A stretch of 64,000 nucleotides of DNA from Phycisphaerales bacterium. Lineage in GTDB: Bacteria > Planctomycetota > Phycisphaerae > UBA1845. The notes beneath the pieces were generated by a model. The model was given only the letters and a program-made list of their open reading frames with translations. It had not been told where the DNA came from and ran no database searches. The stretch's first letter is position 1, and each line of letters starts with the position of its first letter. The stretch lies in the NCBI GenBank assembly GCA_020852275.1, contig JADZBE010000011.1, positions 1-64,000 on the forward strand. The letters are read 5' to 3'. The position numbers and the translations under genes are program-made. This document shows, piece after piece, positions 1 to 64,000 of this stretch.

Positions 1-2
1 AT

Positions 3-911
3 GAGCCGCTCGGTGGCGGCAACCTGCTGCTGCTGCGCAGGCACATACGCGGGACCGCGCGGGTGGACGAGCGGGCGGTGCTGATTGAGGGGAATCTGGG
101 TGGACTGCCCGGCATTCCACCCACGGCCGAGTGTTATTATTACATCCTGCAGGACCTCGACACGGTGGCCGCGGAGATTCTGTGGCACCGGTTTGCAACC
201 GGTGATTGCAGCGCAGGGTCACCTGCCCCGCGCCTCGGTGTGGCGAACCAAACCACAGGTTGGAAACCTGTGCCCCATGTGTGCGAGGGCATGGTGTATG
301 CGGGCTATGGGCGGGCCACGACGATCGGCTGGCCTCGCGGGGATTTCAACCGCGACGGGCACGTGACGTCGGCGGACGTGGCGATGTTCCTGGCGCCGGG
401 CATCCCGTGGTCCGGGCCGCCGACGCCCGACCCGGCGTTCGACCTCGATCTCGACGGCGATCGGGACTTGTGGGATCGCGGCCTGATGCAGGATGGCGTA
501 AGCGCTGCGCCGGAGCGTGTGTCGCTCGTGGGCAACCCGTTCGCCTTCACGGGCCGGCGGCTGATGTATTATGAATCCGAGCCGGACCCCAACAACGGCG
601 CCGGCGGCCCCTGCGACGGCGGAGGTGGCCCCAACAACGGCGCCGGCGGCCCCTGCGACGGCGGAGGTGGCCCCAACAACGGCGCCGGCGGCCCCTCCGA
701 CGGCGGAGGTGGCAGCAACAACGGCGCCGGCGGCCCCTGCGACGGCGGAGGCTGCGGGAGCTTTTGTGGAGGCGGTATCCGCAGCGGCTTTATCGGTGGC
801 GCCGGTATGGGCGGTGGTGGCGGCGCGGGTGTTGGTATTGTGCCGATGGGCAACCGAGCAGCCGCGCCCCTCGTTCGACCATCCGCAGCGCGTGGTGAAA
901 GTCCGCCGTGA
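3..911 (+). CDS. Secreted dockerin-type protein with Gly/Cys-rich tail (5' end outside window)
   Basis: The frame is open from the first bases of the window, so this is the C-terminal part of a longer protein; the ATG at 63 is internal. A dockerin-like pair of calcium loops is visible (GDFNRDGHVTSADVAMF, then FDLDLDGDRDLWDRG), a type common at the C-termini of exported planctomycete proteins. The tail is extremely Gly-rich and holds four 14-residue repeats (588-755), followed by more Gly-rich sequence to the stop. Two palindromic dispersed repeats (187-204 and 249-278) lie inside the frame and are translated. Function is unknown; export and cell-surface location are inferred from the dockerin-like loops. 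Confident as a real coding end, low on role. Confidence 0.6.
   Translation, partial: EPLGGGNLLLLRRHIRGTARVDERAVLIEGNLGGLPGIPPTAECYYYILQDLDTVAAEILWHRFATGDCSAGSPAPRLGVANQTTGWKPVPHVCEGMVYAGYGRATTIGWPRGDFNRDGHVTSADVAMFLAPGIPWSGPPTPDPAFDLDLDGDRDLWDRGLMQDGVSAAPERVSLVGNPFAFTGRRLMYYESEPDPNNGAGGPCDGGGGPNNGAGGPCDGGGGPNNGAGGPSDGGGGSNNGAGGPCDGGGCGSFCGGGIRSGFIGGAGMGGGGGAGVGIVPMGNRAAAPLVRPSAARGESPP
187..278 (+). repeat. Two palindromic dispersed repeats inside the coding region
   Basis: The palindrome CCGGTTTGCAACCGG (188-202) and the related CACAGGTTGGAAACCTGTG (around 253-273) belong to a family seen again at about 950-975, 56440-56556 and 58540-58562. Here they are translated in frame (GWKPVPH-type peptide). 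Confidence 0.75.
588..755 (+). repeat. Four tandem 42-bp coding repeats (14-residue NNGAGGPCDGGGG-type units)
   Basis: Copies lie at 588-629, 630-671, 672-713 and 714-755 and are nearly identical at base level; copy 3 has Ser for Cys and copy 4 begins with Ser and ends with Cys. The unit is a multiple of three, so changes in copy number would keep the frame. Confidence 0.9.
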
Positions 912-1000
912 CTACTTTGCAGCCCACCACGGCTTGCAATCTCGCAAACAACGACCGGCTGGAAAGCCGGCGCCCCAAGTGGAGACGGGTCTCGCCACGG
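912..1000. other. Intergenic spacer between converging genes with one palindromic repeat
   Basis: Separates the converging gene ends. It contains GACCGGCTGGAAAGCCGG followed by CGCCCC, another member of the short palindromic family. No other signal is seen. Confidence 0.6.
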
Positions 1001-2896
1001 TCAGGCGGGTTTGGCGAAGAACTTCTCCACCGTTGCCGGAGTCGGCGGGCGCGTCAGGCAGGAGACGAGGACGAGGGCGGTCGCCGCCGCGAGAACCATG
1101 GGAACGGCCGGCACGACGTGGATCGGCGTGTCGCCCCAGCCGACGTTCACCAGCGGCTCGCCCCGGCCCACGAAACCGGTGGGCATGTTGACCTTCAAGT
1201 AGTAGTACACACCCAGCCCGATGCCGCAGACGACGGACGCATAGGCGCCCCACTTGGTCATGCGCCGCCAGTACAGCGCTGCGATCACCAGCGGAAACAG
1301 CGCCGCGAACCCGCTGAAGCACCAGATGGCCATGCCAAAGATAGGCTTGGCGGCCTGAAAGAGGACGGCCAGCACCCAGGAAACGAGAACGACCGCGACG
1401 ACGAAAATACGTCCGACGAGCAACCGCTGGCGATCGGTCATCGAATCGTGGCGAACGTAGTGGTCCACGATGTCGTGCGTGAACATCGAGCCGAGGCTGA
1501 GAAACTGCGCATCCATGCCGCCGAGGATGGCCGCCAGCACGCCCGCCGCCAGCAGCCCACTGACGTAGGGGTTCTTCAACATGCCGACCATCATCCCGAG
1601 CACGGTGTTGGGGTTGGCGTGGTCCGGCGGGATGACGGGCTTTCCGCCGATGATGGCCGACGTCGCCCACACGCCGATGAGAATGCACGGCGCCCAGATG
1701 AGCATGATGAGCAGCGGGTGCAGCGTAACGGTGAGGCGGAAGGACTTGGCCGATCGGGCGGTCAGCCAAAGCTGAAAGAGGTGCGGGAACATGGCCACGC
1801 TGAGTGGGATGAACCCGTAGCTGAGGAACTCCAACTCGGACATGGGCTTGGGCTTGTGCGGTTTCAAGACGGCGGTGGCGGGGGAGGTCGCCGCGGCAGG
1901 GGAGGGCAACGTTGGCGCGGCAGGGGAGGTGGATGCGACGTTCTCCGCGCTCGGCGTTTCGACCGCTTCCTTACGGTCGCGGCTCTGCTGGTCGCGGCTC
2001 TGATCGGCGCGGCTCTGATCGGCGCGACTCTGATCGGACGGGGGCGTTGCATCCGCTTTCGGCGTTTCAGCGTTTCGCCGTTTCGACGTTTCCTCGAACT
2101 CCGCCAGGCGTTGCTGGTAAATCTGCTGATGCTCCGGCGTCACGGTCCGCGTCAACTTGCTGGGGTTGACGTCCTGCACCATCCGGGTGGCCTGCTCGAA
2201 ACCGCCGAGCTGGTGACCAATGGCCCAGAACGTCACGATGCCGACGACGAGGAAGATCACGGTCTGGAGCGCATTGGCCCACGCCGTCGCGCGGGCACCG
2301 CCGAGCGAGACGTAAAGCCAGACGACGCCGGTGGCGACCAGGGTTCCCAGCCAGAAGGGAATCGCGCCGTGGAGGGTCGGCGTGTCCGAGGGGAAGACGG
2401 AGGGAAACGCCCCGCGCGTGGCGACGGAAATCATGTTCCCTGAGCCGATGATGCCGATGATGATGTACGGCATCTGCAGCAGCGAGAGGATCGGGAACAG
2501 CAGCACGCCGATGTTGCGCGACTCGAACCGGTCGCGGAAGAACTGAATCTGCGTCTGATACCCGTAGCGCTTGCCGAACGACCACAGCTTCACGCCGACG
2601 AGAAAGAAGCAGGCCGCGTGAACGATGCCCGACCACGACGCCATTTTCCCATACACGCCGACGCCGCTCGCCCAGGCCTCGCCGCTGCTGCCCTGAATGG
2701 CGAAGGCGGTCATCGTCGTGCCGAACACGCTGAGCACGAGGAGCACCGGTCCCACGCCGCGCGAGGCGACGAAGTAGTCGACAGCCGTGCCCTTGAAGAC
2801 GGTGGTGCTGGCGATGCCGAGGACGATGAGCGCCGCCAGGTACGCGACGATGATGCCCAGTTGAAGCTGTCCGGGCGCGAGATCGGCGAGGAGCAT
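1001..2896 (-). CDS. Sodium:solute symporter (SSS/SLC5 family) with long low-complexity loop
   Basis: A 631-residue integral membrane protein with about 13 hydrophobic segments and the SSS pattern: N-terminal VDYFVASRGVGP, then GKRYGYQTQIQFFRDRF, then LGGMDAQFLSLGSMFTHDIV. It probably couples sodium entry to uptake of an organic substrate that cannot be named from sequence. An unusual polar linker of about 90 residues (roughly 250-345, with repeated DQSRA units and a Pro/Ala/Thr stretch) interrupts the membrane core. Part of it is encoded by a dispersed repeat (1960-2045). The start codon overlaps the stop of the upstream DUF3311 gene (TGATG), so the two are co-translated. DUF3311 proteins are known partners of SSS transporters. 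Confidence 0.85.
   Translation of the reverse strand: MLLADLAPGQLQLGIIVAYLAALIVLGIASTTVFKGTAVDYFVASRGVGPVLLVLSVFGTTMTAFAIQGSSGEAWASGVGVYGKMASWSGIVHAACFFLVGVKLWSFGKRYGYQTQIQFFRDRFESRNIGVLLFPILSLLQMPYIIIGIIGSGNMISVATRGAFPSVFPSDTPTLHGAIPFWLGTLVATGVVWLYVSLGGARATAWANALQTVIFLVVGIVTFWAIGHQLGGFEQATRMVQDVNPSKLTRTVTPEHQQIYQQRLAEFEETSKRRNAETPKADATPPSDQSRADQSRADQSRDQQSRDRKEAVETPSAENVASTSPAAPTLPSPAAATSPATAVLKPHKPKPMSELEFLSYGFIPLSVAMFPHLFQLWLTARSAKSFRLTVTLHPLLIMLIWAPCILIGVWATSAIIGGKPVIPPDHANPNTVLGMMVGMLKNPYVSGLLAAGVLAAILGGMDAQFLSLGSMFTHDIVDHYVRHDSMTDRQRLLVGRIFVVAVVLVSWVLAVLFQAAKPIFGMAIWCFSGFAALFPLVIAALYWRRMTKWGAYASVVCGIGLGVYYYLKVNMPTGFVGRGEPLVNVGWGDTPIHVVPAVPMVLAAATALVLVSCLTRPPTPATVEKFFAKPA
1960..2045 (-). 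repeat. Dispersed repeat (CTTCCTTACGGTCGCGGCTC family) within the symporter linker
   Basis: The motif near 1966-1985 recurs at about 6222-6242 and, more divergent, at 14728-14760 and 39340-39375. It continues here into short degenerate repeats of CTCTGATCGGCGCGG that encode the DQSRA units. Confidence 0.65.
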
Positions 2897-3141
2897 CAGT
2901 GCTTTCCTCCATGCGGCGCCGAGCCGGCGGCATCGCCGTCCGCGACCTCAAGATCCCTGGGCCAACAGCAGCGACACGCCATGCCCCACAAGATGCACGC
3001 CGCGATGGAGACGCCGATGTGGTACGCAAGGCTGACGGGCAGGAAGCCGAGCACCAGCGTGCGGTGGTCGGCGCGCCACCAGAAGTCCTGATGAACGACG
3101 GCCAAAATGACGATCATGCCGAAGATGAGGTATCTTGCCAT
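2896..3141 (-). CDS. DUF3311 small membrane protein, SSS symporter partner
   Basis: An 81-residue protein starting at the ATG at 3141 (MARYLIFG). The longer upstream frame lacks membrane-protein character. Two hydrophobic helices (about residues 3-18 and 30-55) flank an HQDFWWRADHR segment and a GFLPVSLAYHIG segment, which match DUF3311. The stop overlaps the symporter start by TGATG. It is presumed to be an accessory or stabilising subunit; its biochemical role is unknown. Confidence 0.65.
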   Translation of the reverse strand: MARYLIFGMIVILAVVHQDFWWRADHRTLVLGFLPVSLAYHIGVSIAACILWGMACRCCWPRDLEVADGDAAGSAPHGGKH

Positions 3142-3327
3142 CCGAGAGTTCCCGATCCGCGACGGCGCCGTGAATGCCCGACCCTGATCCCTGTGGCGGA
3201 CGAGTTCGCGTTGCCCCGACCGCGACGCGAGGATTGTAGCGACGGTGCGTGGATTGAACACGACCCCCGCGCCGGGAATGACGGAAAGTTACGATCGCCG
3301 GGGCTGAAGTCGAAAGGAGGCCGGACC

Positions 3328-3753
3328 ATGGGGCTATTCAGTTTCCGCAAAGGAGCGGCGTCCGCGCAGGATCGACTCGGGCTGGTGGGCACAAGTCCGT
3401 CGCCGGAGTATCCCGACCCCGTCCCGTTGTTCGAGGAAACCGTGGAGCGGCACTTCAAGTTCCACATGGACGGGGGTTGGGCAACCTTCGAGGCCCAGCG
3501 GGAAGGCGGGGCCGTGGTCGTGCAGGTGGTGAACGCGACGGTGAACACCTGCAAGGAGCCGGTGAGGATGGCCGTCGTGCTGGAGCGTGCGGGGCTGTCC
3601 GATCTGGCAAAGCGCGTGAGCGAATTGGACCACGATCTTTTCAAGATCAGCAGCGCCGGTCCGCACGAACTGGCGCAGGCGGTCGATGCCGTATTCAGGC
3701 ACCACTACGGATTGCCGATCGGATACACCGTCAGGGCGGAGGTCGAAGGGTGA
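3328..3753 (+). CDS. Hypothetical 141-residue cytoplasmic protein
   Basis: The start ATG at 3328 follows a strong ribosome-binding site (AAAGGAGG at 3313-3320). The longer upstream frame in this phase is rejected for that reason. There is no signal peptide or membrane segment. The protein has a charged N-terminus (MGLFSFRKG), a region with HFKFHMDGGWATFEAQREGG and a helical C-terminal half. I do not recognise the family. It stands alone between the symporter pair and the hicBA pair, which are on the other strand. Confidence 0.6.
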   Translation: MGLFSFRKGAASAQDRLGLVGTSPSPEYPDPVPLFEETVERHFKFHMDGGWATFEAQREGGAVVVQVVNATVNTCKEPVRMAVVLERAGLSDLAKRVSELDHDLFKISSAGPHELAQAVDAVFRHHYGLPIGYTVRAEVEG

Positions 3754-3786
3754 TCCGCGAGCACACCGTCCGACGAAGGGGTCGGC

Positions 3787-4011
3787 TCAGGCGCTTTCAA
3801 ATGCGCCGCGTTGCACACAGCTCTGGCGGATGATTGCTGCCAGTGTTCCCCGACGCAGTTCCGGATGGTCGGGTACCGGCACGGTGGTCGTGGATTCGCC
3901 CTCGCGCCTTTGCATGACGATGTGGCTGCCGCGTCGCCGAACCTCGACGAAGCCCCAATCCTCCAGGATGCGGCACATCTCCCGTCCCGAGAGTACGCGG
4001 AGCCTACCCAA
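3787..4011 (-). CDS. hicA: HicA-type mRNA interferase toxin
   Basis: A 74-residue protein of the HicA/YcfA family: a small double-stranded-RNA-binding-like fold with the conserved active-site His in RRRGSHIVM (His30). HicA toxins cleave mRNA when not bound by HicB. The length is normal for the family. The gene overlaps the upstream hicB by 8 bp (4004-4011), giving the order hicB-hicA. Identification by motif is fairly secure; toxin activity is inferred. Confidence 0.8.
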   Translation of the reverse strand: MGRLRVLSGREMCRILEDWGFVEVRRRGSHIVMQRREGESTTTVPVPDHPELRRGTLAAIIRQSCVQRGAFESA

Positions 4012-4231
4012 CGTTGACCTCGATTCCCGTCACGTACACTTCAGTGTGCATTCGATGGTCGATTTCAGAGGCGCTCGCCGTTTCAAAGAACAGCTCAACG
4101 GCCTCGATGAGGTTCGCCTTGGCTTCCTCGATGGAATCCCCTTGGCTCGCTACATCGATTTCCGGACAGAGAGCCACGTAGGCATCGTCTTCACGCTCGA
4201 TCAGGCAGGTCAGTCGTCTGAGTTTCTGCAT
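4004..4231 (-). CDS. hicB: HicB-type antitoxin
   Basis: A 75-residue protein (start MQKLRRLT at 4231) with the HicB partial RNase-H-like fold: EREDDAYVALCPEIDVASQG followed by SIEEAKANLIEAVELFFE. It would neutralise HicA. There is no obvious C-terminal DNA-binding extension, so autoregulation is uncertain. The start lies 22 bp inside the 3' end of the halogenase-like gene (4210-5520), so the pair may be transcribed from that gene's promoter. Order and overlap with hicA support the call. Confidence 0.78.
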   Translation of the reverse strand: MQKLRRLTCLIEREDDAYVALCPEIDVASQGDSIEEAKANLIEAVELFFETASASEIDHRMHTEVYVTGIEVNVG

Positions 4232-5520
4232 GGCGTTTCTCTCGGCTGGGGTCGGGCATCGCTGCCCTCCAATTTCATCGACTCCGGCAGTGTACACATC
4301 TGCCCCATCGGCTTGAACAGCTCGTGCACTTCCGGGCGGAAGACGTCGCCGATGAGCACCTCCGTCACGTTGTTCTTGCGATCCGGGTTGGCGCGGATGA
4401 ACTTTCCAAAGGAAAACCCGGGCGAGTAGAAGGCGTAGACCATTTTGCGGATCACCTGCACGCCGTCGTAGAACGAGTCGCCCCAGGCGCTGAGCCGCGC
4501 GGCGGAGCAGTCCTGCGCGTCCAGTGCCGCGTGAATCGCATCGGCGGCGGCCTCTCCGCTCTTCAGCGCCAGGAACACGCCGGAGGAGTACATCGGATCG
4601 AGGAAAGTGAAAGCGTCGCCGATCAGCACCCAGCCGTCGCCGGCGCAGACCTTCGAGTTGTACGAAAAATCGTTGAGCACGTGCACCGGCGAGACGCGCC
4701 GGGCGGGGGCGAGGCGCGGCTGCAGCGCAGGGCACTTGCCCAGCTCTTCCTCCAGCACCTGCTCGGGCTTGCCGCGACCCTTGATCAGATAGTCGATGTC
4801 AGCCACGACGCCGATCGAGACCATGTCGTTGGGCAGCGGGATGAACCAGAACCAGCCCCGCTCGTTGTGCACGGCCACGATGAGGATGGCGCCCTCGTCG
4901 CGCTCGCCCGGGTCGCGGATCGCGCCCTGGTAGTGCGCGAAGACGGCGGCCTTGTGCAGCCCCGGGTCCGGCTGACGGATGTTGAAGCGGCGCGAGAGCA
5001 TGGCGGAGGTGCCGGTGGCATCGACCACGACGGGCGCGTAGATGGGCCACTGCTCGCCGTCGCGCTCGACGATCACGCCGCGGACGCGCGGCAGCCGGTG
5101 GCTCGACGAAGGCTCGAGCAGCACGTCGATAACGTGGGCGGGCTGCCAGACCTGCGCCCCGTGCTCGACGGCGTTTTCGAGCATCATCTTGTCGAACTCG
5201 CTGCGCAGTACCTGCCACGTCTGTGAGTTCTCGCGCGGATCACGCTCGTCGAAGTAGAACGGCGCGGATTCCTTGCCTTGCGCGTTGGCGAACTTCACGC
5301 TGTACTTGCGCACGAACCGGCTGCGCTTCATCTTCTCCAACATGCCGATTCGCTTGAAGACCCAGTAGGTCTCCGGGATCAGCGACTCGCCGATGTGAAA
5401 GCGCGGGTAGTTCATGCGCTCGATGACAAGGACGTTCCGCCCGTGGTCGGCCAGCACGGTCGCACAGGTCGATCCCGCAGGCCCGCCGCCGATGATGATG
5501 ACGTCGAATGAGTCTGACAT
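4210..5520 (-). CDS. FAD-dependent oxidoreductase of the flavin-dependent halogenase / geranylgeranyl reductase type
   Basis: 436 residues. The N-terminus has the dinucleotide-binding GGGPAGS (residues 11-17). The middle has GWFWFIPL (W223-x-W225-x-I-P228), which matches the WxWxIP motif of flavin-dependent halogenases. GWVLIGDAFTFLDP (296-309) carries the second FAD-binding GD. Such enzymes chlorinate or brominate aromatic substrates with FADH2, but related planctomycete homologues include plain reductases, so the substrate is unknown. No flavin reductase or biosynthetic cluster is adjacent. The 3' end overlaps hicB. Family placement is firm, reaction tentative. Confidence 0.75.
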   Translation of the reverse strand: MSDSFDVIIIGGGPAGSTCATVLADHGRNVLVIERMNYPRFHIGESLIPETYWVFKRIGMLEKMKRSRFVRKYSVKFANAQGKESAPFYFDERDPRENSQTWQVLRSEFDKMMLENAVEHGAQVWQPAHVIDVLLEPSSSHRLPRVRGVIVERDGEQWPIYAPVVVDATGTSAMLSRRFNIRQPDPGLHKAAVFAHYQGAIRDPGERDEGAILIVAVHNERGWFWFIPLPNDMVSIGVVADIDYLIKGRGKPEQVLEEELGKCPALQPRLAPARRVSPVHVLNDFSYNSKVCAGDGWVLIGDAFTFLDPMYSSGVFLALKSGEAAADAIHAALDAQDCSAARLSAWGDSFYDGVQVIRKMVYAFYSPGFSFGKFIRANPDRKNNVTEVLIGDVFRPEVHELFKPMGQMCTLPESMKLEGSDARPQPRETPCRNSDD

Positions 5521-5616
5521 AATTCTACCGGGTCAATTCAATGGACAGGATGAACAAGATTAACAAGAAGGCGGAGGAGGTTGAATAGAGTGTGCTTTGT
5601 GGGTGTGGTTCTGCGG

Positions 5617-5775
5617 CGACTCTCGTCATTCCCGCGCTGACGGGATTTCAGCCTCGTCATTTCCGCGCAGGCGGGGATCCAGCGAGTTCCCGTGCACCCT
5701 GGACCCCCGCCCGCGCGGGGGTGACGGGCCCCAGGTCCGATTTCGAGTTCCACCACGGATTGCCAGCCCTCACCT
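5617..5775 (+). repeat. Composite dispersed repeat, copy 1
   Basis: The order is ATTCCCGCG/GGGAATCC-type palindrome, GACCCCCGCCCGCGCGGGGGTGAC, then CCGATTTCGAGTTCCACCACGG. The same three-part order recurs across the window in both orientations. The rest of 5521-5820 holds no gene that I can support. Confidence 0.8.
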
Positions 5776-5820
5776 GAATCACAATCGATCGGTGTCCGCG
5801 GTCGTGCTCGCGGTGAAGCC

Positions 5821-6060
5821 CTATTCCTTTTTCGCATCTTGTCTATCTTGTGAATCCTGTCTCTTGTAAACCCTGAATTTCCGCTTCACGTCCACTCTCG
5901 GGCCGAAGTTGATGAGAAGACCGTCGTCGATGCCGGTTGCAGTCAAGTAGTGTACGAGCTGGATTTCGTGCTCTCTTGCCAGATTCACGACGGCCTTGAC
6001 CTCAATCACCAAGCGTCCTTCAACAAGGAGGTCGGCGAAATACTCCCCGACGAGTTGATC
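5821..6060 (-). pseudogene. GxxExxY protein, C-terminal fragment
   Basis: Translation in this frame gives GEYFADLLVEGRLVIEVKA, then LAREHEIQLVHYLTATG and GLLINFG, which match the C-terminal half of GxxExxY family proteins (normally about 125 residues). The N-terminal half that carries the name-giving motif is missing. Upstream the frame runs straight into a dispersed repeat (6065-6160), so the gene appears cut by it. The last codons (YKRQDSQDRQDAKKE) come from short CTTGTCTATCTTGTGAATCCT-like repeats next to this gene. The function of the intact family is not established. Confidence 0.6.
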
Positions 6061-6064
6061 GCGG

Positions 6065-6246
6065 CGGGTAGCATGGCTTACGGTACTCCTTTGGCCATGG
6101 TCATACCCCGCACGACACGATCAGGCGACTCACGCCAGACCGTGCCACCCGGTTTTCCTTCGGCCAGCGTCCATTTCTTGCACACTGTTTCAAAGCCCGC
6201 GGGTTCGGTGGAGAACGATCGCTTCCTTACGGTCGCGGCTCAGTCA
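6065..6246. repeat. Dispersed repeats (GGAGTACCGTAAGCCATG family, CAGACCGTGCCACCC family, CTTCCTTACGGTCGCGG family)
   Basis: Read on the minus strand, the first block (6065-6108) contains GGCCAAAGGAGTACCGTAAG; a close relative lies at 45156-45203. CGCCAGACCGTGCCACCCGG follows at 6135-6155 and the CTTCCTTACGGTCGCGG motif at 6222-6242. No coding sequence is supported here. Confidence 0.7.
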
Positions 6247-6258
6247 TGCAACAGCCTC

Positions 6259-7461
6259 CTATTTCCCCGTGGCGAACGGCAGCACGATGGACACCGCGAT
6301 CAGCACGATAATGATCCACTCCAGAAGTTCCATGCGCCGCGTGGCCGCGCGGTCGCCGATTTTCTGGTAGATGCTCTCAATGGTCTGGATCTTGCGGAGG
6401 ATGCTGGCGTCCCATTCATTGAGGTGGAATCGCTGCGACGCGAGCCGCGCGACGCGCGCGAGATAGGGGTCGCCCAGCAGCTTCAGCGTGTTGTTGACGT
6501 TCTCGTACAGCAGCGCCGCGTCCATCTGCAGCTCCGCGATGCGGCGCAGGTCCGTCCCCGGCGTCTGCAGCACCGACGACGTAAGTCCGCGGTACTTGGC
6601 CAGCGCCTCGTTCGCCCGGTTCAGCGCCAGATCGAGCTGGTCGTCAAGGAAGCGCATTTCCAGCAGCTCGACGTTGGCGAACTCGAGCACCGCGCGAAGG
6701 TCGTCGGCCTCGCGGTCCAGCAGCACCGCGGCGTTCCAGTCGATAATGGCTGCGTCCTGCAAACCGAACGAGATGCGGCAGGCCAGCGCGTCGTCCACTT
6801 CCTGCGGCGAGAGGGCGACGTTCTCCGCGCGAAGCACCTGCGCCAGCAGGAGCGGATCCCGCGCGACGAGGTGATCCGGATCCTCGGCGGGGCGCACCGA
6901 CTCCAGCTCATAGATCACGTAGTCCTCCACGCGATTGGACGGTCCGGGCTTGGTGACGGCCGGTCCGATCGAGCGGGCGAGCGTCTCCACGACGCAGCGC
7001 GAGGCGCGCAGCAGCTCGGCGTTGTCGTACAGCGCGTTGCTGAGGTCCAGCAGATCTTCCAGCGGGCCTTCCAGCGGGATCGAGTACGTGACCGAGACGG
7101 CGCCGAAATCGTACAGGACCGCATCGACGGTGGGGGAGGTGCTGAAGCGCCCCAGCGGGATGCTCGGCACGCTGTGCACCACGCGCAGCGGCGCGGGCTG
7201 GTATTCAAAATACGTCGGGGCGCGGCGCGTGCGCTTGATCGTCTCGCGCTGCTTGCTCTCGCGGATGCGCGACTGCGCCTCGTCGAGGTTGATCGACAGC
7301 CCGATATCGTACGCGAACAAGGCGTAGGCCGTGCCCTGCTCGATGATGCACCCGTCGGCGGGCTGCGACGGATCCAGCGGCGAGACGGACGGCTCGGCAC
7401 GCGGCGACGGGTCCATCGGGGCGTCGCTGTGCCCGGAGCCGGATGGAGGCTGTAAGCGCAT
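6259..7461 (-). CDS. DUF155 / RMD1-YagE family protein
   Basis: 400 residues. The start chosen is ATG at 7461 (MRLQPPSG), preceded by GAGG and placed just after the cupin stop; the longer frame would overlap it. The body is soluble and largely helical, and the protein ends with RRMELLEWIIIVLIAVSIVL, the C-terminal membrane helix pattern of the DUF155/RMND1 family. Mitochondrial relatives affect translation and respiratory function; bacterial roles are unknown. The Pro/Ser-rich N-terminal 40 residues look disordered. It follows the cupin gene in the same direction with a 2-bp gap, so the two are probably co-transcribed. Confidence 0.65.
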   Translation of the reverse strand: MRLQPPSGSGHSDAPMDPSPRAEPSVSPLDPSQPADGCIIEQGTAYALFAYDIGLSINLDEAQSRIRESKQRETIKRTRRAPTYFEYQPAPLRVVHSVPSIPLGRFSTSPTVDAVLYDFGAVSVTYSIPLEGPLEDLLDLSNALYDNAELLRASRCVVETLARSIGPAVTKPGPSNRVEDYVIYELESVRPAEDPDHLVARDPLLLAQVLRAENVALSPQEVDDALACRISFGLQDAAIIDWNAAVLLDREADDLRAVLEFANVELLEMRFLDDQLDLALNRANEALAKYRGLTSSVLQTPGTDLRRIAELQMDAALLYENVNNTLKLLGDPYLARVARLASQRFHLNEWDASILRKIQTIESIYQKIGDRAATRRMELLEWIIIVLIAVSIVLPFATGK

Positions 7462-7463
7462 GG

Positions 7464-7817
7464 CTACCTCGAGCAATCCATCGGCGCGGGAATGAGGCAG
7501 ATGAACTCCAGCGGCTCGGCGGAGGCGTTGAGGAGCTGGTGCATCTCGTTGGGCGCGATGAAGAGCACGTCGCCCGCCGCGATGGTCCGGTCGCCCTGCT
7601 CGGACTTCGCCACGCCGCGGCCCTTGAGGATCAGGATTTCATGCTCAAAGTCGTGCTGGTGATGCGGCGTAAACCCGCCGGGAGCGACTTCGAAATGGCG
7701 CATATGGAAATTACGCGCGCCGTCCTGCGGACCGACGAGCATGCGCATTTTCGCCCCGGAAGCGCCGGCCATCTGCACCGGCGTCTGCTCGTGTTCGGGT
7801 AGCGGTTTGACTTTCAT
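7464..7817 (-). CDS. Single-domain cupin protein
   Basis: 117 residues, start ATG at 7817 after GGAGC. Cupin motif 1 is FTPHHQHDFEHEILILKGRG (metal-binding His/His/Glu pattern, residues 49-68). Motif 2 is around PNEMHQLLNASAEPLEF (residues 89-105, His93). Small cupins bind a metal and act in isomerase, dioxygenase or regulatory reactions; no substrate can be inferred. It sits directly upstream of the DUF155 gene. Confidence 0.75.
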   Translation of the reverse strand: MKVKPLPEHEQTPVQMAGASGAKMRMLVGPQDGARNFHMRHFEVAPGGFTPHHQHDFEHEILILKGRGVAKSEQGDRTIAAGDVLFIAPNEMHQLLNASAEPLEFICLIPAPMDCSR

Positions 7818-7842
7818 GTGACAGCTCCAAGCATGGCCGTAG

Positions 7843-7952
7843 GTTGTGGAACTCGAAACCGGATGGGAGGCGCGTCGCCCCCGCGCAGGCGGGGGTCCAC
7901 GGCGCCGTGAGGAACCGCTTGATCCCCGCCCTCGCGGGAATGACGAGCGCCG
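7843..7952 (-). repeat. Composite dispersed repeat, copy 2 (inverted)
   Basis: The reverse complement reads CATTCCCGCGAGGGCGGGG, then GACCCCCGCCTGCGCGGGGG, then CCGGTTTCGAGTTCCA, in the same three-part order as copy 1. The remainder of 7818-8088 shows nothing coding. Confidence 0.8.
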
Positions 7953-8088
7953 CCTCCGGCAACGGAACGATGGTTGGCACCGTGCACCCGGCATGGATCG
8001 TGCTCCGGTTGTCCCACCCCGTGCACCGGCGTCAAAGTTGCCCCCCATCTGCGCAGAGCGATTCAGTTCAAAGCGTTTGCCTCTCCGA

Positions 8089-8550
8089 TTACACGTCATT
8101 TCCGGGGAAGACCCACGCCGCATCCGCGGGCGCGGCGCCGCACAGCTCTTCCGGCTTGAAATACAACGACAGTTCAAACGCGGCCGTTTCCGGCGCGTCG
8201 CTGCCGTGCACCAGATTGTAGGACCGGCTGGCGCCGAAATCCCCGCGGATCGTGCCCGGAGCGGCCTCAAAGCCGAACGTCTTGCCCATCAGCGTCCGGG
8301 CAATCTCGATGCACCGCGGACCCTCCAGTGCAAGCACCACAACCGGGGCGGAGGTGATGTACTCGATCAGCGGCGGGTAGAACGGCTTTCCCTTGTGCAC
8401 CGCGTAGTGCTTCTCGGCCAGTTCGCGCGAAATGCGCATCAGTTTCATGCCGGCGATCGCCAGCCCCTTTTCCTCGAAGCGCTGCAGCACGCGCCCGATC
8501 AGGCGGCGCTGCACGCAGTCCGGTTTCAGTATGATCAGTGTTCGGTCCAC
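8089..8550 (-). CDS. ndk: Nucleoside diphosphate kinase
   Basis: 153 residues from the GTG at 8550, giving (M)DRTLIILKPDCVQRR, the expected NDK N-terminus. The in-frame extension upstream is low-complexity and outside the family. NDK transfers the gamma phosphate between nucleoside triphosphates and diphosphates through a phosphohistidine; the catalytic His lies in NLVHGSDAPETA. Length is slightly over the usual 140-145 because of a C-terminal tail (CGAAPADAAWVFPG). Cytosolic housekeeping enzyme. Confidence 0.92.
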   Translation of the reverse strand: MDRTLIILKPDCVQRRLIGRVLQRFEEKGLAIAGMKLMRISRELAEKHYAVHKGKPFYPPLIEYITSAPVVVLALEGPRCIEIARTLMGKTFGFEAAPGTIRGDFGASRSYNLVHGSDAPETAAFELSLYFKPEELCGAAPADAAWVFPGNDV

Positions 8551-8761
8551 GCGCGTCGGTTCCCCGTGGGTTTCAGTGAATCCTCTCGTCAATCCGCACT
8601 CTAACGCCGCACGGCTGGGCCGACAACGCGAGCGCCCGATTCGCCCTTGCGACGCCAGGTTGGCCGCCTTGGAGGGCAAGGCCGAGCCGGTTCATGCAAC
8701 GCCATGTGTGCGCCGCCCCTCGCCTTTCGAGAGCGGAGGGTCAGCGGTCCGTCGTGAGAGG

Positions 8762-8905
8762 CGACGCGCGTCATTCCCGCGAAGGCGGGAATCCAGCCGG
8801 TGGGTTGCCACGAGGCACGAATCCAGCGGTTTTCCCGCGCGTTCTGGATCCCCGCCTGCGCAGGGGTGAGGGCGCGCAGGTCCGGTTTCGAGTTCCACCA
8901 ACGGC
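8762..8905 (+). repeat. Composite dispersed repeat, copy 3
   Basis: Contains CATTCCCGCGAAGGCGGGAA, GATCCCCGCCTGCGCAGGGG and CCGGTTTCGAGTTCCACC. It ends two bases before the stop codon of the pentahaem cytochrome. The region 8551-8761 upstream of ndk holds no gene. Confidence 0.85.
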
Positions 8906-8907
8906 CG

Positions 8908-10725
8908 TCAGGGTCCAAAGCGATTCTGGAACCGGCTCCAATCGCGCAGGTCCACGTCCGTGTCGCCGTCCAGATCGCCCGGCTCGCACGCAGGCTCGAC
9001 CGGTCCACCCGTCGGTCCGGTCATGCACCCGGCGAAGGCCGCGTGATCCGTCACATCGACGCCGCCGTAGCTGTCGAAATCGCCGTTGGAGAACCACTGC
9101 ACCTCGAGCGTCAGCAAGGCCATCTCCACCGGCGGCGACTTGCCCGTCTGCCGCCACTGATCGTAGAGAACCTGCCCCTTGTCGTTCGTCGTGTTCGCAT
9201 CGCGCAGGAAAGTAATGTATTCCTTGCTGGCCGTCTGGTAGTACACGCGCGCCACCGCCTGCGTCGTCCCCACGGGCAGCGCAAAGACCGTGTCGTCCCA
9301 GTATTGCCCGTCCGAATAACCCTTGGCGACGGGCGCGGCCTGGACCCGCTTGAATGCCGCGTTGTCAAACCCGCGCGGGGGAATGCGGCTGTCCTTGTAG
9401 ATGACGTTGTTGAGGGCGAAATGAAAACTCTCGCCGACCGGCAGTCCCGTCAGGTCCGCCACGGCCTGGTCGATGCCGAGCTTGGCTTCATACACCTTCG
9501 TGTCGTCCGTGGTCAGGTTGGCGCGGTTCCAGTCGTAGGCGCCGAACTCCCGGAGGAGGACACCGTCCGCGTCGCGGCACTCGACGTGGATCCACATGCG
9601 CCGTCCTTCGGGATAGCCCGACGGCAGCTTGTGCCCGGTCTCATTGATGACGCGGACGTGGAGCACGTCGCCGTCCTGCGCGGCGTCGAGCGTCACCGCG
9701 CGGCGGAGCATGTCACGCGCGCGTTCCATGCTCGCGAGGATCGTGTCCGCGTCCACTTCGTCGGGGTAGAGATTGATGATCATCTCCCCGGCCCAGGCGT
9801 TGCCGCCGACCAGCTCGTGCGCGGCCAGGTCGGTGTACATCGGCGGATCGCCGAAGTCGCAGGCGGATCCGTCCACCGCGGGCATGTGGCAGTCCTGGCA
9901 CGTGCCGACGACCTGCCGGTTGCCGCCGAAGCGCCCGCCCATGTCCACGCCGCCGCGGGCGAATTCGCTGCTTGCCCACTCGCTGAACGTGCGCTCCATC
10001 GGGAACTGATCCCGCGCCACGTCGGTTGGGTGCGGCGTGTCCAGATCGTTAAGGACGTAGGTGTCGTCCGGTTGCCGCGTGTAGGCCGGATTGCTGACGT
10101 CATGACAGGTGCCGCAGAGCTGGGCTTCCTTGTGGAAAGGCGACTGCAGGAAGGCGTGCGGCGGCTCAACGGCGCGCGGGCCCCGGCGGCGGTCGCGGAA
10201 ATCCATGACGTACTTGCCGCCGGAGAAATCCTCCGGGACTTTCAGGAGATTCGCCAGAATGGTCTCATCCTCGATGGGGCTGACGCCCTCCTCGTACACG
10301 GGATCGACCATGCGGTGGCACGTGGAGCAGTTGACGCTGTCGCGGTCGCTGTCATTGATGTTCGAGCCGTCGGTGGGGTTGGATCTCCCGCCCAGCCAGG
10401 CGCGCGGCGTGTGGCAGCGGATGCACACGTCGCCGACAAAGCGTGCGTCCTGCTCGGCGACCGCGAGGCAGGCGTAGAACATCGGGTCGCGCGCCGCCTG
10501 CGCCATCATGCTGCCCTGCCACGGCTGCATGATGCGCACCTCCTCGGTGACGGAGCCGTGGCATGTGCCGCAGTTGTTGCTATGGATGAACTGGTCGTAG
10601 CTGTCCGGCTGGCTGCCGCTCTGGAAGAAGTCGGCCAGCGTGGTCTCGACGGGAAGCTGCGCGCGCGCCGCGTCGGCCATCACCGCTGCGCAGACCAAGA
10701 CTGCGATGCCCCGGATGATCCTCAA
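8908..10725 (-). CDS. Secreted pentahaem cytochrome c with C-terminal dockerin-type loops
   Basis: 605 residues, TTG start at 10725 behind GGAGGGAGGGG. The signal peptide is MRIIRGIAVLVCAAVMADAA. Five CXXCH haem sites are visible (CGTCH, CIRCH, CSTCH, CGTCH, CQDCH), all in the first half, as in cytochrome c-554-like electron carriers. A beta-rich region follows, with ETGHKLPSGYPEGRRMW. The C-terminus carries dockerin-like loops (GDFDSYGGVDVTDH and GDLDGDTDVDLRDW). It probably works outside the cytoplasmic membrane in electron transfer, docked or calcium-stabilised by the C-terminal loops; donor and acceptor are unknown. It follows the 10782-11783 gene in the same direction by 56 bp and may share its transcript. 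Confidence 0.8.
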   Translation of the reverse strand: MRIIRGIAVLVCAAVMADAARAQLPVETTLADFFQSGSQPDSYDQFIHSNNCGTCHGSVTEEVRIMQPWQGSMMAQAARDPMFYACLAVAEQDARFVGDVCIRCHTPRAWLGGRSNPTDGSNINDSDRDSVNCSTCHRMVDPVYEEGVSPIEDETILANLLKVPEDFSGGKYVMDFRDRRRGPRAVEPPHAFLQSPFHKEAQLCGTCHDVSNPAYTRQPDDTYVLNDLDTPHPTDVARDQFPMERTFSEWASSEFARGGVDMGGRFGGNRQVVGTCQDCHMPAVDGSACDFGDPPMYTDLAAHELVGGNAWAGEMIINLYPDEVDADTILASMERARDMLRRAVTLDAAQDGDVLHVRVINETGHKLPSGYPEGRRMWIHVECRDADGVLLREFGAYDWNRANLTTDDTKVYEAKLGIDQAVADLTGLPVGESFHFALNNVIYKDSRIPPRGFDNAAFKRVQAAPVAKGYSDGQYWDDTVFALPVGTTQAVARVYYQTASKEYITFLRDANTTNDKGQVLYDQWRQTGKSPPVEMALLTLEVQWFSNGDFDSYGGVDVTDHAAFAGCMTGPTGGPVEPACEPGDLDGDTDVDLRDWSRFQNRFGP

Positions 10726-10781
10726 ACCGCCCCTCCCTCCCGCCTGGTGCGCGGCTCCGCAAGAACGTCGCCGCCGCGCCC

Positions 10782-11783
10782 CTAACCGCCCCGGTCACAC
10801 TCCATCACCCCGTCGAACCCCCCGAAGGATCCCGTGTAGTCCGTCAGGTCGACGTCCTGATCGAGGTCAAGGTCAAACTTCTCACACCCCGGATCATAGT
10901 TGCCCTCGAAGCCCGGTCCCGTGAAGCAGCTCTGGAACCGCGACCAGTCATAGAGATCCACGTCGTTATCGGCGTCGAAGTCTCCCGTCGTTTGCGGCAG
11001 CAGGTCTTCATACTTGTACACCAATCGCGGAGGCGTGCCCTTGGCCTTGCTGCCGTCGGGGCACACCATCAAATCGCCTCCCGGAAGCTCCAGCCCATCC
11101 GCCTGGCACGTGCGAAGCTCGACGCCGGCTCGTTCCGTTCCGTCCGTGCCGCCCGGGTTGAGTTTCTGAAAAAACGTGACCTCCACGCGGTACGCGCCCG
11201 GGGAAGGGATGATGGCGTCCTCGAAGAAGAAACTCTCCGGAGGGTTGGGCACCACCATGCGGAAAATGGTGGTGTTCTCCACGCGAACTCGCCCTCCGTC
11301 GAAAACCGCCAGCCCGAAGTCCTTGCGGATCGGAGGGGCGAAGTCGTCTTTCGCGTCCTCGAGGACAAAGCTGAAGTACCCCGTCGCCTTGAGCAGAAAA
11401 TGCTTGAAAGGCAGGTCCATCGCGCCCTCGACGGAGACGTTCGAGACGTAATCATCAAGGAAGTCGCCCATCGTGGCGAAGGTCGTGTCCAGGTCGCTGC
11501 CGCGCTCGCCGGCCGGCCAGTCGAGGTAGTCGGCATGAAACGTGAACGTGGCTTCCCGGGCCAGGACATACCCCTCCGCCGTGAGCAGGTTCGCGGCGTA
11601 TTCGTCGGGGATGTCGTAGAAGCACCGCACCTCCCACCCGTTGCCGGGGTAGCAGGGCGCATTGCCGCTGCGCTGCCAAGGGAAGATGAAGATGTGCCCG
11701 ACCACGGCGATGGGAGCCAGCAGCGCTACGGCGAGGGCGGCCCGAAACCACGGATTTCCACCTGCGCGTGTAGAAGGAATCAT
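10782..11783 (-). CDS. Exported hypothetical protein with dockerin-type C-terminus
   Basis: 333 residues from the ATG at 11783 (MIPSTRAGG), with GGAG 8 nt upstream; the long frame upstream is not protein-like. An uncleaved or cleaved N-terminal hydrophobic segment (FRAALAVALLAPIAVVGHIF) directs export. A beta-rich body follows (Cys pairs at PCYPGNGWEVRCFY), ending in two dockerin-like loops (GDFDADNDVDLYDWSRF and FDLDLDQDVDLTDY). The same loop style occurs in the adjacent cytochrome, suggesting that the two go to the same place. No enzyme motif is recognised. Confidence 0.65.
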   Translation of the reverse strand: MIPSTRAGGNPWFRAALAVALLAPIAVVGHIFIFPWQRSGNAPCYPGNGWEVRCFYDIPDEYAANLLTAEGYVLAREATFTFHADYLDWPAGERGSDLDTTFATMGDFLDDYVSNVSVEGAMDLPFKHFLLKATGYFSFVLEDAKDDFAPPIRKDFGLAVFDGGRVRVENTTIFRMVVPNPPESFFFEDAIIPSPGAYRVEVTFFQKLNPGGTDGTERAGVELRTCQADGLELPGGDLMVCPDGSKAKGTPPRLVYKYEDLLPQTTGDFDADNDVDLYDWSRFQSCFTGPGFEGNYDPGCEKFDLDLDQDVDLTDYTGSFGGFDGVMECDRGG

Positions 11784-11798
11784 ACTCGTCATCTCCAT

Positions 11799-12120
11799 CA
11801 CAGTTGAATCAGCGCGGATAGGCGTCGGGATTCGCCGGCGTAAGGCACCGCCGCGCCCACAGGCGCGCGCGACATCACCCTGCGGTGGAAACACTATGCA
11901 AGCTGATCCTGATCTGCTCCAGGATGCTCGATGCTCCAATCGCTGTGCGGAAACGCTGTCCGCGCATCGCTGGAGTTCCCCTGAACCGAGCGAGCCGGCC
12001 CGATCGCCACCCTTCGGGGCATGATAGGATGAAACCCTGCGGAGTTCAAGTGCGGCGCACCCGCTGCGGCGGCTGTATCCTGTTGTGTCACAGCAACTTA
12101 ACGTGGAGGAGGACGGCGAA
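11799..12120. other. Intergenic region, no feature seen
   Basis: About 320 bp upstream of the dockerin-type gene and downstream of the CBS gene. I see no protein-like frame, no convincing hairpin with a U-run and no repeat family member. Confidence 0.5.
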
Positions 12121-13128
12121 TTACCAGGCAGGCAGCTCGCCGACGATCTCTTCCAGCAGATCCTTGAGCGTGGCGATGCCCAGCATCCGCTGCTGGGGAT
12201 CCACAATAATCATCATGGGTTGGCGCGCCTCGCGGGCGCGGGCGATGGCCGAAGCCACGGTGTCGTCGGGTCGCAGCGTCAGTGCCGGTTGCACGAGATC
12301 AAGGATGGTAGTCCACGCGGCGGACTTCAAAGCGCGATCCACCACGACATATCCCAACACGCGCTGCGTCTTTGGATCGTAAACCGGCAGTCTCGAGTAG
12401 CGCGTGCTGCGGGCGATGCGCTGAAACGCCGATCGAACCGTGTCGGCGCGCACGGCGAGCGTGCGCGATCGCGGCACCATCACGCGCCCCAGTTGCGTCT
12501 CGGACAGCTTCAGCACACGGTCGATCAGGTCGGTCACGCCGCCGTCCTGCTGGTCGGCCACCAGCGCGCTGCGCAGCAGCGCCGCCACGCGATGCCGCGG
12601 CTCCAGGATATTGCGCACGTCCACGCGCCCCGAGACGATCCGGGAAACCAGCGTCGAGAACCCCTTCAGCAGGCGTGTGACGCCCGTCAGGCGGAACAGT
12701 TCGTTAAACCCCCACAGCCACGCGCTGCACCGCGGGAGGAGAAAGTCGGCGTGCTGCTGGAACAGCGTCTTGGGCACCGCCTCGCCAAAGATAAAAGCCA
12801 CGGCGGTCACCACGAGGGTGTTGACGATTTCGAGGTTGACGCCCGGCTCGCGCAGGTGGCGAGTCAGGAAGATGGCAAAGAAGGTGGACACGAGGTAGTT
12901 GGCGAGGTTCGTGCCCGCGAGGATCATTCCCAGTGCCGAAGTCTCGTCGCGGAACACGCGCTCCAGCCGGACCATCGCCCGCTCGCCGCGCTGCACGCCC
13001 AGGTGCAGCCGCAGGCGGTCCATGCAGTACATGCCAGTCTCCGTGCCGGAGAAGAACGCGGACATCAGCACCGCGCCGAGAATCAGCAGGATGAGCGCGA
13101 CGTCAATCACGGTCGCCGCCTCCCTCAT
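12121..13128 (-). CDS. DUF21 (CNNM) membrane protein with CBS pair
   Basis: 335 residues. DUF21 transmembrane domain (about 1-190): N-terminal LILLILGAVLMSAFFSGTET, and AFIFGEAVPKTLFQQ. A CBS pair follows (about 210-335: LGRVMVPRSRTLAVRAD, and GIATLKDLLEEIVGEL). Relatives are CorC/CNNM-type magnesium or cobalt export proteins regulated by nucleotide binding to the CBS pair. The C-terminal CorC/HlyC domain present in its neighbour is absent. The start lies 26 bp inside the upstream gene, so the two paralogues are translationally linked and may form a heterodimer (inference). Confidence 0.8.
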   Translation of the reverse strand: MREAATVIDVALILLILGAVLMSAFFSGTETGMYCMDRLRLHLGVQRGERAMVRLERVFRDETSALGMILAGTNLANYLVSTFFAIFLTRHLREPGVNLEIVNTLVVTAVAFIFGEAVPKTLFQQHADFLLPRCSAWLWGFNELFRLTGVTRLLKGFSTLVSRIVSGRVDVRNILEPRHRVAALLRSALVADQQDGGVTDLIDRVLKLSETQLGRVMVPRSRTLAVRADTVRSAFQRIARSTRYSRLPVYDPKTQRVLGYVVVDRALKSAAWTTILDLVQPALTLRPDDTVASAIARAREARQPMMIIVDPQQRMLGIATLKDLLEEIVGELPAW

Positions 13129-14368
13129 CTTCGGCCGGCGCCTCGCGGCGCAGCAGCACCGATCCGACCCGCCGCCCGCGCATCTTCTCCACGGTCAACG
13201 TGAGGTTGCGCAGCGTCAGGGTGTCGCCCTCGCGCGGCAGGCGCCCCAGATGCGCCAGCACGAGTCCGCCGACGGTGTCGATCCGCCCTTCGCCGATATC
13301 AAGGGCGAACTCGTCCTCCCAGGCGCGGATGCTGAGGTCGCCCGCAAGGCGGTAGGTGTCCGCGTCGAGCTGCTCAAACAGCGGCGCCTCAAGCGGCTCG
13401 CCGCGCTTGGAGATGTCGCCGACAATCTGCTCCAGCACGTCCTCGACCGTGACCAGCCCCTCCGTCCCGCCGTACTCATCCACGACAATGGCCATCTGCA
13501 CCGCCTGGTCGCGGAAGTGGCGCACGAGCTGAAGCAGCGTCAGGTGCGCGGGGACGAAGTGGACCTTGCGGACCAGCTCGCGCAGAGGGCGATCACGGTT
13601 CAGCAGCAGGTCGCGCAGGTACAAAAGCCCGACGATGTCGTCCAGCCCCTTGAGCGTGACCGGGAGCTTGCGCCGGCTGGACGCCAGAAGCTTCTGCTCG
13701 ATCCGCGCGCGGTCGTCGCGCAGGGAGACCGTCTCCACGTCGACGCGCGGCACCATGATCTCCGATACGCGGATGTCGCCCATCGCCACGATCGCCTGGA
13801 GCATTTCGTTCTCCTGCGTGGTGATCGTGCCCTGCTGCGCGGAAAGATCGACCAGATCGCGCAGGTCGTCCGTGTCCAGCTCGCGCCGCCGCGTGGGCGT
13901 GGGTATGATGAGGCGCGTCAGCGGCGTCACCACCACGGCGCTAAGCAGGCGAACCAGCGGCAGCGTCGCCCGCTCCAGCACGTACAGAAAGACCGCGGCG
14001 GCGGGAGCGGCCTGCTCGTGAACGCGGTACGCCACGGCCTTGGGCACGACTTCGCCGATCAAGATGACTGCCAGCAGGACGACCAGCCCGCCGAGCGTGG
14101 ACAGCACGGCGTTGTGCTCCGTGAGTCTCTGCAGGACGACGAACGACACCGAGTAGATCGCAATGTTGGACGCCGTGTTCGCCAGCAGGACGGTGATGAG
14201 GACGTGCTGCGGGCGGTCCATCAGCGACGCGGCCAGCCGGTGCAGGCGATGTGAGGAGCCGCGGAATCGTTGGAGCGTTTGCCGATCGACGGCAAACAGC
14301 GCCGTCTCGGCCGCGGAGATCGCGCCGGAGGCGAGCACCAGGATGACCAGGGCAAGCGTGTGCAGCAT
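13103..14368 (-). CDS. CorC/HlyC-type transporter (DUF21 + CBS pair + CorC_HlyC domain)
   Basis: 421 residues from the ATG at 14368 (MLHTLALVILVL); the upstream extension is Arg-rich and rejected. Domain order is DUF21 membrane region (1-190, with ILIGEVVPKAVAYRV), CBS pair (about 205-330, ending GGTEGLVTVEDVLEQIVGDI) and a C-terminal CorC_HlyC domain (about 345-410, YRLAGDLSIRAWEDEF, then DTVGGLVLAHLGRLP). Proposed role is divalent-cation (Mg/Co) efflux or homeostasis at the inner membrane. It overlaps the downstream paralogue by 26 bp. Confidence 0.85.
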   Translation of the reverse strand: MLHTLALVILVLASGAISAAETALFAVDRQTLQRFRGSSHRLHRLAASLMDRPQHVLITVLLANTASNIAIYSVSFVVLQRLTEHNAVLSTLGGLVVLLAVILIGEVVPKAVAYRVHEQAAPAAAVFLYVLERATLPLVRLLSAVVVTPLTRLIIPTPTRRRELDTDDLRDLVDLSAQQGTITTQENEMLQAIVAMGDIRVSEIMVPRVDVETVSLRDDRARIEQKLLASSRRKLPVTLKGLDDIVGLLYLRDLLLNRDRPLRELVRKVHFVPAHLTLLQLVRHFRDQAVQMAIVVDEYGGTEGLVTVEDVLEQIVGDISKRGEPLEAPLFEQLDADTYRLAGDLSIRAWEDEFALDIGEGRIDTVGGLVLAHLGRLPREGDTLTLRNLTLTVEKMRGRRVGSVLLRREAPAEDEGGGDRD

Positions 14369-14790
14369 GACCGCGTTTCCCGCCGCTCCTGCCGGCGCGT
14401 CGGTGCGCGAGCATTTCGGCGCGCCGGTCCGCGCGAGTGCCGACCGCTGGACACACGCGCAGCGCGGCCCACGATGGGGCGCGCGCTCACGCCTGTCAAC
14501 ACCCGCCGGGGCAAGCAACGAGATTCAGCGCAATCAAGCCGGGTTGGCGTTCGCCCGCGCTGGGGTGGCACGGGCCCGCAGCAGGGGACCCGTGTGACGC
14601 GCAAGGGTCTGTTGGTCGCGCAACCTTCCCGGCCTGAGGCGCACATCCGATCGCGCTATCGAGCTGCCGCCCTGCACGACCCGTGGCCCGCTTCAGGAGC
14701 GATCGCGCACGCAATCCATCACCGCTTCCTTGCGGACGCGGCTTTGCAGGCGGCTCTCGCGTGAAGGCGGCCTTCTTCGCAAGGCGGGGA
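14369..14790. other. Intergenic region with degenerate dispersed repeats
   Basis: Lies between divergent genes. It contains GGGTGGCACGGGCCCGCAGC at about 14565 (the family seen in tandem at 17434-17514) and CGCTTCCTTGCGGACGCGGC at about 14728. No gene is supported. Confidence 0.6.
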
Positions 14791-14818
14791 TTGGTGCCCA
14801 CGCGGGGGGCGGTATAAT
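14791..14818 (+). promoter_or_regulatory. Candidate sigma-70-type promoter for the FecR-like gene
   Basis: TTGGTG at 14791-14796, a 16-bp spacer and a perfect TATAAT at 14813-14818, about 35 bp before the chosen ATG at 14853. Confidence 0.6.
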
Positions 14819-14852
14819 CTTGGCGGGGGGGCGGGGCGCCCACGTGAACCGA

Positions 14853-15845
14853 ATGCGACAAGACATGATCTTCGGTGGACACGTGCATCAGGCCATGGGC
14901 TGCGGCGTGGGCTGCACGCGCGGGTTTTCTCGACCTGCGGGCGCGGTCCTTCTCGCGGCACTCGCGGGCTTCCTCTCCGAGGGCACCGCGGCCGCGCCCC
15001 CCGGAGAATGGCCCAGCCTGCGCAGCGCGAAGCCCTCCGTGACGGCCCCGGACGTCGAAGTGCTCAGCGCGGTTGTTCTTGGCGTTTCAGGGAACGTCAC
15101 CACGGCGCCGCTCGGCGTGCTGCCCACGCAGCGCGAGGGTTGGACGCCCGTCGCGGTGGGTGATCGACTGCCGCCCTCCACGCAGATTCGCACATCGCTC
15201 GGTTCCCGCGTGGAACTGAAGTTCGGCGACGAGACCTATGTCCTCATCGACCGCCTCTCGCTCGCCTGCGTTCGGGAGTTTTATCGCCGCGGCGACGTGC
15301 CGCACATCCGGCTGGATCTCGGCTACGGCGCGATCCGAGGCGCGACCACGGAAGGCACGATCCGCAGCGAGCTGACCGTGGATTCCCCCGTGGCCACGCT
15401 CGCCAAGGAGGGCACGCGGGGCTGGGAGATCACCGTCGAGCCGCACACCGGCGCGTTCACGATCGCGCTGGCGGACGAGGGGCTGGTGGACGCAATCCGC
15501 CGGCTGGGCGGAGGTCAGTCGGTGCATCGCCTCGTGCATCCCGGCGAGTACGCCAACCAGGACAACATCGCCCGAATGTGGCTTCACCAGGCGCACTTTG
15601 ACCGGGCATTCAAGTTCTACGGCACGAGTGGGCTGAGCAAGGCCGACGTCGGATTCGTGGCCGCCAATTCCACGGGCTTCGCGCCGCTGGCGCCGGGGGG
15701 GGGGACGGAGTCCGTGTTCCTCGCGCGGCGCACGCCGTCGCGCCCGACCGCCGACATGATCTCACCGGTTCGCGTGGTGGTGCCCTCCACGATTCGCCGC
15801 CCCGAAGGCAACTTCGGTACGGCCCAGACCCAGTCGCAGGATTGA
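14853..15845 (+). CDS. Exported FecR-domain-like protein
   Basis: 330 residues from the ATG at 14853; ATG 14865 is an alternative start, and both are downstream of the promoter. An N-terminal hydrophobic stretch (AGAVLLAALAGFLSEGTAAA) suggests export. The core (VAVGDRLPPSTQIRTSLGSR, then VELKFGDETYVLIDRLS) matches the FecR/OmpA-surface domain found in many planctomycete secreted proteins, where it is thought to bind polysaccharide or sense surface signals. The C-terminal 100 residues are Pro/Thr-rich and unassigned. No sigma factor gene is next to it, so a classical FecR regulatory role is unlikely. Confidence 0.6.
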   Translation: MRQDMIFGGHVHQAMGCGVGCTRGFSRPAGAVLLAALAGFLSEGTAAAPPGEWPSLRSAKPSVTAPDVEVLSAVVLGVSGNVTTAPLGVLPTQREGWTPVAVGDRLPPSTQIRTSLGSRVELKFGDETYVLIDRLSLACVREFYRRGDVPHIRLDLGYGAIRGATTEGTIRSELTVDSPVATLAKEGTRGWEITVEPHTGAFTIALADEGLVDAIRRLGGGQSVHRLVHPGEYANQDNIARMWLHQAHFDRAFKFYGTSGLSKADVGFVAANSTGFAPLAPGGGTESVFLARRTPSRPTADMISPVRVVVPSTIRRPEGNFGTAQTQSQD

Positions 15846-15886
15846 CCCAGTCGTGGGTGGCGCGCCGCTCAGCGGCGGCCGGCGGA

Positions 15887-17278
15887 CTACGTCAACCCGT
15901 ACTCTTTCAACTTTCGGTATAGCGTGCGCAGGCTGATGCCCAGTTCACGCGCGGTCTTGTCGCGGTTCCCCTCGTTGCGGCGCAGCGTGCTGAGAATCAT
16001 CATCTGCTCCACGTCCGCCAGCGTCAGACCCGCCAGGTTCGGCAGTGCCGCCGGCACGATCTCCGTGGTGCCCTGCAGGTTTTCCGGAAGGTCCGCCACA
16101 TCGAGCCGCTCGCCTTCCGCCTCGACGCACATCCGCTCGATGATGTTCCGCAGCTCGCGCACATTGCCGGGCCACAAATAACGCATCAACTTGCGCATCG
16201 CCTCCGGCGTGATGCCGCGGATCGACAGCCCGTTTTCCCGGTTGGCGCGCTCGATGAATCGCTCAGCGAGGATGGGGATGTCCTCGGGCCGGGCGCGCAG
16301 CGGTGCGATGGACAGCGCGCCAAACGCGTGCAGGCGGAAGAACAGGTCTTCGCGGAACTTGCCCTGCTGCACGCGCTCGTTGAGATCGTGGTTCGTCGCG
16401 GCCACGAAGCGGACGTCGAGGTGTACCGCGTCGTTGCTGCCCACGGGAATGATCTCGCCGTTCTCCAGGGCGCGCAAGAGCTTGGCCTGCATCGCCAGCG
16501 GCATGTCGCCGATCTCGTCAAGGAACATCGTGCCGCCGTCCGCCGCGTGCAGCAGACCCTTGCGGTCCGACACGGCGCCGGTGAACGCCCCCTTGACGTG
16601 ACCGAACAGCTCGCTTTCCAGCAGCGTCTCGCTCACCGCTGCGCAATTGAGCACTTTGAACGGCTTGCCCGCGCGGGGCGAGGCCGCGTGGATCGCCTGC
16701 GCGAAAAGCTCCTTGCCGGTGCCGGTTTCGCCGGTAATGAGCACGGTGGATTTGCTCCGCGCCAGCTTCTGCGCTCGTTTGATCTGCCGCAGAATCGCAT
16801 CGCTGACGCCGATGATGCCCTCAAAGTCGAACGCCTTGTCGGCCTGCTCCCGGAGAATGCGCGCCTCGCGCGTGGCAAGAGACTGCCGCGCAGCGCGGCT
16901 CACCACGTCGGCGATGACGTCCGGCGCGACGGGGTCGATGAGGTGCTCGTACACGTCCGCCGATCGCTTGCCGTTGCCCAGCGCCTTGCGGAGGCGCGGC
17001 TCATCCTCGCCGCGGGAGATCAGCACGATCTCCGACTGCGGTGTCAGGCGTTTCGCCTCGGTCAGGACGGTGACGCCATCTCCTTCTCCCGCCGCGGCGA
17101 AGTCGATCACCAGCACGTCCGGGGCGCGCACGCGGAGGCTCCCCACGGCCTCGGCGCCGCTCTCCACGCGGCTGGTCACCATGCGGAAGGTCCGCTCGCC
17201 GCCTTGGAGCGCGTCGGCGATGACCTGCCCGCGGCGCGGGTCCGGTGTGACCAGAAGGATGAATGCCGTCTCACTCAT
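15887..17278 (-). CDS. NtrC-family sigma-54-dependent response regulator
   Basis: 463 residues. The N-terminal receiver (1-125) has Asp59 in DVLVIDF. The acidic pair near residue 13 is weak (TPDPRRG), and the usual Lys-Pro near the domain end is Asp-Pro (LIDPV), so phosphorylation control may be altered. The AAA+ domain has Walker A GETGTGKE (183-190), the sigma-54 contact loop GAFTGA (230-235) and Walker B GGTMFLDEIGD. A C-terminal Fis-type helix-turn-helix (RDKTARELGISLRTLYRKLK) binds DNA. It would activate sigma-54 promoters for unknown targets. No histidine kinase gene is adjacent. Confidence 0.9.
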   Translation of the reverse strand: MSETAFILLVTPDPRRGQVIADALQGGERTFRMVTSRVESGAEAVGSLRVRAPDVLVIDFAAAGEGDGVTVLTEAKRLTPQSEIVLISRGEDEPRLRKALGNGKRSADVYEHLIDPVAPDVIADVVSRAARQSLATREARILREQADKAFDFEGIIGVSDAILRQIKRAQKLARSKSTVLITGETGTGKELFAQAIHAASPRAGKPFKVLNCAAVSETLLESELFGHVKGAFTGAVSDRKGLLHAADGGTMFLDEIGDMPLAMQAKLLRALENGEIIPVGSNDAVHLDVRFVAATNHDLNERVQQGKFREDLFFRLHAFGALSIAPLRARPEDIPILAERFIERANRENGLSIRGITPEAMRKLMRYLWPGNVRELRNIIERMCVEAEGERLDVADLPENLQGTTEIVPAALPNLAGLTLADVEQMMILSTLRRNEGNRDKTARELGISLRTLYRKLKEYGLT

Positions 17279-17433
17279 CGCCAGTGATTCTCAGGAGTTC
17301 GGACGGTGAATCAAGCGAAGGACCACGTCGGGGAGCGCGGCGCATCGCGTCGGCGGGGTGGCACGGTCCGGCGTACTCGCCTGACCGTGGAGCATGAAGC
17401 CTTGGATGCTGCGTTGCAGCCTGCCACGGGTCC

Positions 17434-17514
17434 GCTGCTGCGGACCCGTGCCACCCCATCGCTGTTGCGGACCCGTGCCACCCCATCGCTGCTGCGGACC
17501 CATGCCACCCCATC
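17434..17514 (+). repeat. Three tandem 27-bp repeats
   Basis: Units start GCTGCTGCGGACCCGTGCCA at 17434, 17461 and 17488, with one or two changes each. Decayed copies flank them (17350-17430, 17515-17560). The wider block 17279-17600 separates two minus-strand genes and holds no supported gene. Confidence 0.9.
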
Positions 17515-17600
17515 GCCGCAGCAAATCCGTGCCCTTCAAACGCGGCTGCGGAGCCGTGCCAGACGGACGCCGCCCTGGCTGCGCAGGGCGCACGCACACG

Positions 17601-18752
17601 TCAACGCTCCAGCGCCGTCTCCAGCGCCAGTACGGCGTAGCACGTCACCAAGACCGGGCTGCCCTCATACCAGCGGTCGGCCTCGTTGACCCAGCTTCCA
17701 TCTTCACGTTGAAGCGAGACCAGCTTGCGGCACAGGTCCTCGCGCCAGTGATGGGTCGTGCCGCCCGCATCGACGATCGTCGCTTCGTTCCACGCTTTCA
17801 TCGCGCGGGCGAACACATGGTAGTAGTAATACAGCCCTTCCAGCGACTGCTTGTCCGGCATGTTGGGGTTCTGATCCAGCGTGTAGTGCTTGCGAATCCA
17901 CTCCAGCGCCTGCTTGATGCGCGGGTCGTCGCGCCCCACGTTGGCGTAGAGCAGACTCTTGAACCCGGCGTAGGTCATCGAGCCGTAGCTGCGAAGCCGC
18001 GGCGTGCCCTCGACCAGCTCCGTGCCGGCCTTGCTTTCGCCGCCGTTGGCCGGCGAGTAGATGAACCCGCCGTCGCGGCTGCCGCGCGCGAACGGCTGAT
18101 CGTTGGTTTCCGACAGCATCTGGCAGCGCGAGATAAACGCCATTGCCTTCTGATACGCCGGGTCGTCTTTGGACAGGCCGCTGTCGTGCAGCGCTTCGAC
18201 CATCATCTGCGTGTTCGAAAGATCAGGGCGCTTGCTGTTGCCATATCCCTGCCCGCCATACCAGACGCTGGACTTGTCGTGGTCTTCGTCTTCGTCCCAC
18301 TGGATTTTCTTGAGAAAGCGGCGGGCGGCCTCGATGTCCGCTTGATACTTCTCATCGCGCGTGGCGGACAGCGCCATCAGGGCGACGCTGGTGTGATAGT
18401 TGGGCATGCCATCGCCTTCCACGTAAATGCCGCCGTCCTCGTGCCTCGAGCGCAGCATGAACGCCAGCGCCCGCTCGACCGCCGGGTGCGAGGGGCCGTA
18501 ACGTGGGTGGCGGATGAGGCACTGCGCTGCAAGCGCGGTGATGGCCGGGTGGGATTGTCCTTGAAGTTCCCATCCGCCATCCGGTCGCTGCGCGGCCAGC
18601 AGGGATTCCAGCCCCTTGTCCACGGCGCGCTGGGCCGCGATCTCGATGCGCGCTTCTGGAGCCTGCAGCGCTGCCAGTTGAGTCGGCGCGGCGAGAATCA
18701 TGCAGATCAGTCCGGAGCACGGACATCGACGTAGCGCGCTTGAGATTGTCAT
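17601..18752 (-). CDS. Exported prenyltransferase / squalene-oxidase-repeat protein
   Basis: 383 residues from the ATG at 18752 (MTISSALRRC); a GTG at 18776 is an alternative. The signal-like N-terminus includes GLICMILAAPTQLAAL. The rest is an alpha/alpha-toroid with terpenoid-cyclase repeats (LLAAQRPDGGWELQG near the start, LVSLQREDGSWVNEADRW near the end). The catalytic DXDD of squalene-hopene cyclase is not seen, so this is probably not a cyclase; planctomycetes have many exported proteins of this fold without known activity. Confidence 0.75.
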   Translation of the reverse strand: MTISSALRRCPCSGLICMILAAPTQLAALQAPEARIEIAAQRAVDKGLESLLAAQRPDGGWELQGQSHPAITALAAQCLIRHPRYGPSHPAVERALAFMLRSRHEDGGIYVEGDGMPNYHTSVALMALSATRDEKYQADIEAARRFLKKIQWDEDEDHDKSSVWYGGQGYGNSKRPDLSNTQMMVEALHDSGLSKDDPAYQKAMAFISRCQMLSETNDQPFARGSRDGGFIYSPANGGESKAGTELVEGTPRLRSYGSMTYAGFKSLLYANVGRDDPRIKQALEWIRKHYTLDQNPNMPDKQSLEGLYYYYHVFARAMKAWNEATIVDAGGTTHHWREDLCRKLVSLQREDGSWVNEADRWYEGSPVLVTCYAVLALETALER

Positions 18753-18776
18753 GTGCTTCACTTTCAAGTTCTTCAC

Positions 18777-19445
18777 CGTTTACGGCACACGTAGCCCCTG
18801 CGGATCATAGCGGCGAACACCCGCTCCCGCATGGAGCCGGAAAGGGAAGCGCCCGCCGCTGGCGATGCAGAAAGCGCATTGCCGGCTTCGCGGGGATTTG
18901 GCCGGGATTCCAAAGGGGCGATGCTCGGCGAAGCGCGCCAGAGCTTGCGACCGGACCGGATTCGCCTCAACGATCCTAAGCAGCCGTCAGGCAAGGGTGC
19001 CGCCTTGCACTCCGAACGGCCATCCAGCGAAGCATCCGCGACGCCAGGGGCCTGTGTGGACGGATAATTGTCCGATACCCCCGCGAAACTTGAAAAAAGT
19101 TGGGAGGAAACCCAAGGCAACCTTGCTGCACCACCAGCTAGCGATCGGTGATGCTAACAAACGTCCCAAACAAAGGTTGCGCCGTTAAAACCACAGACAT
19201 ATCGTCACAAGAAGTGCTTATGGGTCCCCCACGCGGTTACTTATGGGACGTGAATTGGCGTTTTCGATCGGGTGAACACTTGAAGCCGGCCGCCGCTTCG
19301 ATTAGATTGAGCAGGGTAGTTTGTTTCAGGACAAGGAAAAGCGAGGCAACAGCTCCGGCCGGTGAGGAGGAAGTCTGTGCGGAGCCGCGTGGGCGGGCCG
19401 ACGGGTCTTTCCGGTCGGGGATTTCAAGAGGGAGGACGGAGGACT
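18777..19445. other. Long upstream region of the PEP-CTERM gene, with a weak promoter candidate
   Basis: Almost 670 bp between divergent genes, more AT-rich from about 19060 on. TTGAAG (19280-19285), a 16-bp spacer and TTAGAT (19302-19307) form a possible promoter for the gene at 19446. No protein-like frame is seen; a small RNA cannot be excluded. Confidence 0.35.
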
Positions 19446-20138
19446 ATGCGCGGAGGAATATCGGCGGCATTGCTTGCGGTCTTGGCGATCGCGTTGCCGG
19501 CGTCGGCGGACATTACGCAGACGCAGACGGCGACGTTCGACAGCGACTTGAACAACGACGTCATCCTGACGTTCAACACGTTCGACAATCTGGGCGGCAC
19601 GCTCGTGTTGAACAACGTCCGCGTGGACATTCGCCATGAAGGCGGATGCATCCTCCGCGCTGACAACGACGACGATTTCAAGTCGTCGAACACCAACGGG
19701 CGCATTATCCGTTCGTGGACCGTCACCGGTCCCGACGTCTTTGCGTTTGGCACCGAGACGGTGAACACGAACGTGGTCTTCCTCGACGTAGACAATGGCG
19801 ATGACGGCGTGTTCGACCCAACCGCCCCGGACGGCACGGACTTCGGCTCGGTCGCCTATGCTTACGAAGCCGCCGGTTCGTTCCTGCCGAACGAGGCCGC
19901 CTACGAGACGAACGGTCCCGGCACGATCGACTTCACCGCGGACGTGCTTCTGATGGTCAACGACCTGCAGTTCCAGGGCACGCCTCCGGATCAGTGGCAG
20001 CTTGAGGTGCAGGATCCGTACCTGCACGTGGAAGTGACCGTGGTGTACGAATACTCGCTGGTTCCCGTTCCCGCCGCCGCATGGCTGGGCGCGCTGGGGC
20101 TGGGCGTTGCCGGCTGGATTCGCCGCCGCGTGGCGTAA
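19446..20138 (+). CDS. PEP-CTERM-type exported protein (choice-of-anchor E-like)
   Basis: 230 residues; ATG at 19446 after GGAGGACGGAGG. The signal peptide is MRGGISAALLAVLAIALPAS. The mature N-terminus (ADITQTQTATFDSDLNNDV) and the overall beta pattern resemble choice-of-anchor E domains. The C-terminus is a sorting signal: VPVPAAAWLGALGLGVAGW followed by IRRRVA, that is a short Pro motif, a hydrophobic helix and an Arg cluster, as recognised by exosortase systems. The protein is probably surface- or matrix-attached. An intrinsic terminator follows 70 bp downstream. Confidence 0.75.
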   Translation: MRGGISAALLAVLAIALPASADITQTQTATFDSDLNNDVILTFNTFDNLGGTLVLNNVRVDIRHEGGCILRADNDDDFKSSNTNGRIIRSWTVTGPDVFAFGTETVNTNVVFLDVDNGDDGVFDPTAPDGTDFGSVAYAYEAAGSFLPNEAAYETNGPGTIDFTADVLLMVNDLQFQGTPPDQWQLEVQDPYLHVEVTVVYEYSLVPVPAAAWLGALGLGVAGWIRRRVA

Positions 20139-20208
20139 GGCCGCCTGGGCTGCCCGCTGATCGCGTCAGCAAAGGCAGGGTCCAGCGTGTGCGAATTGAA
20201 CGAATCGA

Positions 20209-20241
20209 CCCCGGAATCCACTTGGATTTCCGGGGTTTTTT
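20209..20241 (+). terminator. Intrinsic terminator after the PEP-CTERM gene
   Basis: The stem CCCCGGAATCCA / TGGATTTCCGGGG has one bulged base and a short loop and is followed directly by TTTTTT (20236-20241). The following region, 20242-20524, holds no supported gene. Confidence 0.9.
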
Positions 20242-20524
20242 CTTGCGCCTCCGCGGATGAGATCCCGCTTGCGCCGTCGGCCTCAACCGGGCGGTACGGG
20301 GGAACCGCTTTCAGGGGAATGCAGGACCGACAGGTGACGCGGGTCCCCAGCGGCGGATTCGCGGCGCGCGAAAATGTGGGTCGCTGATTCCCTCGCCACC
20401 GACTGGCAGGCACGCCCACTCCTGCCCCGCTCGTGCGCGGTGGCGATCCGGTTGCCCTGCGTGGGTGGTGGGTGCCGCCAGGCGCGAAGTGGACGTTCGC
20501 GCTCGGCCGGCTAAACTCGGGATC

Positions 20525-21178
20525 ATGCACACGTGCATTCGAGCGACGAGGTGCCTCAGCGCGGCGGGATGGCTGGGCCTGCTGGCGATCTGCGCGTCCT
20601 GCGGGCGCGATGTCCGCATGGCGGGAAAGGCGCTGCAGGATGTTCGCGTCCGTGCGGTGGAGCACGGCGGGGTACGGCTCGACGAGCAGGCGACGCCGCA
20701 GCAGGTGGCGACCGTCCTCCTGTCAGCGATGCTTGACGACATCCGGGCGACCGATGCGGCGGAGCGGGAACAGGCCGCAGAGGTCCAGCTTGACGTCTGC
20801 GCGGCCTCGACGATCGCCGCGCTGCGCCCTGCGGTGTACTCCCGCCCGGAGTGGCTGTTTCGGACCGTGTCCAGTTGGGCGCCCATGATCTCAAAGTACC
20901 AGGACTCACTCGAGACTGCACTGGGGGAAGCGGGATCGAGGCTGGAGGTTGTTCATCGCAGCGGCGCGACGAAAGACGGCGACGAAGTTTGCGACGTGCG
21001 GCTCGAACTTCAAGACCCTGACGACGCGCGCGCCGGCGTGGTGCTTCGCATCCGCCTGATTCACGTGGCGCCGGAGGAAAGCGGCTCGACGGGCGGAGTG
21101 AAATACTGGCGCGTGTTCAACCTGTTCTTCGAGGCGGGAGTTCGATCGCTCCATCGCGCCGAGCGTGCGTCCGGGTGA
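20525..21178 (+). CDS. Putative lipoprotein of unknown function
   Basis: 217 residues from the ATG at 20525 (MHTCIRATRC). The N-terminus ends in a lipobox-like LLAICASC, so the protein is probably lipidated at that Cys and membrane-anchored. The body is soluble and mixed alpha/beta (VATVLLSAMLDDIRATD, then VCDVRLELQDPDD). I do not recognise a family. The next gene in the same direction begins about 100 bp later. Confidence 0.55.
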   Translation: MHTCIRATRCLSAAGWLGLLAICASCGRDVRMAGKALQDVRVRAVEHGGVRLDEQATPQQVATVLLSAMLDDIRATDAAEREQAAEVQLDVCAASTIAALRPAVYSRPEWLFRTVSSWAPMISKYQDSLETALGEAGSRLEVVHRSGATKDGDEVCDVRLELQDPDDARAGVVLRIRLIHVAPEESGSTGGVKYWRVFNLFFEAGVRSLHRAERASG

Positions 21179-21281
21179 CCCATGCCGAAGGAGGCGGCGC
21201 CTGCCGGTTCGCAAACCGCCGGTTCGTGAACTACCGGCTCGTGAGCTGCCGCGCCAAGAACCGCCGGGAGCGAGGTCCACG

Positions 21282-23354
21282 ATGAGCGGGAGGGCGGGGG
21301 TGGATGAAGCCATCGAGCTACGCGGGGCGTACGAGCACAATTTGCGCGGCGTCTCGCTGAGGCTGCCGAAAAACCGCTTGATCTGCTTCACCGGCGTTTC
21401 AGGCAGCGGGAAAAGCTCGCTGGCGTTCGACACGCTCTTCGCGGAAGGGCAGCGGCGTTACATCGAGTCGCTCAGCGCCTACGCGCGGCAGTTTCTTGAC
21501 CAGCTCCCCAAGCCCAACGTCGAGCACGTGTCCGGGCTGAGTCCGTCCATCGCCATTCAGCAGAAGACGAGCGGGTGGAACCCGCGCAGCACGGTGGGCA
21601 CGATCACCCAGATTCACGACTTTCTGCGCGTGCTCTTCGCGCGCATCGGGCGGCAGCATTGTCCCCAGTGCAAGCGGCCCATCCGCGCGCAGACGCGCGA
21701 GGAGATTCTGACGCGCGTCCTCTCGCTCGCCGCGGGGACGCGCGTGCTGATTCTCGCGCCGCTGGCGCGCGGACAGAAGGGCGAGTTCGCGGACGTGATG
21801 GACGATCTGCGCCGGCAGGGTTTCGCCCGGGCGCGGGTGGATGGCCGGGTCATCAATCTGTCCGACGCGCCCGCGCTGGCGCGCAACGCGCGGCACAACG
21901 TGGACGTGGTCGTGGACCGCCTGACCGTCGCCGAGGGCGTGCGTTCGCGGCTGGCGGAGGCGGTGGAGTCGGCGCTGAAACTCGGCAAAGGGACGATGAT
22001 CGCGCTGCCCGTGGAGCGGGAAGAGGAAGCCCCGCCTTCCGCGGATCGCTCGACGGATCGGTCGACGGATCGCGCGACGGATCGTCCGCCCGCTCGGGCG
22101 AAAGGCAGGAAGTGGGTCGCCGATGCTGCATCCGAATCCGTCGCGCCCGCCCGGGAAATGCTGCTGTCCTCCGAGTATGCGTGCGTCGACTGCGGCATCA
22201 GTTTCGAGCCGCCGACGCCGCAGATGCTCAGCTTCAATTCGCCGCAGGGGATGTGCCGGCGCTGCGAAGGGCTGGGGCGAACCTTTGATTTCGATCCCGA
22301 CCTGCTTGTGCCGAATCCATCGCTTTCGTTTCTGGACCTGGCGGTGGAGCCTATGCGCGTCCGCATCGGCAAGTGGCGGCGGCACGTTTACCGCGGCGTT
22401 GCGGAGCACGTTGGGTTCGACCTCAAGGCCAAATGGTGCGACCTGCCGGCCAGGGCGAAGCAGGCCCTGCTGTACGGCACGGGCGACGAGCATCTGACGT
22501 TTGAGTGGCGCACGCGCGGCGGCGTATTCCGACATGGCGGCAAGTTCGAGGGCGTGGTGGCCGAGCTGCAGCGCAACTACCGCAAGGCCACCTCGGCCAT
22601 GGTCCGCGCGTACTACGAAAAGTACATGCGCGAGACGACCTGCCCGGACTGCCGCGGCGGCCGGCTCAACGCGCAGGCGATGGAGCTGCGGATCAACGGG
22701 CGGTCGATCGTGGACGTGTGCGGGCTGTCGATCTCCGGCGCCGACGCATTCGTCGATGCCCTCGAATTACAGGCGACGGAGAAGCTCATCGCCGAGCCGG
22801 TGGTGCGCGAAGTGCGGATGCGGCTTCGCTTCCTGCTCGACGTGGGGCTCGAGTACCTGAGCCTCGACCGGGCCGCGCCGACCCTGTCCGGCGGGGAATC
22901 GCAGCGCATTCGCCTTGCCAGCCAGATCGGCTCGGGGCTGACCGGCGCGCTGTACATTCTCGACGAGCCGTCGATCGGACTGCACGCGCGCGACAACCGC
23001 CGGCTCATCGCGTCGCTTCAGAGGCTGCGCGACATGGGGAATACCGTCGTCGTGGTCGAGCACGATGAAGAAACGATGCGCGCCGCGGACCGACTGGTGG
23101 ATTTCGGCCCCGGTCCGGGTGTCCGCGGCGGGAAGGTGGTGGCGGAAGGGGGGCTGGAGACCCTCGCCGCGGCGCCCGACTCGCTTACCGGGCAGTATCT
23201 CAGCGGGCGCCGGCGCATCGAGATTCCGAAGGCGAGAAGACCCGTCAGCCGCGCGAAGCCCGTCGTGCGGAAGCCCGCTGTTCGCAAGCCCGGCGCACCG
23301 AAACCCAGCGCATCTAGGCCCGCCGCCGCCCGGAAGCGCGCCCGAAAATCCTGA
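21282..23354 (+). CDS. uvrA: Half-length UvrA (first ABC ATPase half only)
   Basis: 690 residues from the ATG at 21282. UvrA is the damage-sensing ATPase of nucleotide excision repair, normally about 940 residues with two ABC halves. Everything expected of half I is present: Walker A GVSGSGKSSL (38-47), zinc-type CxxC pairs (HCPQCK, CVDCG, CRRCEG, CPDCRGGRL), signature LSGGESQRIRLASQIGSG and Walker B YILDEPSIGLH. The protein stops where half II should begin (SLTGQYLSGRRRIEIP) and ends in a basic Lys/Pro/Ala tail of about 50 residues. An acidic/polar insert with DRSTDRSTDRATD units precedes the zinc module. No second half follows downstream. It is either a specialised half-transporter-like UvrA or a truncated gene. 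Confidence 0.85.
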   Translation: MSGRAGVDEAIELRGAYEHNLRGVSLRLPKNRLICFTGVSGSGKSSLAFDTLFAEGQRRYIESLSAYARQFLDQLPKPNVEHVSGLSPSIAIQQKTSGWNPRSTVGTITQIHDFLRVLFARIGRQHCPQCKRPIRAQTREEILTRVLSLAAGTRVLILAPLARGQKGEFADVMDDLRRQGFARARVDGRVINLSDAPALARNARHNVDVVVDRLTVAEGVRSRLAEAVESALKLGKGTMIALPVEREEEAPPSADRSTDRSTDRATDRPPARAKGRKWVADAASESVAPAREMLLSSEYACVDCGISFEPPTPQMLSFNSPQGMCRRCEGLGRTFDFDPDLLVPNPSLSFLDLAVEPMRVRIGKWRRHVYRGVAEHVGFDLKAKWCDLPARAKQALLYGTGDEHLTFEWRTRGGVFRHGGKFEGVVAELQRNYRKATSAMVRAYYEKYMRETTCPDCRGGRLNAQAMELRINGRSIVDVCGLSISGADAFVDALELQATEKLIAEPVVREVRMRLRFLLDVGLEYLSLDRAAPTLSGGESQRIRLASQIGSGLTGALYILDEPSIGLHARDNRRLIASLQRLRDMGNTVVVVEHDEETMRAADRLVDFGPGPGVRGGKVVAEGGLETLAAAPDSLTGQYLSGRRRIEIPKARRPVSRAKPVVRKPAVRKPGAPKPSASRPAAARKRARKS

Positions 23355-23380
23355 CAACCGGTTACACCCGGCGAGATCGG

Positions 23381-23440
23381 GCCGCGCAGGCGGGAATCCA
23401 CCGCTCCCTCATTCCCGCGCAGACGGGAATCCAGCCTGTT
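23381..23440 (+). repeat. Composite dispersed repeat, copy 4 (partial)
   Basis: Two palindromic modules, GCGCAGGCGGGAATCC and CATTCCCGCGCAGACGGGAA, lie just after uvrA. The rest of 23355-23591 has no gene. Confidence 0.75.
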
Positions 23441-23591
23441 GGCGGCGAGCCTCTGGCCACCGGCCTACGGGTGGGTGACTTGGAAAGTGCGCCAGCCCCT
23501 GCCGCCCTGATGTGGTGCCCGAGGTGTCTTGCTCGAATGCGGTCGCCCCGATCAGCGTTGGCGCCGAGTCCTGCAATCGCCTTCGCCTCCT

Positions 23592-24383
23592 TCAGCCCCT
23601 TCTGCCGCTCGACGCCTCATCGTCCTCGAGCGGTGCGGCCACGGGGCAACTGAGGCTCTTGTCATACATCCCGGACCGATCGAAGCAGCACGGGCGTCGC
23701 TTCCCCTTGCCGAGCATGTCGCAGGCCGTGGCGATGCGTTTCACGCGAGTCTCGGGTCGCTTGGGGGACGTGATCCAGTGAATGAAATCTCGCCGTGCCG
23801 CGGGCGTGATGTCCGACCACGCCTCCAGCGCGCCCGGCTTTCCACCCTCCCCCGGCGGGGCGGCCGCCAGCGCCTTCCGCAGATCAGCCGGCACCGTCGG
23901 TTCCGGCTCCTCCGCCACCGGTGCGATTTCCAGCGTGACGACGTCGCCGGGCGCCGCCCCCGCGGATTCGCGGAGCTTCTTTTCAACCTTGAGCCAGTGG
24001 CCGCCTTGCCCGTCCGGCTCGAGCGTGGCTTGAAAGGGCACGCCGTCGAACGTGCCGTCGACGGTCACCTGTCCGCGCGAGGGGAGCTTGGCGCTGGCTT
24101 CCTGGGGAAGGGTCAGAAAGGTCCACGATGAAGAATCGCCGCGGCGAGAGGCAGCTTTGGAGATCTCCGCGTGTGCCACGGCCGTGCCGGCAGTGCTTTC
24201 CACCGCCGGTCGGAAAAGTGTGGCAGTGAAGCGCATCGTAGAAGCGCTGTCATAACCTGCCAGGCGAGTGGTGGACCTATGGGTCCCGCGCCCGCGCCTG
24301 GATTTCTGAAAGGCGCGCGCCTTGGCGGTTCCGGAACCGTCGCGATCGATTCTGGTTGCTTTCGCAAGTTTCTTGCCGGCCAT
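23592..24383 (-). CDS. DUF1905 / YdeI-OmpD-associated family protein
   Basis: 263 residues. The ATG at 24383 (MAGKKLAKATR) has GGAGG 7 nt upstream; a shorter start at 24236 (MRFTATLFRP) would match the domain boundary but lacks a ribosome site. The basic N-terminal 50 residues precede a DUF1905 beta domain (WTFLTLPQEASAKLPSRGQV, then VDGTFDGVPFQATLEPDG). A YdeI-type C-terminal segment follows (AWSDITPAARRDFIHWI, then PETRVKRIATACDMLGKGKR). YdeI proteins have been linked to bacteriocin resistance in enterobacteria; their activity is unknown. Confidence 0.75.
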   Translation of the reverse strand: MAGKKLAKATRIDRDGSGTAKARAFQKSRRGRGTHRSTTRLAGYDSASTMRFTATLFRPAVESTAGTAVAHAEISKAASRRGDSSSWTFLTLPQEASAKLPSRGQVTVDGTFDGVPFQATLEPDGQGGHWLKVEKKLRESAGAAPGDVVTLEIAPVAEEPEPTVPADLRKALAAAPPGEGGKPGALEAWSDITPAARRDFIHWITSPKRPETRVKRIATACDMLGKGKRRPCCFDRSGMYDKSLSCPVAAPLEDDEASSGRRG

Positions 24384-24474
24384 CAAGTTTCCTCCACGGC
24401 TGTCCGTGGAACGGTATTCCGAGCGTACGCACAGAGGGCTGCCCGCCGCGCTGGATCTGGTTGTGGGCGCGCGA

Positions 24475-25113
24475 TCAGGTGCTCAGATCGACGCTGTCCC
24501 AGTCGCCCTCAGGACACAGCACCCAAGCCAGAGCCTTCCGGCGTTCCATGACCATGTCGATGATGACTTCACCCGTGCGTTGACCCCGCAGGTGAGCGCT
24601 GCGTGTCCACCAGTGCAAGCGATAGTATAGATCGAGCATGCGGAACAACTGAAGGTGCGGGCGAAGGTGAAATCGCAGAAGGAAGTTCGAGCCATCCTCA
24701 TTGTGTTGCAATTTCGGGAACAGTGATGCGAGGTTGCTGCCGACGGGCAGATTGAAGGGGAGCTCGTTGATGAACCCGCCGGTCCAAACGAGAGCCCAAA
24801 GCGCCTCGATTTGCCAGTACAGATCCGTCCTTTCCTGCTCGGTGAGGGCGTCATTCGATCTAGCAAGAATGAGTTTTTCGGATTCAACAAGGTCGCCGTC
24901 CAATCGATTCGCACTGATCCATCGCCTAATAATCGGGATCGGGGCGTTGAAGACGAGCTGCAGCGTCGCGTTAAGGACCAGAGCGCGGCGGGCGACCGCC
25001 AGTGAATCTCGCGGTGGAATATCGGGATCATACGAGGGTAACCAGTCGCAGATCTCGCCGCCGTGGTTGCGGATGATCGATTCATTCTCACGCTTGATCA
25101 CTCGGAGATCCAT
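24475..25113 (-). CDS. DUF4272 domain protein
   Basis: 212 residues from the ATG at 25113 (MDLRVIKREN); a GTG 12 bp earlier is possible. It is cytosolic and helical, with the DUF4272 pattern: SLAVARRALVLNATLQLVF, then LYWQIEALWALVWTGG (the conserved WQIEALWAL core). Function unknown. It lies in a minus-strand row of small stress- or defence-associated-looking domain proteins (YdeI, DUF1801, YwqK-like). Confidence 0.7.
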   Translation of the reverse strand: MDLRVIKRENESIIRNHGGEICDWLPSYDPDIPPRDSLAVARRALVLNATLQLVFNAPIPIIRRWISANRLDGDLVESEKLILARSNDALTEQERTDLYWQIEALWALVWTGGFINELPFNLPVGSNLASLFPKLQHNEDGSNFLLRFHLRPHLQLFRMLDLYYRLHWWTRSAHLRGQRTGEVIIDMVMERRKALAWVLCPEGDWDSVDLST

Positions 25114-25125
25114 GGTTCCACTCAC

Positions 25126-25462
25126 CTTGATGGCTCATTGTCAATCGTGATCAGGCTCCAGCCCAAGGTACTCGCATCTCCGCCGTTCGTCGAACGGAGG
25201 TTAGGCCGGTTTAGGCAGGCTCCAGGACAAGGCAAGCGTTCGCTTGGCCGCCTTCGCGGCGACCGCTTTGCGGCTGACCAGCTCCTCGTTGAACGAAAAC
25301 GGGTCTTGGTTTTCTGGCGGCACGGTCTCGCGCCGCTAGGCCGTGTATCCCGGCCATCTCACGGCCTGGCGATTACGCTAGACCGTGCCACCCTGTTTCC
25401 CTTTAGAGAGCTTCCATCCCGAAACTCGACCCGCGAGCAAAAGCCCGCCCAGAGGTGATCTG
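25126..25462. repeat. Intergenic region with an approximately 75-bp inverted-ended repeat
   Basis: GGCACGGTCTCGCG near 25322 and CGCTAGACCGTGCCACC near 25376 form imperfect inverted ends. Related ends occur at 6135, 17355 and 45112. No gene is supported here. Confidence 0.5.
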
Positions 25463-25846
25463 TCATAACTCCTTCAGCTTCTCCAGCCGGCCCCTGCGCT
25501 TCACGAGGTTCTTGTAATCCCACTGAATCTCGGTCGATTTCTTGAGCCACCTGCCGAGGTCCTTGACGGGGATCTGATCGACGGAAGTGAACCGCGTTTC
25601 GGCGGCCTTGAAGCTGCCCTCGGGCATGAGGCTTGGTTCGTTGAACGATTGTCCGCTCCAGAAAAGAAGACGGATGCAGTCTTTGAGCTTGCTGTAGCCG
25701 ACGATGGGGTTGCCATCCAGGAACCACACCGGGTGGCGGTGCCAGATTTTGTTATCCGCATCCGGCAAATGTCGCGAGATGGTTTGCGCGAGGGCATCGC
25801 AGATAAGCTTTTCGTCGGGCGATTGTACCGCGTTGTAGGCGAGGAT
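25463..25846 (-). pseudogene. DUF1801 domain lacking its own start, in frame below a TGA
   Basis: The frame encodes an essentially full DUF1801 domain: ILAYNAVQSPDEKLIC, then KIWHRHPVWFLDGNPIVGYS, then LGRWLKKSTEIQWDYKNLVK. It has no ATG, GTG or TTG before residue 27; the first codon follows the TGA (25847-25849) that ends the YwqK-like gene, in the same frame. One base change at that TGA would give a continuous protein of about 290 residues. Either the domain is translated from a rare internal TTG (25768), losing the N-terminal helix, or this is a recently split fusion gene. DUF1801 function is unknown. Confidence 0.6.
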
Positions 25847-26341
25847 TCAGCGTTCTCCTTCCTCCCTGTCCACATGCCGCCGCGAGTCCGAAGGCCGTTT
25901 CACGACAACTTGCTTGCTCGTTTCCCGCTTGGCGCTGACGGGTTTAATGGGCGCACGCTTGGCGTTAAGGGACTTGGCGGCTGCCTTGCTTGCGACCCTT
26001 GCCGATTCCGCCGAAGTCTTCGCGCTCCCGCTGCTCCTTGCACTGTCGTGTTCGGTAGCGCGCGGGTTCATCCGGGTGGTCTTGACGGGCCTGCCGCCGG
26101 CGTCGTAGGTCGTCCACGTGCCGACCTGCTTTTCACGGTCGAACGAGCCGGAGCGCATGATCGAGCCGTCCTTGCGGAAGAATTCCCAGAACCCGTGCAT
26201 CTTTCCGCCCAGCATCGACCCCCTGGCCCAGATTGAGCCATCCTTGTGATGAATGACATGCGTCCCGCCCGCCGCGGCGCGGGAGGGCTTCTTCGCGGCC
26301 CTCGTTGATTTCTTGAACGTTGCTTTGGACATTTTGCTCAT
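25847..26341 (-). CDS. YwqK/MORN-like protein with basic Ala/Lys/Ser tail
   Basis: 164 residues from the ATG at 26341 (MSKMSKATFKKS). The N-terminal half has three short MORN-like hairpins (HHKDGSIWARGSMLGGKMHG, then WEFFRKDGSIMRSGSF, then GTWTTYDAGGRPVKT), as in proteins annotated as YwqK-family antitoxins. The second half is a highly basic linker (SKAAAKSLNAKRAPIKPVSA) that runs in frame into the DUF1801 domain below, interrupted only by TGA. Role unknown. Confidence 0.6.
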   Translation of the reverse strand: MSKMSKATFKKSTRAAKKPSRAAAGGTHVIHHKDGSIWARGSMLGGKMHGFWEFFRKDGSIMRSGSFDREKQVGTWTTYDAGGRPVKTTRMNPRATEHDSARSSGSAKTSAESARVASKAAAKSLNAKRAPIKPVSAKRETSKQVVVKRPSDSRRHVDREEGER

Positions 26342-26419
26342 TCCACGACCGCAATGGCTTCGACACTCGAATGGCTCATACAGGTGCGGCGTAGCCGGCT
26401 TGTCCATTGCCGCGCTTGT

Positions 26420-26773
26420 CTATCCCACTGCTGGGCGACCGGCCCAATATCTCACCTCCATGGTTTCATGCGATGCTGATCGCCTGGCGAACGCAACCTG
26501 AAGCGGACGATCATCGTACAGGCCAGGGATCCACACGTCGCTCACTTTTCCGTTGATACGGAGCACACAGATTTCCCTGCGCGAGGCGAGGATGTCATCG
26601 ACGAAACAACGGGTTGCCGCCCCCGGCGGCCCGTCGCAACCCCATGCATCGAGCATATCGCCGTGCGCATGCCAGACATGACCTTCGAAACCGATCGTCC
26701 AGTCGCCGTCGGTTACGTCGATGAGCAAAGTCAATTGTCCATCGGGTGATTGATGACGCTCGATGATCGCCAT
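26420..26773 (-). CDS. Hypothetical protein
   Basis: 117 residues from the ATG at 26773 (MAIIERHQSPDGQLTLLID). It is small, soluble and beta-rich, with WTIGFEGHVWHAHGDML in the middle and DVWIPGLYDDRPLQ towards the end. Family not recognised. No good ribosome-binding site is visible. It lies upstream of, and in the same direction as, the YwqK-like gene. Confidence 0.5.
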   Translation of the reverse strand: MAIIERHQSPDGQLTLLIDVTDGDWTIGFEGHVWHAHGDMLDAWGCDGPPGAATRCFVDDILASRREICVLRINGKVSDVWIPGLYDDRPLQVAFARRSASHETMEVRYWAGRPAVG

Positions 26774-26889
26774 GATGGAACAATGCAAGGCTCGTGCAAC
26801 TCTGTTCGTCTGCCACTGCTCTGCGAGCAGTGTCTTCAGGAACCGGCCACGGCTCGAACCGTCAAGGTGGCCCGGCGCCGGCGGAACCC

Positions 26890-27062
26890 TCCGTCGTCAT
26901 TCCCGCGAAGGCAGGAATCCAGCTACGTCCTCCCCGCGAAAGCGCGAATCCAGCCGGTTGCTTTCGAGGAGGCGCGAATCCAAGGGTTTTCCGCGGGGGA
27001 CGGGACCGGCGCCTGCACGGGGGTGACGGTCCCCTGCCCGGTTTCGAGTTCCACCGAGGTCT
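26890..27062 (+). repeat. Composite dispersed repeat, copy 5
   Basis: Contains CATTCCCGCGAAGGCAGGAA, two partial palindromes, then GCCTGCACGGGGGTGACGG and CCGGTTTCGAGTTCCACC. It lies immediately outside the left end of the integrated element. Confidence 0.8.
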
Positions 27063-27098
27063 GTCAGGTCCGCAAGTTTCGCCTTGCGCCATGAAACA

Positions 27099-27151
27099 AA
27101 CTGGGCAGAGCCGGAGTTGAACCGGCGACACACGGATTTTCAGTCCGTTGC
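27099..27151 (+). other. Left attachment site (attL), displaced tRNA-Phe 3' end
   Basis: 53 bp identical to 34795-34847, starting AACTGGGCAGAGCCGG and ending TCAGTCCGTTGC. Only the tRNA part from the anticodon stem to the 3' end is present, so this is the displaced target half. Confidence 0.92.
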
Positions 27152-27368
27152 CGGTTCATCCCCTCACGTTTCACAAAACTCAGCAGAATCAGGACTTACG
27201 CACAACACGGCGCAAACGCTCGAAACGCACTGGCGGATGTACTGGCGTATCCGGGTTGAAAATCACCCCGAACTGGCGGACCTGCTCGACCGCTGGGAAT
27301 CGCTCCCCGAGCCGGTCAAGGCGGGCATCGTGGCAATGGTCCAAGCTGCGGGCGGCGCGAAGGGATGA
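27099..27368 (+). pseudogene. Displaced 3' end of the integrase gene (alternative C-terminal tail)
   Basis: The frame enters from attL in the same phase as the integrase gene at attR and encodes 89 residues to the TGA at 27366: 18 core residues, then 71 ending in ADLLDRWESLPEPVKAGIVA followed by MVQAAGGAKG. A tail with the pattern WxxLPExVKAGIxAMV looks like a genuine small helical domain, not accidental reading. In the excised circle it would be fused in frame to integrase residue 515. In the integrated state it has no promoter or start of its own that I can see. Confidence 0.75.
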
Positions 27369-27441
27369 CCGGCGGGGGTCGGTTTGGATGACCGGAAGGG
27401 ATTGGGTCGGATGACCGGCGGGGGTTGCGTCGGATGACCGG
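27363..27441 (+). repeat. Iteron-like array: four GGATGACCGG repeats at 23-bp spacing
   Basis: Copies begin at 27363, 27386, 27409 and 27432, each exactly 23 bp apart; the first overlaps the stop codon of the integrase tail. Regular two-turn spacing is typical of iterons bound by replication initiators or of arm-type sites bound by recombinases. Confidence 0.8.
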
Positions 27442-28309
27442 CGTTCGGGATGCGACGGGGGAGGGGGTGTGAAATCTTCAGGGCTTCACGCGGTAACCGT
27501 CGGGGTCCAGTCATTTTCTTACTCAAGGATTGCGGACCGGGCGCGAGGCACTTTGACGTTCATTCGACTGGAGGGCACTGTCGCGCGTGACGCGGCGGCG
27601 TGAGCGGAAGGATTCGACCCGCGCCGTGGCCTGCGTCGCGCGGTTCCCTGCTGGTCTTGTGCGCCTGACAGGATACTGAGGAGGATTCTACAACCTTTAC
27701 GGGCGGCGCGCGAGAGTGTCAAGAGCGTGACACTGAAGGCCCGCGCGGGCGGCGGTGCAACGTAAGCTCTGTTATCGGTCTTCCCGGCGGTCGGCGCATC
27801 GGCTCGGGCGAGTTGGAACGCGGGGATGCACCCGGGCCGCAACGGGGGAATCCCCACGGAGAAACCAGCCCCTCGGCTCCCATCTGCCCCCCCGGCTGCC
27901 GCCTCCCGCCCGCCACCATCCCCCGCGAGATCTCATCCCCAATGGGTCCCCCTTTGCTGAGATGCTTCGGTTCCTCGCTGTTTGGCCTGGGTAGAGGCTG
28001 GGGGATCCGTCCCCCAGACCTCTTGGGATTCTTCGCTTTCGGCCAGCGGACAGGCAGTGCACGGATGAGCCTGTCAGATGCGAGCGATCATGTAATATTT
28101 TGCGGGCTAATGAGTTACAACGGGAATACCGGCGCACCGGCAGGCCTGCCCATCGGGAACTCCTCAGGGAGCTTCTCTAGGCCAGCGTCCGCATTCGACC
28201 CACTCGAAATAGCGAGGAAGCGATTCTTCGCGCATGAACGTGAACGCGATACAATACCCCCGTCGGAAGCACGGGAAAATCGACCACAGAATGCTGTGGA
28301 GGGCGGACG
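27442..28309. other. Non-coding left segment of the element with a strong hairpin
   Basis: About 870 bp without a supported gene. At 27993-28023 an extended hairpin (CTGGGGGA / TCCCCCAG, tetraloop TCCG, extended by AGAGG / CCTCT) is visible without a U-run. Around 28060-28260 the sequence becomes more AT-rich upstream of the ORFan lipoprotein. The segment may hold an origin or small RNA (inference only). Confidence 0.4.
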
Positions 28310-28855
28310 ATGAGTAGATGGTGCATAGGTTGTTGTTACGCCGTTTGGGCGATGGTCTGTTGTGGATGTGGCACTGGCCCCATCGGAAGTCCGTCCGGCG
28401 ATGCCGGGAACGACACCGAGGCCGCACCGGGGGCGCCGTCCCGTCTGCGGATCGATCCTGGGATTTATCAAGGGACCATCCAAAAAGAAACGGACCTCTG
28501 TGCCCTTGGGGAAGGATGCACCGAGTCGGTGGAGGACACACCCTATTCACTTACCGTCTCGGCTGACGGCGTTGAGGAGGATGTGCGCGATCTGATAGGT
28601 GTGCCAATTGTAACGTTTTCTGGACCATTCACGCGGACGGATACTCCCGTGAGTATTCAGGTGACAGACGATGGGGTGACCGTGGACGGGAGTGTGGAGA
28701 TCGAAGGTTTAGGTTTTGTTTTTACAGGAACATCGACAATGACGATCAAGCGTCTCGATAGTATGACGCTCTCCTACTACGTATTTACGGACGCCAGAGA
28801 CCCCAGTGTGGGCGTATATCTTACGATCGTGGAGACAGCGGTACTAACCCGCTAG
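28310..28855 (+). CDS. Putative lipoprotein, element cargo
   Basis: 181 residues; ATG at 28310 (MSRWCIGCC). The short hydrophobic N-terminus ends in MVCCGCGTGP, a lipoprotein-like signal. A beta-rich body follows (RIDPGIYQGTIQKETD, then DGVTVDGSVEIEGLGFVF), possibly a small beta-barrel or lipocalin-like fold. Codon use is less GC-biased than in the chromosomal neighbours, consistent with foreign origin. Family not recognised. It is followed 15 bp later by the second cargo gene. Confidence 0.5.
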   Translation: MSRWCIGCCYAVWAMVCCGCGTGPIGSPSGDAGNDTEAAPGAPSRLRIDPGIYQGTIQKETDLCALGEGCTESVEDTPYSLTVSADGVEEDVRDLIGVPIVTFSGPFTRTDTPVSIQVTDDGVTVDGSVEIEGLGFVFTGTSTMTIKRLDSMTLSYYVFTDARDPSVGVYLTIVETAVLTR

Positions 28856-28870
28856 CCCCGGCACCAAACG

Positions 28871-29710
28871 ATGAGCACGGTAAGCAGTCTTGACAGGCGA
28901 GCCGCCCCTCCGGCGTTTCAGGAATACCAATCTGCCAAGAGCGTCTACTTTGCTTGTGCGCGGCTGCGCTCTCTTGTCGCCAGCCTTGTGAATCTCGATG
29001 GTCAGTGCAGCCACTTTCCAACGAAGGAAAAGACCGTCATCGACAAGCACTTCACGGACTTCTGCCGGGAACAGTTCCTTGCGGCTGATTGCGCATGTCC
29101 CCCCGACGCCGATCGGGTTCTTGGGATTCTCGTGCAAAACTCGGGCCAGCTTGTTGGCGTGCTGGATGGACCCCTGCGGGCGTTGCAGGAGTCCGCCGTC
29201 CCTGTGTTCATTCGCGCCGTCGCGGCTAAGGAGAACGTCCTTCTACAAGACCCGGCTGTGGACTACACTACTACACCGCGCGAATATTGGGAGTCAGAGT
29301 TTCGACGCGCCCTTTCCGGTGACCTGCACCGTTCGCACGAACCGGCGGCGGTTCTCTACAACACGCTCAAGCGGCTTGGCTGCTTCCCAACAGATCAACC
29401 GCGGACGCCCGGCACGGCAACGACGAAGCCGGAAGCGGCGGGGAGGGGCGCGGAGTACGGCGAAGACAACGCCGCAGGGGTGAAATCCGAGCATTGGTTT
29501 CCCTTCAATCACGAGCGAATCCAAGGCTATATGGGAGGAAGATCACCGGACAGCTACAAGGGACAGCTTACCAAGATGACGCTGAAGCACCCCGAGCTGC
29601 GCCGTGACGCCACCGCAGACGACCGCGAGCACTTCCAGAATCCACGCCTGCGATACGTCTTCAACATCCGCATCCTCTACGAATTGACCGAAGGCGCAGC
29701 GATAAACTGA
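28871..29710 (+). CDS. Uncharacterised element cargo protein
   Basis: 279 residues; ATG at 28871 (MSTVSSLDRR). The N-terminal 160 residues are helical, with several Cys and His (FACARLRSLVASLVNLDGQC, then CREQFLAADCACPPDAD). A linker at about 175-205 is followed by a polar C-terminus (WFPFNHERIQGYMGGRSPDS, then RYVFNIRILYELTEG). No signal peptide or known catalytic motif. It lies between the ORFan lipoprotein and the replication-type genes, the usual place for cargo. Confidence 0.5.
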   Translation: MSTVSSLDRRAAPPAFQEYQSAKSVYFACARLRSLVASLVNLDGQCSHFPTKEKTVIDKHFTDFCREQFLAADCACPPDADRVLGILVQNSGQLVGVLDGPLRALQESAVPVFIRAVAAKENVLLQDPAVDYTTTPREYWESEFRRALSGDLHRSHEPAAVLYNTLKRLGCFPTDQPRTPGTATTKPEAAGRGAEYGEDNAAGVKSEHWFPFNHERIQGYMGGRSPDSYKGQLTKMTLKHPELRRDATADDREHFQNPRLRYVFNIRILYELTEGAAIN

Positions 29711-29731
29711 CTCCGCGCGCCGGAAACTTGT

Positions 29732-29831
29732 GGAAACTGAGTTTCCATGAAAGTTTCCAACAAGATTCTTCTTGCCCTTTCAATCAGCGCCAGCCGCGAT
29801 TTTTCCTTTCCACGCACGGAAACTGAGTTTC
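29732..29831. promoter_or_regulatory. Paired near-palindromic operator-like motifs
   Basis: GGAAACTGAGTTTCC at 29732-29746 and GGAAACTGAGTTTC at 29818-29831, with further GGAAACTT and AGTTTCC half-sites between 29722 and 29758, all upstream of the AlpA-like gene. Likely binding sites for an element regulator. Confidence 0.5.
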
Positions 29832-29912
29832 TGCGCTAGAAGTCCCCCATACGCTTCCCTTCACAAGTCGCGCGATGGGCGCGGCGCTTATGGTTTCATG
29901 GAGGTTTTCTCG

Positions 29913-30143
29913 ATGACGGTCAAGGAAGCTATGGGGGGTTTGTTGACGGTCCGCGACGTGGCCGGCGTGTTGCGGATCAGTTCTCGGCAAGTGCAGAAGC
30001 TCCGCGCGTCGGGTCGGATTCCCGCGCCGGTGAAGCTCGCGCGATCGACGCGCTGGCGGGCGGACGAGATTCAGGCGTGGGTGCAAGCGGGCTGCCCGGC
30101 GGCGGATGAATGGACCGCGCGGAAGGGAGCGCCGCGCGGATGA
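29913..30143 (+). CDS. AlpA/MerR-like helix-turn-helix protein (excisionase candidate)
   Basis: 76 residues; ATG at 29913 with GGAGG at 29900-29904 decides the start. The protein is almost entirely a winged helix-turn-helix (LLTVRDVAGVLRISSRQVQ, then LRASGRIPAPVKLARSTRWR), the HTH_17/AlpA type that includes excisionases and prophage activators. It could direct excision with the integrase, or activate the replication genes that follow; the next gene begins by ATGA overlap. DNA-binding role confident, excisionase role inferred. Confidence 0.75.
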   Translation: MTVKEAMGGLLTVRDVAGVLRISSRQVQKLRASGRIPAPVKLARSTRWRADEIQAWVQAGCPAADEWTARKGAPRG

Positions 30144-30802
30144 TGCTTGAAACAAAATGCCCGCTCCCCGTGGCGACGGCGGATGCGGGCGTGCGGATCG
30201 TTCAACGGCGAAATCCTACCTCAACTTTCCGCACCTGCAAGCGCGTCGGCATCTACGACTCGCAACCGGTTGCGCCGGAATCGGCGGATCGGGACCGCGA
30301 TTTTTTCGATGAGCTGGCCGTCGAGCTGGTTTCCGAAACCGTCCGCGTCGAGGCGCGGCTGGTCTGCTGCGGGTTGCACGACCCGGAGCGCCTGCTGGAC
30401 GCGGGCGCGGCCGTGGACTTGCGGGCGGACGATTTCGCCGAACCGCTGCTGGGCTGCTGTTACGCGGCGCTGTGGGTGGCGGTCAGTTACCCCGGCCGCG
30501 CGAACATCGTCGCGGGGGTTGAAGCCGCGGCGCGCGCGTGGGGGCTGGCGGTCCCGGACTTCGGCGTCCGCAACTTTCTGCGCTGGCGCTTGCTGGGTCT
30601 GGAGCCGGACGCCGTGAACACCGAGCGCTACGCGGGCTTGGTCAAGCGCGCAGCTCGACGGCGGCAGCGCTACGCGCGGCTCTGGCGCGGGCTGATCGGC
30701 CACGTGCAAACCGAGCGCGACCGGCTGGCGGCGGCGTGCGGTGACACGGCGTCGCTACCCAAACCCCGGATTGTCTTACGGAGGGCGCGACGTGTCGGAT
30801 GA
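30140..30802 (+). CDS. DnaB N-terminal-domain-like protein of the element
   Basis: 220 residues; ATG at 30140 overlaps the AlpA-like stop (ATGA). The region VEARLVCCGLHDPERLLDAG followed by VDLRADDFAEPLLGCCYAAL resembles the helical N-terminal domain of replicative DnaB helicases, which contacts primase. No helicase core is attached; the C-terminus is Arg-rich (AARRRQRYARLWRGL). It probably acts with the ATPase encoded immediately downstream, which it overlaps by 11 bp. Moderate confidence in the domain, low in the exact function. Confidence 0.5.
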   Translation: MMLETKCPLPVATADAGVRIVQRRNPTSTFRTCKRVGIYDSQPVAPESADRDRDFFDELAVELVSETVRVEARLVCCGLHDPERLLDAGAAVDLRADDFAEPLLGCCYAALWVAVSYPGRANIVAGVEAAARAWGLAVPDFGVRNFLRWRLLGLEPDAVNTERYAGLVKRAARRRQRYARLWRGLIGHVQTERDRLAAACGDTASLPKPRIVLRRARRVG

Positions 30803-32489
30803 CCTCTTGCTGGAATGGAGTCGCAACGGCTCGGCGCGCACGGTCAGAGTGACGGCAAAGCTGGGGACCGAGTTGGTTCACGCCGACGCGCTGGACATTG
30901 CGAGGGCATCGTCGCGCACGCGCTTCGCCAAGGCCGTCGCGGAAAAAGCGGGCGTTGAGCCGGGGGAAGTGGAAGCGCAGCTGCTCGGCATCATCGACGA
31001 AGCGAACAAGCCGAAGGCGCCCACAGCGAACGCGGGGACGCTCGACTTGTCGCGGATCGTGCGCCCGGAGTTATTTCATACGCCGGAAGTCTCGGGCGTG
31101 CTGGTCCCCACCGTGGTCATAGACGGCGGCAAACCGCGCGGACGCTGGGAACTGCTACTGCGTTGGCACACCGACGGACGCCGTGAACGGCGCGAACTAT
31201 TGGAATCGTCCATTGAGCTTTCACCCGATCTGCGATCGTGGTTTCATCCGATGCCCGGCGAGCCGGAACCCACGATGAAGGGCGGATGGTCGCGGGACTC
31301 GCGCGATGCGTGGGTTGACGGCGAAAACGCATCGAACCCGGCGGAAATATGGCGACGATGTTGTGAGCGATTCTCGCTCTACCTGGACTTCGCGCCGGAG
31401 AGTGCGGAGAGAACTATTGCGGCACTGGCATTGTGGGCAATGTTTACCTACGTCTTTTCCGCATGGCCGAGTGTGCCGTATTTGGCCGTGGGTGGTGCAA
31501 AGAACACCGGGAAGACCCGGCTGTTGGATGTATTGAAGAGCTTGTGTTTCCGACCTGTGGCATCATCTAACATAACGGCGGCCTGTTTGTTTCGCACGTT
31601 GCACGAGCGCGGGGGCACGCTGCTCCTGGACGAGGCCGAGCGCCTGCGCGAAGGGACTCCCGACGCGGGTGAGATTCGATCGGTGCTGCTGTCCGGTTAT
31701 AAGCGCGGCTCGCCCGCGACGCGGCTGGAAAAGGTGGGGGATACCTTCCGCCGAATCGAGTTTGACGTCTTCGGACCCAAGGCGCTGGCTTCGATTGCGA
31801 GTCTGCCGGACGCGCTCGCTTCACGCTGCATTCGCATCCCGATGTTTCGAGCTGCGCCCGACTCCGCGAATCCGCGCCGACGGCTCGACGATGAATCGGG
31901 TGAGTGGGGTGACCTGCGCGATGATCTTCACGTGCTGGCGCTGGAGCATGGCGCGACGTGGGCGCAGCTCGCGGCGCGCGAGGATGTTGTCCCCGTATCC
32001 TTGGCGAACCGCGACTTCGAGCTGTGGCAGCCGTTGCTCGCGCTGGCATCGTGGGTCGAGGAACACGGCGCGACCGGACTCCTGCGCGCGATGCAGGCGC
32101 ACGCCGAATCCGTCGCGGCGGACGGGCGCGACGATGGGACCTCGGAAGCCGACGAAACGCTCCTGCGCATCGTGGCGGAAGCCGTGGCCGACGGGCGGCA
32201 CTACGGGTTGAGGGCGGCGGACGTGTTGCGCCGCGCTGTCGAGCTGGACGGCGTGGGGTTTGCCAAGTGGTCCGAGCGTGGCGTGACGGCAGCGCTGAAG
32301 CGGTACGGCGTGCGAACTCACAAGGGCACGGGCAACACCGGGCGGACCTTCGCCAAGGTTACGCTGGCGTTGCTGAGGCGGATCGAATCCGCCTACGGGT
32401 TGGACCTTGGCTTACCAGTGGGCGGGAACGTACCGCAATGTACCGCAACGTACCGCGAACCCGCGCCGCTGGGTCAAAAAACGGGGTGA
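30792..32489 (+). CDS. DUF3631-like AAA+ ATPase / helicase-type protein of the element
   Basis: 565 residues; GTG at 30792 preceded by GGAGG (about 30780) is preferred over the overlapping ATG at 30741. Walker A is GGAKNTGKTRLLDVL and Walker B GGTLLLDEAERL, followed by FGPKALASIASLPDALASRC, which matches the DUF3631 pattern of mobile-element ATPases often fused to primase or virulence-E-like modules. The N-terminal 170 residues contain no recognised primase catalytic motif. Likely a replication helicase for the excised element. The end of the gene overlaps the phased repeats at 32430-32457. Confidence 0.7.
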   Translation: MSDDLLLEWSRNGSARTVRVTAKLGTELVHADALDIARASSRTRFAKAVAEKAGVEPGEVEAQLLGIIDEANKPKAPTANAGTLDLSRIVRPELFHTPEVSGVLVPTVVIDGGKPRGRWELLLRWHTDGRRERRELLESSIELSPDLRSWFHPMPGEPEPTMKGGWSRDSRDAWVDGENASNPAEIWRRCCERFSLYLDFAPESAERTIAALALWAMFTYVFSAWPSVPYLAVGGAKNTGKTRLLDVLKSLCFRPVASSNITAACLFRTLHERGGTLLLDEAERLREGTPDAGEIRSVLLSGYKRGSPATRLEKVGDTFRRIEFDVFGPKALASIASLPDALASRCIRIPMFRAAPDSANPRRRLDDESGEWGDLRDDLHVLALEHGATWAQLAAREDVVPVSLANRDFELWQPLLALASWVEEHGATGLLRAMQAHAESVAADGRDDGTSEADETLLRIVAEAVADGRHYGLRAADVLRRAVELDGVGFAKWSERGVTAALKRYGVRTHKGTGNTGRTFAKVTLALLRRIESAYGLDLGLPVGGNVPQCTATYREPAPLGQKTG

Positions 32490-32528
32490 CTTGCGGTACG
32501 TTGCGGCACGTGCGGTACGTTGCGGTAT
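32430..32528. repeat. Opposed helically phased repeats: 3x GTACCGCA and 4x TGCGGTAC
   Basis: GTACCGCA/G copies start at 32430, 32440 and 32450; TGCGGTAC-type copies start at 32492, 32502, 32511 and 32521. Spacing is 9-10 bp within each arm, with 34 bp between the arms. The whole forms a large imperfect inverted repeat straddling the ATPase stop codon (32489). Confidence 0.8.
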
Positions 32529-32547
32529 GTTGAAAGGGGGTGGAACG

Positions 32548-32886
32548 GTGACTTTCAATGCGGTGAGTTTCCTTGAACGGCTGGTATCCGGCGACCCGGC
32601 GCGCGTGGACGCCGAGCCGTGCCGAACCCCGACGGACGATGCCAAGCCCGCTGCGGTGGGCGGCGATGGGGCGGCGGACTTGTCGGACTTGGCCGGACCC
32701 CTGACCGGCTCCGGGCTGGTCGAATCGGAGTCGGGGTATCTGGTCCCCGCCGACTTGCCCGAGCCGTGGCGCGAGCTGTACGAAGAGCGCGCGGCGATCC
32801 GGGAATACGACGGCGGGCAGGCGCGCGAACACGCGGAAGCGGCGGCGCTGAGTGAGATTCTGGAAGGGATGCGGCGAGGCGCTTGA
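32548..32886 (+). CDS. Small acidic element protein, unknown function
   Basis: 112 residues; the GTG at 32548 follows AAAGGGGGTGG. Acidic and Ala-rich, with a helical C-terminal segment (LPEPWRELYEERAAIREYDG, then REHAEAAALSEILEGM) that looks like a conserved element-associated domain. No catalytic motif. The stop codon overlaps the -35 box of the next promoter. Confidence 0.55.
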   Translation: MTFNAVSFLERLVSGDPARVDAEPCRTPTDDAKPAAVGGDGAADLSDLAGPLTGSGLVESESGYLVPADLPEPWRELYEERAAIREYDGGQAREHAEAAALSEILEGMRRGA

Positions 32887-32911
32887 CAGATTATTCGACG
32901 TGCGATATCCT
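32883..32911 (+). promoter_or_regulatory. Strong sigma-70-type promoter for the regulator-integrase pair
   Basis: Perfect TTGACA (32883-32888), a 17-bp spacer and TATCCT (32906-32911). The expected start of transcription is at about 32918, next to the ATG at 32919, so the mRNA is likely leaderless. Confidence 0.75.
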
Positions 32912-32918
32912 TACGGCG

Positions 32919-33248
32919 ATGAACAGGGCAAACGTCAACACGATGAGCATGACCCACGTGATTCAGGAAGCGTTCAAGCGGAGCGGGTGGTCGGTCAACC
33001 GGCTGTCCAAGGAAAGCGGCGTGCCGTATGCGTCCGCGTTCAACTTCATTCACGGCAAAGCAACCGTGACGCTGGACACGGCGGACGGTTTCTGCGCGGC
33101 GCTGGGGCTGGCGTTAACCGCTTTGGATAACCCGAAGCCCGCGAAACCTCTCGCGCGCGTGCGTGCGCGAAGGGCGGGCAAGGCGGGTTCCGCGAAGGCC
33201 GGGACCCCCGCGAGCGGCGAGGCGCGGTCCCCGAAGGGAGGGCGATGA
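32919..33248 (+). CDS. XRE-like helix-turn-helix regulator
   Basis: 109 residues if read from the ATG at 32919, which coincides with the predicted transcript start; in-frame ATGs at 32943 and 32949 are alternatives. The HTH core is VIQEAFKRSGWSVNRLSKES followed by GVPYASAFNFIHGK, then a typical XRE helix (LDTADGFCAALGLALTAL). The C-terminal tail is very basic (ARVRARRAGKAGSAKAG). Placed directly before the integrase, it probably controls integrase expression or lysogeny-like maintenance, possibly through the repeats at 32430-32528. Confidence 0.7.
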   Translation: MNRANVNTMSMTHVIQEAFKRSGWSVNRLSKESGVPYASAFNFIHGKATVTLDTADGFCAALGLALTALDNPKPAKPLARVRARRAGKAGSAKAGTPASGEARSPKGGR

Positions 33249-33249
33249 C

Positions 33250-34911
<1,662 letters not shown>

Positions 34912-35538
34912 AGCACGGCTCGTGGGAGCAATCGCCTTCCACGCCTCGTTGCTTCGCCTCCCGCTTCCCTGCCTGCGGGGCGGCATGTGGACCGTGACGG
35001 ACAGCACCTCGCCACCCCGGGCAGGCGAGGAAGCATAGAAGTCCGCGCGGCAGGCGTCAAGCGAGCATCGGGCGGACAAGCTCCGGAGGCAGGGCGGCAG
35101 GTTCTGGCATCTGCGCTTCGCCCGCAGGGCGCACGATCCTTGCCAGGGGCTTGAAGCTCCTGGAATCGTCCATCTTCTTTTCCCGCTGCCCGGAGGAGGG
35201 ACGAAGGCTTCGCGCGCCCTCCCGGCGCAAAAGCTTGAGATGTGATTCCAGCCCCAGGGACTACAAGTCCCCGGCAACGATCACCCGCCCTGCGGGCGAG
35301 GCGCCGTCAGGCCAGGAAACGTCCTGTCGCAGCACACACTTCCGATGCCAAGAAGACTGGCCACACCCAGCCCAGAATGGCAGACTCCCTTAGTCAAGCT
35401 GATTACGCACTTAACAACATGCTCACGCGGAGTACAGCGAGAGCATGCCACCCCGCCGCAACGTTCTCACAACGCGCTCACTACTCCGTTCCCATCGCCT
35501 TTCCCTACGCCCCTGACTCCCCCCCTTGCTGCGGCCAC
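34912..35538. other. Intergenic region, no feature recognised
   Basis: Host DNA beyond the element, upstream of the tRNA and downstream of recG. I see no protein-like frame and no terminator with a clear U-run; short GC-rich inverted stretches near 35100-35300 are not a known family. Confidence 0.4.
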
Positions 35539-37653
35539 TCATGCCACATCCACGAGGTCGAGCGAAGTGCCATGGCGCTGCATCAGTTCCGCGCGGAGGG
35601 CCTGATGCTCGGGGAGGGCGAGCGATGCATCGGCGGTGAGCAGCTCCGACGCGTCGTCACGCGCCTGCTGGAGAAGTTCCAGGTCCTTCGAGAGATCAGC
35701 GGCCTTGAACGCGGGGAGGCCGTGCTGCCTCGCGCCAACAAGTTCCCCCGGTCCGCGCAGCTTCAGGTCCTCTTCGGCGATTCGAAAGCCGTCGTCCGTC
35801 CTGCAAAGGACGCCCAGTCGCTGCCGGGCGACTTCGCCCTCGGTCTCGGCGAAGAGGTAGCACACGCCCGGCCGGTCGCCGCGGCCCACGCGCCCGCGCA
35901 ACTGGTGCAACTGGCTCAAGCCGAATCGCTCGGCGTGCTCGATCACCATGATCGTCGCCTGCGGCACGTCCACGCCGACTTCGATCACGGTCGTCGCGGC
36001 GAGCGCGCGGAGCTTGCCGGATCGGAAGTCGCGCATGATGCGATCCTTCTCGGCGCCGGGAAGCCGGCCGTGAATCACGCCCAGCGGAATCCCAGCCAGG
36101 GGTCCGCGCGAAAGGTGCTCCGCCTCGGTCATGACGGCTTTCAGCGGCAGCGAGTCGGACTCATCCACGAGGGGAAACACGACAAAGGCTTGTTCCCCCG
36201 CGAGCAGACGCTGACGGATGTCCTGCCAAGCGTCCGGCTGCTGATTCGCCGTCGTGAGCATCGTCTTCACGGCCGTGCGTCCGGGCGGGCGGTCGCGCAT
36301 CGTGCTCACGTCGAGGTCGCCGAACACGGTCATCGCCAGCGTGCGCGGGATGGGCGTGGCCGTGAGGACGAGCGTGTGCGGGCTGCCGCCCTTGGCGCGA
36401 AGGCGCGCGCGCTGGGCGACGCCGAAGCGATGCTGCTCGTCGATGATGACCAGGCCGAGCCGGGGCAACGTCACGTCGCTTTCGAAGAGGGCGTGCGTGC
36501 CGATGAGCAGATCGACCTTGCCCGCGGCGGCCTCGCGGATGAGCGCCCCGCGCCGCCCGGAGCCGAGGGTGCCGGTGAGCAGGGCGATGCGGACGCGGCT
36601 GCCGGCGAGGTATTCGCGGATTTTCTGATCGTGCTGGCGGGCGAGGATTTCCGTCGGCGCCATGAGCGCGACTTGCCTGCGATGCGCGATGGCGGTGAGC
36701 GCGGCGTAAAGCGCCACCGCCGTCTTGCCCGCGCCGACGTCGGCTTGAAGCAGGCGGTTCATCGGTCGAGGCGTGGAGAGATCGCGGCGGATGTCCTGGA
36801 TGGCCTGCTCCTGACCGGCGGTCAGCGCGAAGGGGATTCGCTTGCGGATGCGCTCGTCAATCAGCGGCGTCGGCGCGAGGATGGGGGCGTCCGCCCGCGC
36901 GTCCCAGCTCTGCCGTCGGAGCCGGACTGCGAGTTGCATCAGAAGCAGCTCGTCGTAGGCAAGTCTGCGGCGGGCGACTTCGATGTCCGCGGCGGTTACC
37001 GGCTCGTGATAGCGCAGCAGCGCCGTGCGCAGCGCGGGCAGGCGCCGCTTGCGTTGAAGCGCCGCCGGCAGAAGCTCGGGCAGAAGCATGGCCGCGTCCT
37101 GCAGCACGAGGTGGATGATCTTGCGGATCTCCGCGGAGGTCAGCTTCCCCGTGGCGGGGTACACCGGCTCGAATCGCTCGTTGTCGCCTTTGTCAAAGTC
37201 GTCATGCGGATCGAGCACGACGGTCTGGGGGTTGGTCATGCCGGCAAGCTCGCGGAGCAGGTCGGTCTTTCCGCTGACGCGGACGATCGCGCCGTGGTGC
37301 AGGCGCTCCTCCATGAAAGGCGAGTTGAACCAGCGGAGCTTGCAGCGCCCCGTGGCGTCGATCAGGTCAGCGGTGATGAGGTGCCTGCCGCCGGTGCTCC
37401 GCGAGCGGACGTTTCGCAGCTCGCCGAGCAGCGTGGCCGGCTCGCCGATTTCGCGCAGGCTGCCGATGGGCTGCGACCGGGGGCGATGTTCATGTCGGAA
37501 CGGGAAGTGCTGGATCAGGTCGAGCAGCGTATGGACGCCGAGCGCGGCCAGCTCCGCCGCGCGGGCCGGACCGACGCCGCGCACGAACTGAACGGGATCG
37601 CCAAGCGCCAGTGGACCGGGCAAGGTTGCCGCCTCTCCATTCACGGGGCGCAT
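35539..37653 (-). CDS. recG: ATP-dependent DNA helicase RecG
   Basis: 704 residues, the usual length. RecG remodels stalled replication forks and branched DNA. An N-terminal wedge/OB domain (about 60-190) is followed by superfamily-2 motifs: Walker [22 protein letters not shown] box [16 protein letters not shown], motif [16 protein letters not shown], and motifs [17 protein letters not shown] and [15 protein letters not shown]-terminal helical region is present. The ATG at 37653 lies within a 16-bp tandem repeat; a GTG 9 bp further in is an alternative start. Confidence 0.95.
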
Positions 37654-37706
37654 CAGCCACGGGGCGCATCAGCGACGGGGCGCATCCGCCACAGGGCGCA
37701 TCAGCG
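37643..37706 (+). repeat. Four tandem 16-bp repeats at the recG start
   Basis: Units ACGGGGCGCATCAGCC at 37643, 37659, 37675 and 37691 with one or two differences. Each carries CAT on the plus strand, so each copy gives a potential recG ATG (out of phase, as 16 is not a multiple of 3). Confidence 0.85.
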
Positions 37707-37763
37707 CTCGCAGATCGGTGCAAGAGGCGAAGCTCGTCATCTCCGCGCAAACCGGAACGCCGT

Positions 37764-37932
37764 TCCGTCATTCCCGCGCAGGCGGGAATCCAGCTCGTCA
37801 TTCCCACGGAGCCGAGAATCCCGTCTCCTGGAGCACTGGACCCCCGCCTGCGCGGGGGTGACGAACTCGACCGTCATTCCCGCGCGGATGGGAATCCATC
37901 TCCGTCATTCCCGCGCAGGCGGGAATCCAGCG
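37764..37932 (+). repeat. Composite dispersed repeat, copy 6
   Basis: Four palindromic modules of the CATTCCCGCGCAGGCGGGAA type plus one GACCCCCGCCTGCGCGGGGG module; the FCGAGTTCCACC-type module is missing. Confidence 0.85.
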
Positions 37933-37986
37933 GCTGGGCGGCGCGACTGCCGGCGAACTCCGCGATGCGCTGACCGGCGCGCAGCC

Positions 37987-38349
37987 CTACGGAATGACGA
38001 GCTTCTGCCCGACCTTGATCTGGTCCGGGTTGCTGATCTGCGCGCGGTTGGCTTCGAGGATGTCGCGCCACTTCGACTGATTGCCGTAGTACTGCCGCGC
38101 CAGCGAGTACAACGTATCACCCTTGGCGACGACGTGCGTGCGCCCGCCGCCGGTCGCGCCGGAGGCATACGGATCGGCCGCGCCCGCGTTCGTGCCGCTC
38201 AGCGTGGACGGGTTCTGATACCCCGTGTCGTATCCGCCGCTGTACATGTCCGGGGACTGCGTGTCCGTGCTCGCCGGTTTCGGCTTGTTGCACCCCGCGC
38301 CCAGCATCAGCCCCAACGCCACCACACTTGCAACACCCCAGCGAAGCAT
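37987..38349 (-). CDS. LysM-domain lipoprotein
   Basis: 120 residues from the ATG at 38349 with GGAGG 6 nt upstream. The lipoprotein signal MLRWGVASVVALGLMLGAGC is followed by a 50-residue Ser/Gly/Asn-rich linker and a C-terminal LysM domain (THVVAKGDTLYSLARQYYGN, then ANRAQISNPDQIKVGQKLVI). LysM binds N-acetylglucosamine-containing glycans, so the protein probably tethers the envelope to peptidoglycan. Confidence 0.85.
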   Translation of the reverse strand: MLRWGVASVVALGLMLGAGCNKPKPASTDTQSPDMYSGGYDTGYQNPSTLSGTNAGAADPYASGATGGGRTHVVAKGDTLYSLARQYYGNQSKWRDILEANRAQISNPDQIKVGQKLVIP

Positions 38350-38572
38350 GACGATCCTCCGTGAGAAAAGAGAATGAAGCCCCCGCATTTCCGGCGCGCG
38401 GGATGATACGACCCCCGTGTCCGCTGTCAACAATCAGGTGGTTCTGGCAGCGCGAGGGATGGCGCGCGCTGCGTTGCCGTAGGATTTCAGACTCCGAATC
38501 TCGGATTTTGGGCTACCGGCATGTGAAATCCTTTGGCGGCGCGCATGACCGATGGCGCGCGACTGCCGCGGG

Positions 38573-39175
38573 TCAGCCACAGGCGGTGGCGGGCTGAGGG
38601 CGCGGGGCCAGCAGCAGCGCCGCGAAGCGCTCATGAAACCGCAGGGCGATTTCCTGCTCGGCGGTGATGACTTCGTCCGCGCCTTCGCGCATGGCTTCCA
38701 TGCTCTTGGAGACGTGGGCGGCGCGGGCGAGGATGTAGAGGTCCGGCTTGAGCGTTCGGGCGACGGCGGCGGCGCGGGTCATCGCGTCTTCGTCCGGGAT
38801 GGTCAGCGCGAGGAGCGTGGCCTGCGAGATCCCGGCGCTGCGCAGCACGTCCGCATCGGAGGCGTCGCCGAGGACGACGCGGCGGCCCAGCGAGGCCTGC
38901 GTCGAGATCGTCTCCGGATTGCGGTCGATGATGCAGGATGCGATATCGCATTCCTCGAGCAGCTCGGCGATGTACCTGCCGGCCAGTCCGAATCCGGCGA
39001 TGACGACGAAGTGCGAAGCGGCGGCGTCCGGCGTGAGCGGGGGCAGCGGCAGGACGTGGAAGCGCGTGCCCTCCGGCCAGTCGAAGGGACCGGCAATCTC
39101 CAGCCGTCCGTCCTTACAGACGGCGACCCGGGCGGAGCCTTCGTGAATCCCCGGCGTGTCAGGTGGCGACGTCAT
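38573..39175 (-). CDS. TrkA-N (RCK) domain protein, potassium channel/transport regulator
   Basis: 200 residues. After about 50 residues of unassigned N-terminus, a Rossmann RCK domain begins (HFVVIAGFGLAGRYIAELLE, GxGxxG dinucleotide site), with SCIIDRNPETISTQASLGRR and VLGDASDADVLRSAGI typical of TrkA-N. It binds NAD(H) or a nucleotide and would gate a potassium channel or Kef/Trk transporter. No membrane partner is adjacent. Part of an ion channel split from its pore is possible. Confidence 0.75.
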   Translation of the reverse strand: MTSPPDTPGIHEGSARVAVCKDGRLEIAGPFDWPEGTRFHVLPLPPLTPDAAASHFVVIAGFGLAGRYIAELLEECDIASCIIDRNPETISTQASLGRRVVLGDASDADVLRSAGISQATLLALTIPDEDAMTRAAAVARTLKPDLYILARAAHVSKSMEAMREGADEVITAEQEIALRFHERFAALLLAPRPQPATACG

Positions 39176-39382
39176 CTTGACCTGTCAGCAGGGATGCCGG
39201 CGGCTGAAAGCGAGGCCGGGCGTTGTGCTTCATGTCCTCCCCGTCTTCCGTTGATGCGGTTCGGAGCCGCGCGCGTCAGCAAGCGAACCCTTCGATCATG
39301 CCTGGCGGGATCGATTCCGCCTTCGTGCTTGTGCGGTCCGCTCCCGCACGGTCGCGGCTCCGTTCGGAGCCGCTCGCTGCCC

Positions 39383-40804
39383 TCAAGCGTGCGCGACTTC
39401 CTGCTCGATGGGCTTCGTGTATTTCTTCTTCGCCTCGGCGACCAGCAGGAAGGAACCTGCGATGCAGATCAGGTCGTCGCGCCCCGCGGCGGACAAGGCG
39501 ATGTGCATCGCTTCGTCGAGGCTCTGGGTGACCTGCGCGTTGCGCCCGGACTGCTCGGCGTACTCCACGGCGAGATCCTGCGGATCGGCGCTGCGCGGCG
39601 AAAGCGTCCGCGTGAAGATGATCTTGTCGGCGCCGAGCTGGATCGCGCGGACCATGCCGTGGATGTCCTTGTCGCGGCGGCAGCCGAAGATGAGCACCAT
39701 CGAGTCCGCGATGACGTTCTGACCGATGGCGCGCATCAGCGCGTCCACGCTCGCGGCGTTGTGCGCCACGTCCACGAGGACGCGCGGCTGCTCGCGGATG
39801 ATCTCCATGCGACCGGGGATGCGCAGCGAGGCCAGCCCTTCCATCGCCCGCTGGTCGTCGATGGCGAAGCCCTTGCCCTTCAGCGTGTCGATGATGCCCA
39901 GCGCCAGTCCACAGTTGATCGCCTGGTGCTCACCCAGAAGCGGCACGTGCAGGTGCTCAAACCGGCTGGACGGCGTGGTCAGGCACAGGCGCGTATGCCG
40001 GCCTTGCCCACGCGAGGCCTCGAAGCGGTAGCTGAACTCGATCTCCTCGCCCGCGAAGCGCAGCGGCGCGCCGACCTGCGACGCGATGCGGCGCAGCGCT
40101 TCCTTGACTTCCGGCTTCTGGGGTGCGCTGACTACCGGGACGCCGGCCTTGAAGGTGCCCGCCTTTTCTTCCGCGATCTTCGCCAGCGTGTGCCCGAGCT
40201 GCTGCTGATGATCGAAGCTGATGCTGGTGATGCCGACGACCTGAGGCGTGATGACGTTGGTCGAATCCAGCCGCCCTCCCAGGCCCACTTCGATCACTGC
40301 GATGTCCACTTCGGATTCCATGAAGTGCAGAAAGGCCGCGGCGGTGAGCACCTCGAAGTAGGTCGGGTCGCCGACTTTGGGCTTCCTGGCCGCCTTGGCG
40401 ACCGCGGCGATGCAGCGGGCGAAATCGCCGGTGCTGATGAGATCGTCGCCGACCTGGATGCGCTCGCGCACGTCGAGAATGTGCGGGGAGGAGTACAGGC
40501 CGACGTTGTAGCCGCTGCCGCGCAGCATGGCCGCCACCATGGCGCAGGTGCTGCCCTTGCCCTTCGTTCCGGCGATGTGCACCGTGGGGAAGGCCTTCTG
40601 CGGATTGCCGAGTGCAGAAAGCAGCCGCGCCATCCGCGAGAGGTTGAAATTCTGCGTCACGTAGGCGGCGCGGGTCTCAAGCTCGTGGTTGGTCAGTGTT
40701 TCAAGAAACGTTAAAGCGTTCTTGTAATTCTTGATCGGCGAGGCCGTACTCCGAACCGGTCGGCTAGAGCCGTTTCTTGATGGGGGAGTGGATGTTTTCG
40801 CCAT
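39383..40804 (-). CDS. folC: Folylpolyglutamate synthase / dihydrofolate synthase
   Basis: 473 residues. It adds glutamate to dihydropteroate or folates with ATP (Mur-ligase-like fold). The ATP site is HIAGTKGKGSTCAMVAAML; other family motifs are GLYSSPHILDVRERIQV, IEVGLGGRLDSTNVI and VDVAHNAASVDAL. An N-terminal extension of about 25 Ser/Arg-rich residues is unusual. A consensus-like promoter ends 7 bp before the ATG, so the transcript is probably leaderless. The region 39176-39382 downstream holds only a CTCCCGCACGGTCGCGGCTC dispersed repeat. Confidence 0.92.
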   Translation of the reverse strand: MAKTSTPPSRNGSSRPVRSTASPIKNYKNALTFLETLTNHELETRAAYVTQNFNLSRMARLLSALGNPQKAFPTVHIAGTKGKGSTCAMVAAMLRGSGYNVGLYSSPHILDVRERIQVGDDLISTGDFARCIAAVAKAARKPKVGDPTYFEVLTAAAFLHFMESEVDIAVIEVGLGGRLDSTNVITPQVVGITSISFDHQQQLGHTLAKIAEEKAGTFKAGVPVVSAPQKPEVKEALRRIASQVGAPLRFAGEEIEFSYRFEASRGQGRHTRLCLTTPSSRFEHLHVPLLGEHQAINCGLALGIIDTLKGKGFAIDDQRAMEGLASLRIPGRMEIIREQPRVLVDVAHNAASVDALMRAIGQNVIADSMVLIFGCRRDKDIHGMVRAIQLGADKIIFTRTLSPRSADPQDLAVEYAEQSGRNAQVTQSLDEAMHIALSAAGRDDLICIAGSFLLVAEAKKKYTKPIEQEVAHA

Positions 40805-40811
40805 GGGTTAG

Positions 40812-40840
40812 ATTCTAATGGAAACTCGGTTTTTCGTCAA
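40812..40840 (-). promoter_or_regulatory. Promoter of folC, probable leaderless mRNA
   Basis: On the minus strand: TTGACG (40840-40835), a 17-bp spacer and TAGAAT (40817-40812), then 7 nt to the folC ATG at 40804. No ribosome site fits in that space. Confidence 0.75.
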
Positions 40841-41185
40841 CTCATAAAAGAAGTCACAACCATCACAACCGGCAAGGGTTAGCGCGATTCACGGGATGGG
40901 GGAATTACCCAGCGATGAGCGCGATTCGATGCTCATTCGGTGCCAGAATCAACGGCAGATCGCGCGCGCAACCTACTTTGCCACAGAATGATACGCGGTG
41001 AGCAGTGTGGAGGTTCGTAAGAAGCTGTGGGTAGCATCCGTAGCGATGGCTGGCGACTGGCGCCGTGGGAGGCGGCGGGGCAATGGATGTCGGCAGGAGA
41101 AGTGGGTGGCGGCAGGGGCGAGCGACGGAGGCCGGGGCGAGCGGCGGACGCGAGGGCTACCCGTCGGTGGCGAAAGGCGACGCTT

Positions 41186-41398
41186 GTCATTCCAGCGAAG
41201 GCGGGAATCCGGGCGCCGGGTTGCGGAGAGGCACGGATCGAGCGGCCATTCTTGGAGGACTGGACTCCCGCCTGCGCGGGGGTGGAGGGACCGATGTCCG
41301 GTTTGGAGTTCCACGGGGGTGAAGCCGCCGCCCGGTCCCGTTCCGCCGGGCGAGTGACGGGACCGAGGTCCGATTTCGAGTTCCACCGCGGGCTGCTA
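41186..41398 (+). repeat. Composite dispersed repeat, copy 7
   Basis: CATTCCAGCGAAGGCGGGAA, then GACTCCCGCCTGCGCGGGGG, then two end modules, CCGGTTTGGAGTTCCACGGG and CCGATTTCGAGTTCCACCGC. It ends 13 bp before tgt. The rest of 40841-41185 shows no gene. Confidence 0.85.
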
Positions 41399-41411
41399 GC
41401 ATCCCGCCGCG

Positions 41412-42539
41412 ATGGGGATTGCATTTGAGATTCTGCACACCGCAGGCGAGAGCCGCCTGGGTCGGCTTCGGACGCCACATGGAGAGGTAGACACGCCGGC
41501 GTTCATGCCCGTAGGGACCGTGGGGTCCGTAAAGGGAGTGACGCCGCATCACCTGGCCGAGACCGGCGCGGGGATCATTCTGGCGAACACCTACCACCTC
41601 CAACTCCGTCCGGGAGCGGAGGTGGTTGAGTCGCTCGGCGGGTTGCACCGGTTTATGGGTTGGCCGGGGCCGATCCTGACCGACAGCGGCGGATATCAAG
41701 TTTTCTCGCTGGCGCAAATCAACAAGATCACGGACGAAAGCGTGACGTTCCGCTCGCATGTGGACGGGGCGCTGCTGCATCTCGACCCCGTTTCCGCGAC
41801 GCGGATCCAGAATCAGCTCGGCGCGGACATCATCATGGCGTTCGATCAGTGTCCGCCGCTGCCGGGCACGCCGGAGTTGGTGCGGACGGCTGTGGATCGG
41901 ACGATCCGCTGGGCGGCCGAGTGCCGCCGGGTTCACGCTCGGCCCGAGCAGGCGATGTTCGGCATCGTGCAGGGCGGGTTGGACGTGGAGCTGCGGCTGC
42001 ACTGCGCTGCGCGGATTATCGACATCGGGTTCGATGGGTATGCGATCGGCGGGCTGTCCGTTGGCGAGACTCACGCGGAAATGGTGGAGGTGCTCAAGCC
42101 GGTCGCCGCGTTTCTCCCGGCGGATCGCCCTCGATACCTGATGGGCGTCGGGATGCCGGGGGACATCTACGAGGCCGTGAAGGCGGGCGTGGACATGTTC
42201 GACTGCGTGCTGCCGACGCGGAACGGGCGCAACGCGGAGGCGTTCACGGCGCGCGGGACGTTGAAGCTGCGCAACGAGCAGCACCGGCTGGCGACGGGGC
42301 CGATCGAGGCGGACTGCGACTGCTACGCGTGCCGGCGTTTCAGTCTCGGCTACGTGCGTCACCTGTTCGTCACGCGCGAGATGCTGGGACCGATTCTCGC
42401 CTCGATCCACAACCTGCGGTTTTTCCAGCGGTTCATGGCGCGCCTGCGCGAATTGATTCGGCAGGGCCGGCTCGACATAATCCCGGAAGAATATCCGATC
42501 GTTCGAGAGACCTTGACACCTGAAGGATGCGACACTTGA
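41412..42539 (+). CDS. tgt: tRNA-guanine (queuine) transglycosylase
   Basis: 375 residues, the family length. It exchanges guanine-34 for preQ1 in tRNAs for Asp, Asn, His and Tyr. The nucleophile Asp is in VDMFDCVLPTRNGRN, the substrate site in ILTDSGGYQVFSL with the proton acceptor Asp, and FGIVQGGLD and AIGGLSVGE are present. The zinc site is CDCYACRRFSLGYVRHL. The stop overlaps the yajC start (TGATG), the same tgt-yajC order seen in many bacteria. Confidence 0.96.
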   Translation: MGIAFEILHTAGESRLGRLRTPHGEVDTPAFMPVGTVGSVKGVTPHHLAETGAGIILANTYHLQLRPGAEVVESLGGLHRFMGWPGPILTDSGGYQVFSLAQINKITDESVTFRSHVDGALLHLDPVSATRIQNQLGADIIMAFDQCPPLPGTPELVRTAVDRTIRWAAECRRVHARPEQAMFGIVQGGLDVELRLHCAARIIDIGFDGYAIGGLSVGETHAEMVEVLKPVAAFLPADRPRYLMGVGMPGDIYEAVKAGVDMFDCVLPTRNGRNAEAFTARGTLKLRNEQHRLATGPIEADCDCYACRRFSLGYVRHLFVTREMLGPILASIHNLRFFQRFMARLRELIRQGRLDIIPEEYPIVRETLTPEGCDT

Positions 42540-43039
42540 TGAACTCCTTGACCGAGATGCTGGCGCAGACCGGCGACACGCTCTCCGCCGGTGCGACGCA
42601 GACCCCCGAGACTCAATCCACGTCCGCGCCGCCCTCGACCTCGACGGGCGCCGCGCCGCCGACCGTTTCGACCGGCGCGGCTCCACCGACCGCTTCGACC
42701 GGCGCCGCGCCGAGCACGCCGGGCAAACCTGCGCCGCCGGATTCGTCGCTGGGCCTGATGTTCGGGGTGATGGTGGCGCTGATGGTGTTCATGTGGGTGA
42801 TGAACAGCAAGCGTCAGAAGCGCGAGCAGAAGCAGCGCGCGGACATGCTGGGCAAGCTCGGCAAGAACGACCGCGTTCTGACCATCGGCGGGATCATCGG
42901 CACGGTGGTGAGCGTGAAGGAGAGCGAAGTGGTGCTCAAGGTGGATGAGAGCACGAACACCAAGATGACCTTCGCGCGACGGGCGATCCAGCAGGTGCTG
43001 GTGGGCGACGAGGCGCCGAAGCTGGAAGAAACGCGATGA
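42539..43039 (+). CDS. yajC: Preprotein translocase subunit YajC
   Basis: 166 residues from the ATG at 42539. Accessory subunit of the SecDF-YajC complex in the cytoplasmic membrane. It has an extended N-terminus with three STGAAPPTVSTGAAPPTAST-type repeats before the single membrane helix (SLGLMFGVMVALMVFMWVM). The conserved cytosolic domain follows (LGKNDRVLTIGGIIGTVVSV). E. coli YajC is about 110 residues, so the N-terminal repeats are extra. The stop overlaps the cytochrome start (ATGA). Confidence 0.9.
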   Translation: MNSLTEMLAQTGDTLSAGATQTPETQSTSAPPSTSTGAAPPTVSTGAAPPTASTGAAPSTPGKPAPPDSSLGLMFGVMVALMVFMWVMNSKRQKREQKQRADMLGKLGKNDRVLTIGGIIGTVVSVKESEVVLKVDESTNTKMTFARRAIQQVLVGDEAPKLEETR

Positions 43040-45078
43040 AACGCGGGACCGTGGGAGCGATCCAGCGCGCGAGGGCGAGATTTCGGATTTCGGATTTCGG
43101 ATTTCGGATTTCGGTGGCGGTGGGTCGTGCGCCTGCGGCGGGGCTTGTCTGCCTGGCTGCGCTGTTGAGCTGCTGCGCCGAGGGATTCGCCTCGGAGCCG
43201 CCGGAACAGGCGGAGCTGATTCGCACCGACTCGCGGTCTCCGTTCGTGCATCGCATCGGGTTGTATGACGAGGGCGGGGGCGCGATCAACCCGGCGGACA
43301 AGAATGCCCCGCCGTACTCGCCCCGGGCGACGTGCGGGAAGTGCCATGAAGTTGGCACGATCGGGCACGGGTGGCACTTCAACGCGGGGGTGACGGGGTC
43401 CACGCAGGGCGCCGCCGCCGCTTCCGGATCGGCGCAGGAATCGGAGCCGCCGTCGGTGCGGACTGGCACAGGTCGCCCCGGCGAGCCGTGGATCTACACG
43501 GATGCCGCGACCGGCACGCAGATTCCGCTGTCCTTCCGCGGCTGGCCCGGGACGTATCGACCCGAGCAGATCGGCCTGACGGCGTGGGAGTTCGCCAAAT
43601 CCTTCGGTCGTCATCTTCCCGGCGGTGGAGTCGTCTTCCCTTCCGAGGTTGCTGATCCGCCCGGCGTTTCGCGCTGGCCTCTCGCCGGCGGGCTGGACAT
43701 CGACTGCATGTTGTGTCACAGCGACGACAACCGCCATGACCCGGCCGAGCGCGCCAAGCAGATCGAGCGCGAGAACTTCCGCTGGATCCCCACGGTGTCG
43801 CTGGGGCTGGCCGTCGTTCGTGGGGACACCTCGAAGCTGCCGGACGACTTCGACGCATCGCTGGGTCCGAACCCGGATTTCCCGGAGCAGCAGCCGCCGC
43901 GGCTCGAGTACGACAAGTCGAGGTTCGACGCGGACCACCGCGTGCTGCTGGGCATCACGAAGCGCCCGTCGGCGGACCGCTGTTATTTCTGTCACTCCGT
44001 GCGCGAGGTCGGCGAGGGCGCGCCGCAGCCGTGGCACACGGATGACGACGTTCACCTGCGAGCGGGCATGACGTGCACGGACTGCCACCGCAACGGCATC
44101 GATCACATGATTCGTCGCGGCTACGAAGGCGAACCGACCCGCTCCGGCGACGCGGCGGCGGGCACGCTGACGTGCCGTGGGTGTCACCTCGGCGAAACGG
44201 CGGCGGGCGCGGCGTTGCTTGCGGATGCGACTGCAAGGCCCGGGCGCTTGGGCGCGCCGACTCCGCTCCATGCGGGGCTTCCTTCGTACCATCTGGAAGA
44301 ACTTTCGTGCACGGCGTGTCACAGCGGGCCTGCGCCGGGGATGGCGGCGAAGCGGTTTCAGACGTCGCTGGCGCACGCGCTAGGCATCCCTACGCGCACT
44401 CGGCATGAGCTGGACGACCCGGCCATCGTCGGCCCCGTGTTCCTGAAAGGCGCGGACGGACGGCTCGCGCCGCACCGCGTCCTGCGGCCGGCCATGTGGG
44501 GCGCGCGGACCGCTGAGGGGATTGCTCCTCTGGCGGTGGCGAAGGTGGCCAGGATGCTGCGCAAGCCGCTGGCTGATGCGGGTCGGACCCCGGGTTCGAA
44601 CGGTCCGCTTACGCCCGACCAGATCACGGCGGGTCTAAAGGCGATCGCGCCTTCGATGACAGCAGGCGAACAAGCGTTGTATCTTGCGGATGAGCAAGCG
44701 TATTCCCTTGCCGCGGACGGCTCGCTGGTGGCGGTGAAAGACGAGCGGGCCAAGCTCTACGCTTGGCCGATCGCGCACGACGTTCGCCCGGCGGCCGCGT
44801 CGCTCGGGGCTGGAGGGTGCGTCGATTGCCATGCGGATGACGCGCCGCTCTACGCCGGGCGGACGGTGGACGCCTCGGCCGGCGGGACCGGCGAAGCGGC
44901 GGGCACTACGATGCTCGACGCGCGCGGCGTGGACGCGGCGCTGGCGCGGTCGTGGAACCGATCGATGCACTGGCGCGGTGCGTTCAAGGTGGCGGCGTGC
45001 ATCGGGCTGGGGGTGGTTGCGTGGTTCGCGCTGGCGAAGGGGCTGACGGCGTGCGCGAATTGGATGGGTCGGAGCTGA
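43036..45078 (+). CDS. Heptahaem cytochrome c, membrane-anchored at the C-terminus
   Basis: 680 residues; ATG at 43036 overlaps the yajC stop. GTG 43114, after the 7-bp repeat array, is an alternative start that gives a cleaner signal peptide (APAAGLVCLAALLSCCAEGF). There are seven CXXCH sites: CGKCH, CMLCH, CYFCH, CTDCH, CRGCH, CTACH, CVDCH. It ends in a membrane helix (AFKVAACIGLGVVAWFALAK). Likely an exported respiratory electron carrier passing electrons to or from the cytochrome-b-like protein encoded downstream. No enzyme-specific motif is recognised. Confidence 0.8.
   Translation: MKRGTVGAIQRARARFRISDFGFRISVAVGRAPAAGLVCLAALLSCCAEGFASEPPEQAELIRTDSRSPFVHRIGLYDEGGGAINPADKNAPPYSPRATCGKCHEVGTIGHGWHFNAGVTGSTQGAAAASGSAQESEPPSVRTGTGRPGEPWIYTDAATGTQIPLSFRGWPGTYRPEQIGLTAWEFAKSFGRHLPGGGVVFPSEVADPPGVSRWPLAGGLDIDCMLCHSDDNRHDPAERAKQIERENFRWIPTVSLGLAVVRGDTSKLPDDFDASLGPNPDFPEQQPPRLEYDKSRFDADHRVLLGITKRPSADRCYFCHSVREVGEGAPQPWHTDDDVHLRAGMTCTDCHRNGIDHMIRRGYEGEPTRSGDAAAGTLTCRGCHLGETAAGAALLADATARPGRLGAPTPLHAGLPSYHLEELSCTACHSGPAPGMAAKRFQTSLAHALGIPTRTRHELDDPAIVGPVFLKGADGRLAPHRVLRPAMWGARTAEGIAPLAVAKVARMLRKPLADAGRTPGSNGPLTPDQITAGLKAIAPSMTAGEQALYLADEQAYSLAADGSLVAVKDERAKLYAWPIAHDVRPAAASLGAGGCVDCHADDAPLYAGRTVDASAGGTGEAAGTTMLDARGVDAALARSWNRSMHWRGAFKVAACIGLGVVAWFALAKGLTACANWMGRS
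43080..43114 (+). repeat. Five tandem ATTTCGG heptamers inside the cytochrome 5' end
   Basis: Units at 43080, 43087, 43094, 43101 and 43108, perfectly repeated. Seven is not a multiple of three, so a change of one unit shifts the frame from the ATG at 43036. Confidence 0.95.
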
Positions 45079-45111
45079 ATGGCAGCGGTCTAAAGGGAAA
45101 CTGAATGGCAC

Positions 45112-45203
45112 GGTCTGGCGTGCGCGCCTTACCGTGGCGAGCGGGGCATGAGCATGGCCAACGGAGTACCGTAGGCCATGCCACCCGCCCGTAAGGCATG
45201 CGG
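45112..45203 (+). repeat. Dispersed repeats (GGCACGGTCTGGCG and GGAGTACCGTAGGCCATGCC families)
   Basis: The second motif (about 45161-45183) matches the block at 6065-6108. The ATG at 45198 that opens the next frame lies in its last part. Confidence 0.7.
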
Positions 45204-45242
45204 CCCGCGGTCTGGGACGGGTTCACATTCAATGAGGAGTTC

Positions 45243-45869
45243 TTGAGTCGCTTGTTTCAGTCAATCGCGGCCATCGCGTTGATCGCCACGCCTCTTGTGC
45301 TGCTGGGGCACTTCCTGTGGGCGCGCTCGAGCCGGCGGGGCGCCACGTGTGCTGGGGGCAATGGGAGGTGGACGGCGGGGCTGCTGCTGCTGGGCGTGGG
45401 CGCGTGCGGCGCGGCGGCGCTGACGCCGGTGCTGAGCGGGCGCGAGGTGCGCGGCTGGTGGCTGCTGGCGCACGTCAGCGCCTCGCCGGTGCTGATTCTC
45501 GGATTGCTGGGACATGCGCTGCGGCGCGCGGGCCATGCACCTGCGGCGAAAGCCGGGGCGTGCAGCGAGCAGGCCGTCGGCGATCGCGGCGAGCCGGTCG
45601 TCGACCCGTCCGGAGAGTCGGTTGTCGGAGGGCGCAGGGATGGCCGCGTCGGCTGCGTCTGCGGCGGAGGGTGTACCTTGACGCTGGGAGTGCTGACCGC
45701 GGCGTCGAGCCTGTTGAGCATGGGAACGGTCTTCGGGCAGGAGACCATGGCGCTGCTGCTGCAAGTCCACCGATACTGCGGAGTTCTGCTGTGCGTGGCG
45801 GCGATGATTCACGGATACGGTGCATTTGTCAGGGGCACTCGGTGGGTGGGGAGACCGGCGCGGGATTGA
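45243..45869 (+). CDS. Four-helix membrane protein, cytochrome-b-like
   Basis: 208 residues from the TTG at 45243, preceded by GAGGAG; the in-frame ATG at 45198 sits in a dispersed repeat and is less likely. Four hydrophobic helices carry His residues placed like b-haem ligands (LVLLGHFLWAR, WWLLAHVSASPVLILGLLGH, LLLQVHRYCGVLLCVAAMIH). A polar Gly/Arg loop links helices 2 and 3. Placed after the heptahaem cytochrome, it may be the quinol-side partner of a membrane oxidoreductase (inference). Confidence 0.6.
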   Translation: MSRLFQSIAAIALIATPLVLLGHFLWARSSRRGATCAGGNGRWTAGLLLLGVGACGAAALTPVLSGREVRGWWLLAHVSASPVLILGLLGHALRRAGHAPAAKAGACSEQAVGDRGEPVVDPSGESVVGGRRDGRVGCVCGGGCTLTLGVLTAASSLLSMGTVFGQETMALLLQVHRYCGVLLCVAAMIHGYGAFVRGTRWVGRPARD

Positions 45870-46067
45870 TCCGCAGATTACGCAGATGAATGCAGCAGAG
45901 TGATTGGGGGCCCATGACACTCGCGAGGCGCGTCGCGGATGAAGGAGTGAGTTGAGAGAAACAGAAGCGTCGCCCCCCTCCTTCCTGCAAGTGCGCTTTG
46001 GAAGGCCTGAAGAGCCGGGTTGGTTGCTCGCTTCCCCCAATCTGCGCAATCTGCGAAATCTGCGGAT
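45868..46067. repeat. Approximately 200-bp element with terminal inverted repeats (MITE-like)
   Basis: The left end GATCCGCAGATTACGCAGAT (45868-45887) is matched by the right end AATCTGCGAAATCTGCGGAT (46048-46067). The interior encodes nothing recognisable. Confidence 0.65.
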
Positions 46068-46101
46068 AATAGAACTTGACTTTGAGAAAGGCCGAACTCG
46101 A

Positions 46102-46887
46102 ATGATTGCATCACTGAAGACGTTCGATGTCCGTCAAATGGATCGCCCCCGTTCTGAGTTCCGTGGGTTGATGGTCGTACACATGCTGCTTTGTGCGACG
46201 TGGACGGCTGCCTTCGCGCAGGAACCCAAACCGGCGCAGCCGCCGGCCAAGGAGGATCCGAAGCCCGCGGCGGACGCTCCGGCGGACCAGAAGGGGATGA
46301 AGCCCATCGACCTGAAACTGCCGCGTCCGCAGTTCAAGGGCACGCCGAAGAACGCGCCGCCCGGCTCGAACCTCGAACCGCCGCGAAAAGGCCCTCGACC
46401 CGCGTTCCTGGCGCCGGAAGGGACGACGAACCTGGCGAAGGGTAAGCCGGCTTTGGCGAGCGACAAGGACCCGATCATCGGTGAAACGAAGTTCGTCACC
46501 GACGGTGAGAAGGAGGCCAATGAGGGGACCTACGTCGAGTATGGTCCGGGCGTTCAGTGGGTGCAGCTCGATCTGGGCAAGCCGCAAGCGATCTACGCGA
46601 TCGTGTTCTGGCACTTCCACCAGAGCGCCCGCATCTATCATGACGTGATCGTGCAGGTCGCGGACGACAAGGACTTCGTCACCCACGTCCGCACGCTGTT
46701 CAACAACGACCACGACAACTCGGCGGGACTGGGGCTGGGCACGGACAAGGAATACTGGGAAACGTACGAAGGCAAGCTCGTGGACGCCAAGGGGGAGAAG
46801 GCCCGCTTCGTGCGCCTCCTGAGCAACGGCAGCATCGCCGACGACCAGAACCACTACATCGAGGTCGAGATCTGGGCAAAGGATTGA
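46102..46887 (+). CDS. Exported discoidin (F5/8 type C)-like protein
   Basis: 261 residues from the ATG at 46102, with GAAAGG upstream; ATG 46138 is an alternative. Signal peptide region: GLMVVHMLLCATWTAAFAQ. A Pro/Lys/Ala-rich spacer (to about 110) precedes a galactose-binding-like beta-sandwich: TTNLAKGKPALASDKDPI, then GVQWVQLDLGKPQAIYAIVF, then KARFVRLLSNGS. This domain often binds carbohydrate; no catalytic domain is present. Confidence 0.75.
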   Translation: MIASLKTFDVRQMDRPRSEFRGLMVVHMLLCATWTAAFAQEPKPAQPPAKEDPKPAADAPADQKGMKPIDLKLPRPQFKGTPKNAPPGSNLEPPRKGPRPAFLAPEGTTNLAKGKPALASDKDPIIGETKFVTDGEKEANEGTYVEYGPGVQWVQLDLGKPQAIYAIVFWHFHQSARIYHDVIVQVADDKDFVTHVRTLFNNDHDNSAGLGLGTDKEYWETYEGKLVDAKGEKARFVRLLSNGSIADDQNHYIEVEIWAKD

Positions 46888-46950
46888 GCGGCACTAAGGA
46901 AACGCCGACACCCCGAAAGGCCAAGACGCCCAGATCAGACGTCGGGGCCG

Positions 46951-47084
46951 GCACCCCCGCGCAGGCGGGAGTCCAGTCCTCCCTGGAAAACGGCTGGATG
47001 CTCGGCTCCTCGCAAGGCACCGGCGGGATTCCCGCCTGCGCGGGAATGAGGTGGCTGGATTCCCGCCTGCGCGGGAATGACGCG
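46951..47084 (+). repeat. Composite dispersed repeat, copy 8
   Basis: CACCCCCGCGCAGGCGGGAG followed by two copies of GATTCCCGCCTGCGCGGGAA. It lies between converging genes; 47085-47175 shows nothing else. Confidence 0.85.
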
Positions 47085-47175
47085 CGTTGCCTGGCACCAC
47101 GACGGTTACGGTTGGGGTACGGAGGTGCAACCGCGTCTCGGGAGCCGCCCAGACTGAAAGCCCCGGAACGCGGCC

Positions 47176-48165
47176 CTATTCTTCGGAAATCGACACGATT
47201 CTCAGCTTCACCGGCTCCGGTTTGCCGACCATCGTGACGCCTTCAGGGAGGAAGAAATCCGGCTGGATGAACTGGTCCTCGCCGACGCGTTTGATCTCTT
47301 CCTCGCGCAGGTTGAGGACGCCGTAGGCGGGGGTCTGTGCAAGCTTGCGCAGGGCTTCGGGGGTTCCTTGGACGGTGATCTTGCGGGTGGCGACGGTGCC
47401 GCCGCTTTCGACTTCGAAGCGGATGCGCCGGTTGAGGTAGTCAAACCCAACACAGGCGCGGATGGCGACGAGACCCAGCTCGCGCGTTTCGAGCTTCTGC
47501 GCTGCGAGACGTCCGGTCACCTTGACGGCTCGCGGTTCACTCGTGGCGCCCTCGCCGAAGGCCTCCAACGGGACCGTGACCCTGACGGAGAAGTCGCCGC
47601 CTTCGCGCAGCTCAGCGAGGTTTCTCTCCAGCGGCAGATCGATCGGTGGGATGCGACCGCCAAGGTCCTTCATGCGGGATTCCCAGAGCCTCACCTTGAC
47701 CGTGCTGGATTCCAGTTCCGGGGGGATCTCGTAGGCCAGCCGCATGGGCTGGGCGATGGCGACGGAGGCATCCACTTCGATCCAGCGATCGACGGCGACG
47801 ACCGCGTCGGTTGGGTGGACCGACTCGATGACGAGATCCTTGAGCGGTCCCGGCTCCTCGCGGAGCAGCGAGAGGAGGTCCGCGAGAACCTCGCGCGGGT
47901 TGGTGGGTCGGTCGGCCAGGCGCAGGGTAAGCGTCATCGTCTGCATGTCCTGGAGCGGCTGGACGGCTCTGCGCGGTCCAGACACGACGACTTCAAACGG
48001 CTCCGCGTGCGTGGGTCGAACCACCATGGTGGAGTCCGCGTCGCGCGGCTCGAAGCGGAGAGACACGTTGACCGTGGCGCTGACGACCTGAAGCTGGTCC
48101 GCGGTCACCCAGATGAGCAGCGTAAGGAAGGCGGTGATGCTAAGCAGCTTGACTTGGTTGATCAT
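47176..48165 (-). CDS. cdaR: YbbR-domain protein, CdaR-type regulator of the diadenylate cyclase
   Basis: 329 residues from the ATG at 48165 (MINQVKLLSITAFLTLLIW). A single N-terminal membrane anchor is followed by beta-rich YbbR-like repeats outside the membrane (VVVSGPRRAVQPLQDM; VTGRLAAQKLETRELG; ITVQGTPEALRKLAQ). CdaR proteins bind and modulate CdaA. The gene overlaps the end of cdaA by 26 bp, the conserved cdaA-cdaR arrangement. Confidence 0.8.
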   Translation of the reverse strand: MINQVKLLSITAFLTLLIWVTADQLQVVSATVNVSLRFEPRDADSTMVVRPTHAEPFEVVVSGPRRAVQPLQDMQTMTLTLRLADRPTNPREVLADLLSLLREEPGPLKDLVIESVHPTDAVVAVDRWIEVDASVAIAQPMRLAYEIPPELESSTVKVRLWESRMKDLGGRIPPIDLPLERNLAELREGGDFSVRVTVPLEAFGEGATSEPRAVKVTGRLAAQKLETRELGLVAIRACVGFDYLNRRIRFEVESGGTVATRKITVQGTPEALRKLAQTPAYGVLNLREEEIKRVGEDQFIQPDFFLPEGVTMVGKPEPVKLRIVSISEE

Positions 48166-49105
48166 CGGTGGACCCCTTGACGCCCGCAGCCGCGTTCGCG
48201 CCGGCCGGCGCGGGTTCCTTTCCGCGCACGAGGACGCGGTGGAGGAAGCGCTTGAGCGTTTCCGGTGTGAAGCCTCGAATGAAGCGGCCGTGGGCGGCGA
48301 TGGAAATGATGCCGGTCTCCTCGCTGACGACGAGGACGAGCGTGTCGGATTCCTGACTGAGACCCAGCGCGGCGCGGTGGCGGCTGCCGAGCGAGCGGTC
48401 GGTCTCGCCGGATTCGGCCAGGGGGAACTGGCAGCTTGCGGCCACGACGCGTCCCTGCCGCACGACGACGCCGAGGTCGTGGAGCGGCGTTCCGGGCCAG
48501 AAGATCGTCTCAAGCAAATCAGCGGTGACGACGGCGTCGAGCGGCACGCCGGCGTCCACAACGGCGCCAATTTGCGTCGTGCGCTCGATGGCGATCAGGG
48601 CGCCGATCTTTCCGCTGGAGAACTTGGCGCACGCTTCGACGAGTTCATCCACAAGGCGCTCCGACTCGCGCCGGCGGCTGCCGAACCAGATCGTCTCGCC
48701 GAGGCGGATGAGCAGGCGGCGCAGCTCGTGCTGGAAGGCGACGAGGGAGATCAGGAAGACGGCCTGCAGAAAGTAGGGGTAGAGGTAGCTGATGCGGTCG
48801 AGCTGCAACTGGTGGGCGACAAGCTGCACGAGGAGGAAGCTGACGGCAAGGATGGTGAGCACGGCGCGGAACACGCGCTCGCCGCGCGTTCCGCGCAGGA
48901 ACCGCAGGGTGAAATAGACGACCGTGCCGATCAGCAGCCACTCGACCGCGACGGCCCAGGGGTTGTAGAACGACGTGGAAAAGCGGGAGAAAAAGCGGGC
49001 AAGCCGCTCGTGGAGGCTGACTTCGCCGAGCAGGGACGTGTCGAGCAACGCGGTGCAAGCCTTCGGCCATGGCGCGGCTTGAAGTAGAATCGCTGGCGGC
49101 GCCAT
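48140..49105 (-). CDS. cdaA: Diadenylate cyclase CdaA
   Basis: 321 residues; ATG at 49105 with GAGAGGAAG upstream. Makes cyclic di-AMP from two ATP. Three membrane helices (about 50-120) precede the DAC domain. The RHR motif is intact (GSRHRAALGLS, 242-244), as is LVVSEETGIISIA. The first catalytic motif, normally Asp-Gly-Ala, reads Asp-Leu-Gly here (PLHDLGVVV, 210-212), so the catalytic Asp is kept but the two following residues differ. Operon with cdaR. Confidence 0.88.
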   Translation of the reverse strand: MAPPAILLQAAPWPKACTALLDTSLLGEVSLHERLARFFSRFSTSFYNPWAVAVEWLLIGTVVYFTLRFLRGTRGERVFRAVLTILAVSFLLVQLVAHQLQLDRISYLYPYFLQAVFLISLVAFQHELRRLLIRLGETIWFGSRRRESERLVDELVEACAKFSSGKIGALIAIERTTQIGAVVDAGVPLDAVVTADLLETIFWPGTPLHDLGVVVRQGRVVAASCQFPLAESGETDRSLGSRHRAALGLSQESDTLVLVVSEETGIISIAAHGRFIRGFTPETLKRFLHRVLVRGKEPAPAGANAAAGVKGSTDDQPSQAA

Positions 49106-49164
49106 GAGCTTCCTCTCGATCCGTGATGTCCCTCTCGAAGCGGCAGTGCTTCAGTATAGTCGAA

Positions 49165-51546
49165 TCAGGGCGGACAGTCGAAGCTCTCGGCAAGACCGCA
49201 CGCCTGCGGATCGACCACCTCAACCGCGTGCGGTCCCGGCGAGGTCGCGAGGAGCTTGTAGGCTGCGCCCCCCCGAACTTTTGCCCGGACGCGCCGGCCG
49301 TCCACGAGGAATGCGACTCGCTCGCCGTCGTGGGCCGGGGATTCCAGCCGCAGGCCGACATGAATCTCATCCTGGAAGCAAGTCGCCGAGAAGTCGGCGA
49401 CCTCGTCGCAGCGGATGCCGACCTCTTCGACCGTGATCCGAGCCAGCCCGGTAGCGATCTCGCAGCCGCCCTCGTTGACCAGCACGTCGTATTCCCCGGC
49501 ATGGCCCAGGTCCACGCTCGAGATGGACAGTTCGGCGGTATGGGATCCGTGAACCCGGTCGTCATCAGCGAGCGGCACGCCGTCGCGGCGCCATTGAAAG
49601 CTGTTGCCGTCCGGCGGGTCAGCTTCGACGCTCAGCGTGAGCGTAGCTCCTTCGACAAGGTCGCTGGGAACGGGGGCGGCGACGAACTCGGGCCAGTCGG
49701 CGACGTCAACTTCCCATGTGTCGACAAAGCCGCCGCCCAGATCGTGCCCTCCGGCGATGATCAAGCGGTTGCGATCCGAATCAAAGGCGGCGGTGGGTGT
49801 ATTTCGACCCTTTAGGAGTAGTTCAGCGACTCTTGTCCACGCACGTCCATTCCAGGACCACAGGCCATCCAAGTAGCCATCGGATTCTCGCCACGTATGA
49901 CCTCCGAACAGCAGAACCCTGCGGCTTCGCGGATCGAAAACCATGACATGCCCCCAGCGGGTTTCTGGGCCTACCGTCAGGATCTGTCGCCACGAGAATC
50001 CATTCCATTCCCAAGTGTCAACGGTGTCGCTATTGTAGTTGTTGGCGGCGCCGCCCGCCAGCACGACGACCTGTCGTTCGGCGTCGTAGGCCATGGAGGG
50101 GGCGCTTCGTGGGGAAGGCCCGTCCTCAGCCGCGAGTCGCCACGATTCGCCATTCCAAGCCCATGTGTCGCCCAGGTACTCGTTGGAGTCGTTGATCCCC
50201 CCAAAAAGCAGGGTTTCGCCGCGCGCGGCATCGTAGGCCATGGTAGGCCGCCATCGGTCAGGCGGACCCACCGTGGCGCGCAACGACCAGTCCTGACCCT
50301 CCCACTCCCATGTCTGATCTACGGTTCCCCCGTCGGTAGCCGATGTCATCACGACAACAACGCCGCGGGCGGAATCGAAGGCGGAAACGCGATCGGACGG
50401 ATACTCCGGACCTCCCGTCGTCAGCAGGCGCCATTGCTCCCCATCCCAGCCGAGGATCTCGGTGGGGCGGCTCGTAGTTCTGCGAATGTAAAGTGTCTGA
50501 CGGCGCCATGAATCGTATGTCAGGGACGTGTAGCGGTCCCTTGGGGCAGGTCCAATCGTAGTAAAGCGCCACCGCCAGCTCGTTCCATCCCATTCCCATG
50601 TTTCTCCAAGCGGGTGGTTTTCGTCGTCATGGCCTCCCGTCAACACGGTTACGGCACGATCGGCGTCGTAGGCCCTCGCCCAACCACCGCTCGACGGATG
50701 GCTATCGACGTGCCGTTGCCGCCACCGATGCCCATCCCATTCCCAAGTGTCATTCAAATAGCGAGCTAAGTAACCCTCGTAATAATGCCCACCGAACAGC
50801 ATCGTGACGCCCCGAGCGCGGTCATGGACGAGCACATGGCCCGCCCGGGCATGTGGCCCGGGGGCGAACAGGCGGCGCCAGACGGCGCCATCCCACTCCC
50901 ACGTTTCGTCGCTGTAATGATAATCTTCCGTCGTTCCTCCAAAGAGGACGATCCGCTGCCTGCGGCTATCGTAATCCATCGAGTGCCCACGCCGTCCGCT
51001 GGGTCCTTCGCTCGTCACAAGAGTCCAATCCACGCCATCCCATATCCAGGTCTGCGGGTTGACATATCCTTCGGGGACGCCAAAGAGCACCATCTGGTGG
51101 CGAGCTTCGTCATAGGCCATGCTGTAACCACCGTTCGGATCCGGCGAGTGTTCGAAGCGCACCGACTGCCATCTTTGACCATCCCATTCCCAAGTTCTCC
51201 TGTCCAAAGGACCTCCATGACCGCCATACAGTACGACAACCCTGCGATCACTGTCGTAGGCCATCACAGGCGACGACCGGTGAGGCGGACCTTCCAGCGC
51301 GATGTTGGTCCAGCGGGAGCCATCGTATTGCCAGGTGTCCTCAGGATTCTGGGTATTGCTGCCGTAAGTCCCGCCGAACAGTACCACGGCGCGACGACTG
51401 CGATCGTAAGCCGCTGCGGCGTCGTCTCGCGCCCCAAGATAGAGGCTTTCCTCATGAGCACAGGACTGGCTGCGCACCGACAGCGGAAGGCAGAGCTGAA
51501 TACCCAGTACCGATCCAATGATCCATCGTGTGTTCCAACCCTTCAT
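49165..51546 (-). CDS. Exported kelch-repeat protein with Ig-like domain
   Basis: 793 residues from the ATG at 51546, with GGAG 9 nt upstream; the in-frame extension is not protein-like. Signal peptide: WIIGSVLGIQLCLPLSVRS. About eleven kelch-type blades follow, each with YDxxRxxVVLFGG and DTWEWDGxxW (for example RRAVVLFGGTYGS, RQRIVLFGGTTED, DTWAWNGESWRL). An Ig-like domain (about 640-715, SFQWRRDGVPLADDDR) and a Cys-containing C-terminus come last. Probably an extracellular binding or structural protein; no catalytic residues are recognised. Confidence 0.85.
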   Translation of the reverse strand: MKGWNTRWIIGSVLGIQLCLPLSVRSQSCAHEESLYLGARDDAAAAYDRSRRAVVLFGGTYGSNTQNPEDTWQYDGSRWTNIALEGPPHRSSPVMAYDSDRRVVVLYGGHGGPLDRRTWEWDGQRWQSVRFEHSPDPNGGYSMAYDEARHQMVLFGVPEGYVNPQTWIWDGVDWTLVTSEGPSGRRGHSMDYDSRRQRIVLFGGTTEDYHYSDETWEWDGAVWRRLFAPGPHARAGHVLVHDRARGVTMLFGGHYYEGYLARYLNDTWEWDGHRWRQRHVDSHPSSGGWARAYDADRAVTVLTGGHDDENHPLGETWEWDGTSWRWRFTTIGPAPRDRYTSLTYDSWRRQTLYIRRTTSRPTEILGWDGEQWRLLTTGGPEYPSDRVSAFDSARGVVVVMTSATDGGTVDQTWEWEGQDWSLRATVGPPDRWRPTMAYDAARGETLLFGGINDSNEYLGDTWAWNGESWRLAAEDGPSPRSAPSMAYDAERQVVVLAGGAANNYNSDTVDTWEWNGFSWRQILTVGPETRWGHVMVFDPRSRRVLLFGGHTWRESDGYLDGLWSWNGRAWTRVAELLLKGRNTPTAAFDSDRNRLIIAGGHDLGGGFVDTWEVDVADWPEFVAAPVPSDLVEGATLTLSVEADPPDGNSFQWRRDGVPLADDDRVHGSHTAELSISSVDLGHAGEYDVLVNEGGCEIATGLARITVEEVGIRCDEVADFSATCFQDEIHVGLRLESPAHDGERVAFLVDGRRVRAKVRGGAAYKLLATSPGPHAVEVVDPQACGLAESFDCPP

Positions 51547-51853
51547 GCCGTCGGTCTCCATCCCGCGCGTGAATGCGTTTGTCCGGCAACCGGCGGAGTT
51601 CCGCGCGTACCGGCCGGTCTCACGGTGGACTTGAAAAGCCCCATCGCCGTAATGACTTTCTTCGACGGTCGGGCGGCTGCCGCTTGAAGGTCTTCGAGGA
51701 ATGCTCCGCAAGCATTGCAAGCAGCGGGTTGTTCGTGTTTCCAGTGCACAGGACGGCGCTGCGGCGCCGCGGTGAAGGGATCCCCCGCCGGGAGTGGTTG
51801 AGGCGAGCGGCGATCGTATAATGCCCCCGGCCTGATCCGTCAGGGAGGACGCC

Positions 51854-52600
51854 ATGATCTATGCCGCGATGACTTTCTGGCTGCTGACCATCGTGCTGAT
51901 GGCCTGGGGCGTGCATCGGCTGTGGGCGGGGATGATCAAGCCCAAGGTGTTCAACACGCTGCTGCTGCCCGGGACGCTGGTGGCGCAGATCGGGCATGTG
52001 CTGGGTCTGCTGGTGACCGGCGCGACGATCCGCGACACAACGCTTATCAAGGACGACGACTCAGGCGAGCCGGAGACGACGCAGGATCCCCAGCCGCGAA
52101 TTCCCGTGATCGGCCCTGTCATCATCGGCATGTTGCCGCTGGTGGCGTGCATCGCCGGGATCTTCGCCGCGACGCACTACCTCGGCGATCCCGCGACGCT
52201 GACGCTGGCTTCGGTGGTCAAGGGCGAGCTTCCGCGCACCATGCCGCAGGCCTGGCAGCTTCTGCGGGATCTGGTCACGCTGGTTGAATCGGCGGTCAAC
52301 GCGATGACGACGGGCGACGCCGGGAGGTGGCAGTTTTGGCTGTTTGGGTACCTGATCGTGTGCCTGGCGATTCGGATGGCGCCGTTTCCGGGCTACCTGC
52401 GCGGATCGCTGGGGGCGATCGTCGTGCTGGGGATCGGGGCGGCGCTGGTGACGTCGCTGCTGGACGTGGCGCATCCGCGCGTGCAGGAGGGGTGGGTGGT
52501 TCTGAACCTCATCGTGGCGGCGCTGCTGCTGCTCCTGCTGGCGAGCCTGATCATTCGTGGGGGAGTGGGGCTGGTGCGCGTGCTGCGGTCCGGCGAGTAG
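51854..52600 (+). CDS. Hypothetical integral membrane protein
   Basis: 248 residues; ATG at 51854 after AGGGAGGAC. About five membrane helices (FWLLTIVLMAWGVHRLW, VIGPVIIGMLPLVACIAGIF, FWLFGYLIVCLAIRM, LGAIVVLGIGAALVTSLL, LNLIVAALLLLLLASLII). A polar loop at 70-85 (KDDDSGEPETTQDPQP) precedes the second helix. No family recognised. Confidence 0.6.
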   Translation: MIYAAMTFWLLTIVLMAWGVHRLWAGMIKPKVFNTLLLPGTLVAQIGHVLGLLVTGATIRDTTLIKDDDSGEPETTQDPQPRIPVIGPVIIGMLPLVACIAGIFAATHYLGDPATLTLASVVKGELPRTMPQAWQLLRDLVTLVESAVNAMTTGDAGRWQFWLFGYLIVCLAIRMAPFPGYLRGSLGAIVVLGIGAALVTSLLDVAHPRVQEGWVVLNLIVAALLLLLLASLIIRGGVGLVRVLRSGE

Positions 52601-52754
52601 ATGTGAAGGAGGCAGCGGGAGGCAGGCGGCTCGCAAAGGTGGTCGCGCGGGGTGGCGGAAACCCTGAATGAGATCAAGGGTTCGATCCGATATCTCGCAA
52701 TGGGGAGGGCGAGAATGACGCGGCAGGGGGCCTGTCGCGCGCGGAGGCGAATCC

Positions 52755-53429
52755 ATGCGGGAACTGCGAGGATGGGCTGTGTTGGCGGGGACGATGAGCT
52801 TGGGGGTCGCATGTGCTGACATCGCTGCGGCGGATGTGATCGCGGCGAGCACGTTCGATGAGGACTCGGAGGGCTGGGGCATCTTCTTTCGGGGAAATCG
52901 CTTTTCGCCGCAGTACATCCGCGACGGAGGAAACCCCGGGGGGTATGTCTCCGGCGACGACAGCCGCATCGGGCAGCGGTGGTTCTGGGAGGCGCCGGCG
53001 GACTTTCTTGGAGATATTTCCGTCGCGTATGGCCATGAGCTGAGTTTCGATTTGATCTCCATTCCCGGGAAGGGCTTGCCGGATTCGCTGCCGCTGACGC
53101 AACAGGACGTGGTGCTGACGAGGGGCGATACGACGTTGACGTACAACGACCCGCAGGCGCCGGGGCGGGCGTGGACGGAGTTTCACGTCGGGCTGGGCGA
53201 AGCGGGGTGGCTCAATGAGACGAGCGGGCTGCCGGCCACGCGGGAGGACATGGAGTTTGTGCTCGGCGGGCTGGAGCAATTGATGCTGCGCGGCGACTAC
53301 ACGGGCGGAGATCAGGTGGGGGGGCTGGACAATGTCGTGCTGACGCCGGAACCGGCCACGGGGATGCTGGCGCTGCTGGGGATTGGCGCTTTGATGCGGA
53401 GATCGCGCAAGGGCGGATTGGGCGTTTGA
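52755..53429 (+). CDS. PEP-CTERM protein with laminin-B-like domain
   Basis: 224 residues; ATG at 52755 after GGAGG. Signal peptide (RGWAVLAGTMSLGVACADIA). The body starts FDEDSEGWGIFFRGN and contains DGGNPGGYVSGDD, then FWEAPADFLGDISVAYG, the laminin B (domain IV) pattern seen in planctomycete and proteobacterial exported proteins. The C-terminal sorting signal is LTPEPATGMLALLGIGALMR followed by RSRK. Surface or matrix protein. The promoter of the sulfur operon overlaps its last codons. Confidence 0.78.
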   Translation: MRELRGWAVLAGTMSLGVACADIAAADVIAASTFDEDSEGWGIFFRGNRFSPQYIRDGGNPGGYVSGDDSRIGQRWFWEAPADFLGDISVAYGHELSFDLISIPGKGLPDSLPLTQQDVVLTRGDTTLTYNDPQAPGRAWTEFHVGLGEAGWLNETSGLPATREDMEFVLGGLEQLMLRGDYTGGDQVGGLDNVVLTPEPATGMLALLGIGALMRRSRKGGLGV

Positions 53430-53454
53430 CAAGCGGTCCAGCGTGGGGTAGCAT
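53426..53454 (+). promoter_or_regulatory. Promoter of the sulfur/sirohaem operon
   Basis: Perfect TTGACA (53426-53431), a 17-bp spacer and TAGCAT (53449-53454). The predicted transcript start at about 53461 is only about 4 nt before the ATG of the polycysteine leader. Confidence 0.8.
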
Positions 53455-53464
53455 GTTCAACGTA

Positions 53465-53602
53465 ATGGGTCGGGCAGTTCACATTCCGTCGAGCCGAAGC
53501 ATTCGGACACAACGTCCGGTAGTGTCGTGCCGCGCGTGGATGGGGGCCTGCATGTGTTGTTGCTGCTGTTGTTCGCCGAACAACAGGGGGAGGTCATCCT
53601 AG
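53465..53602 (+). CDS. Polycysteine leader peptide, candidate Cys-responsive attenuator
   Basis: A 45-codon frame from ATG 53465 to TAG 53600-53602. The N-terminus is MGRAVHIPSSRSIRT; then come SCRAWMGACM and six consecutive Cys codons (53555-53572, TGT TGT TGC TGC TGT TGT), then SPNNRGRSS. Eight Cys in 45 residues is not expected of ordinary coding. In-frame ATGs at 53540 and 53552 would give shorter versions. The promoter implies a leaderless mRNA starting with the first ATG. The Cys codons form the 5' arm of a hairpin (CTGTTGTTC / GAACAACAG, 53566-53586). Ribosomes short of Cys-tRNA would stall there. Leaderless polycysteine reading frames acting as attenuators are known in mycobacteria. 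Confidence 0.75.
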   Translation: MGRAVHIPSSRSIRTQRPVVSCRAWMGACMCCCCCCSPNNRGRSS

Positions 53603-53640
53603 CGGCAGCACGGACCGGACAGGTGGAGCGAGTGCGACAA

Positions 53641-53670
53641 GCCCGCGGGATGCGTCCCGCGGGCTTTTTT
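53641..53670 (+). terminator. Intrinsic terminator in the cysH leader (attenuator)
   Basis: Perfect 10-bp stem GCCCGCGGGA / TCCCGCGGGC with loop TGCG, then TTTTTT (53665-53670). It sits 38 bp after the leader peptide stop and 29 bp before the cysH ATG, inside the predicted transcript. No full antiterminator pairing is obvious by eye. Confidence 0.92.
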
Positions 53671-53699
53671 GTTGCGCCGCATCGAGAGAGGAGCGGGGC

Positions 53700-54542
53700 A
53701 TGAGGGACTCGACCATTCGTGAGGCGGCCGCGGCGGACGGGGGACCGGTGCGCGCCGACGCCGGTCTGCCCCGCGCGGTTGATCCCCAGACACGCGCGGG
53801 CGGAGAGGCGGAACCCGCGTCGGTGCGTTTGCGGCTTGCGAAGCAGGCGGAAGCAGCGGAACCGATCGGCGAGACGAGTTCGACGGAGGAATTGATCGCC
53901 TGGTCCTTGGAGCGATTCCGCGATGCGACGATGGTGATGACCACTTCGTTCGGCATGGAGGGGTGCGCGCTGATCGACATGGTGGCGCGGCGCGGGCGTC
54001 CGCTGACCGTCGTATACCTCGACACGATGTTCTTCTTTCGGGAGACGTACGAGCTGCGCGACGAGATGGCGCGACGCTATCCGCACCTTCGCTTTGAAAA
54101 CCGGGGCACGTCGCTGACGCCGGATGAGCAGGAGCGGCAGTTCGGCCCGCAGCTTTGGAAGACGAATCCGACGCTTTGCTGCCGTATCCGCAAGGTGGAC
54201 CCGATGGTCGCGGCGCTGCGCGGCGTGGATGTCTGGATGACGGGGCTGATGCGGTCGCAGTCGGCGACACGCGCGAACATCAGCACGATCGACTGGGATT
54301 GGAAGTATCAACTTATTAAATTCAATCCGCTGGCGTTCTGGACGCGGGAGCGCGTGTGGGAATACGTGCGCGAGAACCGCGTGCCGTACAACAAGCTCCA
54401 CGAGCAAGGCTACCCCACCGTCGGCTGCACACACTGCACCCAACCGGTCGAGGGCGTCAAGCTCGGGGAATACACGCGGGCCGGGCGCTGGACGGATTTT
54501 GAGAAGACGGAATGCGGACTGCACGGGGGAGCGGGAATATGA
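53700..54542 (+). CDS. cysH: Assimilatory adenylyl-sulfate (APS/PAPS) reductase, [4Fe-4S] type
   Basis: 280 residues; ATG at 53700 after GAGAGGAG. Reduces activated sulfate to sulfite in the cytosol with thioredoxin or glutaredoxin. The PP-loop-like core has MVMTTSFGMEGCALIDM and VVYLDTMFFFRETYEL. The iron-sulfur cysteines are LCCRIRKVDP and GCTHCTQPV (CC...CxxC), which favours the APS-specific form, and the catalytic Cys is in ECGLHGG. The N-terminal 50 residues are an Ala/Glu-rich extension. First enzyme gene behind the attenuator. Confidence 0.93.
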   Translation: MRDSTIREAAAADGGPVRADAGLPRAVDPQTRAGGEAEPASVRLRLAKQAEAAEPIGETSSTEELIAWSLERFRDATMVMTTSFGMEGCALIDMVARRGRPLTVVYLDTMFFFRETYELRDEMARRYPHLRFENRGTSLTPDEQERQFGPQLWKTNPTLCCRIRKVDPMVAALRGVDVWMTGLMRSQSATRANISTIDWDWKYQLIKFNPLAFWTRERVWEYVRENRVPYNKLHEQGYPTVGCTHCTQPVEGVKLGEYTRAGRWTDFEKTECGLHGGAGI

Positions 54543-54552
54543 CAATTGTAAA

Positions 54553-54675
54553 TGGCGAATGACGAATGGCGAATAGCGAATGCTGAATGCAGAAGGCAGA
54601 ATGGCAAATGCAGAAGGCGATCTGCTCAGGGTTGCGATCAGCATTCAGCATTCAGCATTCAGCATTTTGCATTTT
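54553..54675. repeat. Dispersed GAATGCTGAATGC / GCATTCAGC inverted repeat between cysH and sir
   Basis: Degenerate GAATGGCGAATGACGAATGG-type units (54553-54612) face GCATTCAGCATTCAGCATTC (54640-54671) and can pair as a long hairpin in the operon mRNA. The right arm ends just before the sir ribosome site. Confidence 0.75.
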
Positions 54676-54686
54676 TGGAGCGATTG

Positions 54687-56429
54687 ATGTCGGGGGAATC
54701 TGACAAGACGGAATCCAAAGTCGAGGCCGCCAAGCGCGGCAGCCGGCACCTGCGCGGGACGATCGAGGAGACGCTGCGCAGTGATGCGGCAGGCTTCGGC
54801 GAATCGGACGGCGGCTTGCTGAAGTTTCACGGCATTTACCAGCAGGACGACCGCGACGTTCGCCAGGAGCGGCGCAAGGCCGGGTTGGGTGAGAAGACCA
54901 TGTTCATGGTTCGGCTGGCCATTCCCGGAGGCGGGCTGAGTGCGGATCAATATCTGAAGCTTGATGAGCTTGCGGACCGGCACGAGTTTCAATCGTTGCG
55001 CGTGACGACGCGGCAGGGTCTGCAGTTTCACGGCGTGCTGAAGGGCAATCTTAAGGAAACCGTTGGCTCGGTGAACAAGGCGTTGCTGACGACGATCTCC
55101 GCCTGTGGCGACGTCGAGCGCAACGTGATGACCTGTCCCGCGCCGCTGGGCGACCGGGATCATGTCCGTCTGCACGCATTGGCCGGGGAAATTGCGCGCG
55201 ACCTGCGGCCTGCGTCGCGCGCCTATTATGAAATCTGGCTTGATGAAGAGAAGGTCGTCTCCACCGAAAACGAAGAGCCATTTTATGGGGAGCAATACCT
55301 TCCGCGCAAGTTCAAGACGGGCATAGCGCTGGCGTCGGACAATTGCATTGACGTCTATTCGTATGACTGTGGTCTAGTGGGCATTACGGACGGGCCTGAG
55401 ATCCGAGGGTTCAACCTGGTTGTGGCCGGCGGGCTGGGACTGACGCACAACAAGCCGGACACGTTTGCGGCGCTGGCGCAGACGGTGGGATTCATTCAGG
55501 CGGAAAACGCGGTCCAGGCGGTGCGCGCCGTGTGCTCTGTGTTTCGCGATTACGGCAACCGCGTGGACCGGAGGCACGCGCGGCTGAAATACCTGTTGGA
55601 CCAGTGGGGTTTGGAGAAGTTCCGCGAGGAGTACGTGCGCCGCATTCCGTTCGAACTGGCGCCTGCGGTGGAGCTTCCCCGACCCGGATTTGAGGATCAC
55701 CTCGGTCCGCACCGGCAGAGCGACGGTCGGATGTTTTACGGCATTTACATCGAGAATGGCCGGATCATCGACCGCGACAACTGCCGAATGAAGTCGGCGC
55801 TGCGCACGATCATGCGCGAACACCGCCCGCGGATACGACTGACGCCGCACCAGAACATGCTCCTGTTGGATCTGACGGACGCACAGGTCAAGGGAATTGA
55901 AGCGACCTTGCGCGACCACGGCGTGCGGCTTGCGCAGGAATTGTCGGCCGCGCGGCGGTATTCCATGGCGTGTCCGGCGCTGCCCACGTGCGGGCTGTCG
56001 ATGGCGGAGTCGGAGCGGATCATGCCGTCGGTGGTGGACCGGTTCGAGGAGGAGCTGGAGCGGCTGGGGCTGCGCGACGCGCCGATCACGCTGCGCATGA
56101 CGGGCTGCCCGAACGGTTGTTCCCGACCCTACACGGCGGACATCGCGTTCGTGGGCCGCCGCCCTGACGTTTATCACGTGTACGTGGGGGGGGGGCTGCC
56201 GGGGACGCGGATGGCGGACCTGTATGCGGCGGACGTGGCGACGGGAGATATTGTGAGCGTGCTGCGGCCCCTGCTGGAGGCGTGGGCGGCGTGGGGCGGG
56301 GGCGGGGAGTCGTTGGGCGATTTCTACCAGCGGGTAGTGGCGCGTTCGACCGTGCGCCGGACGATCACCGGCAAGGAGGAGGCGACTGGAGCGCTGGTGC
56401 AGCTTGGGATAGAGCGGATGAGCGGGTGA
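54687..56429 (+). CDS. Sulfite reductase haemoprotein (ferredoxin or NADPH-type, sirohaem)
   Basis: 580 residues from the ATG at 54687 with GGAG 7 nt upstream; the in-frame extension to 54552 reads through a repeat and is rejected. Six-electron reduction of sulfite to sulfide. The N-terminal half has LRVTTRQGLQFHGVLKGNL and CPAPLGDRDHVR. The [4Fe-4S]-sirohaem cysteines are ACPALPTCGLSMAESE (C-x5-C) and MTGCPNGCSRPY (C-x3-C). Nitrite reductase activity cannot be excluded, but placement after cysH favours sulfite. The operon also makes its sirohaem. Confidence 0.92.
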   Translation: MSGESDKTESKVEAAKRGSRHLRGTIEETLRSDAAGFGESDGGLLKFHGIYQQDDRDVRQERRKAGLGEKTMFMVRLAIPGGGLSADQYLKLDELADRHEFQSLRVTTRQGLQFHGVLKGNLKETVGSVNKALLTTISACGDVERNVMTCPAPLGDRDHVRLHALAGEIARDLRPASRAYYEIWLDEEKVVSTENEEPFYGEQYLPRKFKTGIALASDNCIDVYSYDCGLVGITDGPEIRGFNLVVAGGLGLTHNKPDTFAALAQTVGFIQAENAVQAVRAVCSVFRDYGNRVDRRHARLKYLLDQWGLEKFREEYVRRIPFELAPAVELPRPGFEDHLGPHRQSDGRMFYGIYIENGRIIDRDNCRMKSALRTIMREHRPRIRLTPHQNMLLLDLTDAQVKGIEATLRDHGVRLAQELSAARRYSMACPALPTCGLSMAESERIMPSVVDRFEEELERLGLRDAPITLRMTGCPNGCSRPYTADIAFVGRRPDVYHVYVGGGLPGTRMADLYAADVATGDIVSVLRPLLEAWAAWGGGGESLGDFYQRVVARSTVRRTITGKEEATGALVQLGIERMSG

Positions 56430-56439
56430 AACTCGCAAG

Positions 56440-56556
56440 CACAGGTTGGAAACCTGTGCTCCATCCGCCGGTTGGAAACCGGTGCCACACGACACCCATG
56501 AGCAACACAGGTTGAGAACCTGTGCTGCACACTCCGGTTGAGCACCGATGCCACAG
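56440..56556 (+). repeat. Cluster of four short palindromic dispersed repeats
   Basis: CACAGGTTGGAAACCTGTG, CCGGTTGGAAACCGG, CACAGGTTGAGAACCTGTG and a decayed CCGGTTGAGCACCGATG in a row between sir and hemA. Same family as at 187-278. Confidence 0.9.
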
Positions 56557-56572
56557 CGGAAGGGAAGGCCGG

Positions 56573-57694
56573 TTGAACAGGCTGTTGTATGTTGGATTTA
56601 CGCACCGCACCGCGCCGTTGAGCGTGCGCGAGCGGATAATGCCCGCGCCTGAGTGCTTGGAGGCCTACCGGCAGCGTGTGCATTTGATTGCGGAAGAATC
56701 GGCGGTGCTGCGCACCTGCGGACGGTTTGAGACTTTTGTCGTGTCAGCGCCGGTGGGGCGCTGTTCGACCCCAGGGGCGGCGGCCGCGCATGCAAGCGCC
56801 GAGAGCGTGCTTGCGGTGTTGTCTGCGGTCACGGGGCGATGTGTGGCGGCGCTGGGCAAGCACGCCAGCGTCATGGCGGGGGATGAAGCGGCGGCGCACC
56901 TGCTTCGCGTGGCGGGCGGGCTGGATTCGCCGATTCCCGGGGAAGATCACGTGCTCGGCCAGGTGCGGGAGTGTTTCGATCGTGCGAGGGCGGAGGGCTC
57001 CGCGGGGGCGATGCTCTCCGCACTGTTCCGCACGGCGATACGTACCGGGCGGCGTGTGCGGAGCGAGACGGGGATTCAACGCGTCGCAGCGTCGTTTACC
57101 GATGCGGCGGCGGAGGTGTTGCGAGAGCGGCGGGCGCGGGGCGGAGGCGGGCGGCTGCTGGTGATTGGCAGTGGAAAGATGGCGGCGGAAATCGCGGAGC
57201 GGGCCGGCGCGTGCGGGTACGGCGACATCGTGATCGCGGCGCGCCACGCGTCTCGCGCGACGGAGCTTGCACGTCGCGTTCACGGCTGGGTGGTGGGTTT
57301 CGAAGACATGGTGAGCGAGCTGGCGAGGGCGGATGCCGTGGTGGCGTGCACCTCGGCATCGACACCCGTGCTGACGGCCCGGACGTTCGGCGCTGCGCTG
57401 GCGAGTGTGTGCAAAGGAGGCTCGCGGCGGAACATCCTCCTGATCGACCTGGGCATGCCGCGAAACGTGGAGGCGGACGTGGCGCGGCTGCCCGGCGTCG
57501 AGCTTCATGATCTGGACGGACTGGCGCGGCGGCAGGGGACCGGCGCGGAGCGCGCGGGCGAGGCGGCGCTGCGCCATGCGGAGCGGATCGTGCAGGAGGA
57601 GCTCAAGCGGTTTCAGCGCTGGCTTGCGGCGCGCGAGCGATTCAACATGCAGGGAATGCAGGCCTCCACGAGGTTGTGGAGTCGCACCGGATGA
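56573..57694 (+). CDS. hemA: Glutamyl-tRNA reductase
   Basis: 373 residues from the TTG at 56573 (MNRLLYVGFTHRTAPLSVRE) with GGAAGG upstream. Reduces glutamyl-tRNA to glutamate-1-semialdehyde with NADPH, the first committed tetrapyrrole step. The catalytic Cys is in LRTCGRFETF; the family normally has CNR, here CGR. GEDHVLGQVRECF and the NADPH loop LLVIGSGKMAAEIAERAG are present. The C-terminal dimerisation helix is reduced. The stop overlaps the next gene (ATGA). Confidence 0.92.
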   Translation: MNRLLYVGFTHRTAPLSVRERIMPAPECLEAYRQRVHLIAEESAVLRTCGRFETFVVSAPVGRCSTPGAAAAHASAESVLAVLSAVTGRCVAALGKHASVMAGDEAAAHLLRVAGGLDSPIPGEDHVLGQVRECFDRARAEGSAGAMLSALFRTAIRTGRRVRSETGIQRVAASFTDAAAEVLRERRARGGGGRLLVIGSGKMAAEIAERAGACGYGDIVIAARHASRATELARRVHGWVVGFEDMVSELARADAVVACTSASTPVLTARTFGAALASVCKGGSRRNILLIDLGMPRNVEADVARLPGVELHDLDGLARRQGTGAERAGEAALRHAERIVQEELKRFQRWLAARERFNMQGMQASTRLWSRTG

Positions 57695-59586
57695 AACGGA
57701 CCTCGCTGATCCTGGCGGCGCACGGGGGGGGGGACGGCTCTGCGGCGAATCTGCATATCGAGGCCTGTGCGAGGCAGCTTGCGGCGACAGGGAGGTTTGA
57801 CGAGGTTTTCGCGGCGGTGCGGCTGGGATCGCCCTCGTGGCAGGAGGCGCTGGAGCTGACCGAGGGAGACGAGGTGGTCGTCGTCCCGTTCATGACCAGC
57901 GAGGGGTATTTCTGCCGCGTGGCATTGCCGGATGCGCTGGGCGCTTCCGCCCTCAAGGCGGGGCGAAAGGTGCGGATCACGCCGCCGGTGGGCACGCATC
58001 CTGGCGTGACAGCGATCGCGGCGGCGCGCTTGAGTGACCTGGTCGACCGGTACGCGCTCGATCCGGAGAAGACCGTTGCCATCCTCTGCGGGCACGGAAC
58101 TCCGCGTCATCCCGAGAGCCGTCGCGCGGCGGTGAACTTGGCGCTGCGGCTGGCGCGGCGGCGGCTTTGCGTCTCCTGCATTCCTGCATACCTGGAGGAA
58201 GACCTGCGCATCGAGGACGCGCCCCGCCGGCTGCGCGGTTATCACCTTGTGGTGCTGCCGTTCTTGATCGGGGGCGCGTTTCATGCGATGCACGACATTC
58301 CGCGACGGCTGGGCCTGGCGCCGGCGGACGCCGCGGAAGGGGAGGCGGGAGGCGTTGGGGGCGGGGTGAACTTCCCGCTGGCTCGTCGGGATCAGGATCG
58401 GTGGATGCTCTGCGACGACGCGCTTGGACGGCAGGCGGGATTCGTCGAGGTGATTCTCGAACGGGCGTGCGACGCGGTCGAAGCCGGGGGAGGCGAGGAC
58501 CTTGAAGGCGGTGTGACGGGCTGCAAACGTCCATCCGATCACCGGCTGGAAAGCCGGTGCCCCAGAGAGTCAGGTTCTCGCGCCGCGGCTCGTCGATCCG
58601 CGAGCGCTTCCGCGTGGCTGGAATCCGGTCCTCGGCGGCTGCGACTGGGCACGCGTGCCAGCGCCTTGGCATTGTGGCAGGCGAACCACGCCGCCATGCT
58701 TCTGCGCGAGGCCGGCGCGGACGTGGAGGTGGTCGAGCTGAGCACGTCGGGCGATCGCGACCTGTCGCGCGCGATTGCGGAGCTGCCGGGCGACGCGCCA
58801 TTTACGGATGATCTGGACGACGCGCTGCGGCGGGGCGAGATCGACGTGGCGGTTCACGCGCTGAAGGACGTGCCGCTGAATCTCCCTGCCGATCTGGAAC
58901 TGGCGGCGGTGCTGCCGCGCGGCGAGGTGACGGAGTCTCTCGTGTCGCGCGACGGGCTGCGGCTGCAGGAGCTGCCGGCCGGAGCACGTGTCGGCACGAG
59001 CAGTCCGCGCCGGCGGGCGCAGCTTCTGGCCGTGCGTGCGGACTTGGAGCCGGCGATCCTGCGCGGGCCGGTCGATGCGCGGGTCCGTCAGGTGCGGGAG
59101 GGGCGGTTTGACGCGGCGATTCTGGCGAGTGCCGGCTTGATGAGACTCGGTCTTGAGCACGAGATCGCTGAACGCCTGTCGCTGGATGAGTTTCTTCCCG
59201 CGCCGGGCCAGGGCGCACTGGTGATCGCGGTGCGAAAGGGGGATGATGCCCTGGCGGCGAGGGTGCGTGCGCTGGATGACGCGGCGACGCGGGCGGCCGT
59301 GACGGTGGAGTTGGAGTTTCTCCGAAGCTTTGACGGGGAGGATGGCGTTGTGGCCGCTGCGTGGGCGATGTGCGCGACGCAGAGTGGTTGCCGCGAGGCG
59401 TTGCTGCTGCGAGCGCGATTGCTGACACTTGGCGGACTGCGCCTGTGGGACGGCTGCGTGAAAGGCGCGGACTCATGTGCCGTGGCGCGTTCGGCGACGC
59501 GGCGAGCACGGCGGGCGGTCGCGTCGGCGCAGGGCGCGGGGCTGGTGCAAGAGGTGGCGGCGTCGCGGGAAGTGGCGTCGGTGTGA
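57691..59586 (+). CDS. hemC: Fusion: sirohydrochlorin chelatase (CbiX-like) - hydroxymethylbilane synthase (HemC)
   Basis: 631 residues from the ATG at 57691. Residues 1-260: two CbiX-type halves with LILAAHGGGDGS and VAILCGHGTPRHPESR, for metal insertion into sirohydrochlorin. Residues 270-315: a linker encoded partly by a palindromic dispersed repeat (58535-58562). Residues 316-631: HemC with VAVHALKDVPLNLP, VGTSSPRRRAQLLAVR and LPAPGQGALVIAVR. The dipyrromethane-cofactor Cys (normally Gly-Gly-Cys after ERxFLxxL) is replaced: SFDGEDGVVA, so the position is Asp551. LRGPVDARVRQ also departs from the usual RGNVxTRLxK. HemC activity is therefore uncertain. GTGA overlap with cobA-hemD follows. 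Confidence 0.85.
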   Translation: MKRTSLILAAHGGGDGSAANLHIEACARQLAATGRFDEVFAAVRLGSPSWQEALELTEGDEVVVVPFMTSEGYFCRVALPDALGASALKAGRKVRITPPVGTHPGVTAIAAARLSDLVDRYALDPEKTVAILCGHGTPRHPESRRAAVNLALRLARRRLCVSCIPAYLEEDLRIEDAPRRLRGYHLVVLPFLIGGAFHAMHDIPRRLGLAPADAAEGEAGGVGGGVNFPLARRDQDRWMLCDDALGRQAGFVEVILERACDAVEAGGGEDLEGGVTGCKRPSDHRLESRCPRESGSRAAARRSASASAWLESGPRRLRLGTRASALALWQANHAAMLLREAGADVEVVELSTSGDRDLSRAIAELPGDAPFTDDLDDALRRGEIDVAVHALKDVPLNLPADLELAAVLPRGEVTESLVSRDGLRLQELPAGARVGTSSPRRRAQLLAVRADLEPAILRGPVDARVRQVREGRFDAAILASAGLMRLGLEHEIAERLSLDEFLPAPGQGALVIAVRKGDDALAARVRALDDAATRAAVTVELEFLRSFDGEDGVVAAAWAMCATQSGCREALLLRARLLTLGGLRLWDGCVKGADSCAVARSATRRARRAVASAQGAGLVQEVAASREVASV

Positions 59587-61193
59587 AGGTCAGCGTCGTC
59601 GCGGGAGATGGTGTGTTGAAGGGACGCAGGGGCAGGGTGGCGCTGGTCGGCGCGGGTCCGGGGGATCCGGGGCTGATCACGTTGAAAGGTCTGCGGCGGT
59701 TGCGTCGCGCGGATGTCGTAGTGTACGACCGGCTGATCGGTCCACGGCTGATCGGGCTGGCGCGCGCGGACGCGGAGCGCATCGACGTGGGCAAGGCGCC
59801 GGGCGAACTGCACTGGGAGCAGGAGCAGATCAACGCGCTGATCGTTGAGCGGGCGCAGCGCGGGCAGCGCGTCGTGCGGCTGAAAGGCGGCGACCCGTTC
59901 ATGTTCGGCCGCGGCGGGGAGGAGCTGGCCGCCTGCGCGGATGCGGGCGTGCTCTGCGAAGTCATACCCGGCGTGACCAGCGCGCTGGCGGCGCCGGAGA
60001 GCATCGGTGTCAGCGTGACGCACCGGCCGTACTCGGACTCCGTCGCGATTATCACGGGCCGCAGCGCGGGCAGCGCGGGACCGCCGGGGCACGATTACGC
60101 GGCGCTGGCGAAGATCGACGCGCTGGTCGTGCTGATGGGGCGCGCCTCGATCCGCGACATCGCGCGGGAACTGATCCGCCACGGACGCGATCCGCGAACT
60201 CCCGTGGCCGCAATCGAATCCGCGACGACGACTCGTCAGCGGCACGTGCTCGGCGCCCTCAACGACATCGCCGATCGTCTCGACGAATTCCGCGTGGAAG
60301 CGCCGGTGGTGATCGTCGCAGGCGAGGTTGCGCGGATGGCGGAGCGGTTCGCGCCGCTGCTGGATCAAACCTCGCGGAAAGGTGGAAAGCGCAGGCCGCT
60401 TCAGGGTCGGCGCGTGGCGGTGACGCGCGCGGCTTCTTCCTCGGACGAGTTGTTCCGGCTGCTGCGGCGGGCGGGCGCGGAGGTGGTTCCTTGTCCGCTG
60501 ATCCGCACGAGTTTTCCCGCGTCGGCCGAAGGCGCGGACCGGGCGCTGGGCCGGCTCGCGGAGTTCGACGGGCTGGCGTTCACGTCGATGCACGGGGTCG
60601 ATGGGTTCTGGCGGCGGCTGGAACACGCGGGCCTGGACACGCGATCGCTTTCGCGGTTGAAGATCGGGGCGATTGGTCCGGGCACGGCCTCGGCGCTGGC
60701 GAGCCGGGGCGTCCGCGCGGACGTGATGCCGGAGAAGTACAACGGGCAAAGCCTGGCGGAGGCGATGCTGCGCGCGGCGGAGGTCGGCGGGTGTCCGACG
60801 AGCACAACTGCGGGCATGGGCGGGCCGCGCATACTATGCCCTCGCGGGAACCTCGCGCGTACGGAGCTGGAGGCGATCCTCAAGAAGGGCGGGGCGCACG
60901 TCGAGGTGATCGAGGTTTATCACACGGATCTGGTCGAACCGCCTCCCTCGGCGGTCGCTGAGCTGCGGCGCGGCGTGGATGCGATTCTGTTCTGCAGCCC
61001 CTCGGCGGTGCGGCAGTTTTCCACGCTGCAGCTTCCGCGCGGGCGGGCCCTGCTGGGGTGTCTGGGACCGACGACGGGTCGGATGCTGACCGAATGCGAT
61101 TTGCCCCCGGACCTCGTGCCGGATAGCTCGGACGTGCATTCGCTGGTGAGCGAGCTGGTCAAGCGACTGACCCCTTCGGAGGCGAGAGCGTGA
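59583..61193 (+). CDS. Fusion: uroporphyrinogen-III C-methyltransferase (CobA) - uroporphyrinogen-III synthase (HemD)
   Basis: 536 residues from the GTG at 59583, overlapping the hemC stop. Residues 15-265: SUMT methylase (VALVGAGPGDPGLITLKGL; VVRLKGGDPFMFGRGGEEL; VEAPVVIVAGEVARM), which makes precorrin-2 for sirohaem. Residues 275-530: HemD (GRRVAVTRAASSSDELF; GLAFTSMHGVDGF; AILFCSPSAVRQF), which cyclises hydroxymethylbilane with ring inversion. The fusion channels uroporphyrinogen III towards sirohaem while leaving it available for haem. Known fusion type in other bacteria. Confidence 0.94.
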   Translation: MKVSVVAGDGVLKGRRGRVALVGAGPGDPGLITLKGLRRLRRADVVVYDRLIGPRLIGLARADAERIDVGKAPGELHWEQEQINALIVERAQRGQRVVRLKGGDPFMFGRGGEELAACADAGVLCEVIPGVTSALAAPESIGVSVTHRPYSDSVAIITGRSAGSAGPPGHDYAALAKIDALVVLMGRASIRDIARELIRHGRDPRTPVAAIESATTTRQRHVLGALNDIADRLDEFRVEAPVVIVAGEVARMAERFAPLLDQTSRKGGKRRPLQGRRVAVTRAASSSDELFRLLRRAGAEVVPCPLIRTSFPASAEGADRALGRLAEFDGLAFTSMHGVDGFWRRLEHAGLDTRSLSRLKIGAIGPGTASALASRGVRADVMPEKYNGQSLAEAMLRAAEVGGCPTSTTAGMGGPRILCPRGNLARTELEAILKKGGAHVEVIEVYHTDLVEPPPSAVAELRRGVDAILFCSPSAVRQFSTLQLPRGRALLGCLGPTTGRMLTECDLPPDLVPDSSDVHSLVSELVKRLTPSEARA

Positions 61194-62173
61194 GACAGTT
61201 CCCACACACGCGCCTGCGGAGGCTGCGGGCCGTCCCGGCGCTGCGCGAGCTGGTGCTCGAAACGCGGCTGTCCGCGCGGGATTTCATCTATCCGATCTTC
61301 GTCGTCGAGCAGCCCGAATCGGCGGGCGCGGTAGCGTCGATGCCCGGCGTGGAGCGGCAGACGCTGGATTCACTGCCCGGGATGATCGAGCGCGTCGCGG
61401 AGCGGCGCATTTCGGCGGTGATGCTGTTCGGCATTCCCAGGCGGAAGGACGCGGGCGCGTCGCAGGCGTGGGCGGCGGAGGGCGTGATCGTCCGCGCGAT
61501 CGAACGCGCCCGGCGGGCGGCGGGGACGGCGGTCGCGGTCATCGCCGACGTGTGCCTGTGCGAGTACACCGACCATGGACATTGCGGCATTCTTCGGCAG
61601 GAGCGCATCGACAATGATGCGACGCTGGAGATTCTCGCCAAGGCGTCGGCGGCCTACGCGCAGGCGGGCGCGGACGTGGTCGCGCCGAGCGGCATGATGG
61701 ACGGAATGGTCGGCGCGATTCGCGGGGCGCTGGATGCGGCGGGTCGCACGGACACTTCCATCCTCTCTTACGCGGTGAAGTACGCGTCGGCGTTCTACGG
61801 TCCATTCCGGGACGCGGCGGAGTGTGCGCCGAAGCACGGCGATCGGCGAAGCCATCAGATGGATCCGGGCAACGCGCGCGAGGCGCTGGCGGAGGTGGAG
61901 CTGGACATCGCGGAGGGCGCGGACATGGTCATGGTCAAGCCGGCGATGCCATATCTGGACGTGGTGCGGTGCGTGCGGGAGGCGCACTCTTCCGTGCCGA
62001 TCGCCGCATATCAGGTCAGCGGCGAGTACAGCATGATCAAGGCGGCATCGGCGAAAGGCTGGATCGACGAGCGCCGCGCAGCGATGGAGGCGCTGACGGG
62101 GATCAAGCGCGCGGGGGCGGATGCGATCCTCACGTACTACGCCCTCGAAGCGGCGGAGTGGTTGATCGCGTAG
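61190..62173 (+). CDS. hemB: Porphobilinogen synthase
   Basis: 327 residues from the GTG at 61190, overlapping the previous stop (GTGA). Condenses two 5-aminolevulinate molecules. The zinc-cysteine segment is VIADVCLCEYTDHGHCG (zinc-dependent type). The Schiff-base lysines are in LSYAVKYASAFYGPFR and MVMVKPAMPYLDVV. GDRRSHQMDPGNAREAL is also typical. The N-terminus starts directly with RLRRLRAVPALREL. Last gene of the operon. Confidence 0.95.
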   Translation: MRQFPHTRLRRLRAVPALRELVLETRLSARDFIYPIFVVEQPESAGAVASMPGVERQTLDSLPGMIERVAERRISAVMLFGIPRRKDAGASQAWAAEGVIVRAIERARRAAGTAVAVIADVCLCEYTDHGHCGILRQERIDNDATLEILAKASAAYAQAGADVVAPSGMMDGMVGAIRGALDAAGRTDTSILSYAVKYASAFYGPFRDAAECAPKHGDRRSHQMDPGNAREALAEVELDIAEGADMVMVKPAMPYLDVVRCVREAHSSVPIAAYQVSGEYSMIKAASAKGWIDERRAAMEALTGIKRAGADAILTYYALEAAEWLIA

Positions 62174-62226
62174 GTTCGGTTCGCCCAAGCAGGATGTGGC
62201 AGAACTCAGAACCGGTCATTGACACC

Positions 62227-62300
62227 GTCACCCCCGCGCAGCCGGCGGCGCAGAGGCTGCTGCCAGGAGGCTGGATTCCCGCCTGCGCGGGAATGACGCG
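62227..62300 (+). repeat. Composite dispersed repeat, copy 9 (partial)
   Basis: GTCACCCCCGCGCAGCCGGC, then GGATTCCCGCCTGCGCGGGA and ATGACGCG, between the converging hemB and symporter genes. No separate intrinsic terminator is seen; this repeat may serve as one. Confidence 0.75.
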
Positions 62301-62322
62301 CTTCCCCCTTCGCCAGGAAGTG

Positions 62323-63858
62323 TTACCGGCGCGGCTTTGTATGGAAGCAGGCGCCGAGGGCGAAGGTCCAGGTTGTGCCGATGATGATCCACCACGGCCA
62401 GACGACGTGGTCCAGCACCGGCGGGAAGAAGAGGTCGCGCCATTCGGGGGGGATGTGAAGCCGTGCGACTCCATCCGGGGAGCGGGAAAACTGACCGAAG
62501 CGGATCCACAAGAGAACGGCGACCGAAGAGAGCATGATGTACAGGTTCAGGCGGTCGCTGCCGCGCGTCCTCGTCAGAACGCCGAGCAGAAAAACGCCGA
62601 GCATGGCCCCGAACACCATGCCCACCCATTGCAGGGCTTCCCACAGGAGCGCCTTGGACGTGAGGTTGAAGATGAACGCCACCGTCGCCAGCGCGGCGCC
62701 GAAGAGGAACGTCGAAATGCGGGCGACGCGCAAGTGGTGCTGCTCGGACGCCTTCGCGCCGAACCACGGACGGTAGATGTCGGTCACCGCGCTGGACGAC
62801 AACGCGCCGATGGCCGACGCCAGACTGGACATCGAAGCCGCGAGGATCGCCGTGACGAGTAGTCCTCGAAGCCCGGAGTTGAAAGGAAGCGCGTGGGCAA
62901 TGAAGAAAGGAAAGATCCGATCGGGCTTGAGATCCGCCGGGGGCTGCGGAACCGCGCCGCCTCTGTAATACAGAAACATCATCGTGCCGATCGAAAGAAA
63001 CAGCACGACGATGGGGAAGCCGGCGAAGAGGTTGAAGATCAGCGAACGTTGGCTTTCGCGCACGTTCTTACAGGTGAGCATTCGCTGCGTGAGGTCCTGG
63101 TCCGTGCCCAGCGCGGCCATGTTGGTGAGCGTGGAGCTGACCAGCAGGAGCCAGAAGAGTTTCTCCGCGGGGACGCCTTCACCGAGCTTCCAGGTGAACG
63201 TGTGCAGCTTGCCCGCGTTCCAGGCGGCTTGCACGTTCTCGTTCCACCCGCCGGGCGTCTGATGCAGCAGGAAGAGCAGCGCGGCCAGCCCGCCGATTAC
63301 GAACGTGCTCGCTTGGAGCAGGTCCGTCCAGAGGATCGCCTTGATGCCGCCGTGCATGGTGTAGGCCGTGCAGAGCACCAGCGTCCCCAGCACGACGATT
63401 TCCAGCCGCCAGTGGAAGACCTCCGACACGGCAAGGGAAGCGGCGAGCAGGCGGATGCCGCTGCCGACCAGCCGGGAAGACATGAAACACAGCGAGGCGG
63501 TGGTCTGCGTGCGCGGTCCGAACCGCTGCCCCAGATACTGATACACCGTGGTCACGGAGCCGCCGTAGAAGGCCGGCAGCAGCAGGAACACGATGAGCCA
63601 TCGACCGACGAACGCGCCGGCGTAGAGCTGCAGGTAGTTCCAGTCGCCGCGGTAGGCGTCGGCCGGCACGCCGACGATGGTCAGGGCGCTGACCTCCGTG
63701 GCGATGATGGAGATGCCGGCGAGCAGCCAGTGCTGCCGCCGCCCGCCGAGGAAGAAGTCCTTCGTGTCGCGCTCGTGGCGCCCCGCCCAGAAGCCCACGC
63801 CGAGCACGAGGATGAAGTAGCCCGTGAAGACCAGCCAGTCGAGCGGCCCGAAGACCAT
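62323..63858 (-). CDS. Sodium:solute symporter (SSS family)
   Basis: 511 residues, about 13 membrane helices. SSS hallmarks: TKDFFLGGRRQHWLLAGISI, ATEVSALTIVGVPADAYRGD, then LLVTAILAASMSSLASAIG (the conserved small-residue helix of the sodium site) and NSGLRGLL. A sugar or organic-acid substrate is likely but not determined. Unlike the symporter at 1001-2896, it has no long polar insert and no DUF3311 partner. The window's last 140 bp (63859-64000) show no further gene. Confidence 0.88.
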   Translation of the reverse strand: MVFGPLDWLVFTGYFILVLGVGFWAGRHERDTKDFFLGGRRQHWLLAGISIIATEVSALTIVGVPADAYRGDWNYLQLYAGAFVGRWLIVFLLLPAFYGGSVTTVYQYLGQRFGPRTQTTASLCFMSSRLVGSGIRLLAASLAVSEVFHWRLEIVVLGTLVLCTAYTMHGGIKAILWTDLLQASTFVIGGLAALLFLLHQTPGGWNENVQAAWNAGKLHTFTWKLGEGVPAEKLFWLLLVSSTLTNMAALGTDQDLTQRMLTCKNVRESQRSLIFNLFAGFPIVVLFLSIGTMMFLYYRGGAVPQPPADLKPDRIFPFFIAHALPFNSGLRGLLVTAILAASMSSLASAIGALSSSAVTDIYRPWFGAKASEQHHLRVARISTFLFGAALATVAFIFNLTSKALLWEALQWVGMVFGAMLGVFLLGVLTRTRGSDRLNLYIMLSSVAVLLWIRFGQFSRSPDGVARLHIPPEWRDLFFPPVLDHVVWPWWIIIGTTWTFALGACFHTKPRR

Positions 63859-64000
63859 GTGAGAACATCCGTGTTTGAGCCGTCCGGAAAGCCGCGTCTG
63901 GCGTTCCTCCGCGCGGCAGCATAACCTTATCCGCGCCTCGGTGACAGAAGAAAATCAGCGGTATGCGCAAGGGGCCGTGCGGTCGGCGCGAGGCGTGGAG

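Follow-up and report, generated by a model that had tools for sequence, protein, structure and literature searches.

Does the short cysteine-rich reading frame ahead of the cysH operon of a planctomycete act as an attenuator responding to cysteine, and at which step would it do so? The question was raised by a stretch of 64,000 nt (hereafter the window), which comprises positions 1 to 64,000 of the forward strand of contig JADZBE010000011.1 in assembly GCA_020852275.1 of a Phycisphaerales bacterium (GTDB lineage Bacteria; Planctomycetota; Phycisphaerae; UBA1845). A preliminary description, made without any database search, had proposed a leaderless polycysteine leader peptide with a terminator, working on the same principle as in mycobacteria. 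The mycobacterial cases act on translation, so the type of output is not given by analogy.

Promoter, leader frame and operon of the window

As outlined in Table 1, the leader comprises a promoter, a short frame with its Cys codons, a terminator and the ribosome-binding site of cysH. Read directly from the sequence, TTGACA (53426–53431) and TAGCAT (53449–53454) are separated by a 17-bp spacer and adjoin the end of the upstream gene at 53429. The ATG at 53465 follows 10 nt past the −10 box and opens coding codons up to 53599, closed by TAG at 53600–53602; the encoded peptide is MGRAVHIPSSRSIRTQRPVVSCRAWMGACMCCCCCCSPNNRGRSS with eight Cys in total. The terminator arms are 53639–53650 and 53655–53666, with T6 at 53665–53670, and the cysH start at 53700 is preceded by GAGAGGAG. 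In a consensus scan of 52500–62500 the leader promoter was the only sigma-70-like match on the + strand, which does not exclude other promoters, and the leader terminator was the strongest terminator match in the same interval. The promoter, the ATG, the 45-codon frame, the eight Cys with six in a row, the terminator and the cysH ribosome site of the preliminary description are all confirmed in place. Its 10-bp terminator hairpin has to be corrected to 12 bp, its presence and the T6 being upheld, and “leaderless” is refined to near-leaderless. On the strength of the promoter alone, transcription is inferred to start at the ATG or a few bases ahead of it.

No curated Rfam covariance model matched at the leader, and the whole window gave only two tRNA matches at gathering scores. 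Among the runs of four TGY codons that were examined in the window's genome, only the leader's run belongs to a short frame with a good promoter ahead of it. The inspection was not exhaustive; within this limit no second Cys leader was found, leaving one copy, and the idea of a genome-wide cysteine network was dropped.

Table 1 Features of the leader and its operon in the window.
Feature	Position	Strand	Basis
Promoter TTGACA-17-TAGCAT	53426..53454	+	sequence; promoter scan; equivalent in nearly all relatives
Near-leaderless leader frame, 45 codons + stop TAG, 8 Cys	53465..53602	+	sequence; in-frame ATG in relatives
Six consecutive Cys codons (putative sensor)	53555..53572	+	sequence; Cys cluster conserved upstream of cysH
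Antiterminator strand CAUCCU-A-GCGG with stop codon, A53601 bulged	53595..53605	+	pairs with 53643-53652; covariation
Intrinsic terminator, 12-bp stem, loop TGCG, T6	53639..53670	+	motif scan; covariation in relatives
Part of terminator 5' arm and loop, captured by antiterminator	53643..53652	+	pairing and covariation
cysH ribosome-binding site	53684..53693	+	sequence; no species-specific leader pairing in relatives
cysH, (phospho)adenylyl-sulfate reductase	53700..54542	+	NF002537, PF01507
sir, sulfite reductase haemoprotein	54552..56429	+	NF010029, PF01077
hemA, glutamyl-tRNA reductase	56522..57694	+	profile search
CbiX (sirB-like) fused to hemC, porphobilinogen deaminase	57676..59586	+	PF01903, PF01379
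cobA (uroporphyrinogen methylase) fused to hemD	59361..61193	+	PF00590, PF02602
hemB, delta-aminolevulinic acid dehydratase	61190..62173	+	PF00490

Sirohaem and haem genes had been suggested to stand under the same control as cysH. The operon cysH-sir-hemA-sirB/hemC-cobA/hemD-hemB is supported, while co-control is inferred. Its hemA is the only PF05201 match of the genome, and in many relatives cysH (often with sir) remains linked to hemA, sirB/hemC and cobA/hemD. Two details of the gene models may be recorded here. The reading frames of the fused CbiX-hemC and cobA-hemD genes (57676–61193) overlap at 59361–59586, and the listed start region of sir (54552–54690) holds the repeated short words SIQHSAF and NAECRRQNGKCRR; the true sir start may lie further in, near MSGESDKTESKV.

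Conservation and distribution of the leader

Homologues of cysH were collected from relatives and their upstream regions compared. Nearly all close homologues are preceded by a short frame with a Cys cluster. Four Cys within nine codons were found in 98% of the real leaders of the relatives vs 3.4% of dinucleotide-shuffled leaders, and a cluster of six Cys in 56% vs none. The number and placing of the Cys codons differ among leaders, and the peptide is otherwise variable except for its very end. TGT is favoured in the leaders (146 TGT, 78 TGC) relative to cysH of the relatives (46 TGT, 145 TGC) with an odds ratio of 5.9. The preliminary description had proposed such a search upstream of cysH and had accepted that a Cys run unconserved in relatives would refute it; the search was run, the Cys-rich short frames proved conserved, and the refutation did not occur. 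Its core claim, a polycysteine leader with an intrinsic terminator ahead of a sulfur/haem operon, is thus supported, in the near-leaderless form, by conservation across dozens of genomes.

A promoter equivalent to that of the window is present in nearly all relatives. For the frame test the best promoter upstream of the Cys codons was picked blind to any ATG. Of 39 occurrences of an ATG 5–12 nt past the −10 box, 38 shared the frame of the Cys codons and one did not, and in 34 of 39 loci the frame from that ATG was open. Therefore, in most species translation would begin right at the inferred RNA 5' end or no more than a few bases from it. The pattern TTGACN-17-TANNNT with an ATG after 6–10 nt occurs 19 times in the whole genome of the window's organism vs 2 times for the reversed pattern; near-leaderless transcripts thus seem to be common in this planctomycete, an inference from sequence alone. 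A near-leaderless 15-codon frame, MIRAIAAFRVLLMGM, is also located just upstream of a metH-like gene of the same genome (L225, G000:C7:367585).

A covariance model was built from the leader and searched in the sampled genomes. Of the 35 sampled genomes from the window's order that possess a close cysH, 33 gave a match directly ahead of this gene. As to the two exceptions, in G013 cysH is cut by a contig end and the model match lies at the end of another contig, and in G057 the Cys-rich frame comes without a recognised terminator. Outside the order the model gave weak matches, mostly to the terminator only; those full-length matches there that were inspected (in G091, G163, G363 and G289) proved not to be Cys leaders. 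Most of the more distant cysH upstream regions hold no Cys frame.

Some further loci deserve mention in their own right. Another family of the class has some members with short Cys-rich frames before a more distant cysH and without an obvious terminator, among them MKTTAHRMTTTTNRHLCACCCCCGTCC and MELDQMFTDSTAKSCCSICCGVCM (L205 in G279 and L245 in G455); these might represent a translational version of the same sensor. In G456 (L244) the gene immediately ahead of cysH encodes a MoaD/ThiS/CysO-like sulfur carrier and ends with ...IIPAIAGGCCC, three Cys codons following the GG, while its relative in G257 (L246) ends with ...GG; the Cys tail may be a Cys sensor added to a sulfur-carrier gene. Finally, a related cysH behind a leader and terminator of this kind occurs on two contigs labelled Acidobacteria (L061, L062), for which mislabelled bins or transfer are possible.

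Two mutually exclusive pairings of the leader RNA

The preliminary description had overlooked a complementarity between the terminator and the stretch formed by the frame 3' end, the stop codon and the CGGC after it. For the window this amounts to 10 base pairs, 53595–53600 with 53647–53652 and 53602–53605 with 53643–53646. The terminator is present in nearly all loci of the relatives and begins 23–53 nt past the stop codon; the consensus of the frame end and the bases past the stop, GGAGGANCGNCC-TGA-CGGC, is mirrored by that of the terminator, GGCCCGCAGGANNGTTCCTGCGGGC. The duplex of each leader's own partners has a mean of −29.4 kcal/mol vs −24.5 kcal/mol for partners swapped between species (z = −9.5, 0 of 20,000 permutations), and either arm alone vs swapped partners gives z = −5.0 and −4.9. 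No pairing signal with the terminator was obtained for the control segments, spacer and first part of the frame (z = +1.3 and −0.6). When each of the 14 cysH clusters was represented by a single locus, the antiterminator retained a median z of −5.1. In the alignment, 26 double changes were counted at antiterminator pairs vs 10.5 in shuffled data and 38 at terminator pairs vs 12.2, neither being reached in any of 500 shuffles. For single base pairs the cysH tree offered too few independent contrasts to reach significance alone. The antiterminator pairing does not end at the stop codon but continues beyond it, and in some species the two are out of register. Evidently, the computational data show that the frame end pairs with the terminator in a species-specific, covarying manner and that this pairing and the terminator stem exclude each other. 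As a separate observation, in one sub-group of leaders (L048, L050, L051, L064) Met codons come after only a few Cys codons (CMMI), and GCCTTGA in the stop region has its match, TCAAGGC, in the terminator base, an apparent rewiring of the same switch.

The Cys codons had also been described as one arm of a 9-bp hairpin. This hairpin, 53566–53586 (CTGTTGTTC-GCC-GAACAACAG), is present in the window, and individual leaders do fold pairs between Cys codons and frame end. In the relatives, no signal of species-specific pairing of the Cys codons with the sequence after them, up to the 3' end of the frame, was observed (z = −0.5); the hairpin is therefore probably lineage-specific. It does not hold as a conserved feature. 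The same value lends no support to a conserved protector (1:2) hairpin between Cys codons and frame end, the element that would give termination in the absence of translation. The conserved switch is formed by the frame 3' end and the terminator.

From the last Cys codon of the cluster to the end of the stop codon, most leaders span about 24–30 nt. With an assumed footprint, a ribosome decoding the Cys codons would leave the antiterminator free and one at the stop codon would cover it. When folding was restricted to the RNA ahead of the stalled ribosome up to the terminator loop, the pairing of the terminator 5' arm with the antiterminator had a mean of 0.81 vs 0.30 with the intervening sequence shuffled (0.85 vs 0.33 for the window) and exceeded 0.5 in 39 of 41 loci. 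That the pairing drops to zero once the ribosome stands at the stop codon follows largely from the footprint that was assumed. Folding with and without a ribosome, another check proposed earlier, does not separate the states at equilibrium: in full-length equilibrium folding the terminator wins in most states, whether or not a ribosome is present. Consequently, the switch must be kinetic and decided during RNA synthesis. Classical attenuators take their decision while the RNA is being made.

Proposed mechanism, rival explanations and known systems

In the proposed mechanism transcription would begin at or a few bases before the ATG, and ribosomes would load at the 5' end of the RNA. With ample Cys-tRNA the ribosome would reach the stop codon and cover the antiterminator strand, whereupon the terminator (its stem at 53639–53666) would form and transcription would end before cysH. 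With Cys-tRNA in short supply the ribosome is predicted to stall on the Cys codons, leaving 53595–53605 free to capture the emerging 5' arm of the terminator; with the terminator blocked, RNA polymerase would read into cysH, sir and the haem/sirohaem genes. The analysis shows the elements of an attenuator and their conservation, two covarying pairings that exclude each other, and no comparable pairing at the cysH ribosome site. That the leader is a complete, conserved cysteine-responsive transcription attenuator is very likely in our judgement, on computational evidence only, with the start site, translation, stalling at Cys codons and the response to cysteine being inferred. In a bolder reading, Planctomycetota evolved leaderless polycysteine sensing on their own, or rewired it, into a true transcription attenuator which places the whole tetrapyrrole pathway of these bacteria under cysteine supply. 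The latter part is based on the genome's only hemA lying in the operon and on the lack of a further sigma-70-like promoter match; on balance we lean slightly against this reading.

Translational attenuation as in mycobacteria would require that the leader sequesters the cysH ribosome site and that stalling of a ribosome on the Cys codons releases this site. It shares the sensor, a near-leaderless polycysteine frame upstream of sulfur genes, and has been reported for mycobacteria (PMC9031893, PMC13236596). However, species-specific complementarity with the cysH ribosome site was seen neither for the Cys tract nor for the frame end (z = 0.3 and −0.1). Moreover, leader frame and cysH are separated by a conserved intrinsic terminator, whose distance to cysH varies from about 8 to 261 nt (best-guess start codons). 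This rival is very unlikely. Since the terminator is the pairing partner of the leader and the cysH ribosome site is not, termination of transcription is taken as the output; the earlier “same principle” accordingly holds for the sensor only.

Granting a transcription attenuator, its signal could be other than plain cysteine supply, for example oxidative or metal damage to the charging of Cys-tRNA, or arrest by the polycysteine nascent chain. The RNA data are silent on the nature of the signal, metals or oxidants could by inference react with a Cys-rich nascent chain, and the haem genes of the operon would suit such a link. Against this stands the function of the operon, sulfate-to-cysteine assimilation in all loci, and against arrest the variable number and placing of Cys in an otherwise unconserved peptide, unlike sequence-specific arrest peptides; we regard this alternative as highly improbable, too. 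Virtually ruled out is a frame that encodes a functional small Cys-rich peptide, with a terminator merely halting read-through from the upstream gene. The end of that gene next to the promoter speaks for it, but the upstream genes are unrelated from locus to locus while the leader persists. Therefore the terminator belongs to the leader, and its assignment to the upstream gene was rejected. Furthermore, the conserved frame end is explained by RNA pairing that runs past the stop, sometimes out of register, and the remainder of the peptide is variable. The cysteine-responsive transcription attenuator remains the preferred reading.

According to a survey of 2010, leader-peptide systems had been known from Proteobacteria and Actinobacteria only, to which it added Firmicutes (PMC2965389). 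The preliminary description knew of none in this phylum, and likewise no planctomycete leader-peptide attenuator was found in the open-access literature searched, which is weak evidence of absence. New here would be a cysteine attenuator with all its parts, terminator and covarying antiterminator included, that is conserved within one order of the Planctomycetota. It joins near-leaderless initiation to transcription attenuation outside Actinobacteria and, given the inferred cysteine response, would link cysteine supply to sirohaem and haem synthesis. The exact 10-base-pair model of the window makes a reporter test feasible, and the covariance model would permit automatic annotation of the leader.

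Leaderless Cys-rich frames in mycobacteria were called the possible first cysteine-directed attenuation in bacteria in 2015 (Shell 2015, PMC4633059), and the polycysteine frames were later reported to act through translation (Canestrari 2020, via PMC9031893 and PMC13236596). Both systems have clustered Cys codons near the end of a frame, at or next to the RNA 5' end and upstream of sulfur-assimilation genes. In mycobacteria, however, the output is translational, no terminator was found and several such loci exist, whereas the window's genome yielded only one, with a conserved terminator and a covarying antiterminator; the pairing with the downstream ribosome site, the step that defines the mycobacterial mechanism, is absent here. 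The Cys leader peptides predicted in Actinobacteria upstream of cys operons or cbs (Seliverstov 2005, PMC1262725) likewise carry Cys runs near the stop codon but, unlike the window's leader, lack conserved terminator hairpins, and their mode of regulation was unknown. Leaderless trpL, leuL2 and ilvL with terminators have been reported for S. lividans (PMC8079986). None of these Streptomyces leaders nor the classical trp/his/ilv attenuators senses cysteine. Compared with the classical systems, the antiterminator strand of the window's leader contains the stop codon, and no conserved protector hairpin was found. In common with them are a leader peptide rich in the end-product amino acid and the exclusive antiterminator and terminator; thereby, with the ribosome footprint assumed, the sequence-level features of trp-type attenuators are met: enrichment of end-product codons, an intrinsic terminator and an exclusive antiterminator hidden by a ribosome at the stop codon.
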